From positions 1 to 39,265 of the IMG/VR virus record IMGVR_UViG_3300005602_000005: 39,265 nt of DNA. The stretch is one strand, 5' to 3'. Under the pieces are notes generated by a model, which searched no databases, was not told the DNA's origin, and saw only the letters and a list, made by a program, of their open reading frames with translations. A program made the position numbers and the translations under genes. Within the stretch, counting starts at the first letter, position 1. The number at the start of each line of letters is the position of its first letter. The stretch comes from a virus. Of the stretch, positions 1-39,265 are shown piece by piece.

Positions 1-2237
1 GATGTTGTATTTGTACTACCAAGTGTGACTGTTTTCGCGCCGGCACCGGATGCGATTTGAACTGATTGAGCGCCAGTTCCATCAACTATTCTAACAAGTC
101 CTGTTCCCGCGGCTGTTGAACCAATAGTTAATGTCCCTGATGTTTGTGCATCACCAATGACAATACTTCCTGTAGTCATCGCATGTGCTAATGACAACGA
201 ACCAGCTGTTTGGGTATTGGCAATTGATATGATATTAGCACCCGTTCCTCCGATTGTCACATCTGTCTCTGCCGATCCTGTACCGATTGCAACTGTTTGT
301 AAGGTACCTGTGGAATTACCAGTCAATATATTAACTGAATATGTACCTGCTGTTCCAACACCCGTCATTATATTTAATGTCTGAGCACCGGCAGGGGTTG
401 CGCCAGAAAGAATATTAACTGTATTAGGCCCTGTGATTGTAGAAGCGCTTGAAATGTTTACAGTTTGACCCGTTATATTATTTGCAGCGCCGACTGTAAT
501 TAAGCCTGTCATATTTGCGCCACCAAATGAAATGCTGCCTGATGTCATCGCATTTCCAACCGAAAAGGTACCTGTAGTGGTTGTATTATTGATTGCTATG
601 ACGTTTGCTCCAGTTCCACCAATAGTTACATCTGTACGAGCTGAACCTGTTCCTAAACTTATTGTCTGCGTTGTTCCTGTCGAATTTCCTGTAAGAACAT
701 TGACTGCATAAGTTCCAGCAGTTCCAACACCCGTCATCAAATTAAATGTTTGGTTAGCGGCTGGTGTTGCACCTGCTAATACAGAAACTACGTTAGAGCC
801 AGCAATTGAAGCACCAGAAGCAATCGAAACAGTTTGACCCGTTGCATTGGTTGCAGCACCTAGTGTAATTGTGCCGGTTCCTGGAGCTCCACCGATAATT
901 ACAGTACCACTAGTCAAAGCAGTACCAATAGAAACAGATCCTGTTGTTTGCGTATTACCAATCGCTATGACGTTTGCAGCGGTGCCACCGATTGAAATTG
1001 TTTTAATACCGGTAATGCCTGTTCCAATATTGATATTACCTGCACCCGTTCCACTAAAAAGATTAAAGTTTTGAGTACCACCCGTTGCATTTCCTGAAAA
1101 TAGATTAAACGTTTGAGTACCTGCGGATGGTGCTCCACCAAATATTGTAACAGTATCGTTTTGAGCTTCGTTACCACCGGCAATTGTTATAGTTCTAGCA
1201 GCAGCAGGAGCTACATTACCAATATCTATTGTTGTAACTCTTGTGTTATTGCCAAGTTTAAGAGTACCTGTACCAGCAGATCCAATGCCCGAAAGAATAT
1301 CAACTTCACTATTCGCTGCCGAGGCACCATTACCAATCTGAATAATTTGACCGCCAACGTTTATAGCGCTACCGATATTAATATTCTGCCCGGCTGTTGA
1401 ATTGCCAAGAGTAATAAGTCCTGTTTGTGTTGCTCCACCTACTGTTATGGCTGCTAAAGTTGTACCAGTAATAAGAACATTACCAGTACCTGATTGAATT
1501 GTAGTGCCAGCAGTTCCAGAGGCTGCGCCCAATATTACCGTATTATTCGCTGAATCATCAGCGAGATGAACCGTATTTCCATTACCATTTAGAGTAAAAT
1601 TACCGCTTCCGGTATTAAACAATATCGCACCGCTACCTGCTGCATTACCTATTGTAGTATTACCATTACCGGAAGTATTGATGTTTACAGCTCCATTAAC
1701 TGTTAATCCAGAAAATGTAATCGTGCCAGTTACAGAAAGATTTCCGCCTACTGTCGCATTTCCTGTTAACGAAAGATTACCACCGATAGATGCATCCGAA
1801 GTTACTGTTAGAGTTGATCCTGCTGTCAATGTAGTCGTAGAAGCGATAGAACCAGGGGCAATAAAGACAGAAGGAACCGATACGATCAATTCATGGGCAG
1901 GAGCATTCGCCACAAGTCTAATTTGATTAGCAGTACCAATAATTGCGATATTGCCCCCTACTGGACTTACTGTACTAACACCATCTGAAAGAGTGTTTAA
2001 TACCCCGCCTGAGTTTGAAACTAGTGTCCAAGCAGGAACTCCAGCACTATTTCCCCCTTGATAATACATGTTTCCAGATCCTCCTTGAGATAGATCGGAA
2101 AGCCAAAAATAACCGGATGCATATTGCTTATCGATTGTATTGCTAGGATTTCTCTTAGCAATAATCATGGGCATCACTACTCCACCTTGAGGAGCATCAC
2201 CATAAGTAAATGAACTAGGCACAAATGGAGAAGTCAT
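1..2237 (-). CDS. Repeat-rich tail fibre protein, N-terminal part (runs off the left edge)
   Basis: The frame is open from the ATG at 2237 to the left edge, about 745 codons with no stop, so the C-terminus is missing. The first ~100 residues are a unique head domain that includes the motifs YFWLSDLSQGG and GNMYYQGGNSAG. The rest is Gly/Thr/Ser/Asn/Ile-rich beta-repeat sequence (GGNLSLTGNATVGGNLSVTG-type) expected of a long trimeric phage fibre. Near the edge the repeats become regular 123-residue units. It is the first fibre gene after the ejection-protein genes and faces three plus-strand genes at 2328-3255. The right window edge carries a fibre C-terminus on the same strand, probably the other end of this gene. 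Fibre function is inferred from composition and context; no receptor-binding domain is visible here. Confidence 0.75.
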   Translation of the reverse strand, partial: MTSPFVPSSFTYGDAPQGGVVMPMIIAKRNPSNTIDKQYASGYFWLSDLSQGGSGNMYYQGGNSAGVPAWTLVSNSGGVLNTLSDGVSTVSPVGGNIAIIGTANQIRLVANAPAHELIVSVPSVFIAPGSIASTTTLTAGSTLTVTSDASIGGNLSLTGNATVGGNLSVTGTITFSGLTVNGAVNINTSGNGNTTIGNAAGSGAILFNTGSGNFTLNGNGNTVHLADDSANNTVILGAASGTAGTTIQSGTGNVLITGTTLAAITVGGATQTGLITLGNSTAGQNINIGSAINVGGQIIQIGNGASAANSEVDILSGIGSAGTGTLKLGNNTRVTTIDIGNVAPAAARTITIAGGNEAQNDTVTIFGGAPSAGTQTFNLFSGNATGGTQNFNLFSGTGAGNINIGTGITGIKTISIGGTAANVIAIGNTQTTGSVSIGTALTSGTVIIGGAPGTGTITLGAATNATGQTVSIASGASIAGSNVVSVLAGATPAANQTFNLMTGVGTAGTYAVNVLTGNSTGTTQTISLGTGSARTDVTIGGTGANVIAINNTTTTGTFSVGNAMTSGSISFGGANMTGLITVGAANNITGQTVNISSASTITGPNTVNILSGATPAGAQTLNIMTGVGTAGTYSVNILTGNSTGTLQTVAIGTGSAETDVTIGGTGANIISIANTQTAGSLSLAHAMTTGSIVIGDAQTSGTLTIGSTAAGTGLVRIVDGTGAQSVQIASGAGAKTVTLGSTNTT
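130..1100 (-). repeat. Imperfect 369-bp tandem repeats inside the tail fibre gene
   Basis: Equivalent landmarks recur at 175, 544 and 913, giving a period of exactly 369 bp (123 codons). Two units are well conserved, a flanking unit is cut by the window edge, and the unit starting at 913 decays after about 100 bp. The period is a whole number of codons, so copy number can change without breaking the frame. Short-read assembly could easily break or collapse here. Confidence 0.75.
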
Positions 2238-2327
2238 ATAAACATCCTTGTTAAATTGACTTCAAAATACATATACCAAAATAAAAATTGAATATGATAG
2301 ATAGACAGAGATTAACAAGTGTGTAAA

Positions 2328-2546
2328 ATGGAACAGGAATTCCTAACCATCAAAGAAGCGGCTGTTGTTTTCGCTTGTCATCCAAACACAATTCGTCGTG
2401 CAATACGATTAGGTTATATTGTTACAATAAGAGTTGGAAAAGGGCCAAGAAGCCCCTACAGAATATCCAGGAAGTCAATAGATGATATTCATGAGTTAAT
2501 CATCTCTCAGCATAGACTCAAGGCCGATCGATCACAAATTAAATAA
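2328..2546 (+). CDS. Excisionase-family helix-turn-helix DNA-binding protein
   Basis: This is a 72-residue protein. The N-terminal FLTIKEAAVVFACHPNTIRRAIRLGYI is spread over residues 5-31 and matches the excisionase-type (HTH_17, MerR-like) winged helix pattern: a 'T.KEAA' first helix, then 'hp.TIrRai..G.i'. The basic 'RSPYRISRKSIDDI' stretch is the usual wing and following helix. I chose the ATG at 2328 over the in-frame GTG at 2319; neither has a strong ribosome site. It opens a three-gene plus-strand cluster between two late minus-strand genes. No integrase is present, so a role as a small transcriptional regulator is as likely as excision. Confidence 0.7.
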   Translation: MEQEFLTIKEAAVVFACHPNTIRRAIRLGYIVTIRVGKGPRSPYRISRKSIDDIHELIISQHRLKADRSQIK

Positions 2547-2605
2547 ATGATTACATCTTACATGTATTCTTGAAGGATGTTATGATTTAGGAAAAAGGAT
2601 GCGTT

Positions 2606-2851
2606 ATGGACTTATTTAACTACTTAGATAAATTAAACTGGCAAACGATCATTGCAATGTTTGCAATAGGTTGGTATTTCACTCGGGATATACGTATGGC
2701 TTTAAATAAATTAGATAGCGACGTTAGAGAACAGGGAAAAAGAACAGATAAACTTTATGAAATGTTCTGTACATTGCAATCTCAAATGAAAGATGAACTT
2801 TTGGTAATGAAAAAAGAACATTATGATTTTATGAAGGAGATTAAGAAATAA
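2606..2851 (+). CDS. Small membrane protein: one transmembrane helix plus coiled coil
   Basis: This is an 81-residue protein. Residues ~12-25 (WQTIIAMFAIGWYF) form one membrane segment. A charged, heptad-like helix follows, ending in MKKEHYDFMKEIKK. The start is preceded by AGGAAAAAGGA. Its stop overlaps the next ATG (TAATG), which suggests coupled translation with the gene at 2851. The same layout, a helix in the membrane and then a coiled coil, recurs in the plus-strand genes at 7310 and 32760. A holin or spanin-like lysis role is possible but not shown. Confidence 0.65.
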   Translation: MDLFNYLDKLNWQTIIAMFAIGWYFTRDIRMALNKLDSDVREQGKRTDKLYEMFCTLQSQMKDELLVMKKEHYDFMKEIKK

Positions 2852-3255
2852 TGGTACTAAATAATCCATTTGATCGTGCTAAAGATCCAGTGAATCATGA
2901 TATTTTTGAGAGATTCTTTTCTCATATCGATATTGTAAAGAAAAGACGAGAATTCGCCGACAGTGTTCATAAAGAAGTGCTTGAAAAATTAGAAAAAAAC
3001 ATTAAGGAAATGACTCCAGAACTTCTTTGTAGTTATAATTCTGTTTATCAAGAATTAACTACAATGATTAAAGATTTTGATAAACAGATTAAATCCACAG
3101 AAAAAAAGACAAAAAAATTATTTGAGTCTTCAACTCTTACAGAAGATATCTATAAAATGCGTGATGAAATGAAAGTGATTAAGAAAAAATTAGACAAATT
3201 AAATTCAGGATTAAAGAATTTTTCTCGATTAAGTGATGCAATGACTGAAGAATAA
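2851..3255 (+). CDS. Coiled-coil protein of unknown function
   Basis: This 134-residue protein is nearly all charged alpha-helix, Lys/Glu-rich, with long heptad stretches around residues 40-125. There is no signal peptide, membrane segment or recognisable domain. Its ATG overlaps the stop of the membrane protein before it, so the two are probably made together, and the coiled coils may pair. It ends 44 bp before the convergent minus-strand gene. I do not recognise the family. Confidence 0.6.
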   Translation: MVLNNPFDRAKDPVNHDIFERFFSHIDIVKKRREFADSVHKEVLEKLEKNIKEMTPELLCSYNSVYQELTTMIKDFDKQIKSTEKKTKKLFESSTLTEDIYKMRDEMKVIKKKLDKLNSGLKNFSRLSDAMTEE

Positions 3256-3298
3256 TCACTTCTTCTTTTTCCCATATTCTCTAAGAAAATAAAGAAGT

Positions 3299-5155
3299 CT
3301 AATCAGGTCTTGACTTTTTGGCTTTTCTTTTTTCTTCATGTTTCTTCTTTGCTGCATGTTTAGCTAATTCCAATGCATCATATAACTTCTCGAACTTACC
3401 GGAATACTCTTTTCCTTTGCCACCACGTTCAGATTGGAGTTTTTGTATGAGTTTGTACATTGCTGCACCAATAGGTGATTGCGTACCTTTTGTCCATGCT
3501 CCAATGTAGTTTTGACCTGTGCTTTTGCGTTGGCTTAGTAGATTTGTCAATTCTTTGGCATCTTCTGGTGAAATATCATCATAGATATATAGCGCACCAT
3601 CATGCGGAACATATGCAAGTTCATTAGTTTTTGGGTCATATCCACTCCAATAAACATTTCGAGAGACTTGCTGTCCACTCTCTTTTTCAATTCCACCAAT
3701 TAGATCATTATAAAGCTCTGCCAAATCTTTTTCTGGCAAAGGAGATTGTATTAATTCCTCTTCTTTTGCTTTATGAAGCTTCCCATCGATATCAATGAGT
3801 GCTTGACCATTGCGCATCTCTTTGACTTCACCCATGCCATTTGGTGAGGCTATGATTGAGTTCTTTTTTATTGGATTTGCTTGTTCAGCAGACAAAGTTA
3901 TATAAGTTTCTGTTGCTCCTCCAGGTATGTTTTCACCTCCCGAATCTCTTTTAATGTGTAAAGAATTTATTCCATTTTCATTAAAATATTTCGTAGCAAC
4001 TCCTCTTCCTTTTTTTGCCAAATGATTTATTTCATCTTCTAATTTTTTTAACTTAACATCATCTATTTCAACGTCATCATTCTTATCTAGATAATTTAAA
4101 TATTCTTCATATTGCTTTTCTTTGTCTAAAAATCTTTCATATATTTCATTGTATTCTTTACTTTTCATTCTAAGATATTTAGTATAATCTTTTCTATCTT
4201 CAAAATGTGCTGTTTTTCCCAACTTTGCATTAACTTCAATTTGTTCATTTCCAGGAAGATTTATTTTAACATCCGAAGGTTTTAAATATACTCCAGATGG
4301 CAATTCTATATCATTTTTTTCTCCTATTCCCAGCTTAAAACCTTCTTTTTCTATATTTTCTCGTGAAGTTTTAGAAGTTTGATGAAATAATTTTTTTTCT
4401 TTTAGATCTTCTATTCTTCCATAATATCTTGGATCTTCTGTTTTAGATAAATAATCCCCTATAGCTTGCTCCATAGGCTTTCCAGATTCTCTTTGAAGCG
4501 CTTTCATCTGCTTTGGAAATCGTGTGTTCAATATAGCGGCGATCTGTTCAGGATCTTTATACTTATCTTTTAATTTATCAACATGTTGTTTTAAATCAAA
4601 CTTAGTTAATATCGGTTCTATATCTATAGTTTTTATTTCAGGTTGCAATTGTGTTTGTTGCTGTGGTATATTAGTTGCATTAACAGGAGGTTGTTGTGAT
4701 AAATTCGTTTTTTTCTGTTCTGCTTGGGATGGTATTGGGAGTTGTTGGGATGGCTGCGTGGACTGATTTAAATCTGATGGGCCAATGGCGTTCTGAATCC
4801 CAGGAATTAATGACTGTAAAGCGCGAGGTACAGATCTTGAGAGAGCAGCAGCAGCGCCTTGCGAAGCTATTGGAATAGCTGCTAATCCAATAGCCGATAA
4901 AGCCTGTTTATTAGCTGTTTCTCGTCTTTGGATATCTGTTTCTCTAGTCTTTTCATATTCGGTTTGTGATTGAAAATCTTCATTTAAAGCTTTTCTACCA
5001 CCGCTCAAAAACTTTAACACTTGATCAACTGTATAACCAGAGGCCAATGCATATTTGATTTTATTAGAATGCTCAGGAAACTTTTTCATCAAGAAATCCA
5101 ATATCTGTTTGGAAGTAAATCCAGATGATAAAGCTTTTGAAATCTGTGAAATCAT
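3299..5155 (-). CDS. Large virion-type polyvalent protein with ADP-ribosyltransferase-like and KTSC-like regions
   Basis: This is a 618-residue protein. The N-terminus has a duplicated motif, SSGFTSKQILDFL (~10-22) and ASGYTVDQVLKFL (~38-50), then an Ala-rich stretch and a Gln/Pro linker (~125-175). Residues ~255-430 resemble an ADP-ribosyltransferase fold: LFHQTS with His258, GVYL near 288-291, and ATETYITL with Glu416 before an 'EQ' turn, an H...Y...E-like layout. Residues ~500-570 (VYWSGYDPKTNEL ... GALYIYDDISPEDA) resemble a KTSC-type domain. The C-terminus is a Lys-rich tail. It follows two other probable internal proteins, with a 1-bp overlap to the gene at 5155. I infer delivery with the DNA. 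The transferase call rests on motif reading only. Confidence 0.55.
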   Translation of the reverse strand: MISQISKALSSGFTSKQILDFLMKKFPEHSNKIKYALASGYTVDQVLKFLSGGRKALNEDFQSQTEYEKTRETDIQRRETANKQALSAIGLAAIPIASQGAAAALSRSVPRALQSLIPGIQNAIGPSDLNQSTQPSQQLPIPSQAEQKKTNLSQQPPVNATNIPQQQTQLQPEIKTIDIEPILTKFDLKQHVDKLKDKYKDPEQIAAILNTRFPKQMKALQRESGKPMEQAIGDYLSKTEDPRYYGRIEDLKEKKLFHQTSKTSRENIEKEGFKLGIGEKNDIELPSGVYLKPSDVKINLPGNEQIEVNAKLGKTAHFEDRKDYTKYLRMKSKEYNEIYERFLDKEKQYEEYLNYLDKNDDVEIDDVKLKKLEDEINHLAKKGRGVATKYFNENGINSLHIKRDSGGENIPGGATETYITLSAEQANPIKKNSIIASPNGMGEVKEMRNGQALIDIDGKLHKAKEEELIQSPLPEKDLAELYNDLIGGIEKESGQQVSRNVYWSGYDPKTNELAYVPHDGALYIYDDISPEDAKELTNLLSQRKSTGQNYIGAWTKGTQSPIGAAMYKLIQKLQSERGGKGKEYSGKFEKLYDALELAKHAAKKKHEEKRKAKKSRPD

Positions 5156-6546
5156 TATCTTCCTATAATATTAACACCCTCAAGAACTCGTTGAATATCA
5201 CTTAAAGGAGGAGTATCAAGTACACCTTTTTGTATATTTTGATCATCTGTTAATTTAAAACCTTCTTCTTCAAGTTCATTTAGCGCATCTCTATACATTC
5301 TCCAATCATATTTCTTATCTTCAAATGCTTTTCTTGCTAAAACAAGACTAAAATTTGGATCTATCTCCTTTAAATCTCTTAATCCATCTTTTATATTTTC
5401 CAATTGATTAGGAGCATAGTCATACCTTGGAAATAAAGTTGTCGTAGCGGTATAGACAGGTTTTTGGCTTCTTATGGCTTCTGGCACTTTATTTAAAGAA
5501 GTTTTCTGACGCTCACTTAATGGATTTATGATTGCCTCTCTTTCTTCTGGATAATATCCAAGATCAGTTAAAAGATTGCGTGCGGTATCATATAAACCTA
5601 AATCTAATATAGGTTTTAAATGGGATCTTAGATCATTAGAAGCTTTTTCAACATCTTTATAAGTTCCTTCAAAAGCTCTTGTAAAAAAATTTTGCAATCG
5701 CGGAGCTGACATTTCTTTTTGAACATTTACAATTGCGTTCTTAAACTTAGCCGCTTCTTTTGCTAAGAATCTATTAATATCAGCATCACTTTCCCCTCTT
5801 TTGGATGCATCTTCGCCTAATTTTTGAAATATAGTTTGAACTTCTGGACTTGCTTTAGGATAAACATCTTTTAAATAGTCAACCGCTCTTTCTCCGTAAG
5901 TTTTTTGTCCCTCTACTCTTTGTGCTAATTCTTTATCAACATCTGCATTATGGATTTTTTTCGTCTTTTCAGCTTCTTGCACTTCTGCTAAAGCTTCTTT
6001 AGGTGTAGTCGGAATTCCTGCGGCCGTTCTTTCTTTTGCTAATTCGCGAGCCTGCTTAATTTGCTCTTGGGGTGTTAAAAGATGGACTTTTTGTCCTGTT
6101 GTAGCAGCCTGCGGAACATTTCCAGGGCCTCCTTGTGGCCCAATGTTTGTAGGAAAATAATCAGGTTGTTGTTGTTGTTGTCCTAAGAATCCAGGAAGTT
6201 GTTGTCGTTGTTGAATTGGTTCTAAAGGTTGTCTTTGTTCACCAGCCAGTGGAGCTTTTTGTCCTGCGTGTGCTTGAGCATATTGTGTAAGCAAAGGGAT
6301 GAGTTGGCCTAAATATCTTTCGCTTCCTGGTATTCCTGCTCCTGCTTTCATTGCTTCTAATGTAATATCTAAAGGAGATGTCCCAGGAGTATTGGAAAGA
6401 TTTCTTATACTTTCTAAACTTTGTTGTAATTGTCCGCGATTGTATCCTTGTTGAACAGCTCCAGGTAGGTTTTGAGATAATTGTTGGCCAATCATCTTTC
6501 CGACTACATCAAAAGGTGAACGTTCTGACGGTAATATTGAAACCAT
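5155..6546 (-). CDS. Probable internal virion / DNA ejection protein
   Basis: This 463-residue protein has a helical N-terminus (FDVVGKMIGQQLSQNLPGAVQQG), a Gln/Pro/Gly-rich low-complexity stretch at ~95-150, and a long, charged, helical C-terminal half. It lies between two genes of similar style and directly after the tail module. In podoviruses that position holds the proteins ejected ahead of the DNA. The stop and the next start share a base at 5155. I recognise no enzyme motif, so the assignment comes from position and composition. Confidence 0.5.
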   Translation of the reverse strand: MVSILPSERSPFDVVGKMIGQQLSQNLPGAVQQGYNRGQLQQSLESIRNLSNTPGTSPLDITLEAMKAGAGIPGSERYLGQLIPLLTQYAQAHAGQKAPLAGEQRQPLEPIQQRQQLPGFLGQQQQQPDYFPTNIGPQGGPGNVPQAATTGQKVHLLTPQEQIKQARELAKERTAAGIPTTPKEALAEVQEAEKTKKIHNADVDKELAQRVEGQKTYGERAVDYLKDVYPKASPEVQTIFQKLGEDASKRGESDADINRFLAKEAAKFKNAIVNVQKEMSAPRLQNFFTRAFEGTYKDVEKASNDLRSHLKPILDLGLYDTARNLLTDLGYYPEEREAIINPLSERQKTSLNKVPEAIRSQKPVYTATTTLFPRYDYAPNQLENIKDGLRDLKEIDPNFSLVLARKAFEDKKYDWRMYRDALNELEEEGFKLTDDQNIQKGVLDTPPLSDIQRVLEGVNIIGR

Positions 6547-6553
6547 GTTTTAC

Positions 6554-7222
6554 CTATATTGTAGAAGGTGATTGACCTGGGAATCTATTAGGATTAATTG
6601 GATTATATTGACTTGCCATGTTTTGACCAAATTGTTGTCCAAATCCTTGACCTGCTGCGCCTGCAAAAGATGAAGCAATAGGCCCGAAGAAACCGCTAGA
6701 AGCGGGCTGATATGTGTTGTTAGTGGGTGTAAGAGCTGTTTGTAACAATGAAAGATAGTTAGAAAATGGCTGCTGACTATATCCTAGAAGTTGAGGAACT
6801 GCTTGCTGCATCATATTACCACGTAAAGCACCAATATTTGTTTCTAAATTGCTTCCTTCTCTTGCAAGTTGATTCCTGAATCCTGTAGAACCTAAAGAAC
6901 CTCCAGAACCCATACTCGCAAAACGATTGGCAAGATCGGGAATCGTTTGCTCTTGAAATTGCCTTTGTAAAGGAGCTTCGAAACGATTGAAAAAGTCAGG
7001 ATTATTGAAAAGACTTTGCAAATATTCATTTCCTGTTTGATATCCTGGCTGCTGTGTAATATTTTGCACTCCTTTCATTCCCATGACGTCTTTCATTATT
7101 TCTTCTAGTCCTCGTCGTTGGGTTTTTGAATATGTAGAGCCATGTTTTTCTTTTTTTCCTCCGAATCCAGACAATCCACCCATTACTAAAGAACCCAATA
7201 AAGCCATTGTTCCAGGATCCAT
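6554..7222 (-). CDS. Probable DNA transfer / ejection protein
   Basis: This 222-residue protein has a short hydrophobic Gly-rich N-terminus (TMALLGSLVMGGLSGFGG). A helical middle (FEAPLQRQFQEQTIPDLANRF) follows, then a Gly/Ser/Gln-rich C-terminus with FGPIASSFAGAAGQGFGQQFGQ. This composition is common in small podoviral injection proteins that may insert in the cell membrane. It is the first of three consecutive probable internal proteins (7222 down to 3299). The hydrophobic N-terminus could be a membrane-active segment. Function is inferred from context. Confidence 0.5.
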   Translation of the reverse strand: MDPGTMALLGSLVMGGLSGFGGKKEKHGSTYSKTQRRGLEEIMKDVMGMKGVQNITQQPGYQTGNEYLQSLFNNPDFFNRFEAPLQRQFQEQTIPDLANRFASMGSGGSLGSTGFRNQLAREGSNLETNIGALRGNMMQQAVPQLLGYSQQPFSNYLSLLQTALTPTNNTYQPASSGFFGPIASSFAGAAGQGFGQQFGQNMASQYNPINPNRFPGQSPSTI

Positions 7223-7309
7223 AAACCACCTATATACTTTTTTCTTAATCTATCACTTAATGGATTTTACAGGTATATTGTTTGTTAAATCTACTCAAAA
7301 GGATCATAA

Positions 7310-7486
7310 ATGGAATTAATAAAAAAACATGTTGATACAGTAATTGTGCTCGGTGGAATTTTAGCTTCTGTTCTTTGGATGAATGGAAAGTTTAACGAAA
7401 TTGAAAAAGAAATCGCTATAATGAAAGCAGTAATGATTATGAAGAATATTATGCCGGCAGAATTAGCTCACCATGAACCTAATTAA
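7310..7486 (+). CDS. Tiny membrane protein with coiled coil, plus-strand insert among late genes
   Basis: This is a 58-residue protein. Residues ~9-24 (DTVIVLGGILASVLWM) form one membrane helix. A charged helix (NEIEKEIAIMKAVMIMKNI) follows. AAAGGA lies 7 bases before the ATG. It is the only plus-strand gene between two minus-strand late genes, and its stop overlaps the end of the 8028 gene by 4 bp. It has the same design as the genes at 2606 and 32760. Its function is unknown; holin-like is possible. Confidence 0.6.
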   Translation: MELIKKHVDTVIVLGGILASVLWMNGKFNEIEKEIAIMKAVMIMKNIMPAELAHHEPN

Positions 7487-8028
7487 ACACCATTCCGAAG
7501 ATAGCTCACAACAATAAATCCCGAATAAGCACTTAAATCCACAGTAGTCGTAATTACGATCTGTTTGTTGGACATCGTAAAAGAAATCCTAGGATCTCCT
7601 TGATTCATAAAGGAAAAGTAATCTCCTGTTCCTGCAACTGAAGTATCATCCGTTACAGAAGGTTTTGAAGCCGTACCATATAATTGCGTTATGACAAATT
7701 CGTTATTAATGTTTGGTATGGGAAAAGAAGGATTGCCTGTCAAAGTCAATGTTAAAACTCCTGTATTTGGGTAAGATGGAATATATGCGAATGTTTGATA
7801 GCCATTGCGTATAACTTTAGGCGTTATATACCACCAGACTTCACCATTGAAATTTTCGGTCGCTACAGAATAAACACCTATTTTTTTATCATTTATAATG
7901 TCTGCATAGTTAGCAAAACGATCGACAAGAAAGGAACGTAAACGATCCTCTTCCTCCGGTATATTGGATGTTGTCGGAAGAAAAGGAGCGAATAAATTCG
8001 ATGGACTTGTAGGTTCTGGCGTTGTCAT
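7483..8028 (-). CDS. Tail-associated structural protein
   Basis: This 181-residue protein is rich in beta-forming residues (Thr, Val, Ile, Ser) after a short helical region (EEEDRLRSFLVDRFANYADI, ~25-44). The start overlaps the stop of the large tail protein upstream (ATGA at 8025-8028), so it is translationally coupled to it. No catalytic motif is visible. A small tail appendage or tail-completion role is inferred from position. Confidence 0.5.
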   Translation of the reverse strand: MTTPEPTSPSNLFAPFLPTTSNIPEEEDRLRSFLVDRFANYADIINDKKIGVYSVATENFNGEVWWYITPKVIRNGYQTFAYIPSYPNTGVLTLTLTGNPSFPIPNINNEFVITQLYGTASKPSVTDDTSVAGTGDYFSFMNQGDPRISFTMSNKQIVITTTVDLSAYSGFIVVSYLRNGV

Positions 8029-10529
8029 ACCAAACGGCCGCCTCTACGCATCGAAATCATCAAAGAAACAAGCTCTAAATCAGCTGAGTTGATAGCATTT
8101 ATCGCCATTTGCTGATCTGACATCGTGAACTGAAGCTGCACCGTTTGGGCAATTGCATCACAAAATAACCTATAGATTGTCTCTTCACCATTTCCGAATT
8201 GATAAGGATTTAATGAAGTCAAAACAACATTGCTTTGTGGATTGTCGGATAAAGGCGTATTGACGGGCACATCCGAACTATCCGAGAAGACATTGCATGT
8301 AAATTGACCATAACTTGTGGTGTTTACATAAAAGTCAATCTTACTAAGCCTTGAACGTTTATTATCATTAAAGAAATTAAATATCTTAGATTGGATATCG
8401 AAATTGCTAATTTTTGCAATTAGTCCACCAGGTGCATAAACTCCCGTTGTTGATATAGGAGTAATTTGCTGAGAATTGCTTAAAGACACATAGCGTATGC
8501 TAACAGGAGTAGATCCAATCGCTGGATTGAACGTCAAGGAAATAGCTCCAGTGTTATAATTTATAGAACCAGATGCTACATTTGCAACATAGAGTATTCC
8601 ATTTGAATCTCTATCAATAAATTGTAATGCACCTACATTGATTTGAATGCTTCCAGGAATAATTGGCACATTTGCAATGGTATATAAGAATGATGTTCCA
8701 CTTGCATTCCCAGCTTCGATTGGCTGAAATTCTTGAAGCATGAAATTGTTTGCATCGATTAAAGCAGTCTTGAAATTTCTAGCATTTAATGAAACGCCAT
8801 CTGCAAATGTAATGCCAGAAATATTGCTTAATGTTATCCATGTCCCATCAGGTAAATTGTGATTAGTACTCGTAACGGTCGACCCGGTAAAAGCTGAAAT
8901 ACTAAGAGAAGGGTCATTCGTGCTATTATCCTGTTCAAGTTCGAATACAAAGCCTTGCTGGTTTCCTGCAACAACCGATTCATATCCGGATTCACTTATT
9001 CCTGAATCCCACGATACGTCAGTATAAGATTCCCAAGGATCGGTCATATCATTCCATGTAGTACCAGGAGATGCCAGATAATAATAACCGAAACAAGTAA
9101 ATGTATCATCGAAGTAAGACCAATTTTTAGTGTCGTAATTGAAAACTAAAACCAAATCCGGATAAATGCCCATAGGATTTGTGTTGCTGGGAAAAGTCCA
9201 AAAGTTTAAACGCGTTCTAAATGTCCTAATTCCATAGACACGCTGTAAACCTTGATTGACTTGACGTATTTTAAATATATCTTCTGGTATTTTCTCATCA
9301 AAACGAATTGTATCATTGCCATCGCTAATGACTATTCCCCTATTTCCAATAGCCATTAAACCTTTATCGAATGCAATGGTGCTAAAAGTACAATCAGAAC
9401 CAAATTCGATATTGACACGTTCCCAAACGAAAGGATTCTGTGAATTATTAACAAATCGAAGGCGCCAAGTGCTTCTTTCAAAATAGACAACAAGAATATC
9501 TCTGATAAAATCAGCTGCAACAATGACTTCATTCGTAGGAGCATCATTAGCTCCTCCCCTTCCAAATATATCATCCCTTGCAGCTTTAGGATCAAAAGTC
9601 TGTAAAGCCGGGACTGTTGGAACTGGAGGAGAATAATAGGGTGTGCCTATTTGAGTCCATCTTGCTCTATTTCCAAAATTGAAAACGCCTGCCTCATTTC
9701 CTTCCCAAGTATTTAAAAATACAAGATAGCCTCGATATGCAAAGATAAGAAGGGCTGCTGCTAATGCATTATTTGGATCGATTGGAGGATTATAATTGAC
9801 CCAGGAATTTCCTACGCCATTATTGACATTGGCATAATAGCGAATACCATCTTGTCCAGCAATCGAGACGATATTATTTAATGCAATACCACCAGATGCA
9901 TAAGCATTATATAAAGCTCCATTCAAAGGTATTGTGAATGTATTTGCTCCAGTCACTGTAATCTGAAAGACCTGTCCATTTAAAATGGGTGTCGTATTCG
10001 CTATTGGAGTATATCCTGAAACATTAATGATCGTTACAAACTGCCCTGTTGTAAATCCATGTGGAACCGTTGTTGTGACCTGTGCAGGATTTCCATTATC
10101 AATATTGAAGATAGCTCTCCCATGCAACCCAGGTTTTGAATTTGTGGCCCAAAAAGCTTCCGCATAATTTGTTGTGAAGAAAAATTGGGAATCTGTGCCG
10201 CTCCATGTTACTGGCATTGTTGAAGGAAGCGTATTGAATACCGTTCCTGTAAAAAAATAGGCTGTTGTTGTATCAAATCCTATTAGCTGCTGCTGACCTA
10301 TTCCAAAAAGTTCTCGTGTTCGCAATCCCATGACAGGATTGCCAGGAAATGTTACGCCATCCGGACTAAGTCTACCTAATAAAGTATATCCCGAACGCCT
10401 AACAACACGACCACGATATTGATAAGCATTTGTCAAGGTCTCAAAAGCATCTTCTGGAATAGCATAAGGTTTTACTTCCTTGCGTAAACCTTCTTTAATA
10501 GGCCCAATCATGAAATTGTGTGTTGTCAT
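8025..10529 (-). CDS. Large tail protein, tail tubular B / stabilisation-protein-like
   Basis: This 834-residue protein has an N-terminal pattern (AFETLTNAYQYRGRVVRRSGY, split around residues 30-50) resembling the start of podoviral tail tubular B / DNA stabilisation proteins ('..N.y.y.g.v.rR.G..'). Two stretches, AQVTTTVPHGFTTGQFVTI (~150) and STVTSTNHNLPDGTWITL (~560), look like the small beta FCCH-type domains common in phage tails. I chose the ATG at 10529, which overlaps the preceding stop as ATGA, over the in-frame ATG at 10550. It probably forms the tail hub or nozzle. Confidence 0.6.
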   Translation of the reverse strand: MTTHNFMIGPIKEGLRKEVKPYAIPEDAFETLTNAYQYRGRVVRRSGYTLLGRLSPDGVTFPGNPVMGLRTRELFGIGQQQLIGFDTTTAYFFTGTVFNTLPSTMPVTWSGTDSQFFFTTNYAEAFWATNSKPGLHGRAIFNIDNGNPAQVTTTVPHGFTTGQFVTIINVSGYTPIANTTPILNGQVFQITVTGANTFTIPLNGALYNAYASGGIALNNIVSIAGQDGIRYYANVNNGVGNSWVNYNPPIDPNNALAAALLIFAYRGYLVFLNTWEGNEAGVFNFGNRARWTQIGTPYYSPPVPTVPALQTFDPKAARDDIFGRGGANDAPTNEVIVAADFIRDILVVYFERSTWRLRFVNNSQNPFVWERVNIEFGSDCTFSTIAFDKGLMAIGNRGIVISDGNDTIRFDEKIPEDIFKIRQVNQGLQRVYGIRTFRTRLNFWTFPSNTNPMGIYPDLVLVFNYDTKNWSYFDDTFTCFGYYYLASPGTTWNDMTDPWESYTDVSWDSGISESGYESVVAGNQQGFVFELEQDNSTNDPSLSISAFTGSTVTSTNHNLPDGTWITLSNISGITFADGVSLNARNFKTALIDANNFMLQEFQPIEAGNASGTSFLYTIANVPIIPGSIQINVGALQFIDRDSNGILYVANVASGSINYNTGAISLTFNPAIGSTPVSIRYVSLSNSQQITPISTTGVYAPGGLIAKISNFDIQSKIFNFFNDNKRSRLSKIDFYVNTTSYGQFTCNVFSDSSDVPVNTPLSDNPQSNVVLTSLNPYQFGNGEETIYRLFCDAIAQTVQLQFTMSDQQMAINAINSADLELVSLMISMRRGGRLV

Positions 10530-11131
10530 GCTGAAGCTATTGCCATCCACGTGAAAGTAAAGATACCTGTAGCTAATGCCGATGAAATTACAAAAGTGCT
10601 ATTCGATGTTATTCTTGTTTGTACATCGAATGGAGCAGGTGCTGATCCGCCAGTTAAATTGTTAGAATTTGCAATAGCCATAAGTATTTTTGTAGGAGCC
10701 GGCGAAAGTGTCACTGTTCCTAATGCACTCACTGTGCCAAAGTAAAACAAATAGCCACCTGGTAAAAAGCTTTGAAATACAGGGCCAGCAACATTAACTT
10801 GATTATAGGTCAATTGCATGGGCGCATTAATGGCATTTGTTGGATCTAGTTCAGTAGGCAAGAATTTAGGAATTTGCAAAAAAATCTGAGGTTGCGTTCC
10901 TAAATTTGAAGTTGCATTTTTGCAATATATGACATCTAAATCTTGAGTTACTCCAGGATCAACCGATTGATTATTCAATACAACCGCTTCATGATCGCCT
11001 TGATTCGTCAAATTGAAGCCTGTATGATTTATAGCCAAAATAGAGGCAAATTGAGCAAAGTTTGTTCTCACCTGCGTAACTTGATCTTTTGGAGACTGAA
11101 GGCCATTAGGTGAAGTTGGATCGTATGTCAT
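10526..11131 (-). CDS. Tail protein, third of three tandem paralogues
   Basis: This is a 201-residue protein. Its N-terminus, QVRTNFAQFASILAINHTGF, matches the 'QIRxNF..i...fa.NH' pattern of the two genes upstream. All three share a middle of the type 'tP.QLTYn' and 'flPGGyLfYFG', and a beta-rich end (FTFTWMAIASA). The ATG at 11131 overlaps the preceding stop (ATGA) and fits better than the TTG at 11149. Such proteins often form the N-terminal, tail-bound part of short tail appendages. Confidence 0.55.
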   Translation of the reverse strand: MTYDPTSPNGLQSPKDQVTQVRTNFAQFASILAINHTGFNLTNQGDHEAVVLNNQSVDPGVTQDLDVIYCKNATSNLGTQPQIFLQIPKFLPTELDPTNAINAPMQLTYNQVNVAGPVFQSFLPGGYLFYFGTVSALGTVTLSPAPTKILMAIANSNNLTGGSAPAPFDVQTRITSNSTFVISSALATGIFTFTWMAIASA

Positions 11132-11769
11132 AAGTTCACCATCACGCAATAAAAGAACTGAGTTGGAAATGAAGCAGGAATTAAATTAGAGGTGAATAGA
11201 TTGATTGTTTTGTATATTCCATCCGCATCAGGCTGTTGTATTGATACATATGGGGGATAAAAAGGATTAGTACCAGAAGCAATAGGACAAAAATTCATTG
11301 ATATGATGTTTTTTGCAACAGCAGGCAGAAGATTGAAGGCAACTGATGCAGTTACAGAAGTAAATTTTACTGTAATCATTCCAAAATAAACTAAAATATT
11401 TCCAGGAAGAAACGTAAAAAACTGAGTCGGATTATTAATTGGTTGTAAAGTATATAATTGGTAATTACTAAACTGAAAAGGAGTCTGATTTCCTTGATAT
11501 TGCATAAAAAGTTGATCAGTTTGACCCGAAACTGTATTCGCATAAAGCGATATTTCACCTAAATCAGTTTGAAATTGCGAAGTCTGATCTAAAAGTTGAA
11601 CAACAGTATGGTTTCCAGCCCCTGAAATAGCATCTAATGGAACATGATTTTTTAAGAAAGCTTGATATAAAGTTGAAAAGTTGTTTAGAAAATCACTTTG
11701 ATTTTTACCAATGGAATCACTTGGGCCCGAAGGAATATTTGGATTGTATACAGGAGGAAGAATTGTCAT
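11128..11769 (-). CDS. Tail protein, second of three tandem paralogues
   Basis: This 213-residue protein has the N-terminal pattern IGKNQSDFLNNFSTLYQAFLKNHVPLD, the central TPFQFSNYQLYTL and the FFTFLPGNILVYFG segment, matching the neighbours on both sides. It abuts the previous stop and overlaps the next start by 4 bp. Beta-rich. I infer a tail structural role shared with its paralogues. Confidence 0.55.
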   Translation of the reverse strand: MTILPPVYNPNIPSGPSDSIGKNQSDFLNNFSTLYQAFLKNHVPLDAISGAGNHTVVQLLDQTSQFQTDLGEISLYANTVSGQTDQLFMQYQGNQTPFQFSNYQLYTLQPINNPTQFFTFLPGNILVYFGMITVKFTSVTASVAFNLLPAVAKNIISMNFCPIASGTNPFYPPYVSIQQPDADGIYKTINLFTSNLIPASFPTQFFYCVMVNL

Positions 11770-12345
11770 CTATTGTCCTATCGCTATATAGTAAACATCA
11801 AACTTAACTGTTGCTCCACCAGATTTGTTTGTTATTGTAAATTGAGATCCGGTTATGCTAGTAGGAATTGAATATCCGCTAATAGTGCTTGATGCTGTTA
11901 AATTTGCCGTAGTTAACCCAACATAGAGCAATGTTGTCGTTGGACTCAAAACAACCACTTGCCCATTAGTTGCTGGTGATATTTTTCCTCCATAAATCAC
12001 GAATGGTCCTGCAACAAATGAATATTCACTGGTAGGAGTTGATGTGCTTATTGATTTATAGGTAAGCTGAATAGGCGTTTGATTGCTATTAGGCCTAAAA
12101 AACATAGCAGGAATGCCAGCCACTAGTTTATTATATAAAGCTGTCTGAGTCGCTGATGTCGTAGGATCTAAAGCTTGAGGACGCATTGTTAGAACGCGAT
12201 GCATACCTTGAAATTCATCTCCATCCGTTAAGGCTGAATGATTAGCTGCAAAAGCCTTGGCAATAGCTTGATAATTAGCGCGAATTTGATATTGAGAAAT
12301 AAGACGTTGATCTGTTCCTTGTGGAATTGTGGAATTATAACTCAT
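11770..12345 (-). CDS. Tail protein, first of three tandem paralogues
   Basis: This 191-residue protein begins with an IPQGTDQRLISQYQIRANYQ segment followed by 'AIAKAFAANHSALTD', the clearest form of the shared N-terminal pattern. TPIQLTYKSI and FVAGPFVIYGGKI are the common middle motifs, and it ends in a KFDVYYIAIGQ-type strand. Four bases separate it from the adaptor-like gene at 12349. Three copies in a row suggest expansion by duplication. Confidence 0.55.
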   Translation of the reverse strand: MSYNSTIPQGTDQRLISQYQIRANYQAIAKAFAANHSALTDGDEFQGMHRVLTMRPQALDPTTSATQTALYNKLVAGIPAMFFRPNSNQTPIQLTYKSISTSTPTSEYSFVAGPFVIYGGKISPATNGQVVVLSPTTTLLYVGLTTANLTASSTISGYSIPTSITGSQFTITNKSGGATVKFDVYYIAIGQ

Positions 12346-12348
12346 TCA

Positions 12349-13419
12349 CTAACCTGTATTTCCTGAATATTCGGTACCCATGAACCAAGTAGCAAGTGGT
12401 CTTCCTGGCTGGCTAAATATTGTCGAAGCACGCTGACTGCTTAACTGCCTCAAAGTTCTTCTTTGGGCAAGTTCAAGCTGTTCCTGAAAGATTGGCATGA
12501 CATATGCCATTCCCTCTTCATCAGGAAAATCAGTGTAAATAAGCTTTGCAGCTCCCGAACAAATGAAAAGATACCATTCATTCAGTTGTGGCCCACTATT
12601 ATCTAAAAGCATTTGCAAAGGCTGCTGACTAATCTGAAACTCAACCTGATAAACCTGCATAGGACAGGGACGAAAGATAATTTGCTGATTATAGAAAAGC
12701 ACATCCGTTGGCCTTGAAGCTTGATAAGGAACTACTGCTGCATATATCGTCGCTGACGCTGGTATGACGGTAGAGTTTGCGGGTATAAAAGAATAAGCGC
12801 CCGTGATATAATTTACCGTCCCTACATTATTATTCTGCGCATCAAAAAGATTTCCGACATCAGAATTTGGCTGTGGAACATCAGTAATGGCATAATTGAA
12901 TCCAGAGGTCACATCACCAGAACTATCATAAGCAGAAATAATCACCATCGGCTCGGTAACATTGCCAAATATATCTAATTGTGCCCGATAAAATGGTGTG
13001 GAAGGAATAGTTCCAGTATATGCCACATTTGCAGCTTTACCACCTGTATTTATTATTTGATTAACCGATAAATTAGGCCATCGATTATAGAAAGTCATTT
13101 TATCTTGAGAATATCTTAATATATATCCCTGACAATATACTGGAGGACTAATTTGTATATTTCCTGGAGACACTTTTTCAGTCTGCCCTGCCTCATTGAC
13201 AGGATTAGCCTCATAGATAAATTGATAAGTATCTACGTTAGGAACCGTATTGAAAACATATGGCTTCGTTAATTTCATATTCTTGAAGTGCAAAGGAAGC
13301 ATCAACGTCATGAATAGATTCAAATATTGATCAATTTGGCTGTCTTGCATCTGCGTAGATGTATATCTAGCAGTCATCTTGCGCGTTGTTGTACGCATAA
13401 AATCTAGTGTTATTGTCAT
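12349..13419 (-). CDS. Putative head-tail adaptor / tail tube A-like protein
   Basis: This 356-residue protein opens with a helical region (MRTTTRKMTARYTSTQMQD, residues 8-26, then a DQYLNLFMTLMLPLHF helix). A beta-rich insertion follows, and the C-terminal half has DVLFYNQQIIFRPCP and the helix MPIFQEQLELAQRRTLRQL. A helical N-terminus plus this C-terminal helix is usual for podoviral gp11/tail-tube-A-type adaptors that bind below the portal. It overlaps the gene at 13416 by 4 bp. The assignment is by layout and position, not by a diagnostic motif. Confidence 0.45.
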   Translation of the reverse strand: MTITLDFMRTTTRKMTARYTSTQMQDSQIDQYLNLFMTLMLPLHFKNMKLTKPYVFNTVPNVDTYQFIYEANPVNEAGQTEKVSPGNIQISPPVYCQGYILRYSQDKMTFYNRWPNLSVNQIINTGGKAANVAYTGTIPSTPFYRAQLDIFGNVTEPMVIISAYDSSGDVTSGFNYAITDVPQPNSDVGNLFDAQNNNVGTVNYITGAYSFIPANSTVIPASATIYAAVVPYQASRPTDVLFYNQQIIFRPCPMQVYQVEFQISQQPLQMLLDNSGPQLNEWYLFICSGAAKLIYTDFPDEEGMAYVMPIFQEQLELAQRRTLRQLSSQRASTIFSQPGRPLATWFMGTEYSGNTG

Positions 13420-13829
13420 AATGCAAGACCTCCGTTATATATCGATCCCTCAAACGAATCTTGATTGCCATATGGAAGTGGAAGAGGTGATAAATATGGC
13501 CCTGAAGAGTTCGGTATTACACTAGGCGGAGTATAAGCCGAAGGCAACGGACTTGGGTAGGAAAATGTAGAAAAATTAGTTGAATCTATGTCTATTGACA
13601 ATGTGTTTAATGTCAACCCGACAATTTGACCATCTAACCCATTTAATTCCTGCATCCCAAATTGTGTTGGAATCAAGAATCGAACCATCATTCCAATAAC
13701 ATAATTATGATCATTTAAGGTGACAACAATCAAAGGAAAATCATTTGTGATCGCTGTTATTGTTTGCGTGATTAAATTCTGTTTAACCTGAACCTGTGCA
13801 TAACCCGGGTAATAGATGACAGCAGTCAT
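13416..13829 (-). CDS. Small virion protein sharing a domain with the capsid-associated protein at 14491
   Basis: This is a 137-residue protein. Residues ~38-70 (VVTLNDHNYVIGMMVRFLI, then PTQFGMQELNG) closely match the 14491 protein (VVTTLVQQNYQVGDVVRFAI, then PTQFGMQQLN). 'DSTNFSTFSYP' and 'LPYGNQD' are also shared. It therefore looks like one beta domain of the longer neighbour, produced by duplication. The start follows the dyad motif at 13838-13859. Its function is probably structural. Confidence 0.5.
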   Translation of the reverse strand: MTAVIYYPGYAQVQVKQNLITQTITAITNDFPLIVVTLNDHNYVIGMMVRFLIPTQFGMQELNGLDGQIVGLTLNTLSIDIDSTNFSTFSYPSPLPSAYTPPSVIPNSSGPYLSPLPLPYGNQDSFEGSIYNGGLAL

Positions 13830-13837
13830 TGAATTCC

Positions 13838-13859
13838 TATGTAAAACAGCTTTACATTA
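13838..13859. promoter_or_regulatory. 22-nt dyad motif, copy 1
   Basis: The core is ATGTAAA-N5-TTTACAT. All 22 bases are identical to 30521-30542, and a near-identical copy is at 32692-32713. It lies between two late genes, just upstream of the start at 13829. It may be an operator; the protein that binds it is unknown. Confidence 0.5.
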
Positions 13860-14426
13860 ACCAAAAGACACTGGAACGAACGCATACTTCTTATTGCTTG
13901 TATCTACTTCATGAATAACACTTTGTGGTCTATTTGGATCCATATCACCAGATTTTTGAGTAAAGACAGGTGTATGATAATGCTCATTTATCTGATCTAC
14001 AAAACCACGAGGAATTGTATAAGTTTTCCCATCTTCAAAGTTATACCATTTGACAGGATCATCAACATATTTGATATAAGCTAATTTTGCAGGCTGTCCA
14101 GGCGCACGACGGTTAATAAATTTCCCTGTTACTTTTATATTATCGTAAGCTTTTTGCTTTTCTATGATTTCTTGTTTTGATCTTTTTTCATTTGTCATAT
14201 TGACTTGATTATCAACGAAGCTTTGTTCAGATGCAGTCAAATCCCTTCCGGCATTAGCCTGCAATTCTTTTTTCTTTTCTTCAATTTCTCGACGTGTATT
14301 TTCAAGTTCTACTCTTGCTTGGTCAATCTCAGTTTGAAGACCTTCCAAAACTGCTTCTTCAGTCATATGTACCTCTGGTTTTATCTCTTCCACTTGTAAA
14401 CTATTTATTTTTTTTTGTCTTGCCAT
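13857..14426 (-). CDS. Coiled-coil protein next to the capsid genes, function unknown
   Basis: This is a 189-residue protein. A Glu/Lys-rich coiled coil (~25-60, LQTEIDQARVELENTRREI) leads to a compact C-terminal part with AYIKYVDDPVKWYNFEDGKT and YTIPRGFVDQINEHYH. It is well expressed by layout, right after the terminator that closes the capsid transcript. The last codons overlap the dyad motif. I believe related proteins occur next to N4-gp56-type capsid genes but cannot assign a role; a head-completion or decoration protein is possible. Confidence 0.5.
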   Translation of the reverse strand: MARQKKINSLQVEEIKPEVHMTEEAVLEGLQTEIDQARVELENTRREIEEKKKELQANAGRDLTASEQSFVDNQVNMTNEKRSKQEIIEKQKAYDNIKVTGKFINRRAPGQPAKLAYIKYVDDPVKWYNFEDGKTYTIPRGFVDQINEHYHTPVFTQKSGDMDPNRPQSVIHEVDTSNKKYAFVPVSFG

Positions 14427-14439
14427 ATTGCACCAGGAT

Positions 14440-14479
14440 TAAATTAAAAAATAATGCAAGAGGATTTTAACCCTCTTGC
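14440..14479 (-). terminator. Rho-independent terminator after the capsid-associated gene
   Basis: On the minus strand, GCAAGAGG and CCTCTTGC form a perfect 8-bp stem (14456-14479) around an AT-rich loop. ATTATTTTTTAAT follows. It sits 11 bp after the stop of the 14491 gene, so it ends or attenuates the capsid transcript before the coiled-coil gene. Confidence 0.75.
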
Positions 14480-14490
14480 AATAAAACACC

Positions 14491-15582
14491 TTATGGGAAT
14501 GTTTGGAGGCTTGTTACAGCTTCCCACATCCAGGCATCTACAGTACTTCCGATAATGCCGCCAGTTGTAGCACTATTCGTGCCATCTCCAGCGCCTATAA
14601 GAATACCATTAGCACCTTGGTTTTGACGTGCAAATCCCAAGATATCTTGGTTTCCATATGGCAAAGGACTTGGAACAATGTTATTCAGGTTGTTTAGATT
14701 TCCTTCACCTTGAGGAATCAAGTAAGGGAAACTAGTTGGGAAAAATCCAGTTCCAGGAAACGCAAAAGCTGTGAAATTGGTGCTATCGACATTGGCAAAC
14801 GTTAAAGTTTGTGTGCCTACAGCATTATTTACAGCTGATACAGTCGCTTGGAAAGGAAGCCCACTATTAGGTGTATTAAGTTGTTGCATTCCAAATTGTG
14901 TTGGAATTGCAAATCTTACAACGTCCCCAACCTGATAGTTTTGTTGAACCAATGTCGTTACAACCATTGGATTTGCTTTTGTAATTGCAGCAATTACTCT
15001 AACTTCAGGATAGTACAAAGCTCTCATTGGCAAATTTACATTACCAACTTTTTGTACAACACCAACAGAAGTCAAAGAATTAGATGAATTAAGCAAAGTT
15101 GTGAAGGTAGTTGTCGATCCGACTGCTGTAACAGTCATTGACAAACCACCTAATTCAGGAGCTGATGTAAGAGATGTGACTCTTACTATATCACCTACAA
15201 GAAAACCATGTGGTGTATTTGTCGTCCATACTGTAGTTGTTCCAGGAACGAAACTATTTACTACAACGGAAGGGCCAGGCAATTGCGTTGAGGCATTAAT
15301 GACAGTAAAGCCGTTAATTGCAGCAACACCATTGTTTAATGGAGCCAAAATACCCACAACAGTACCATTCTGTCTAATCATCGCTGTGCCATTAGACATA
15401 TAATTAGGATTAAAGATTGCTTCAACAATCCGAGTGGATGTCAAAGAACCGCTAACGCCTAAAGCTGTCACGCCGGACATTGTCAAATTCCAAAGCCTGA
15501 AAAGATCAATCTTTTGAGACAAAGGAATAAACTTTGGTGTAGATGCTACGTTAACAAAAGCACCAGTAGTAATTTGTGTCAT
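14491..15582 (-). CDS. Capsid-associated beta-rich structural protein
   Basis: This 363-residue protein sits directly after the major capsid gene, with AAGGAG before its ATG. It contains an FCCH-like stretch (TTVWTTNTPHGFLVGDIVRV, ~115-135), then the VVRFAIPTQFGMQQLN region shared with the 13416 protein. It ends with TVDAWMWEAVTSLQTFP. High-level translation and its own terminator suggest an abundant virion component, perhaps decoration or head fibre. No enzyme motif was seen. Confidence 0.55.
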   Translation of the reverse strand: MTQITTGAFVNVASTPKFIPLSQKIDLFRLWNLTMSGVTALGVSGSLTSTRIVEAIFNPNYMSNGTAMIRQNGTVVGILAPLNNGVAAINGFTVINASTQLPGPSVVVNSFVPGTTTVWTTNTPHGFLVGDIVRVTSLTSAPELGGLSMTVTAVGSTTTFTTLLNSSNSLTSVGVVQKVGNVNLPMRALYYPEVRVIAAITKANPMVVTTLVQQNYQVGDVVRFAIPTQFGMQQLNTPNSGLPFQATVSAVNNAVGTQTLTFANVDSTNFTAFAFPGTGFFPTSFPYLIPQGEGNLNNLNNIVPSPLPYGNQDILGFARQNQGANGILIGAGDGTNSATTGGIIGSTVDAWMWEAVTSLQTFP

Positions 15583-15592
15583 ATATTACTCC

Positions 15593-16925
15593 TTATAGTG
15601 CTACTGCAAGAGTGCAGCGTAGGTTTACAATCCAAGAAGTATTCGTGATATTGAATACTTGTGCCATTTTCCAACCTGCTGTTTGATAAAGTCTCAAACG
15701 AGGGGAAGCAATCTCTGGCGGCGCATAGATAAACTGTGCTGAATATCCATCCAAATCCACCATGTCATAACTTTCTTGCCCTGGAAGGAAGATGTTATAG
15801 ACATCTTGTCCCAAAGCAGAAGCTAATGCACTGATCGAACCTACTGAAGAAAGCAAGAAACGAATGTTTCTAACTGTTCCCCATTCAGATTGAAGAAGAT
15901 TCGCAGTATTGGAATATTGCGAAACGTTCTGGAAACCCACCATTTGGTCTAGGTCTGCGCTCAAATTAGTATGAGTCAAACCAAAGAAGCAGGTTCTGAC
16001 TGGTGCTGTACCAAAACGCAGCTCACCTTCAATCAAATCCATGATGAACTGTGCATTAGCAGTACGCAAGAGCCGTACAGCCTTTGAGCAATCCAATGGA
16101 GTGATATTGGTCGGGTTGTCTCCATTTGTTCCAGAAGTACAATTTATGGGGGGAGCACCGCCCTCCATCATGCTACGAGCCAGTTGGTCTTCTGTTTCAC
16201 GAAGAGATTGGCCTAATGTGCTCACAGCACTATTGAGGACAGGATCTTCGTTAATGAGCATACAATTTGTTACTCTACACAATTGTGTAGGGACATATCA
16301 TTTCTGTATGTCTCTGCAATTTTATATATATTTGCAGATCGGACTATCGCTTCACCTTTCGGTGCCTACCCGCTTTAGTCTCTCACGGTGCTTTCGCTTC
16401 CGCCTTGTCACCTTTTTCTTCAATAAACGCAAAATAATTCAATAAAACATCGATCATTTGAGTCAAAATTTCAGGGGGTAGTATCGAAGAAGGATACTTT
16501 TCTCTAATCATTTTATATATTGTTTTTGCATCTTTTACATTCATAAAGGTTTCCAAGTCAATTAGGGCTGGTTTATAGCAGGCTAAGTTAATCAAAACCT
16601 GCTCTTGCAGTATTATGTAAGTACCATCATTTACTTACGCTACAAGACGATTGGCATGGTCAAACCAATCTATTCTAGCATCAATATCCAGAGCAGTTAA
16701 TTGCTGAGCTGGAGGATCTACGATACCGTTTCCGAGCGGTACAGGTGCAGTCAATAGATTTTGATATCTACGACGCCTTAGGATGTCCCCTGCTTGCTGA
16801 TCCATAGTAATAGGATAACCCATTGTAGTATGAATCAAGTCTGGCATAGGACGTGCAAGTAGCTTCATCGAAAGCTGTTGTTGAACAGCAGGAGGAAGAA
16901 TACTTGTAGTTGTTGGGCCTGACAT
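15593..16925 (-). CDS. Major capsid protein, N4-gp56 family, split by a group I intron
   Basis: Exon 1 is 16925-16642 and exon 2 is 16274-15593. Joined they give 966 nt, or 321 residues. Exon 1 carries the family's start (LLARPMPDLIH ... ILRRRRYQNL ... ALDIDARIDWF). Exon 2 carries its continuation: LINEDPVLNSAVSTLG, NIEG-like DLIEGELRFGTAPVR, SEWGTVRNIRFLLSS, YSAQFIYAPPEI, and the closing GWKMAQVFNITNTSWIVNLRCT. Unspliced, exon 1 stops at TAA (16635) just inside the intron. Splicing restores ...NRLV/VTNCMLINED across the junction. It builds the icosahedral shell and follows the scaffold gene, as usual. Family recognition is confident; exact splice points come from the intron fold. Confidence 0.88.
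16275..16641 (-). ncRNA. Group I self-splicing intron in the major capsid gene
   Basis: The intron is 367 nt. P1 pairs exon UCUUGU (16647-16642, ending in the required U) with guide GCAAGA (16608-16603), giving the U.G pair at the 5' site. P10 pairs UACU (16612-16609) with exon-2 AGUA (16274-16271). P2 is GCAGG/CCUGC (16602-16578). P3 is GCCC/GGGU. P4 is CUUG/CAAG, P5 is ACCUUU/AAAGGU and P6 is CGG/CCG. P7 is GACUA (16380-16376) with UAGUC (16346-16342). P8 is CACC-GAAA-GGUG. Further hairpins at 16338-16313, 16312-16292 and 16290-16275 form the P9 region. The last base is G (16275), as required. Splicing restores the capsid frame. The subgroup was not assigned. Confidence 0.9.
16383..16544 (-). 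CDS. Small reading frame inside intron loop L5
   Basis: This 53-codon frame starts with the ATG immediately after the 5' strand of P5. It runs through the loop (16544-16416) and into the P5-P4-P6 core, stopping just before P7. The predicted peptide (MNVKDAKTIYKMIREKYPSS...) is helical and charged, with no LAGLIDADG, GIY-YIG or HNH motif. An in-frame TTG would extend it to 16595. It may be a remnant of an intron-encoded protein, a small real gene, or chance. Confidence 0.35.
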   Translation of the reverse strand: MNVKDAKTIYKMIREKYPSSILPPEILTQMIDVLLNYFAFIEEKGDKAEAKAP

Positions 16926-16946
16926 GTCTAATCTCCATGATTAGAC
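16926..16946 (-). promoter_or_regulatory. Hairpin presenting the capsid ribosome binding site
   Basis: Directly before the capsid ATG (16925), GTCTAATC and GATTAGAC form a perfect 8-bp stem around the 5-nt loop ATGGA. The Shine-Dalgarno GGAG (16936-16933) lies in the loop and its closing pair, 7 bases from the ATG. Such a hairpin can gate or enhance initiation. Confidence 0.55.
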
Positions 16947-16952
16947 GAAAGA

Positions 16953-17657
16953 CTATCGGCGAGAAGCTGCTAGAGTTTCTTTCCAAAGAGCTGCCTTTTG
17001 CTCTTTAGACATGCGAGAATTAGAAACTTGAGCCGCAACAGATACAGCTTCGGAGCGAATTCCCATGCTGCCAGTTTTTGGCCTCATTTCCTTTTCATCC
17101 ACTAATTTTTGTTCCTGAGAGACTTTTTTAGGCGCTTTTATTGCTAAATCAGATTGATAAGCAGCGCTCTTTTTAATCAGGTTATAGACCTTTCTCAAAG
17201 GATTTTTAGCAGTTTCAACAGCCTCACGATTGTCTTCGTCGTTTTTAATATATTTTTCAATATTTTCGGCCGTGACGACGTCTTTAAAGTCAGGATGTTC
17301 AACTGCAAATTCTAAGGCTTGAATTTTGATTTCTTTTTCAGTCAACTTTTGCTCATAGCTAGATAGTTTTTTGTCTATCTTTCCAAAAGCTTTAACGAGT
17401 TTTTTTCCATCTGGAAATTCTTCGTTTTCAAGCTGCCTAAAATCATAATCATCTTCTTGAAACGGCTGTGCAACCTGTTGAGACTTCAACTGGTTTTGCA
17501 TCAATTCAAGCTCTTTCTTTGCCTGCCATGCCTGACGCTCAGCGTCCTCTTTGGCTCGACGAAGCTCTGCAAAACTTTCTTGCGGAGACTTCTTTTCATG
17601 GGTTTCTACAGCCTGATCGACCACCTCAGGTGCTTGGGTCTTTTCTGTTTCTTCCAT
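16953..17657 (-). CDS. Capsid scaffolding protein
   Basis: This 234-residue protein is highly charged and almost wholly helical. It has long coiled coils (~25-60 and ~90-120) and a Lys-rich C-terminal region (~165-234) ending KEQKAALWKETLAASRR. This composition and its place 27 bp before the capsid gene fit a scaffolding protein that directs shell assembly and then leaves. No protease domain is visible. A divergent spacer with a 7-bp inverted repeat precedes it. Confidence 0.7.
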   Translation of the reverse strand: MEETEKTQAPEVVDQAVETHEKKSPQESFAELRRAKEDAERQAWQAKKELELMQNQLKSQQVAQPFQEDDYDFRQLENEEFPDGKKLVKAFGKIDKKLSSYEQKLTEKEIKIQALEFAVEHPDFKDVVTAENIEKYIKNDEDNREAVETAKNPLRKVYNLIKKSAAYQSDLAIKAPKKVSQEQKLVDEKEMRPKTGSMGIRSEAVSVAAQVSNSRMSKEQKAALWKETLAASRR

Positions 17658-17707
17658 TTCTTTCCTTTGAGATTGGCGAGATCTCGATTGCGCCTAAATA
17701 ACTGGAC

Positions 17708-17725
17708 AGCAAATCGTCATTTGCT
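17708..17725. promoter_or_regulatory. Inverted repeat in the divergent scaffold / plus-strand gene spacer
   Basis: AGCAAAT-CGTC-ATTTGCT is a perfect 7-bp inverted repeat. It lies in the 124-bp AT-rich gap between the scaffold start (minus) and the gene at 17782 (plus). An operator or short hairpin is possible. Confidence 0.35.
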
Positions 17726-17781
17726 TTAGTATTTATATATTTAAATATTTAATTTGATGCAAGAGGATTGGGTAAATTCAA

Positions 17782-17976
17782 ATGATAAATGATGACTATG
17801 ATATTGATTTTTTGATAGAAACCTTCACTATTCACGCAGAAAAATCTAGAAATGAATTTTTAAAAGATCAAAAGAAATTTCCTGATGCTGATCATTTTGA
17901 AGATAAAAACTATTTCAACATAGCAAAGGCCTTATTAATAATTTGCCAGGAAATAAAGGAGTTAAAATCTAAATAA
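17782..17976 (+). CDS. Small acidic protein, plus-strand insert among head genes
   Basis: This is a 64-residue acidic helical protein (MINDDYDIDFLIETFTIHAEK ...). An AGAGGA-type site lies upstream. It is transcribed against the surrounding late genes, and its end overlaps the 17969 gene by 8 bp. No family was recognised. It behaves like a small added 'moron' gene. Confidence 0.5.
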   Translation: MINDDYDIDFLIETFTIHAEKSRNEFLKDQKKFPDADHFEDKNYFNIAKALLIICQEIKELKSK

Positions 17977-18430
17977 TTTTATTTCCGACTAAATAGTCAT
18001 CTAACTTTTCGATCTTATCACCGACATATTTTCGAAGCATTCTGACATAATCGGCATCGAATTCATTAGGATTTGCGAGGATGTACGTAACAACCTCTTT
18101 CTTTGGTATGCACCATTCAAAAGTAACTTTGCCTCCATCTTCGACAGACCAAAGATAATGGTCATGGCCTTGATAAGGACTTGGACGAGTTCTTCGACAT
18201 TGAGGATAGATATGAAGAGAATTTTGAGCATATGGGTCTTTTTGGAGCCATATATGAATATAGTATTTTCCTTTCACCCCTTTGTCATAGTTAGCTTGTA
18301 CCGCTTCTTCTATTATTGTCTGAAAACGCTTTAATAAAGGTTGTAACGTTTCGCCTACCTCTTGTCGATCTGTCAGCGCTCGAGCTTCGAGCATCAATTG
18401 GCCGTAGGTTTTTTCAGATCCTTGTACCAT
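17969..18430 (-). CDS. Conserved-looking head-module protein, function unknown
   Basis: This 153-residue protein has a helical N-terminus (LMLEARALTDRQEVGETLQPL), a beta-rich middle with KYYIHIWLQKDPYAQNSLHI and HYPQ-like 'IYPQCRRTRPSPYQGHDHYL', and a helical end (DYVRMLRKYVGDKIEKLDDYL). The start overlaps the previous stop (TAATG). The dense Trp/His/Tyr pattern suggests a conserved fold. Its place between portal and scaffold suggests a head-assembly role, but I do not recognise the domain. Confidence 0.55.
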   Translation of the reverse strand: MVQGSEKTYGQLMLEARALTDRQEVGETLQPLLKRFQTIIEEAVQANYDKGVKGKYYIHIWLQKDPYAQNSLHIYPQCRRTRPSPYQGHDHYLWSVEDGGKVTFEWCIPKKEVVTYILANPNEFDADYVRMLRKYVGDKIEKLDDYLVGNKII

Positions 18431-18567
18431 TATCTCACCATTTTAGCGCCGCCGAGATACAAAGATCGATTATTATGAGATGATCCTTGCGCGGGATTTT
18501 TGGTATAACCAACCATTGGCTTACGAAGTTTAGGAAGACCTTTAATCTTCGGTGGAATCATTGTCAT
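18430..18567 (-). CDS. Small basic protein, function unknown
   Basis: This 45-residue protein is basic and Pro/Gly-rich, with MIPPKIKGLPKLRKPMVGY near the start and LYLGGAKMVR at the end. Its ATG lies inside the end of the preceding gene (26-bp overlap), and its stop overlaps the next ATG. Tight packing in the late operon supports it as a real gene. Confidence 0.5.
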   Translation of the reverse strand: MTMIPPKIKGLPKLRKPMVGYTKNPAQGSSHNNRSLYLGGAKMVR

Positions 18568-18703
18568 ATTTTACCTCTATTTCAGCTGCCTTCATTGCGA
18601 TATCAAAAATATCTTCTAAATCTAATCCTAAATCTGAAAGTTCTTGAAATTGCTCTTCTGCAGTTATTTCATGATTTAGACATATTTCTAAAGCTGTTTT
18701 CAT
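18542..18703 (-). CDS. Small acidic helical protein, function unknown
   Basis: This 53-residue protein is strongly acidic (EEQFQELSDLGLDLEDIFDIAM), with a GGAGATAAAC-type site before its ATG. It overlaps the next start by 26 bp. It contrasts with the Lys-rich proteins encoded around it and could bind one of them; that is only a suggestion from charge. Confidence 0.5.
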   Translation of the reverse strand: MKTALEICLNHEITAEEQFQELSDLGLDLEDIFDIAMKAAEIEVKYDNDSTED

Positions 18704-18763
18704 GTTTATCTCCGATTATGTCATTCATTATAAATAGCTTAGATATTTTTCGCAATAGATTTT

Positions 18764-19015
18764 TCATCCGCTATGAGTTTTCATATGTAAATAGGCTTTT
18801 TTTCTAGATTCTTCTACTTCTTTTTTCGTTGTTCCGCCAGGCTGTCCGAGTCGATTCATTTTATCTATATATTCATAATATGCTTGTTGTTGAGGTGTTC
18901 TCTTAGATTTAGCTTTTTCTAAAGACTTAAGATGTTTTTCATAATCCTTTTTTTCTTTTTCCGATGCTTTTTTTATTTTTCTTTGTTGCACTTCAGGGTT
19001 TAATTTTTTAACCAT
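18764..19015 (-). CDS. Lys-rich helical protein, function unknown
   Basis: This 83-residue protein is very basic (VKKLNPEVQQRKIKKASEKE ...), largely one charged helix, with 'SRKKAYLHMKTHSG' at the end. Two bases separate it from the preceding stop. Together with the genes at 19018, 19149 and 19473 it forms a block of tiny Lys/His-rich proteins. DNA binding or packing inside the head is possible. Confidence 0.55.
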   Translation of the reverse strand: MVKKLNPEVQQRKIKKASEKEKKDYEKHLKSLEKAKSKRTPQQQAYYEYIDKMNRLGQPGGTTKKEVEESRKKAYLHMKTHSG

Positions 19016-19017
19016 GA

Positions 19018-19152
19018 TTAACCACCATACATTTTCATATGTTTATGCGCTGCAGCAAGATCTTCTTTTGAATGCTTCATTGAGTGATGCTTTTTCTTTT
19101 TTTTATGATGTTTTTTCATTTCTTCCATCATATTTGCTGCTTGTTTCTTCAT
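19018..19152 (-). CDS. Tiny Lys/His/Met-rich protein
   Basis: This 44-residue peptide reads MKKQAANMMEEMKKHHKKKK and then KHHSMKHSKEDLAAAHKHMKMYGG. The ATG overlaps the stop of the previous gene (ATGA), implying coupled translation. The extreme Lys/His content suggests nucleic-acid or metal binding. Confidence 0.5.
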   Translation of the reverse strand: MKKQAANMMEEMKKHHKKKKKHHSMKHSKEDLAAAHKHMKMYGG

Positions 19153-19313
19153 GTTCCATTCTCCTTTTGCTTTTTAGCTTGTGGGCTATATGAACTTGTT
19201 AATGGCAATGGTGGCTTACCTGTGTTTCTATAGCGAGGTTGCTCTGTACTTAATTCAGAGTTTTTAGGCACATAAGGCTTTTTAGCCTCTGGAATAATCT
19301 TGATTCTTGACAT
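19149..19313 (-). CDS. Small basic Pro-rich protein
   Basis: This 54-residue protein begins MSRIKIIPEAKKPYVPKNSE and ends PQAKKQKENGT. AAAGGA precedes the ATG. It is likely disordered, with no recognisable domain. It lies directly downstream of the structured gap at 19323-19470 and overlaps the next gene by 4 bp. Confidence 0.5.
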   Translation of the reverse strand: MSRIKIIPEAKKPYVPKNSELSTEQPRYRNTGKPPLPLTSSYSPQAKKQKENGT

Positions 19314-19322
19314 ATTTTATCC

Positions 19323-19470
19323 TTTGTTACGTCCTAGGTTAATTTAATCAAGGAATAACCTAGGCGAAACCTTGCCTTGTTTAGGAGATCAAACCTAAAT
19401 TTATAGCTGCATCTGGCTGCCGATAAGCGAGCTGCATTTATAGGTCAGCTTCTGGCCTTTTTTAAGGGCA
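19323..19470. other. Hairpin-rich non-coding gap between small late genes
   Basis: No gene is seen in this ~150-bp stretch. CCTAGGTTA ... TAACCTAGG forms a perfect 9-bp inverted repeat (from 19333). TTTAGG/CCTAAA forms a second (19380-19397). GGTCAG-CTT-CTGGCC (19443-19457) with one wobble pair is followed by TTTTTT on the plus strand, a terminator shape with no plus-strand gene before it. ATGCAGCT (minus) occurs twice. It may be a structured RNA or a processing site. Confidence 0.45.
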
Positions 19471-19472
19471 AA

Positions 19473-19685
19473 TTACTTATTAGCCATCTTTTCGCGAGTA
19501 TATGGCTTATGCGCAAGAGATTTGTCATCGTGATGATCAATCTTTTTTCTTACTTGCTCATAGCTATTGCTAGCACCAGCTGGTGGTTTTGGATCTACAT
19601 TCTCTTTAATAGGAAGATAATGTGCTCCAGTATTGCCTTTTTTTTCAGGCCCACCCATAGAGGTGTTTTTATGACTGTGTCCCAT
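19473..19685 (-). CDS. Small His/Lys-rich protein after the portal gene
   Basis: This 70-residue hydrophilic protein has MGHSHKNTSMGGPEKKGNTG at the start and IDHHDDKSLAHKPYTREKMANK-type His/Lys-rich sequence at the end. The start lies 17 bp inside the portal gene's end. It is probably disordered, and its function is unknown. Confidence 0.5.
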   Translation of the reverse strand: MGHSHKNTSMGGPEKKGNTGAHYLPIKENVDPKPPAGASNSYEQVRKKIDHHDDKSLAHKPYTREKMANK

Positions 19686-21702
19686 TTGACACTCCTTGTT
19701 TGTTTAATTCTTTATCTTTATTGTTAGAAATATTTTTAATCAACGTAAATATTTTAACAAAGTCATCGACACCCATCGATTCGACCTCTTTTGCAGCTTT
19801 TACAGCGTTATAAGTAGCAGCAGCTTTCTCATGTTCTGCTTTCTCGAAAGCTGTCTTAATTTGGAATTGTTCTAACTCCCCTTTTCTAACTCTTTCTTCA
19901 GCAAGTGCTCGATCACTCATTGCTTTTGATTGAAGAGATTCATTTACTATGCGCTGATTTTCCATTTGCAATTGAGCCATTTGCTCTTGTTGTTGCTGTT
20001 GTGCTTGTTGCTGCTGTTGTATTGATTCAATAAGCTTATCTTTATCTTGCAAAGTAACATCTGCAAGAAGCTGTTCGACAGGTATTGGTAGACCATCTTT
20101 CCACAAGGTATATTTTTGCGCGAATGCAAGCTGTTTTGTTGTATCTGTCAATTGCGCATTGGCTATTACAGCATCATATTTTTGGAATGATTTATCTCTA
20201 AATTCGTTTGTAGGATCTTCTTGAATCATCCTTCTGATCTTTCCTTCGGTATAATTCTTCTGAATAAGAGCCCAATGCAAGCGCCCTGCGTTGCGTTGAG
20301 AAAGGTTAAGGTTGTCGAATAACTCTTGTAAAGTCGTGAGCGCGGCACCTTGGCGTAACTGTTCTGTAATTCCGACATCTGAATCTTCGGCTTGTCCCAA
20401 GAGCTCTGGCGTAACCCCTGCATTAGATTGAATATCCTCTTTTAAGAATTGAGTCGCTTGATAGTTTGCAGGATTAATATTAGCTCCAGGCTTATCAACC
20501 AAAGCTTGCAATCTACCTTTCTTAAAAAATCTTACTTTTCCAGGCCCTACTTTGAAGGCATCATCATCGCTGATTAGAGCATCTTCTTCGACATCAACTC
20601 CAGAAAATTGAGCAGCTAATAGATCGAGCTCTAATTGCTTGCGGTAGTTGTAAAGGTATTGGCTATCTCTAATATTTCTTATGATCCCCTGATATCGGAA
20701 TGCATAATTATTGTTAGCAAGATCGTGATAGCCAACAAAAGGGGTAAACGGATAACAATCGATTCCGAGCGGGTTAGGGCCATTGTAGAAGCAAGTATTA
20801 TTAACAATAATTGCAAGATGTACCGTTGGTATTTTCTCACGCACCACCACTATGTCAGGATATCTATTCTTTAAATTTGCTAAATCTTCTTTATCGAACT
20901 CGACTTCTACACTTTCATATGTGTTCGGGTCGACAATGAATGTTCCCATTCTTTCACACATATACCAATATTCATCATAAGCTAAAAATCCTTTACGCCT
21001 GATATTATATTGTTGGGGCATAAATGTGAATTTTGTATCAAAATACGCTTGGTCATTGAGAAGATCAATATCTTTTTCCCTGCCAGGAATAAGCTGTTTG
21101 ACCTGTTCTTTATGAAGATATTTTCTTGTTCGAATAAATTGGCAATCGGAAAGATCCATTTGGCGCCAAAAAGCATCCATCATAAGCATATCAGCGCTTA
21201 AGCATTCAGTTCTTAAATCTCCGCATATTGGATCTTTTCGATAATCTATCCAAGAATGCATTAAAGATAATCCTGTTATTCCTGCTGCCTCTTTAAAGCA
21301 TGAGCTAACAGTATTATAGGTATCATCAATATAATAGGCAGATTGAATAGCTTTTGTGGCCTGTGAAGCTGTTTTATCACTGGCTCCATGAACAGGCATT
21401 ATTTGCGTAGCTTTTCTATATTGCCTTTGACGACCGCATACCATGTTGACAACAGGCATCGAATTATTGAAAATAAACTTCTGATGTTCATAACTCAACC
21501 CTGAATAAAGATTAAGATATCTTTGATCTCCAAGATATACTTTACGATCTATAAGTTGTTCATAGAAGAAAAGCTGCCAAGCTGATAGATTCATTAGATA
21601 TCTTTCATCAGCTTCATGAACAATTTGATTGTCACCATCTTTGTAAAAAGATTGGTAGATATTCGGAACTACTTGAGACCTTTCGAGCATTCCTGAATTC
21701 AT
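19669..21702 (-). CDS. Portal protein (P22-like)
   Basis: This is a 677-residue protein. The N-terminal half has YEHQKFIFNNSMPVVNMVCG, then RQRQYRKATQIMPVHG, and a QGIIRNIRDSQYLYNYRKQ motif near 345-365. 'SNAGVTPELLGQAEDSDVGI' follows near 430. These are hallmarks of P22-type portals with long C-terminal helices. Residues ~555-650 form a Gln-rich coiled coil (QQQQQAQQQQQEQMAQLQ), consistent with a barrel. It is the DNA channel and docking site for terminase and tail. The start overlaps the terminase stop (TAATG). Confidence 0.85.
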   Translation of the reverse strand: MNSGMLERSQVVPNIYQSFYKDGDNQIVHEADERYLMNLSAWQLFFYEQLIDRKVYLGDQRYLNLYSGLSYEHQKFIFNNSMPVVNMVCGRQRQYRKATQIMPVHGASDKTASQATKAIQSAYYIDDTYNTVSSCFKEAAGITGLSLMHSWIDYRKDPICGDLRTECLSADMLMMDAFWRQMDLSDCQFIRTRKYLHKEQVKQLIPGREKDIDLLNDQAYFDTKFTFMPQQYNIRRKGFLAYDEYWYMCERMGTFIVDPNTYESVEVEFDKEDLANLKNRYPDIVVVREKIPTVHLAIIVNNTCFYNGPNPLGIDCYPFTPFVGYHDLANNNYAFRYQGIIRNIRDSQYLYNYRKQLELDLLAAQFSGVDVEEDALISDDDAFKVGPGKVRFFKKGRLQALVDKPGANINPANYQATQFLKEDIQSNAGVTPELLGQAEDSDVGITEQLRQGAALTTLQELFDNLNLSQRNAGRLHWALIQKNYTEGKIRRMIQEDPTNEFRDKSFQKYDAVIANAQLTDTTKQLAFAQKYTLWKDGLPIPVEQLLADVTLQDKDKLIESIQQQQQAQQQQQEQMAQLQMENQRIVNESLQSKAMSDRALAEERVRKGELEQFQIKTAFEKAEHEKAAATYNAVKAAKEVESMGVDDFVKIFTLIKNISNNKDKELNKQGVSNGTQS

Positions 21703-23096
21703 TATCTACCTATAAATGGAGTTTGGGGGCCGAGTCGAGGGCCAGCTTTTGGGCCATATCCTGCTCTATTTTTTATCTGCTGTAGTTTTTCTGGACTCAT
21801 AGAGTTAATAGATGTTCCAAATGATTTAATTCCCATGCATGCATATCTCATCGAATCTGCGCCATGTGACCATTGATCATGGCATGGTGTGTCATAATAA
21901 ACTTTTAATATATCATTATACTTTTTTCTATAAAAATCTAAACATTTAATACCTTGACGACATTCATTTTGATCGAAAACAAAAGATGGAAAGAGGGATC
22001 TAACGGCATTAATTCCTTCATCAATAGGTAATTTTTCTAATACATCGACATCGTAACCAAGTTTTCTAGCAGCTTCTACACGAGTTATACCAGCGATGAA
22101 TTCTTCATTTTTCATGTCATGAGGAACAAAATGACGACCCCAGCTAATATCATTCTTTCTTTTCCAGTTATCTAAATAGCGGCAATAATGTTCGATATTC
22201 TCGCCATGATTTTCATAGTAATGAAGGAAATTATATTTACCATTTTCTAAGGCTTGGAATATCCAAATAGCTGTGCTATCTCCAATTCCAATGTCCCATG
22301 CTGTATAACATGGTAAACAAGAGTTAACATTAAGATCTGTTATCCTGCCTTCGTCTCTGCATTTCTGTATTTGTTTGCCATAATAAGAGCCCTCTGCTCC
22401 TCGAGTAAAAGAGCAATAGTATTCTTGTTGGATAAAATCTTCTGGAACACCTTCTCGTCGGAGGTTTTCAATATGTTCTTTAGAAACTGTGTGTGTATCT
22501 TCGATTGTAAGGAAGCTTGTGAAATAATCTTCTGGTTTTGTCTTAGCATAGTTATAAAGTTGATAGAAATGGTTTTGACCGTTTGGAGTGCTTAGGAATA
22601 CAGCAATTCCATTATTTTGCGTTATACGAGGTTCAATTGTTTGCCATGACATGGGATCCATGAATGCGTATTCAGATAGGATAATGCCAGTAGGATTCAT
22701 ACCACGAGCACGTTGAGCGTTTTTACCATCCACACCCATAACACAATAGATAGAGCCAGTCTTAAGCTTAATCATCATTTCGGAGCTATTCTTTGATTCG
22801 ATCAAGACATCGGGAAAGTGATCAAGATAGGCCATTGACTCGCCTTCATCAGTTTGATGAACGCTATTCCAGATAGCTCTTTTTCCTTGGGAATAGTTAG
22901 GAAAACAATGAAGGTAAACACCTGGTTTTTCAGTCATAAGTTCAATGAGAGAATTAAGAAACATAAGATCTTTGCCACATCCACGATGCCAACAGCATAC
23001 TAAACGCTTGACACCATTGCGTATTGCACGCCATGCAGCATCTTGATAGGGACGGCATCTGAATTTATGGGGTACCGTCACTTGTAGCGTGTTCAT
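21702..23096 (-). CDS. terL: Terminase large subunit
   Basis: This 464-residue packaging motor has an atypical Walker A in CWHRGCGKD (35-43) and a Walker B region in GIILSEYA (~137-144). Coupling motif STPNG is near 170. The C-terminal nuclease begins at AWDIGIGDSTAIWIF (first acidic residue) and ends near HGADSMRYA. Length and motif order fit a complete enzyme. It lies between small terminase (32-bp overlap) and portal. The SEYA form of Walker B is shared with P22-like terminases. Confidence 0.92.
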   Translation of the reverse strand: MNTLQVTVPHKFRCRPYQDAAWRAIRNGVKRLVCCWHRGCGKDLMFLNSLIELMTEKPGVYLHCFPNYSQGKRAIWNSVHQTDEGESMAYLDHFPDVLIESKNSSEMMIKLKTGSIYCVMGVDGKNAQRARGMNPTGIILSEYAFMDPMSWQTIEPRITQNNGIAVFLSTPNGQNHFYQLYNYAKTKPEDYFTSFLTIEDTHTVSKEHIENLRREGVPEDFIQQEYYCSFTRGAEGSYYGKQIQKCRDEGRITDLNVNSCLPCYTAWDIGIGDSTAIWIFQALENGKYNFLHYYENHGENIEHYCRYLDNWKRKNDISWGRHFVPHDMKNEEFIAGITRVEAARKLGYDVDVLEKLPIDEGINAVRSLFPSFVFDQNECRQGIKCLDFYRKKYNDILKVYYDTPCHDQWSHGADSMRYACMGIKSFGTSINSMSPEKLQQIKNRAGYGPKAGPRLGPQTPFIGR

Positions 23097-23418
23097 GTTT
23101 TATGGTAATGCTAGATATAGAATCTATTTTCTCTTTTTGATCAAGTCTTGTTTTGCCAAGCCAAATTAAAAGTGTATTATCTCCCTTATCAGTAATGCCT
23201 AAAGCTTTAGCATATTGATGAGCTCTTAATATAGATTCACCTTTAGATCTCTTTTCTGATAAATACTCAGTAAAACTCATGTTATATTGTTCTTCTACTC
23301 TTCTATAAAATGTAGTTGGATGCATACTAAAATATGCTGCTATTTCTGTTCCCATACAACCGGCAACCATAAGATCGTCAACTTTTTTCCAATCTATGGG
23401 AATTTCAGGTCGTGACAT
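23065..23418 (-). CDS. Terminase small subunit
   Basis: This is a 117-residue protein. A helix-turn-helix lies at DDLMVAGCMGTEIAAYFSMH with PTTFYRRVEE following. The central helix is LRAHQYAKALGITDKGDNTL, and LLIWLGKTRL is a 'W.G' pattern common in small terminases. It recognises the packaging site and recruits the large subunit. I chose the ATG at 23418 over the one at 23427. It overlaps both the methyltransferase gene and the large subunit gene. Confidence 0.8.
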   Translation of the reverse strand: MSRPEIPIDWKKVDDLMVAGCMGTEIAAYFSMHPTTFYRRVEEQYNMSFTEYLSEKRSKGESILRAHQYAKALGITDKGDNTLLIWLGKTRLDQKEKIDSISSITIKHEHATSDGTP

Positions 23419-24661
23419 ATTCACCATTACGTTTGATAATAAATTCTTTATTATTCTTTACCATGTATTTACGCCAGCGGTCAACAATGATATCGCAATA
23501 AGCGGGACTTAGTTCAATTCCGTAGCATATACGTCCAAGTTGTTCTGCTGCTATTAGCGTTGTTCCTGAGCCTAAGAATGGGTCGTAGACGCCTTCTCCT
23601 TTTGCTGTGTTGTTGCGGATAGGACGTGCCATGCATTCGATAGGTTTTTGAGTTCCGTGTCCTGTTCTCATATCTTGATCTCTGTTTCCACCCATAGCAC
23701 TCATTGAAGCTATTTCCCAAACTGTAGACTGATCTCTTGCCCCCTGCCAGTTATGATTTGATCCTTTTTTCACGGCATATAAACAAGATTCATGCTGCCA
23801 ATGATAATCGCCACGAGAAAGCGCAAAGTGTTGTTTAATCCATATGATTTGACTTATCAATTGGTAATTATTTTCTTTTAAAGAATTTTCGACTTCTGAA
23901 TGGAAAAGAGAAGCGTACCAAACGTACGCAATCGATCCGGGAAACAAATACCAAGCTAACGACCAATTGATTTTGTCATCATTCTGGACTTTCCCTTTTG
24001 ATTTTACAGAAACTCTTATTCCATCAGTTCCGATATTTGATGGATCTCTCCAGTTTGGATCATATTCAACTCCATAAGGCGGATCGGTCACCATTAGAAT
24101 AGGTTCAGCACCACTTAAGCATTTGTTGACGTATTCAGGAAGTGTGCTATCACCGCATACGAGTCTATGATTGTTGAGTTCGTAGACATCTCCCAGCTTT
24201 GTAATTGCATCTTCATCTTTGCAAGGTTCTAGGACTTCTGAGCAATCTTCTTCGACTTCTTGCGAGTCTATTTTGGTTATGTTTTCGAAATCGTAATCAT
24301 GCATACCGAGGTCGATTAGCTCATCTAAGCTATACTCTTGTAATAGAATTTCTTGATCAAATTCACCATGATGGATGTTGTCTAAGACTATACGTTTCTT
24401 CATAATATCTTCTGGCACATCTTTTGAGACAATACAAGGAGCTTCTTTTAAGCCTATCTTTTTGGCTGCTTTGGCGCGTTGGTTGCCTGCGTAGATAGTT
24501 AGCTTATCATTGGCATCGTTGACTAGACATGGACGCATAGCGAAGAAATCGGGGTCTGTTTCGATATTATGGCAAAGCTTTTCGAATTGAGGCTTGTCAA
24601 TTTTACGAGGGTTTTTATCGTAGAATTTGAGTTTGGAAAGAGGGAGATAAACAATATTCAA
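23405..24661 (-). CDS. ParB-like domain fused to a DNA methyltransferase (beta class)
   Basis: This is a 418-residue protein. Residues 1-~110 match a ParB/Sulfiredoxin-type domain with the GNQRAKAAKKIG motif (59-70). After an acidic linker (~125-160), DPPYG (193-197) is the catalytic motif IV. FLGSGTT (362-368) near the C-terminus is the SAM-binding motif I. This order is the beta class of N6-adenine/N4-cytosine methyltransferases. No restriction enzyme is nearby, so it is an orphan enzyme, perhaps protecting phage DNA or marking the packaging region. The target site is unknown. Confidence 0.85.
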   Translation of the reverse strand: MNIVYLPLSKLKFYDKNPRKIDKPQFEKLCHNIETDPDFFAMRPCLVNDANDKLTIYAGNQRAKAAKKIGLKEAPCIVSKDVPEDIMKKRIVLDNIHHGEFDQEILLQEYSLDELIDLGMHDYDFENITKIDSQEVEEDCSEVLEPCKDEDAITKLGDVYELNNHRLVCGDSTLPEYVNKCLSGAEPILMVTDPPYGVEYDPNWRDPSNIGTDGIRVSVKSKGKVQNDDKINWSLAWYLFPGSIAYVWYASLFHSEVENSLKENNYQLISQIIWIKQHFALSRGDYHWQHESCLYAVKKGSNHNWQGARDQSTVWEIASMSAMGGNRDQDMRTGHGTQKPIECMARPIRNNTAKGEGVYDPFLGSGTTLIAAEQLGRICYGIELSPAYCDIIVDRWRKYMVKNNKEFIIKRNGEYVTT

Positions 24662-24663
24662 TC

Positions 24664-24846
24664 TTAATACTCATGAGCAGATTTGATGCGTTTTTTTAAG
24701 TCTTTAGAAGCAGATTTTGCTTCTTTTTCTTCTATTTTTTCATGTTTCTTTTTGATGCCTTTGGCGTATTTGGCTTCGGATTGGTAGTGTTTAGCGTCTT
24801 TATCGAGAGCTTTTGCAGCTTTTTTCATAATTTTAGCGTGACTCAT
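24664..24846 (-). CDS. Small Lys-rich helical protein at the head of the late operon
   Basis: This 60-residue protein is Lys/Ala/Glu-rich throughout (MSHAKIMKKAAKALDKDAKH ...), probably one long helix, with AAGG before the ATG. It is two bases from the methyltransferase gene. It resembles in composition the Lys-rich proteins at 18764-19152 and is the first gene of the minus-strand late block. Confidence 0.55.
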   Translation of the reverse strand: MSHAKIMKKAAKALDKDAKHYQSEAKYAKGIKKKHEKIEEKEAKSASKDLKKRIKSAHEY

Positions 24847-24913
24847 ATGATGACCTTATGTTATATTTTCAGGATCGATTTTTGAGAGGAATTTGTCAAG
24901 GAAATTATTTGAA

Positions 24914-25000
24914 ATGAGATCTTTGATTAGTCTAGCGATCGGTTATTTCTTTGGGGTTGTGTGGTCATATTTTTATCTTAAAACAGATTGGTTCAAATGA
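24914..25000 (+). CDS. Tiny membrane protein
   Basis: This 28-residue peptide is mostly one hydrophobic helix (SLISLAIGYFFGVVWSYFYL). AAGGAA is about 10 bases upstream. The stop overlaps the next ATG (ATGA), which supports it as a real coupled gene. Its function is unknown. Confidence 0.45.
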   Translation: MRSLISLAIGYFFGVVWSYFYLKTDWFK

Positions 25001-25200
25001 TCCAAGTACAATTAGACTTTTTTAAGACAGCGCAAGAATGTGAGATTGATGCGCTACGTATTGCGTTGGAAAAGACGACTAAGACATTAGAAAAAGTGAG
25101 AAAAGGTACATACGCTGAGATAAATGCATTAAAGAAAAGAGTTTTAGAATTAGAGGAAAGGTTAGCGATAATCGAAAGGAATATATGTAATGGAAAGTGA
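24997..25200 (+). CDS. Small coiled-coil protein
   Basis: This 67-residue protein is a continuous charged helix with heptads (LEKTTKTLEKVRKGTYAEIN then LKKRVLELEERLAIIE). It has no clear ribosome site of its own; translation probably couples to the tiny membrane protein through the ATGA overlap. It overlaps the next gene by 11 bp. A membrane helix and a coiled coil on separate adjacent genes mirrors the fused layout at 2606, 7310 and 32760. Confidence 0.55.
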   Translation: MIQVQLDFFKTAQECEIDALRIALEKTTKTLEKVRKGTYAEINALKKRVLELEERLAIIERNICNGK

Positions 25201-25408
25201 AGAAAATAAAAGTGTTAAAGATCTTTTGATGGATTTGTTTTTAGCAAATGGTATTAAACCACCGGAGGCATTTGCAGGAATGTTTCATTTGATAATTGAA
25301 CAAGCGATTAAAGGTAAAAATAAGCCTGGGAAAAAATTAATGATGCAAATGTTTTCTGATGCGTGGGATGAATATGAAAGAATTAAAAAGGAAAAAGATG
25401 AAAAGTGA
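25190..25408 (+). CDS. Short helical protein, family A
   Basis: This 72-residue protein is helical: VKDLLMDLFLANGIKPPEAF, then LIIEQAIKGKNKPGKKLMMQ and MFSDAWDEYERI. AAAGGA precedes the ATG. The closing 'F.daWdE' pattern recurs in the next gene and, weakly, at 33766, which suggests small paralogues. The function is unknown. Confidence 0.55.
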   Translation: MESEENKSVKDLLMDLFLANGIKPPEAFAGMFHLIIEQAIKGKNKPGKKLMMQMFSDAWDEYERIKKEKDEK

Positions 25409-25646
25409 AAAAAAATCCACAGAGAAAATCGCTAAAATCAGCATGTTGATTAATGAATTATATCAAACGAATAGGATTAATGTAGAAGATGGGATAAACG
25501 CTTTAATTTTTACATTAGTTACGTTAGCAAAGATTGAAGAAATTGATAAAGATGATATAAATAAAGTTTTTGAATCTGTATGGGATGAGTTAGATCCAAT
25601 ATACAAAGACTGGAGAGGTAAAATAGACGATCCTGCTTTAAGGTAG
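25398..25646 (+). CDS. Short helical protein, family A paralogue
   Basis: This 82-residue protein has IAKISMLINELYQTNRINVE and VFESVWDELDPIYKDW, similar in layout to the gene before it. The ATG at 25398, with AAAGGA just upstream and inside the previous gene's end, fits better than the earlier in-frame ATGs. A hairpin overlaps its stop. Confidence 0.55.
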   Translation: MKSEKKSTEKIAKISMLINELYQTNRINVEDGINALIFTLVTLAKIEEIDKDDINKVFESVWDELDPIYKDWRGKIDDPALR

Positions 25647-25655
25647 CAGGAGACC
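25632..25655. terminator. Hairpin between convergent genes
   Basis: CCTGCT ... AGCAGG (25632-25650) forms a perfect 6-bp stem over the stop of the plus-strand gene, followed by AGACCTTTT. It lies between converging transcripts and could end the plus-strand one. The T-run is short. Confidence 0.4.
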
Positions 25656-25663
25656 TTTTAACC

Positions 25664-26341
25664 TTAAGGAAGAGCTTTAAGACATTCAATATTAATAGAA
25701 GCGATGGTGATAGGGAATACGCTTCCACCAATATTTGGATTGAGAACAACGCTACTTACACTTGTATTTCTAAGTCTTAACATTGAATTTGCTTGTACTT
25801 CCATGATAACTTCTCCAGTGCTATGTGCTGCGTCATCATTAGGGCTTGATGTATATCCGGAATAGATAGAGCCAGGAACAAGCACACCATTCAACCAGAA
25901 ACCGAAGGACCACGATGGAACAGGTTGTGGAACTGGAGGTGCTATGCGAGCCTGAAGCTGCCAGCTCATATGATAAATACCATGCTGAAGAAACTTGATA
26001 TCGCCGGTAATATTTGCTTGTGAAATATCAAAATCAGTAAGCGCTGAATTTTGATTAACTTGATTAAACAAGACTTGGTCTCCAACTGCTGCAGCATTAA
26101 ATGCCTGAATTGTTTCTGGGACTGATGCAAAGACATTCAAATATCTAGCACATCCAGAAGTAGAAGGGGAGGAGCTGCCAGCAGGCCCTTGTAAACCTTG
26201 AGGACCTTGCATGCCGTTTTGTCCGGGAATCCCTTGAGGGCCAGGAACGCCTTGAAGACCTTGAGGTCCTTGGAGACCTGGAACACCTTGAGGACCTTGA
26301 ACACAACAGCAGCAATTAGAGTCCATAGAATCTTTACACAT
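25664..26341 (-). CDS. Collagen-like protein with C1q/BclA-like C-terminal domain
   Basis: This is a 225-residue protein. After a Cys-rich start (NCCCC, ~9-13) come about 13 Gly-X-Y triplets (~15-56), mostly GPQ, GLQ and GVP, which form a triple helix. The C-terminal ~150 residues are beta-rich and jelly-roll-like (QVNQNSALTDFDISQ ... GIYHMSWQLQ ... SWSFGFWLNGVL), as in C1q/BclA-type trimers. AAGGA precedes the ATG. It is a surface fibre or adhesin by type, yet lies in the replication region, away from the tail genes. Virion location is inferred. Confidence 0.75.
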   Translation of the reverse strand: MCKDSMDSNCCCCVQGPQGVPGLQGPQGLQGVPGPQGIPGQNGMQGPQGLQGPAGSSSPSTSGCARYLNVFASVPETIQAFNAAAVGDQVLFNQVNQNSALTDFDISQANITGDIKFLQHGIYHMSWQLQARIAPPVPQPVPSWSFGFWLNGVLVPGSIYSGYTSSPNDDAAHSTGEVIMEVQANSMLRLRNTSVSSVVLNPNIGGSVFPITIASINIECLKALP

Positions 26342-26358
26342 ATTTACATCCTTGTAAT

Positions 26359-26371
26359 GCCGAAAGTCGGC
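26359..26371 (-). other. Short GC hairpin between resolvase and collagen-like genes
   Basis: GCCGA-CTT-TCGGC (minus) is a 5-bp stem in the 56-bp gap upstream of the collagen-like gene. No T-run follows on this strand, so it is more likely an RNA processing or stability element than a terminator. Confidence 0.3.
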
Positions 26372-26397
26372 GATTTCTCTTTAACACAAAAGATGAT

Positions 26398-26778
26398 TTA
26401 AACGAATATTTCGATACGGATATGTTGGATTTTTCCTTTTTCTTGGGCATATAACCAAGATATGCGTGGATCGTCGTCATATCGGCCGGCGCCTTTATGG
26501 TAACGATCGAGCCCGGATTCATAGGGATAAATGATGCATTCGGCTAATTGATCACGAATCCACTTGAAAGCCATTTGGAGATTATCAGAATCTAGCAATC
26601 GTGGGCTTATTCTGCTAAGCTTTACTATACAGGGTAGAGTGATTATCTTATCGTTGAACTCGGCTTTGATGGCCCACTTTTGGGCTGTATGTCTTTTGCC
26701 TTTCTTTAGCCAATGTTCCCTTGAATTCGCTTCGCTAACAGTTAGGATGTCAAGCTCGCATGCGTAGAATTTATTCAT
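26398..26778 (-). CDS. RusA-like Holliday junction resolvase
   Basis: This is a 126-residue protein. LLDSDNLQMAFKWIRDQLAE (61-80) gives Asp63, Asp65-Asn66 and Asp76, and GRYDDDPRISWLY (~98-110) gives a second acidic cluster. This D.DN...K..D.L...DD pattern is typical of RusA-type resolvases, which cut four-way junctions made in recombination or before packaging. It overlaps the gene at 26771 by 8 bp and lies in the replication operon. The spacing fits the family, but the N-terminus is divergent. Confidence 0.65.
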   Translation of the reverse strand: MNKFYACELDILTVSEANSREHWLKKGKRHTAQKWAIKAEFNDKIITLPCIVKLSRISPRLLDSDNLQMAFKWIRDQLAECIIYPYESGLDRYHKGAGRYDDDPRISWLYAQEKGKIQHIRIEIFV

Positions 26779-27013
26779 TTTCTAGATCAAATTTGGGCTT
26801 GAACTCGAACCAGTATCTTCTTGTAATAAGTCCTTGTCGCAAGTGAGGCTCTTGCTCTACGAGACAAATATCGTCCAAGGAAAAATCCTTTCCAAGATGT
26901 GCAAGATTTGCAGCATAAGCCTTAGAGAAGTCATCCAATATTTTATAGCGCTGCTCTCTAATTTGACGAGTATAATTTTCCACTAATTGCTCCAAACTTT
27001 TATCATTTGGCAT
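26771..27013 (-). CDS. Small replication-module protein, function unknown
   Basis: This 80-residue protein is helical in its first half (LEQLVENYTRQIREQRYKIL) with an acidic C-terminus. The ATG lies within the end of the short gene at 27003 and its stop overlaps the resolvase start. No domain was recognised; tight coupling suggests a role alongside replication and resolution. Confidence 0.5.
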   Translation of the reverse strand: MPNDKSLEQLVENYTRQIREQRYKILDDFSKAYAANLAHLGKDFSLDDICLVEQEPHLRQGLITRRYWFEFKPKFDLENE

Positions 27014-27080
27014 CTTTAAGAGTTTCCTTTTGTTTGTAGAATCGAATTGGAGGCCATTTATTTGGCTCAGGTTGCGTCAT
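27003..27080 (-). CDS. Very short coupled gene
   Basis: This 25-residue peptide reads MTQPEPNKWPPIRFYKQKET then LKDAK. Its ATG overlaps the preceding stop (ATGA at 27077-27080) and its end overlaps the next start by 11 bp. The overlaps on both sides are the main support. Confidence 0.4.
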   Translation of the reverse strand: MTQPEPNKWPPIRFYKQKETLKDAK

Positions 27081-27442
27081 TTTGGTTTATTGGTGGCTTG
27101 GGTTGTTTTTGCCTGTCTTTGACTTTCTTGGGTCGTTTTACGAATTCTTTCCTTATCTTTATAGATTAACGAACACATTTCTTTGAAAGTTTCATTAACT
27201 TCTTTCATAAATTTATTATAAGGCTGATGCATGTTTATTGGATTGCAATAATTCCCATTATCAGGGCTTTTATAACTAAAGTTCAAGGTTATCTTGGTTA
27301 ATGAAATCATTAGTTCAATGGGGCCTTGATGTGGAGCATGTGCCCAATCTTTTGCAAGCTGATAGTTTTTCAAAAAGTCATCATGCGGGCCTTTTTTATG
27401 CTCTCCGTTTCCGTCTGAGTCGTTCCATCTTATATTAATCAT
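27077..27442 (-). CDS. Replication-module protein, function unknown
   Basis: This 121-residue protein has a His/Asn/Pro-rich N-terminal half (KGPHDDFLKNYQLAKDWAHA). A helical middle (YNKFMKEVNETFKEMCSLIY) follows, and the tail is Lys/Gln/Thr-rich and disordered. Its start overlaps the end of the initiator gene by 8 bp. In many phages the gene after the initiator helps load the helicase. Position allows that here, but no motif supports it. Confidence 0.45.
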   Translation of the reverse strand: MINIRWNDSDGNGEHKKGPHDDFLKNYQLAKDWAHAPHQGPIELMISLTKITLNFSYKSPDNGNYCNPINMHQPYNKFMKEVNETFKEMCSLIYKDKERIRKTTQESQRQAKTTQATNKPK

Positions 27443-28313
27443 TTAATACACCTCCAAAAAGAGAGACCAAAACTTTTTGAAAGGTTTTTTCGGGAAGATT
27501 AAAAGGAATTTCTTTTGCCGTAGAACGATTCACAACAAACTTTTCATCAAATGTAAGTCCTTTAAACTTATCAGGATATTGATCTTTTAACTTAAGAGCA
27601 AATTGTCTATTTTTTCGAATTATGTCTTTTTCTGCATTGCCTTGCATTTCGAGCTCGATTCGGTCATATTGCTTGCGAAGTTTTCCTGGGGAAAGAATGT
27701 TAGTTTTCCAAAATCCATCGTTATGAATCCATTCGATCATCTGTCTAAGCCTTTCGGGACAGCGCTTATCTATTCGCAGGATTTTATCGAAGTCTTGCTC
27801 CCAATTCTTGGTGTTGAGCTTGATGTCTGGTTTTAGCTTTTTAAGTTGCTCGATGAAAAAAGAACATAACGATACCGCATCATTAGATGCGGATGCGACG
27901 GAGTCGCAAGGTTCTTTTATATTTTTTATATTTATATCACTTGTATTTATCTGTACGAACTGTGGTTCGTTATGACACGAATTGTGGTTCGTTTGGGGGT
28001 GAACTGTAGTTCGCTTCGTATTAAATTTTTTAAAATCATTAGTAATCCATATATCTCGTTTAGTTTGAAAACCGCCTCTTTCGACTTCAACGTGTATATA
28101 TTCAGCATCAACTAATTGTTTTAACCATTTTTGAATACATCGCGTTGTTACCTTCTGTTTATCGGCAAAATGCTGATTTGATGCCCAACATCTACCATCT
28201 TGAGAATACATAGAGATTCGGGCATAAAGATTTTTGGCTCCTTCATCTAAGTTTTCGTCATCAAGGATATAGCTTGGGATTATTGCATAGGATGATTTTT
28301 GAGGAATTGACAT
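27435..28313 (-). CDS. Replication initiator, winged-helix type with internal origin
   Basis: This is a 292-residue protein. The N-terminal domain (~1-95) is a winged helix of the helix_turn_helix_36 type: LDEGAKNLYARISMYSQDGR, WASNQHFADKQKVTTRCIQK and WLKQLVDAEYIHVEVERGGF. A low-complexity linker (~97-140) follows, then a helical C-terminal domain with QMIEWIHNDGFWKTNILSPG, a pattern seen in DnaD/replication-O-like proteins. AAAGGA precedes the ATG. The linker DNA contains the iteron array, as in lambda O. It probably melts the origin and recruits host helicase. Confidence 0.75.
   Translation of the reverse strand: MSIPQKSSYAIIPSYILDDENLDEGAKNLYARISMYSQDGRCWASNQHFADKQKVTTRCIQKWLKQLVDAEYIHVEVERGGFQTKRDIWITNDFKKFNTKRTTVHPQTNHNSCHNEPQFVQINTSDINIKNIKEPCDSVASASNDAVSLCSFFIEQLKKLKPDIKLNTKNWEQDFDKILRIDKRCPERLRQMIEWIHNDGFWKTNILSPGKLRKQYDRIELEMQGNAEKDIIRKNRQFALKLKDQYPDKFKGLTFDEKFVVNRSTAKEIPFNLPEKTFQKVLVSLFGGVLND
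27910..28013. other. Probable replication origin inside the initiator gene
   Basis: Three 14-bp dyads, CGAACTGTGGTTCG (27956), CGAATTGTGGTTCG (27978) and TGAACTGTAGTTCG (28000), are spaced exactly 22 bp, two helical turns. Each has the form GAAC/T-TGTR-GTTC. Next to them, 27910-27955 is nearly pure A/T, as expected for an unwinding element. The position, in the linker of the initiator gene, is like lambda ori. Confidence 0.75.
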
Positions 28314-28408
28314 AGTGAATCCTTTTGTAAAGTAATTTCTTCTTGTTGCGAAATTAAATAGGAATTCACTAAACTGAAGATAAGAAACGTCAGTCTAGTG
28401 TCTTCTAA

Positions 28409-28433
28409 AACCCAAGGCCGCAAACCTTGGGTT
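28409..28433 (-). terminator. Attenuator-like hairpin in the initiator leader
   Basis: AACCCAAGG and CCTTGGGTT form a perfect 9-bp stem around TTTGCGG. TTAGAAG follows on the minus strand. It lies about 100 bp before the initiator start, so it could attenuate initiator expression. The T-run is weak. Confidence 0.45.
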
Positions 28434-28535
28434 CTTTCATTTATACACTTTGCAAGAGATAAATTCCAGCTATTCGAAGTGCTCGATAAAATCATACGAG
28501 TGGACTGAAATTTTTCTTTTACAAAATTCATAATA

Positions 28536-28585
28536 TTCTTATGTTGCGATTGTCGTAGCATTCTAGTGTTGCGACTGTCATAGCA
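28536..28585. repeat. Tandem 25-bp direct repeat, operator-like
   Basis: Two adjacent 25-bp copies (28536-28560 and 28561-28585) match at 21 of 25 positions. The core is GTTGCGAYTGTCRTAGCA. Further half-sites, GGTTGTCG near 28629 and inverted GCGACAATC near 28659, lie in the same spacer. Multiple spaced sites upstream of the replication gene suggest repressor operators. Confidence 0.6.
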
Positions 28586-28698
28586 AGTTGTTATGCTGTG
28601 ATAAAGCCACAGAATCCTTACTGTGGCGGTTGTCGTTCAAATGCTCCCACGTGTTTAGCGACAATCTTCTTGTTATAATCCTTTTAGTTGAAGTTTTT

Positions 28699-28725
28699 CC
28701 CCGGGTGTATGGCCCGGGGTTTTTT
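28699..28725 (+). terminator. Strong plus-strand terminator
   Basis: CCCCGGG and CCCGGGG form a perfect 7-bp all-GC stem around TGTATGG, followed by six T. No plus-strand gene ends just before it. A TATAAT box 20 bp upstream would make a transcript of only ~40 nt, so it may block read-through or end a tiny RNA. Confidence 0.75.
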
Positions 28726-28726
28726 A

Positions 28727-29044
28727 TTATAGGGCATAATTTAAGGCGTCATGTTCCTTTCTATTCGCGCAAATTGTTGCGCATCCGTTAGCGATTTCAA
28801 TGCCCGTGGGACGTGCGATGGCAAGTGTTTGGTTGATCTCGGTGCTTGTCAAGTATCCAATCTTCTCAAGGCGTTTAACAAGGCTGTTTCCGGCGCAATA
28901 TGTAGGATCTACGATAATGCTTACCCCTTTCAGATAGTAGCACATGAGGTCTATGAAGAAGTCTGCGAGGAGTTCGCTTTCTTTATCCAGAAGGTTAGCT
29001 ATACAATATTCGCACAAGTGATCTTTTAAACAAGTCATGCCCAT
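28727..29044 (-). CDS. Putative small protein, function unknown
   Basis: This is a 105-residue protein. Its N-terminal part is Cys-containing (CLKDHLCEYCIANLL). Helical segments ELLADFFIDLMCYYL and SLVKRLEKIGYLTSTEINQT follow. The amino-acid pattern looks protein-like, but there is no good ribosome site, and an overlapping 92-codon plus-strand frame competes for the same DNA. It stops right at the terminator. I favour the minus strand because its residue pattern is more natural. Confidence 0.45.
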   Translation of the reverse strand: MGMTCLKDHLCEYCIANLLDKESELLADFFIDLMCYYLKGVSIIVDPTYCAGNSLVKRLEKIGYLTSTEINQTLAIARPTGIEIANGCATICANRKEHDALNYAL

Positions 29045-29100
29045 ACTATGTTTTCCGGTTGATTTTTGAGTTTTTTTGTGAATTTGCTTGAGAAAAATCT

Positions 29101-29235
29101 TTGTCGGAGGCTATTGTCATCGAATCTCAGGTGATTATTGGTTTACTCATTTGGGGTTTTGATCTTGTCGGGCGGCATTCTGCGTGGGTGCCGCTCTTTT
29201 TTTATCTTGTATATTCTAAAAATCCTTTTACGTAA
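29101..29235 (+). CDS. Possible tiny membrane protein with TTG start
   Basis: This 44-codon frame encodes a hydrophobic peptide (VIIGLLIWGFDLVGRHSAWV and PLFFYLVY). The start would be TTG with a weak ribosome site. The DNA also forms the terminator hairpin at 29171-29203, which argues against full translation. Recorded as uncertain. Confidence 0.25.
   Translation: MSEAIVIESQVIIGLLIWGFDLVGRHSAWVPLFFYLVYSKNPFT
29171..29203 (+). terminator. Plus-strand terminator upstream of the repressor region
   Basis: GCGGCA and TGCCGC form a 6-bp stem around an 11-nt loop, followed by TCTTTTTTT. It is a classical shape. It would end plus-strand transcription coming from 28.7-29.1 kb, unless the small membrane frame across it is real. 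Confidence 0.55.
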
Positions 29236-29259
29236 AAACAAAATGTGTACACTACGGGA

Positions 29260-29424
29260 ATGAAATCCCACAAACAGCTTCTAAGAGAACTTATCGAGTC
29301 ATGGCAATCTGAGGATGGCGGTGAAGTGAAAAAAGACGAAAATCCCCTTAATACTGTCGTAGCGGTGGCCATATTAATCATTATTCTCTTGAGTTTTGCG
29401 TTCTTCGTCCTGCTTTTTTTTTAG
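29260..29424 (+). CDS. Tiny single-pass membrane protein
   Basis: This 54-residue protein has a charged N-terminus (MKSHKQLLRELIESWQSEDG) and one strongly hydrophobic C-terminal helix (TVVAVAILIIILLSFAFFVL). The last 51 bp overlap the end of the convergent Cro-like gene. GGGA lies too close to the ATG for a good ribosome site. A superinfection-exclusion or lysis role is possible but unsupported. Confidence 0.5.
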   Translation: MKSHKQLLRELIESWQSEDGGEVKKDENPLNTVVAVAILIIILLSFAFFVLLFF

Positions 29425-29616
29425 CATCCTTGATTTATGCAATTCTCTACACGTTACTTTCTTTTTGGTCAGCTCTTCAATACGTAGGGCAACAGATAGC
29501 GGAACATCCACCATTCCATTCATAATGCACCATAAGCTTCTGTAGGATATTCCTATACGGCCAGCGAATGCTCCATATTTCAAACCATAGTTGTCAAGAT
29601 ATTCTTTTAGTAACAT
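29374..29616 (-). CDS. Cro/CI-type helix-turn-helix repressor
   Basis: This is an 80-residue protein. LKYGAFAGRIGISYRSLWCI (~11-30) and MNGMVDVPLSVALRIEEL (~31-48) match the XRE-type five-helix DNA-binding fold. The tail is a Lys/Arg/Glu-rich helix. The ATG at 29616 has AGGA 7 bases upstream, better than the earlier in-frame starts. It faces the early operon across a spacer with an 11-bp palindrome, the usual layout for a Cro or small repressor. No peptidase domain is present. Confidence 0.75.
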   Translation of the reverse strand: MLLKEYLDNYGLKYGAFAGRIGISYRSLWCIMNGMVDVPLSVALRIEELTKKKVTCRELHKSRMLKKKQDEERKTQENND

Positions 29617-29632
29617 TTTTAGCATCCTGATG

Positions 29633-29664
29633 TTGACATAAATTGTGATATTATCATAATATAA
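29633..29664 (+). promoter_or_regulatory. Early plus-strand promoter with overlapping palindrome
   Basis: TTGACA (29633-29638) and, 17 bp later, ATAATA, or TAATAT at 18 bp, form a sigma70-type promoter for the early operon. The palindrome TGATA-T-TATCA (29646-29656) lies between the boxes, a natural operator for the Cro-like protein encoded divergently. Confidence 0.6.
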
Positions 29665-29720
29665 ATACGACAAGACAATAACCCAAAAGACTGATAAAGT
29701 CAAAGTAAAGGAAAGTGTTT

Positions 29721-29942
29721 ATGAATCTTTTAGAAAAAGCACAAGTTCAGTTAGAAGAGATCGAAGTCACTTTAGAGGCTATACAGAAGCAAGAGGTTAA
29801 GTCGCTTGATGAGATAATGGAATATGTTTCTCATTGCATACAAGAAGCATATAGCATGAGAAACAATTTAAAAGAGATTGAGAGCTATTTAGATCCTTAC
29901 AATCCAGATGATTACGATTATGGCGTTGCGTCTTACAGATAA
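29721..29942 (+). CDS. Small acidic helical protein, first early gene
   Basis: This 73-residue protein is acidic and mostly helical (LLEKAQVQLEEIEVTLEAIQ), with a Tyr/Asp-rich end (DPYNPDDYDYG). AAAGGAAAG precedes the ATG at 29721, favoured over the GTG at 29715. It directly precedes RecT. Phages often place small accessory proteins here, but no family was recognised. Confidence 0.6.
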   Translation: MNLLEKAQVQLEEIEVTLEAIQKQEVKSLDEIMEYVSHCIQEAYSMRNNLKEIESYLDPYNPDDYDYGVASYR

Positions 29943-29980
29943 CAAACAAAGGTCTTAAAAATTGGCAAACGGAGAAAGTT

Positions 29981-30796
29981 ATGACAGCGTTAACAAAAGT
30001 AGAAAACATTAACACAAGTTTAACGATTGTAAACCAGGTAGCTAACAATCGTGCAATGGCAAAAAAGCTTATGGAAACTAAGCACTATCAAAAGATAGGT
30101 GAAGATGGGATTTTTGCAATATGCATGGCAGCACAAGCAAATGGCATTGACGAGAGAAATGCTCTTAATGGAGAGATGTATTATGTCCAAGGACGAGTAG
30201 GAATGTCAGCGGAGGCTATGAATAAATATATCCGCATGGCAGGACATAGCGTGTCTTTAGTGAAGTTGGATGACAATGGATGCACTATCCGAGGTAAGAG
30301 AAAAGATACCGGCGATATTGCGGAGATTACCTTCGGTGTTGAGGACATGAGAAGCGCAGGAAAGAACTATGACAAGAACCGTAAGGATATGTTTTTTGCT
30401 AGGGCTTTGTCTAGGCTCAAGCGGATACTTTTTCCTGATATCTTAACAAAGATATACGAGAAAGGAGAATGCGAAGAAATGGCTAAGGCGGATGCTGAAT
30501 TGATTGAGGCGGAAACTGAATATGTAAAACAGCTTTACATTACCGATGATCAGGCGAGTGAATTATGCCATATCTTATCTGAATGTTCGGATGCGGTGAA
30601 GGAAGCTTTTCCAAAGATCTTGAAGACTACATTTAAAGTTTCTGATTTAGATCAGCTAAAGCCTGAGAAGTTTGATGAAGTTAAGCAGATGTTGATTGTT
30701 AGAAGAGATCATCATCAAAAAGAATTGGCTAAAAATCAAGATGTTGTTGTTGAGAAAGTGAATGAAGAAACCAGTGAGGTTGCAAATGCTGACTGA
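29981..30796 (+). CDS. recT: RecT-family single-strand annealing protein
   Basis: This is a 271-residue protein. QKIGEDGIFAICMAAQANGI (~41-60), NALNGEMYYVQGRVGMSAEA and RKDMFFARALSRLKRILFPD are RecT/Redbeta-family signatures. It anneals the single strands made by the exonuclease encoded next. GGAG is 7 bases before the ATG. Its end overlaps the exonuclease start by 11 bp. A copy of the 22-nt dyad motif lies inside the gene at 30521. Confidence 0.88.
   Translation: MTALTKVENINTSLTIVNQVANNRAMAKKLMETKHYQKIGEDGIFAICMAAQANGIDERNALNGEMYYVQGRVGMSAEAMNKYIRMAGHSVSLVKLDDNGCTIRGKRKDTGDIAEITFGVEDMRSAGKNYDKNRKDMFFARALSRLKRILFPDILTKIYEKGECEEMAKADAELIEAETEYVKQLYITDDQASELCHILSECSDAVKEAFPKILKTTFKVSDLDQLKPEKFDEVKQMLIVRRDHHQKELAKNQDVVVEKVNEETSEVANAD
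30521..30542. promoter_or_regulatory. 22-nt dyad motif, copy 2, inside recT
   Basis: All 22 bases match the copy at 13838-13859, core ATGTAAA-N5-TTTACAT. It is in-frame coding sequence here (EYVKQLYI). An exact 22-base match between a gene and a distant spacer is unlikely by chance. Confidence 0.5.
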
Positions 30797-31634
30797 AGAA
30801 GATCTAATCTACAGAAAAACAAGGATAGGAGCCAGCGACGCTGGCGCTATTATGCATGAAAATAAATGGTGTACTCCCTTAAAACTCTGGAAACAGAAAA
30901 ACAAATTGATTCCTCCCGATCCCGTCACCCCAAAGATGCAAAAAGGAATTGATTTTGAACCAGAAGCAAGAGATGCTTTTATCCAGTTAACAGGAATAAA
31001 GGTTAAACCCCGCAGGATCGAGCATCCGACGATTCCTTACATGTTTGCCACATATGACGGAATAACCGATTGCGAGGGCTGTCTTGTTGAAATTAAATCA
31101 GTTTCTTTTGATTCTTCGACTTTAGCTAAAGCAAAAAATAACGAAGTTGTTTCTATGCATTATGCACAGGTGCAACATCAAATTGAAGTTCCCAAAGTAA
31201 AACCTAAAGAATCTTACTACTGGGTCTACGATTACGACAATAAAAACGGGTTTTTGGTTGAAGTTAAACCCAATCGTGCATATATTGACGAGCTTTTGAA
31301 AAAGGAAGCCGAGTTCTATAAATGTTTGATGGATTGGATTGAGCCGGAATACACCATAAAAGATTACGAACAGAGGAACGATCCAGAATGGTTAGACTGT
31401 GCAGAACGATACCAGTCAGCAAAGAAATCCTTGAGTCTTTACGAAGAAGAAGTGGAAGGCTACCGAAAAAAGCTGATAGCTTTGAGTGGTGGATCAAATT
31501 CGATGGGGGGCGGTATCACGTTGTCGAAAGGTCTGCGAAAAGGCGCGATTCCATATGCGAGCATACCAGAAGTAAAAGCGCTTGATCTTGAAAAGCACAG
31601 GAAATCACCTACGGAATACTGGAGAGTGAGTTAA
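30786..31634 (+). CDS. YqaJ-type viral recombinase exonuclease
   Basis: This is a 282-residue protein. RIGASDAGAIM near the start, GIDFEPEARDAFIQLTG (~58-74), ATYDGITD, LVEIKSVS (Glu/Lys of the PD-(D/E)XK site) and YAQVQHQIEV (the Gln motif) appear in order, as in YqaJ/lambda-exonuclease enzymes. It degrades one strand of double-stranded ends for RecT to anneal. I chose the ATG at 30786 with GAGG upstream. The stop overlaps the next ATG (TAATG). Confidence 0.85.
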   Translation: MLTEEDLIYRKTRIGASDAGAIMHENKWCTPLKLWKQKNKLIPPDPVTPKMQKGIDFEPEARDAFIQLTGIKVKPRRIEHPTIPYMFATYDGITDCEGCLVEIKSVSFDSSTLAKAKNNEVVSMHYAQVQHQIEVPKVKPKESYYWVYDYDNKNGFLVEVKPNRAYIDELLKKEAEFYKCLMDWIEPEYTIKDYEQRNDPEWLDCAERYQSAKKSLSLYEEEVEGYRKKLIALSGGSNSMGGGITLSKGLRKGAIPYASIPEVKALDLEKHRKSPTEYWRVS

Positions 31635-31960
31635 TGACAATAACAACGCGTGGAACAATTCATCAACACATTACCTATTCAAATGATCATGTCGGCCATG
31701 TGGACTTTTGCATTACATTTAGATTTTCACCGACTCAGCTGCATGCCAATGTCCATGTGGTGCATAGGACTCATTTAGCAGGTAACATTATTCATCAAAG
31801 AAACATTGTAAATGAATATCATCAAATTCCACTTGGAACGAATCTGAAAAGCATTTGCAAAAACATTAAGATTAATGTAATTCCATCAGAAAATGGATTT
31901 GACTACATTTTTAAATGGGCGATTTACGCTAAGCAACGGCCTCAAGGATTAGTTGAGTGA
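31634..31960 (+). CDS. Early-operon protein, function unknown
   Basis: This 108-residue protein is His-rich and beta-leaning (MTITTRGTIHQHITYSNDHV, GHVDFCITFRFSPTQLHANV). It is coupled to the exonuclease through a TAATG overlap, which suggests work in the same recombination or replication step. No domain was recognised. Confidence 0.55.
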   Translation: MTITTRGTIHQHITYSNDHVGHVDFCITFRFSPTQLHANVHVVHRTHLAGNIIHQRNIVNEYHQIPLGTNLKSICKNIKINVIPSENGFDYIFKWAIYAKQRPQGLVE

Positions 31961-31966
31961 AATTGA

Positions 31967-32194
31967 TTAAGACTTCGCTACAGGCTTATCATCTTTGTTA
32001 AGCACATCTACAGTAATATGGATGTCAGTGTCCTTTTGGAGTGCTTCTTTTTCAATTTCTATTTTGATAGCATTATCAGTCTCAATATCATCTACGGCCT
32101 TGAAAAGCCCTGGCATAACTTCTGCACATCCTGTTAGTAGCATCAAGCTTAATGTGCTGAACCATTTCATGAATATACTTGCTTTGAAACTCAT
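31967..32194 (-). CDS. Small lipoprotein, possible outer-membrane spanin
   Basis: This 75-residue protein has a signal peptide with lipobox LLTG-Cys (hydrophobic FMKWFSTLSLMLLTGC, Cys23). The mature part is ~53 residues and acidic. The start overlaps the previous stop (TAATG). A small lipoprotein is what an o-spanin (Rz1-type) or an exclusion lipoprotein would look like, and it points to a host with an outer membrane. No Rz partner is adjacent, so the spanin idea is open. Confidence 0.6.
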   Translation of the reverse strand: MSFKASIFMKWFSTLSLMLLTGCAEVMPGLFKAVDDIETDNAIKIEIEKEALQKDTDIHITVDVLNKDDKPVAKS

Positions 32195-32376
32195 TATTTG
32201 TCCTTATGTTCTTCTAGCATTTGTATTACGGCATCTATAGCAGCATTTTTAGTGTTTTTGTCTTTGAGGTATTCTTCTTCAAAAAGTTCTACTAGATCTT
32301 CTACTAGACCTGCCGCTCTACGTATACCTTCGAACGATTTTTCTTTATTAAACAATTTAAAGATGGTGTCAAACAT
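32194..32376 (-). CDS. Small helical protein, function unknown
   Basis: This 60-residue protein is acidic and helical (FEGIRRAAGLVEDLVELFEE). It is linked by one-base overlaps to the gene before and the lipoprotein gene after, so the three form a coupled minus-strand trio. No domain was recognised. Confidence 0.5.
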   Translation of the reverse strand: MFDTIFKLFNKEKSFEGIRRAAGLVEDLVELFEEEYLKDKNTKNAAIDAVIQMLEEHKDK

Positions 32377-32630
32377 TATTTTGCCTTTTTCTTTGATTTA
32401 GGAATGTGAGCTCCTGATTTTCTTGCCTCCGATAAGGCTATTGCTACAGCTTGTTTTCTTGATGAAACAGGTTTTTCAGATTTGCCGGAATGAAGAGTAC
32501 CATGTTTGTACTCTTCCATAACAGTCGCAACTTTGCTTTTAGGATCTTTGATATGTTTTCTTTTAGCTGCGCCAGCGCCTGGTTTATCAGGATGTTTCAT
32601 CGCAGCTTTTGAATGATAATGTCTTTCCAT
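32376..32630 (-). CDS. DUF6496-like Lys-rich protein
   Basis: This 84-residue, very basic protein contains KVATVMEEYKHGTLHSGKSE and SRKQAVAIALSEARKSGAHI. These match the pattern 'v..vM.E...G.LhSGs... v.sRkQAiAIALsEArKaG' of the DUF6496 family. The biochemical role is unknown. It is divergent from the plus-strand operon at 32760, with a dyad motif in the spacer. Confidence 0.7.
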   Translation of the reverse strand: MERHYHSKAAMKHPDKPGAGAAKRKHIKDPKSKVATVMEEYKHGTLHSGKSEKPVSSRKQAVAIALSEARKSGAHIPKSKKKAK

Positions 32631-32691
32631 CTTTATTATTCCTCAAAAATGGCCTTTAGACTATGCTAAGGCTATTTGATGGTCATTTGCT

Positions 32692-32713
32692 AATGTAAAA
32701 TAGCTTTACATTT
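32692..32713. promoter_or_regulatory. 22-nt dyad motif, copy 3, in a divergent spacer
   Basis: AATGTAAA-ATAGC-TTTACATT has perfect 8-bp arms and differs from the other two copies mainly by one spacer base. It lies between divergent genes at 32630 and 32760, where an operator would control both. Confidence 0.6.
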
Positions 32714-32759
32714 GAGTATTCAAAATATGACTTGATAGATTTAACCGAAAGGATTTTCC

Positions 32760-33014
32760 GTGGAAAATAATCAGACAGAGCAAAAAAACATAATACAATG
32801 GCAGCCACTCATTGAAATGATCGTTGTATTAGTGACAATATTAGGATCAACCATTCCCTTGTATATACACACAGATTCAAAAATAGACGCAATGCATGAA
32901 ACCATTAAAGCCATAAATATGGAAATAAAAGATTTTCATACTAGACTTGCATTGCAAGATCAGGAATTCAAAATGCGCTTAAGCAATATCGAGGAAAGGA
33001 ATAAGACTAAATGA
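32760..33014 (+). CDS. Small membrane protein with coiled coil, holin-like layout
   Basis: This 84-residue protein has a hydrophobic helix at ~18-36 (IEMIVVLVTILGSTIPLYI), then a charged coiled coil (KAINMEIKDFHTRLALQDQE). The start is GTG with AAAGG about 8 bases upstream. Its stop overlaps the next ATG. It is the first gene of a seven- to nine-gene plus-strand operon and belongs with the 2606 and 7310 genes by design. Confidence 0.6.
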   Translation: MENNQTEQKNIIQWQPLIEMIVVLVTILGSTIPLYIHTDSKIDAMHETIKAINMEIKDFHTRLALQDQEFKMRLSNIEERNKTK

Positions 33015-33154
33015 ATGCGAATACAATTATTTGCCTAATAGGATGTCTTTCAAACATTATAGGTCCTTTATTTGGCAAATATGAACATTGGCTAAGGTCT
33101 ATTTCAGCAATTTGCTGGGGATATATTTTGGCAGAATTTACAAGAAAAGGATAA
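33011..33154 (+). CDS. Tiny membrane protein
   Basis: This 47-residue protein has two hydrophobic stretches (NTIICLIGCLSNIIGPLFG and ISAICWGYILAEF). GAGGAAAGGA precedes the ATG, which overlaps the previous stop. With the gene before it, it could form a holin-type pair. Confidence 0.5.
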   Translation: MNANTIICLIGCLSNIIGPLFGKYEHWLRSISAICWGYILAEFTRKG

Positions 33155-33157
33155 GAA

Positions 33158-33385
33158 ATGAACATTGAAGACATGCCAAGAAATCTCCAATTCGTATTTA
33201 TATCATTGCTTAGATCTGCAATCATCATTAAAGAAGAGGGGAAAGATAAAAAATTCTTTATTAATTTTGCTTCTGAAATATGGGAAAAAATGAATCTTAA
33301 TGATATTGAAGATTTAAAAAATATACTTAGCGAATACCTGAAAGCTGACATAGAAAAAATGATGAAGGAAATGAATAAGAAATGA
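33158..33385 (+). CDS. Short helical protein, function unknown
   Basis: This 75-residue protein is helical (LQFVFISLLRSAIIIKEEGK and DIEDLKNILSEYLKADIEKM). AAGGA precedes the ATG. Its size and helix layout resemble the 25190 and 25398 proteins. It overlaps the next gene (ATGA). Confidence 0.5.
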   Translation: MNIEDMPRNLQFVFISLLRSAIIIKEEGKDKKFFINFASEIWEKMNLNDIEDLKNILSEYLKADIEKMMKEMNKK

Positions 33386-33594
33386 GAGAACAGATAACTG
33401 TAAAAGAAATAAAGCCTACGCAAGACTATTCTACTTTAACCATATCTTTAAATATGGATTATTATAGAGATGAATTCAGAAAAGTATTTGAAAAATGGCA
33501 ACAAGATATTCAATTGGGATTGAGATTAACGAAACAAAATGAATTGTTTGATGATCTTATCAGAGTTTTAGAAGATGACAATGAAGTGAAATGA
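33382..33594 (+). CDS. Small protein, function unknown
   Basis: This 70-residue protein has a short beta-type start (ITVKEIKPTQDYSTLTISLN) and a helical, acidic end (ELFDDLIRVLEDDNEVK). Overlapping start and stop codons on both sides support it as a coupled operon member. Confidence 0.5.
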   Translation: MREQITVKEIKPTQDYSTLTISLNMDYYRDEFRKVFEKWQQDIQLGLRLTKQNELFDDLIRVLEDDNEVK

Positions 33595-33761
33595 ACTTTC
33601 TTTATATGAGCACACCACGAAAGTTTAGGATATTCAAATGTCCTAAATGCCAAGGAATAATCTTGAAAAGGAAAAAAGATATAGAATGGTTTGTTGGAAG
33701 CGGCGCTTCATTGCCTTGTAAGAAGTGCGGAAATAATCATGTTTTTGAGAAGAAGGATTAA
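33591..33761 (+). CDS. Small zinc-ribbon protein
   Basis: This 56-residue protein has CPKC (~17-20) and CKKC (~43-46), a four-cysteine zinc ribbon. The start ATG overlaps the previous stop (ATGA). Such tiny zinc proteins usually bind nucleic acid or protein; no target is evident. Confidence 0.55.
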   Translation: MNFLYMSTPRKFRIFKCPKCQGIILKRKKDIEWFVGSGASLPCKKCGNNHVFEKKD

Positions 33762-33765
33762 AGAA

Positions 33766-33954
33766 ATGAATATAGACATTGACGATGACCAAAAAAAAAT
33801 TTTACTTGAAACACTTGCAAAGGCTCTTGCCGTTTCTTACTTGCAGGGAAAAGATAATAGCAAAATTGAAAAGTTAATCCAAATAATTGCCTCAGCTTTG
33901 GAAAAAGAAGGTAAAATGCATATTTTTGAAAGCGTGTTTCAGGAATTTAAATAA
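33766..33954 (+). CDS. Short helical protein, function unknown
   Basis: This 62-residue protein is helical (ILLETLAKALAVSYLQGKDN and IIASALEKEGKMHIFESVFQ). The ATG at 33766, four bases after the zinc-ribbon stop, fits better than the upstream in-frame start. The closing 'iFEsVf.E' resembles the end of the 25398 protein. Confidence 0.5.
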   Translation: MNIDIDDDQKKILLETLAKALAVSYLQGKDNSKIEKLIQIIASALEKEGKMHIFESVFQEFK

Positions 33955-34114
33955 GAAATCAATGCGGTTCTGAAGGATATATTAAAGAAATGATTATATC
34001 AATAAAAGATTATATAGTTTACTGCTTAATAAATTTAAGTTATTCACATTATATTGTAGGGGTATAAACTAATTTATTCACTCAACATAATGAATACTAT
34101 CAGACGTTAAAAAC
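33955..34114 (+). other. AT-rich gap without a clear gene
   Basis: Only a 25-codon frame (33990-34067, MIISIKDYIVYCLINLSYSH ...) is visible, preceded by AAAGAA, and I do not trust it. No strong hairpin or repeat was seen. Confidence 0.4.
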
Positions 34115-34351
34115 ATGAAACAAAATCTTGAAAAATCCATAAAAAATAGAATCACAATCACTGAATATGAATATGGAGTCATTATCAATTATCCAATTTG
34201 CTTAACATGGCTGTGCGAATTAGTAAAAATGATAGATGACAGATCAGATTACGATATCGTCGACGGTCTTATTTCAGAGTATTACAATGGCATGTGTATA
34301 ACCTCCAAAGAAAACTCTATGAAATGGCGTAAGGAATTGGGTATTGAATGA
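34115..34351 (+). CDS. Small protein, function unknown
   Basis: This 78-residue protein begins MKQNLEKSIKNRITITEYEY and has a central 'YPICLTWLCELVKMIDDRSD' stretch. The ribosome site is weak. Residue use is natural for this phage. No domain was recognised. Confidence 0.45.
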   Translation: MKQNLEKSIKNRITITEYEYGVIINYPICLTWLCELVKMIDDRSDYDIVDGLISEYYNGMCITSKENSMKWRKELGIE

Positions 34352-34407
34352 ACTTTGAATAAAGGTAGCTTTCAAATTCGCTAAAAAATTACACGAAGGA
34401 GAAGAAA

Positions 34408-34878
34408 ATGAACCCAGAAAACAAGTGGCTGGAAAAAGAGATAGCAAATCTAAAGTACGACATGAGAGTGACAAGAAGGCGAAGGGCTGATCCACGTGAT
34501 GATATGAGAAAGTGCATCGTTATATTATTTCTATTGCTTCCTCTTCTTTTCTTAGCTTCAAAAACACATGCTGAGGATATTTTACCGCCAAGTTATGACA
34601 TTTGTGCAAATGACAGGATATACATCAATTCAGAAGAGCTAGATTGCAATGAAGCTGTGTTTATGTTCCATATTGGTGAAAATATCTGGCTTAAGACAAT
34701 TGCTTTGCATAGAGATGAGACTGGTTTGTATACGTTCGAGAGTGAAATAGAAACAGAAGGTCTAAAAACAGAATATCAGAAAATGTGGAAATGTCCCTAT
34801 TGCCATCGCTATTGGCCTATAGGTAAAGCATGCCAAAATCCCGATTGTCCATCTAAATACAAAAGAAGAATAGGTTGA
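34408..34878 (+). CDS. Membrane or secreted protein with C-terminal zinc ribbon
   Basis: This is a 156-residue protein. A basic N-terminal segment (~20-32, RVTRRRRADPRDDMRK) precedes a hydrophobic helix (~35-52, CIVILFLLLPLLFLASKTHA) with an Ala-X-Ala-like cut site (THA-ED). A soluble domain follows, then the four-cysteine ribbon CPYCHRYW...CQNPDCP (~131-150). AAGGAG gives a strong ribosome site. Zinc ribbons on secreted phage proteins are uncommon. Role unknown. Confidence 0.6.
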   Translation: MNPENKWLEKEIANLKYDMRVTRRRRADPRDDMRKCIVILFLLLPLLFLASKTHAEDILPPSYDICANDRIYINSEELDCNEAVFMFHIGENIWLKTIALHRDETGLYTFESEIETEGLKTEYQKMWKCPYCHRYWPIGKACQNPDCPSKYKRRIG

Positions 34879-34883
34879 AAATT

Positions 34884-35096
34884 ATGAAGCAAATTTTGAT
34901 TTTATTAGGTGTTTTCATGCCAGTCTTTGGTTTTGCAGATCTCAAGCAATACTTAAAGGATAGGATCGATGAGACAGGAAAAGAAATGACAAAGTATCTA
35001 GTCGATGATGATTATATGGAAAATCCTCATTGGATTTATCTCTCAGGTGTGAATGATACCTATTACGAGATATTATATCATCTCTCAAGAGATTAA
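34884..35096 (+). CDS. Small secreted protein
   Basis: This 70-residue protein has a clear signal peptide (MKQILILLGVFMPVFGFA-DL), leaving about 50 acidic, Tyr-rich residues (YMENPHWIYLSGVNDTYYEI). I chose the ATG at 34884 over the upstream TTG. It ends 4 bp into the convergent tail-spike gene. With the zinc-ribbon gene before it, two exported proteins close the operon. Confidence 0.55.
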   Translation: MKQILILLGVFMPVFGFADLKQYLKDRIDETGKEMTKYLVDDDYMENPHWIYLSGVNDTYYEILYHLSRD

Positions 35097-36640
35097 ACAT
35101 ATTCCGTAACAATCACGATTCCAGCAGCACCCGCGTTTCCTGCTACAGCGGAAGCAGATGTTGACAACGCTTTTCCTGCTCCTCCCGCTCCTGAGTTAGC
35201 AGCTCCGCTAGCTGTGCTTGCTCCTCCGAAAGGAGCTGCGCCTCCTTGGCCAAACATTGCAACTGTTCCTGTGCCTGCTGTCCATGAATAAAGAGAATTT
35301 CCACCGAAATTTCCTACAATATTAACATCTCCACCAGTAGCAGAACCACCAGCCGATCCGTTTACTGTATTTCCAACAGATGCGCCAGCACCTCCACCAC
35401 CCGTTCCACCGCCTGCTGTCAATAAAGCACCGAAAGTAGTATTGCCACCATTTCCACCATTTACAGCTCCAGCCGATCCAGGCGTTCCAGCAGTTCCAAT
35501 TGTCACGGTTTGAGAAGTTCCTATAGTTGCCGCCGTAAATGTTTTACGAACGTAGCCGCCAGCACCTCCACCGGCTGATGCTGCGACAGTAGATGCTCCT
35601 GTAGCTGCACATCCTCCACCAGCACCACCACCTCCGATTGATTCAACGATGCAATATTTCATTCCGGCCGTTGGCGTATAGGTTCCGCTGCTTGTAAATA
35701 CTTGTGCAACAACTTTTTGAAATGAAGTACCAGGTAGAATTGTTTGAGTGGTGGTATTAATTGTGCTCGATGATCCTGTAAATGCCAATTCGGAATATTG
35801 AAGTGTTCCGGCCCCTGTAATTGCATTAGTATTAGAACTTGATATTGCAGATAATGCAATAGTAACTGTCGCACCTGCTCCAACAGAAAGACCGCTGCTT
35901 GTATTAGCAGCAATATTTGAATTGTTTATGCTATGATCTCCTGCAATTGCAGTGGAATTAGCAATTAATGCGCCAACAAAATTGGCATTATTCAATGTAA
36001 AATAACCAGTACTAGAAGTTGTAATTGAATTAATGAAATTAACATCATATAAACTAAGGCTTCCTGAACCACTTACCGTAGATGCTGTTGTGCTTAATCC
36101 ATCATTTTCATATATACCGCCCCATATCTTTATCGCACCTGCTCCACTGTGCGCAAAATAAGCTATTAATGTTGTATTGATGTTACCGCGACAGTTTAAA
36201 AGCTCTATTTTCGAAGATCCTGATGAACTAGTAAAAGAAACAGCCGTGTTGTTATCTGCCATGATAAAACATGACGTAAGCTCCACATCTGTTGCACTGC
36301 TTCCACTTACAACCAAACAAAAATCTGAGTTTGTTTTGAGACAAATACCGGAAAGTGCGCATGTACCCGCAAAAGTCGCCGTTGCCTTACCAAGAATAAT
36401 AACATTTGGAGAATTTCCGAAAGCTACATCTGCATCGCAAGGATAAGCTGATAAATTGACGCCTGCTTTTAGAGTGAGGTTCTCGGTATATGTATTTGGC
36501 ATGATGAAGATCGTGTCGCCACTAGATGCACTCGTCAATGCTGCTGCTATTGATGTATGAGTACCCAATCCAGCGGTTTTATTAACAATCCATTTTGCCG
36601 TTGCAAAATTATTATCACCAGTAGTAAAAACTGTAGCCAT
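35093..36640 (-). CDS. Tail spike: beta-helix plus glycine-rich receptor-binding end
   Basis: This is a 515-residue protein. Residues ~1-285 show right-handed beta-helix style repeats (SIAAALTSASSGDTIFIMPN then TYTENLTLKAGVNL ...; ELTSCFIM; SLYDVNFI). After a linker, FTSSGTYTPTAGMKYCIVES leads into a glycine-rich domain (GGGGAGGGC ... GGGTGGGGAGAS) ending GIVIVTEYV. Gly-rich loops of this kind often form phage receptor-binding tips. It is the last gene of the late tail module. Confidence 0.7.
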   Translation of the reverse strand: MATVFTTGDNNFATAKWIVNKTAGLGTHTSIAAALTSASSGDTIFIMPNTYTENLTLKAGVNLSAYPCDADVAFGNSPNVIILGKATATFAGTCALSGICLKTNSDFCLVVSGSSATDVELTSCFIMADNNTAVSFTSSSGSSKIELLNCRGNINTTLIAYFAHSGAGAIKIWGGIYENDGLSTTASTVSGSGSLSLYDVNFINSITTSSTGYFTLNNANFVGALIANSTAIAGDHSINNSNIAANTSSGLSVGAGATVTIALSAISSSNTNAITGAGTLQYSELAFTGSSSTINTTTQTILPGTSFQKVVAQVFTSSGTYTPTAGMKYCIVESIGGGGAGGGCAATGASTVAASAGGGAGGYVRKTFTAATIGTSQTVTIGTAGTPGSAGAVNGGNGGNTTFGALLTAGGGTGGGGAGASVGNTVNGSAGGSATGGDVNIVGNFGGNSLYSWTAGTGTVAMFGQGGAAPFGGASTASGAANSGAGGAGKALSTSASAVAGNAGAAGIVIVTEYV

Positions 36641-36648
36641 GAGTTACC

Positions 36649-37731
36649 TTAAGTTAAGTTCCAACCGCCGACAGCATATTGAGCCATCCATACAGTACCC
36701 GTAGATTTATAGACCAATTGAATCGCATCCCCGCGTTGTGTATTTACTGCGGTTCCCGCTGCTGCCGTGACAGTAGTTCCTAGACGAATCGTCTGTCCTG
36801 TATTAGCAGTGATTGTTAAATTGCTTGCTGTATCAACTGAGAAATCAATGGTATCTCCTTCAGCAGGAGAAGCTGGCAATGTAGCGGTTGCTGCTGCTGT
36901 AATGAAATAACCATTATTTTTAGCTGCATTAAAAGCACCCGATGTTTCAGACCATGTAAACCCTGAGCTTGTAAGAGAAACAAAACCATTGGCATCTACA
37001 GTAAAGTTAGCGCTATTGAAAGCTGCAAGGCCTATCTTAGTAGCATCAGTTGATGCAATAGCCTGAGAAATTTGAACCTGAGTCGTTAATGAATTGGCAG
37101 CTGTTGCAACTGTTCTAACAGGATTTGTTCCAGCAGCAACAGTTCCACCTAGGATACTGATATTTCCACTTGCATCTGCGACAGTTGGGTCAGTTCCAGC
37201 ACCACTTGTTGCATTAGGATGAACTCCTAAGATACCAGAATTTGTCGTAGAACCCTTAAGATTGACAAAACCATTGGCATCTACGGTAAATTGAGCACTT
37301 GAAAAATTGCTCAAACCTACTTTCGTTGCATCTGTCGCCGCTAGTGCTTGTGATCTCTGTACTTGTAATTGCATCGTGTTAGCACCAGTTCCATTTGTTA
37401 GAACTGGATTTGTTCCTGCAGCAACGGCAGCACCATTGAATGTGACTATTCCAGCTAATGGTGAAACTGGAGTTGTCCCACTTTGAAGAGCAAACTTTTC
37501 AACTACAACTCCGCCGGCCGAAACATCTAATGTAATATTTGGAGCAGAATATCCAATTGTTATGCTTCCTGAAGGAGACGTAAGAGTTCCAACACGGATT
37601 TGAGGAGATGTAGCATTTCCAATTAGCAATTGTCCATTTGCCGTAACTTGAGCGGAGCCCGAGGTTAAGGAATTACCTGTGAAATCCACATTTAGCGCAT
37701 ACATCACGCTTCCAGTATCAAAACCCGGCAT
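36649..37731 (-). CDS. Tail fibre protein with internal duplication
   Basis: This 360-residue protein has beta-rich, low-charge sequence. Two ~60-residue units repeat: VAAGTNPVLTNGTGANTMQL with ATDATKVGLSNF and FTVDANGFVNLKG, then VAAGTNPVRTVATAANSLTT with STDATKIGLAAF and FTVDANGFVSLTS. The C-terminal ~100 residues (NNGYFITAAATATLPASPAE ... QLVYKSTGTVWMAQYAVGGW) are a common fibre end domain. Eight bases separate it from the spike gene. Confidence 0.65.
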   Translation of the reverse strand: MPGFDTGSVMYALNVDFTGNSLTSGSAQVTANGQLLIGNATSPQIRVGTLTSPSGSITIGYSAPNITLDVSAGGVVVEKFALQSGTTPVSPLAGIVTFNGAAVAAGTNPVLTNGTGANTMQLQVQRSQALAATDATKVGLSNFSSAQFTVDANGFVNLKGSTTNSGILGVHPNATSGAGTDPTVADASGNISILGGTVAAGTNPVRTVATAANSLTTQVQISQAIASTDATKIGLAAFNSANFTVDANGFVSLTSSGFTWSETSGAFNAAKNNGYFITAAATATLPASPAEGDTIDFSVDTASNLTITANTGQTIRLGTTVTAAAGTAVNTQRGDAIQLVYKSTGTVWMAQYAVGGWNLT

Positions 37732-37739
37732 ATTCCTCC

Positions 37740-38309
37740 CTATGAAACAAAGACATAGTTCATGATGCTATTCCAGTCGATCGTATAACCCGTTTTTCCT
37801 GTTACATTTACAACAGCATTATTTCCAATAACACCTAAAACAGCGGTAACTTGTGGTGGCGCTCCCAAATCACCTTCTTCAAAATGGTCAACAACCTGAG
37901 TTGGAATCAAAGTAGCAGTTGTTCCATCCGTTCTTACAGATCCTACAATTGTGAATCCACATCCTAATGGGGAAAAGCCTCCTGCTTTTGCAAATCCGGC
38001 AACTAAAATATCAAATGTATAAACTCCAGGAACTGTGCCCAAAGGAAATGTTATAACTGGCGTAGGAGTTGCTCCTCCAGTTTGTACAGTTCCTCCCACT
38101 CTATTGGTAAGCTCAATAACAAGATTATTAGAACCAGTAGGATTAGCTATAGCTAATATTCCATTAGGACTGCTTGCGCTAGTTGAACCGCCATTAACAT
38201 TAACGACATTGAAAGATGGTATGACAGTTCCATTATCTGTAACAAAAGATGTTGGAATCTGAGGAGGTATTTGGCCTCCTAAAGTATTGTTTATACCAGC
38301 TTGGCTCAT
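37740..38309 (-). CDS. Tail fibre-associated protein
   Basis: This 189-residue protein is beta-rich. A 'GGQIPPQIPTSFVTDNGTVI' start leads to 'NGILAIANPTGSNNLVIELT', a pattern typical of short fibre proteins, and a folded C-terminal half (GVYTFDILVAGFAKAGGFSP). The stop of the gene before and its ATG share one base at 38309. Structural role inferred. Confidence 0.5.
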   Translation of the reverse strand: MSQAGINNTLGGQIPPQIPTSFVTDNGTVIPSFNVVNVNGGSTSASSPNGILAIANPTGSNNLVIELTNRVGGTVQTGGATPTPVITFPLGTVPGVYTFDILVAGFAKAGGFSPLGCGFTIVGSVRTDGTTATLIPTQVVDHFEEGDLGAPPQVTAVLGVIGNNAVVNVTGKTGYTIDWNSIMNYVFVS

Positions 38310-38653
38310 TAAAACTCCGAAGTATGGAATACGACCAAGTAAACTAGACCTGCATTAGTGCCACCGGCGGCACCATTAACATAAAATTGCGTGCCCTTTG
38401 GAACATATAAACCGCCATCATTACTTCCTGTATCTGAACAAAAGTCATAAAGAGTAAATCCATTCGCAGGTACGACATCATGATCATGTACACTATCCCA
38501 TGAAATCGTAATGAAGACATTTGAATTATTGACGATTTTTATCAAAGGAGATGCAAACAGCAAAACAGAACCAAGAGCCTGATAGCTTCCTGTAAAAGTA
38601 GTGCTATTTATAGTCCTGATAGTATCAGGAATTACTCTTAGTCCTGCTGCCAT
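38309..38653 (-). CDS. Small tail protein
   Basis: This 114-residue protein is beta-rich and compact (TFTGSYQALGSVLLFASPLI, FITISWDSVHDHDVVPANGF, GLVYLVVFHTSEF). The layout suggests a single beta-sandwich. It lies between a small linker protein and fibre genes. Function is inferred only from position. Confidence 0.5.
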   Translation of the reverse strand: MAAGLRVIPDTIRTINSTTFTGSYQALGSVLLFASPLIKIVNNSNVFITISWDSVHDHDVVPANGFTLYDFCSDTGSNDGGLYVPKGTQFYVNGAAGGTNAGLVYLVVFHTSEF

Positions 38654-38657
38654 ATAC

Positions 38658-38858
38658 CTACTCTACTGGTTTATATTCACATTCTTGTTCTTTTGGAGCT
38701 GCTGCCGCTTCATTGACCTGTTGTTTTCTTCCTAAAAGAAAAGCCCTATGTTGCGAATTGGCTTCAATCGCATCATCCAATGGACTATCAGGAGGACAAT
38801 GAAACTCAAAGTTTCTTCCGTTCACTTGAGAAGTCAATACAGATAGATTTTTCAACAT
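38658..38858 (-). CDS. Small hydrophilic protein in the fibre cluster
   Basis: This 66-residue protein begins with a short beta-type part (NLSVLTSQVNGRNFEFHCPP). A helical region (DDAIEANSQHRAFLLGRKQQ) and an acidic tail follow. A purine-rich site precedes its ATG. A chaperone for fibre folding would fit the position, but nothing in the sequence proves it. Confidence 0.45.
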   Translation of the reverse strand: MLKNLSVLTSQVNGRNFEFHCPPDSPLDDAIEANSQHRAFLLGRKQQVNEAAAAPKEQECEYKPVE

Positions 38859-38881
38859 AAATTACCCCTTTTGATTTTGTG

Positions 38882-39265
38882 TTATGAGATTACCCAGAAT
38901 GTAATTAGAACGTTGTCTCCAGCACCAAGAGCGCCAGCACCATTATTTTTCGTATTAACAATGAAAGATCCGGCTGCTTGTGTGATTCCTTGAATACCTA
39001 TTTGCGCGCCATTTGTGGATGCATTCAAGTTAGTGACAGTACAATAAATGCCCGAAGTTGCAAGAACAGTTGAATTTGTTATTGTGTATGCTTGTGTACC
39101 GGCTGATGCTGTTGTAAAGCCTGTAAACGTAGCAGTACCAACACGGTTATTCATTGTGATAGAAGCTGTAGGAGAAGCAGATGATCCAGTAGCTGGAACA
39201 ACTTGTACGTTACCAGCAGCGCTAAGCTTAAGACCTGTTGCACCTGTGCCAGCTTGTAGAGTCAA
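38882..39265 (-). CDS. Tail fibre C-terminal fragment (enters from the right edge)
   Basis: This 127-residue frame is open to the right edge; its first codon (TTG) is probably internal, not a start. TLQAGTGATGLKLSAAGNVQ matches the end style of repeat fibres. A compact C-terminal domain (TNSTVLATSGIYCTVTNLNA ... GDNVLITFWVIS) follows. It is most likely the missing end of the fibre gene at 1-2237. Confidence 0.65.
   Translation of the reverse strand: MTLQAGTGATGLKLSAAGNVQVVPATGSSASPTASITMNNRVGTATFTGFTTASAGTQAYTITNSTVLATSGIYCTVTNLNASTNGAQIGIQGITQAAGSFIVNTKNNGAGALGAGDNVLITFWVIS

Follow-up and report, generated by a model that had tools for sequence, protein, structure and literature searches.

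Group I introns have already been described in the capsid genes of phages (PMC3706429; PMC7886860). Among these are the introns in the capsid gene of LittleE and the minor tail gene of BAKA, the splicing of which has been proven by RT-PCR (PMC3706429). As at the locus described here, a group I-type intron interrupts a virion gene in these phages, with a U before it and a G at its end, and the LittleE intron also carries an endonuclease ORF on its bottom strand; each site, however, holds one intron with no coreless partner described, and neither ssrA nor unspliced products are mentioned in that study (PMC3706429). Another example is seen in crAss-like phages, where the capsid gene lies in five pieces, so that several introns share one capsid gene as they do here, although the part of that report available to us describes neither a unit of microexon and shared core nor a tail (PMC7886860). 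The introns of the Bastillevirinae, for which exon skipping has been reported in SIOphi, differ in lying mostly in DNA-metabolism genes, and the available portion of their account describes neither core sharing nor a tail (PMC11878797).

Two further systems resemble parts of the arrangement proposed below. In the engineered group I spliceozyme, a single ribozyme recognises a pair of splice sites and takes out the coreless intron that lies between the exons (PMC4094466); that system is designed and trans-acting, whereas the present arrangement would be natural and in cis. The in-frame stop codon within group I introns has been interpreted in a review as a means of stalling the ribosome to give the RNA time to fold (PMC3984707). 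A likeness to tmRNA (ssrA) tagging lies in a C-terminal tail of the LAA or LVA type on an incomplete protein; here, by contrast, the tag would be coded by the intron, and no tmRNA would be involved, since the ribosome would simply translate through it as far as a stop codon. Protein ends of the ssrA LAA type are signals for ClpX, and LVA ends act as degradation tags. Because bacterial messages are translated while they are still being transcribed, large amounts of truncated protein are to be expected when an intron interrupts a structural gene with an abundant product.

The DNA analysed here (the window) is the whole of a virus record of 39,265 bases, a metagenomic contig of an uncultured phage. 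In this window, ORFs at 16635-16925 and 15593-16282, both on the minus strand, match contiguous parts of a single major head protein family, phrog_1357, in agreement with an earlier note on this DNA that took them for the two halves of one capsid protein. A search with the second ORF returned 80 loci, and in 13 intronless relatives the corresponding stretch of protein reads DARIDW-YG(T/S)Y(I/L)(I/V)LQEQV-MLINED. The bases coding for YGTYIILQEQV are present in the window at 16627-16597, inside the single intron that the earlier note had drawn from 16641 to 16275; the gene therefore contains two insertions 31 nt apart, the first (site 1) of 36 nt and the second (site 2) of 334 nt, and because these had been taken for one, the boundaries first given were wrong. 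Both pairs of intron boundaries are revised here to the positions fixed by the intronless relatives, which gives the following features, all on the minus strand:

16664..16925, minus: exon 1 of the major capsid gene, from the start codon to ...GAUUGGU (phrog_1357 ORF match; boundary from intronless relatives and P1a)
16628..16663, minus: intron 1, 36 nt, coreless, ending in G (missing from intronless relatives; an insert at this site in 32 loci; full group I intron there in L059)
16635..16664, minus: in-frame read-through tail FDHANRLVA-stop, with an ssrA-like end and stop codon TAA at 16637-16635 (translation)
16649..16655, minus: internal guide sequence IGS1, GCCAAUC, predicted to form P1a with the exon end GAUUGGU (16670-16664), with U.G at the splice site
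16656..16660, minus: P10a strand ACCAU, pairing with the microexon start AUGGU (16627-16623) and covarying with the microexon across loci
16632..16647, minus: 5' arms of H1, pairing with microexon positions 16623-16617 and 16610-16603 (covariation; MFE fold z -4.35)
16597..16627, minus: microexon, 31 nt, coding for YGTYIILQEQ plus two bases of the V codon (same residues in all intronless relatives)
16263..16596, minus: intron 2, 334 nt, group I, carrying the single credible catalytic core of the window
16577..16583, minus: internal guide sequence IGS2, GCCUGCU, predicted to form P1b with AGCAGGU (16603-16597)
16338..16576, minus: group I core including P4-P6 (covariance model R1, 92.5 bits, E 2.8e-21)
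16571-16565/16371-16365, minus: core P3
16380-16376/16346-16342, minus: core P7
16364-16361/16356-16353, minus: core P8
16383..16544, minus: small ORF of 53 aa (MNVKDAKTIYK...) in the P5 region of intron 2
15593..16262, minus: exon 3 of the major capsid gene (phrog_1357 ORF match; boundary from intronless relatives and P10b)

When re-spliced at these boundaries the gene codes for a protein of 320 aa, whose mean alignment score against the intronless relatives is 1537, compared with 1468 for the product proposed earlier. The introns end in AATG (intron 1) and AATTG (intron 2). Small introns suggested by splice-aware alignment in the region of codons 87-100 were spurious, as was settled by reading the DNA directly.

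On this comparison, a group I intron interrupts the capsid gene, and from its structure it is predicted to splice itself. At both sites in the window the U of the 5' exon is paired with G in P1, and the intron ends in G and has a P10 pairing with the 3' exon, while the pseudoknotted P3/P7 core with P4-P6 and P8 is found in intron 2 only. The core with P7 GACUA/UAGUC that had been noted between the two ORFs is recovered by the covariance model; GACUG/CAGUC and GACUU/AAGUC also occur in the family, and as the script sought complementary strands, it is this variation, and not the pairing itself, that counts as evidence. With its 5' strand fixed by context, P3 is paired at a mean of 6.24 of 7 positions, as against 4.63 in shuffles (the helix of the window has one mismatch), and P10 over all capsid sites at 3.44 of 4, as against 2.0. 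A covariance model built from ten relatives, with the window left out, matches 16576-16338 (92.5 bits, E 2.8e-21); its only other match, a weak one (13.5 bits, E 0.07) covering 32695-32776, is put down to chance. Rfam searches in gathering and permissive modes gave no group I match in the window or in any relative, an outcome that the earlier note had named beforehand as telling against its intron. This is not decisive, because the Rfam model (RF00028) misses the whole family, and the P3, P7 and P10 pairings, which covary among the relatives, together with the purpose-built model favour group I. Searches of isolate phages by blastn with the gene and with one intron gave no match.

Comparison of the loci shows that the same unit recurs, namely a site-1 insert of 32-79 nt, a microexon of 26 or 31 nt and then a site-2 intron, at 32 loci (the window included), which belong to two or more capsid lineages. 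A terminal U is present on the 5' exon in all 32, and the script scored a terminal G for 30 of the 32 site-1 inserts; L213 and L233 were scored with an assumed 29-nt microexon, and with the 26-nt microexon of their sister loci these inserts also end in G, as read from the printed sequences. P1a follows the exon (GAUUGGU/GCCAAUC, UUUCGGU/GCCGAAA, CUUCGGU/GCCGAAG, CUACGGU/GCCGUAG), and P10a follows the microexon (ACCAU/AUGGU, ACCGU/ACGGU, UCCGU/ACGGA, CCAGU/ACUGG, CCUGU/ACAGG, CCCGU/ACGGG), with 60 of 70 positions paired over 14 distinct combinations of P10a, a result equalled by 1 in 20000 shuffles. The remainder of the insert pairs with the microexon; in 21 aligned loci 97.9% of cells are paired, nine pairs and 30 cells show two-sided change, and none of 500 shuffles was as good. 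Within the clade of the window P1a and P1b are invariant, P1a varying between clades only, and there they therefore speak neither for nor against pairing. The segment in the window folds as exactly three predicted hairpins (z -4.35), and 3' splice site 1 sits in the loop of the H1 hairpin. Three loci found with the insert motif (L260-L262) proved unrelated, and the pattern GATTGGTN{4,34}TGCCAATC was too loose, its matches being mostly due to chance. In L059 a full intron of 689 nt occupies site 1 while site 2 is empty, and divergent capsid genes carry the site-2 intron alone, so both are independent group I sites.

These features suggest a system in which two internal guide sequences precede the core, IGS1 pairing with the end of exon 1 and IGS2 with the end of the microexon. 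The core in intron 2 would remove the 36-nt coreless intron 1 first, and intron 2 would then be excised in the ordinary group I way; in cis no other order is possible, because the earlier loss of intron 2 would take the core away while intron 1 was still in the message. A ribosome ahead of splicing would read a few codons into intron 1 and stop, giving a capsid fragment that ends in ...NRLVA and that would be subject to ClpXP-type proteolysis. Comparison of the sequences shows the boundaries, the P1, P3, P7 and P10 pairings, the single core, the recurrence of the unit and the frame-specific tails, and it is inferred from these that splicing takes place, that both introns are served in cis by one core, with intron 1 leaving first, and that the tail acts as a degron. 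The whole account, with its two-intron unit, its one core and a tag on the unspliced product, is considered probable. We lean slightly towards a joint reading which includes a single core that, in one lineage, performs two successive splicings in cis around a microexon, first of a coreless intron and then of itself.

The alternative that survives best keeps the revised boundaries but assigns the removal of intron 1 to a separate molecule acting in trans, either intron 2 once excised or a different group I RNA, as might be expected of an intron without a core of its own and as engineered group I ribozymes are able to do (PMC4094466). This is unlikely, although it deserves to be taken seriously, as every short insert among the loci examined has a site-2 intron downstream and the chain of hairpins P1a-H1-P1b runs straight into the core.

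The read-through tails bear on the second part of the proposed system. Read unspliced and in frame across the 5' site, the window gives DW-FDHANRLVA-stop, and the TAA at 16637-16635 confirms an earlier remark that the unspliced frame stops just inside the interruption. In 32 of 32 loci the tail of the site-1 insert ends in AA or VA directly before the stop. Tails of this kind on introns of the relatives include LLAA, ALAA and ANDQSFALVA. Further intron sites in the capsid genes of relatives lie after residues 36, 106, 118, 134, 146, 183 and 216, and at capsid sites with long fragments such tails were found in 77 of 86 cases, compared with 0 of 172 in the two other frames of the same introns, where the 86 leave out site 36 and site-2 introns behind a site-1 insert, and related sequences inflate the counts. 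As a baseline, AA or VA is the ending of about 4% of the long ORFs at these loci. At site 36, where the fragment has only 36 residues, the tail is seen in 0 of 24, most frames meeting a stop immediately or after a few codons. Where a tagged site 1 lies upstream, 1 of 32 site-2 introns has the tail, and 7 of the 17 site-2-only introns are without it. The last two residues are coded by 16 different codon pairs, and the residue before them is mostly leucine.

The free C-terminus is thus LVA in the window, a close variant of the LAA seen in most relatives. An upstream tag body of the tmRNA type occurs only in L263, L281, L354, L359 and L376 (ANDQSFALVA, ANDSSFALVA or ANDEKFALVA), and as it is absent from the window, the term 'ssrA-like end' is used here rather than ssrA tag. 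The only genome-contig match to the pattern ANDxxFALVA is a betaproteobacterial tmRNA, L382:50-422, with the tag ANDERFALVA, which may not be that of the host. We propose that the read-through tail is a putative degron that would clear truncated capsid protein. The AA and VA ends might instead have arisen incidentally, from constraints of RNA structure or from a signal for termination, and some members of the window clade do have their LAA codons within the stretch of H1 that is paired to the LQ codons of the microexon; this is improbable, however, given that the same peptide end appears at differing intron positions, from those 16 codon pairs and in the exon frame only, that it is missing at site 36 and behind an upstream tail, and that some tails resemble a whole tmRNA tag. 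In L204, L227 and L235, RLVA, RQVA or RLAA followed by a stop is coded in another frame of the microexon, so that this exon is coded in two frames.

The tails extend beyond the clade of the window. A tail-blind scan for the core motif, with no tail or gene criterion, gave 61 introns with a clear exon frame, of which 31 have AA or VA before the stop, as against 2 of 120 wrong-frame tails. By gene, the tail is found in 6 of 6 tape measure introns (ALAA, ASAA), 6 of 7 in phrog_283 capsid genes, the majority in phrog_1357-like capsid genes and one of one in an anaerobic reductase, with 0 of 7 in phrog_9953 capsid genes and 0 of 4 in ribonucleotide reductase-like clusters. LittleE and BAKA share such an AA end, the capsid intron of the former reading through to ...NSVATAAA-stop and the tail intron of the latter to ...SDDLAAAAA-stop. 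No such tail is present in the T4 td, nrdB and nrdD introns (FLG, SFA and ELT before the stop) or on the 55-residue Tuc2009 capsid fragment (AWS). The phrog_9953 capsid introns L267, L270, L280, L300, L334, L372 and L374 leave long fragments too, but these end in H and carry no tag. Five other capsid introns (L273, L304, L313, L328 and L353) end in VAFS, VAIS, YGVS or YGIS rather than AA, and these ends are possibly another host tag.

Two remaining alternatives concern the inserts themselves. That intron 1 stays in the message and is bypassed by ribosomes, as in T4 gene 60, would suit a short insert with hairpins and stop codons, but is very improbable, as the conserved 5' U and 3' G, the P1a with U.G and the covarying P10a all mark group I introns, L059 has a full intron of this group at the site in question, and the correct frame needs the loss of both inserts. 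Least credible is the single 367-nt group I intron (16641-16275), yielding a capsid with FDHANRLVVTNC in place of YGTYIILQEQV, which restores the frame, has a U at the end of its 5' side, a G at the end of its 3' side and a stable hairpin across its proposed 5' site, but removes residues conserved in all intronless relatives at a lower score, is impossible in the sister loci L003, L014, L050, L052 and L063, where a stop in the exon frame comes ahead of the proposed site, and takes no account of P1b or of either P10 pairing. The earlier note was right that the major capsid gene holds a group I intron, and its extent, splice sites, P1, P10 and spliced product have been replaced. In its junction NRLV/VTNC, FDHANRLV is read-through of intron 1 and VTNC the 3' end of intron 2, neither being capsid sequence; its P1, CUUGUAG/CUGCAAG, is a real conserved hairpin, which pairs intron 1 with the microexon and is not P1; and its P10 was not confirmed.

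The tails suggest how phages tolerate introns in such genes, in that the intron would carry its own protein quality-control tag. This role would go beyond ribosome stalling, and its value would be greatest where the protein is abundant and assembly-competent, as with capsid and tape measure proteins. The persistence of capsid introns, an old puzzle, thereby becomes directly testable with cultured mycobacteriophages. A literature search, mostly outside subscription journals, found no report of an intron-encoded degradation tag or of a coreless intron using the core of a neighbour. If true, the two-guide, one-core unit would be, to our knowledge, the first natural counterpart of engineered spliceozymes, and short coreless introns can hide in viral genes annotated as broken.

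Several observations were also made on the introns of the relatives. Among the close relatives L044, L045, L050, L052, L059, L061, L062 and L068, the capsid gene is interrupted at at least nine positions, with three or four introns per gene in several of these contigs and none in other close relatives. The window intron contains only the 53-aa ORF, with no LAGLIDADG ORF, while LAGLIDADG-type endonuclease ORFs are found in larger introns of the family; many relatives have GLIDGEG-type ORFs, with Pfam LAGLIDADG_1 at E 2e-4 on a fragment, just under the cut-off. As in LittleE (PMC3706429), LAGLIDADG-like ORFs lie opposite the capsid strand in many introns, including those of L046, L047, L048, L052 (site 134), L003 (site 2), L037 (site 106) and L068 (site 146). 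Introns of 330-450 nt (L044, L045, L050, L057, L070 and others) are too small for an endonuclease and contain varied ORFs of about 50-100 aa, a group to which that at 16383-16544 in the window belongs; these ORFs start after the core motif GGGGCAAG, and several of them are cysteine-rich.
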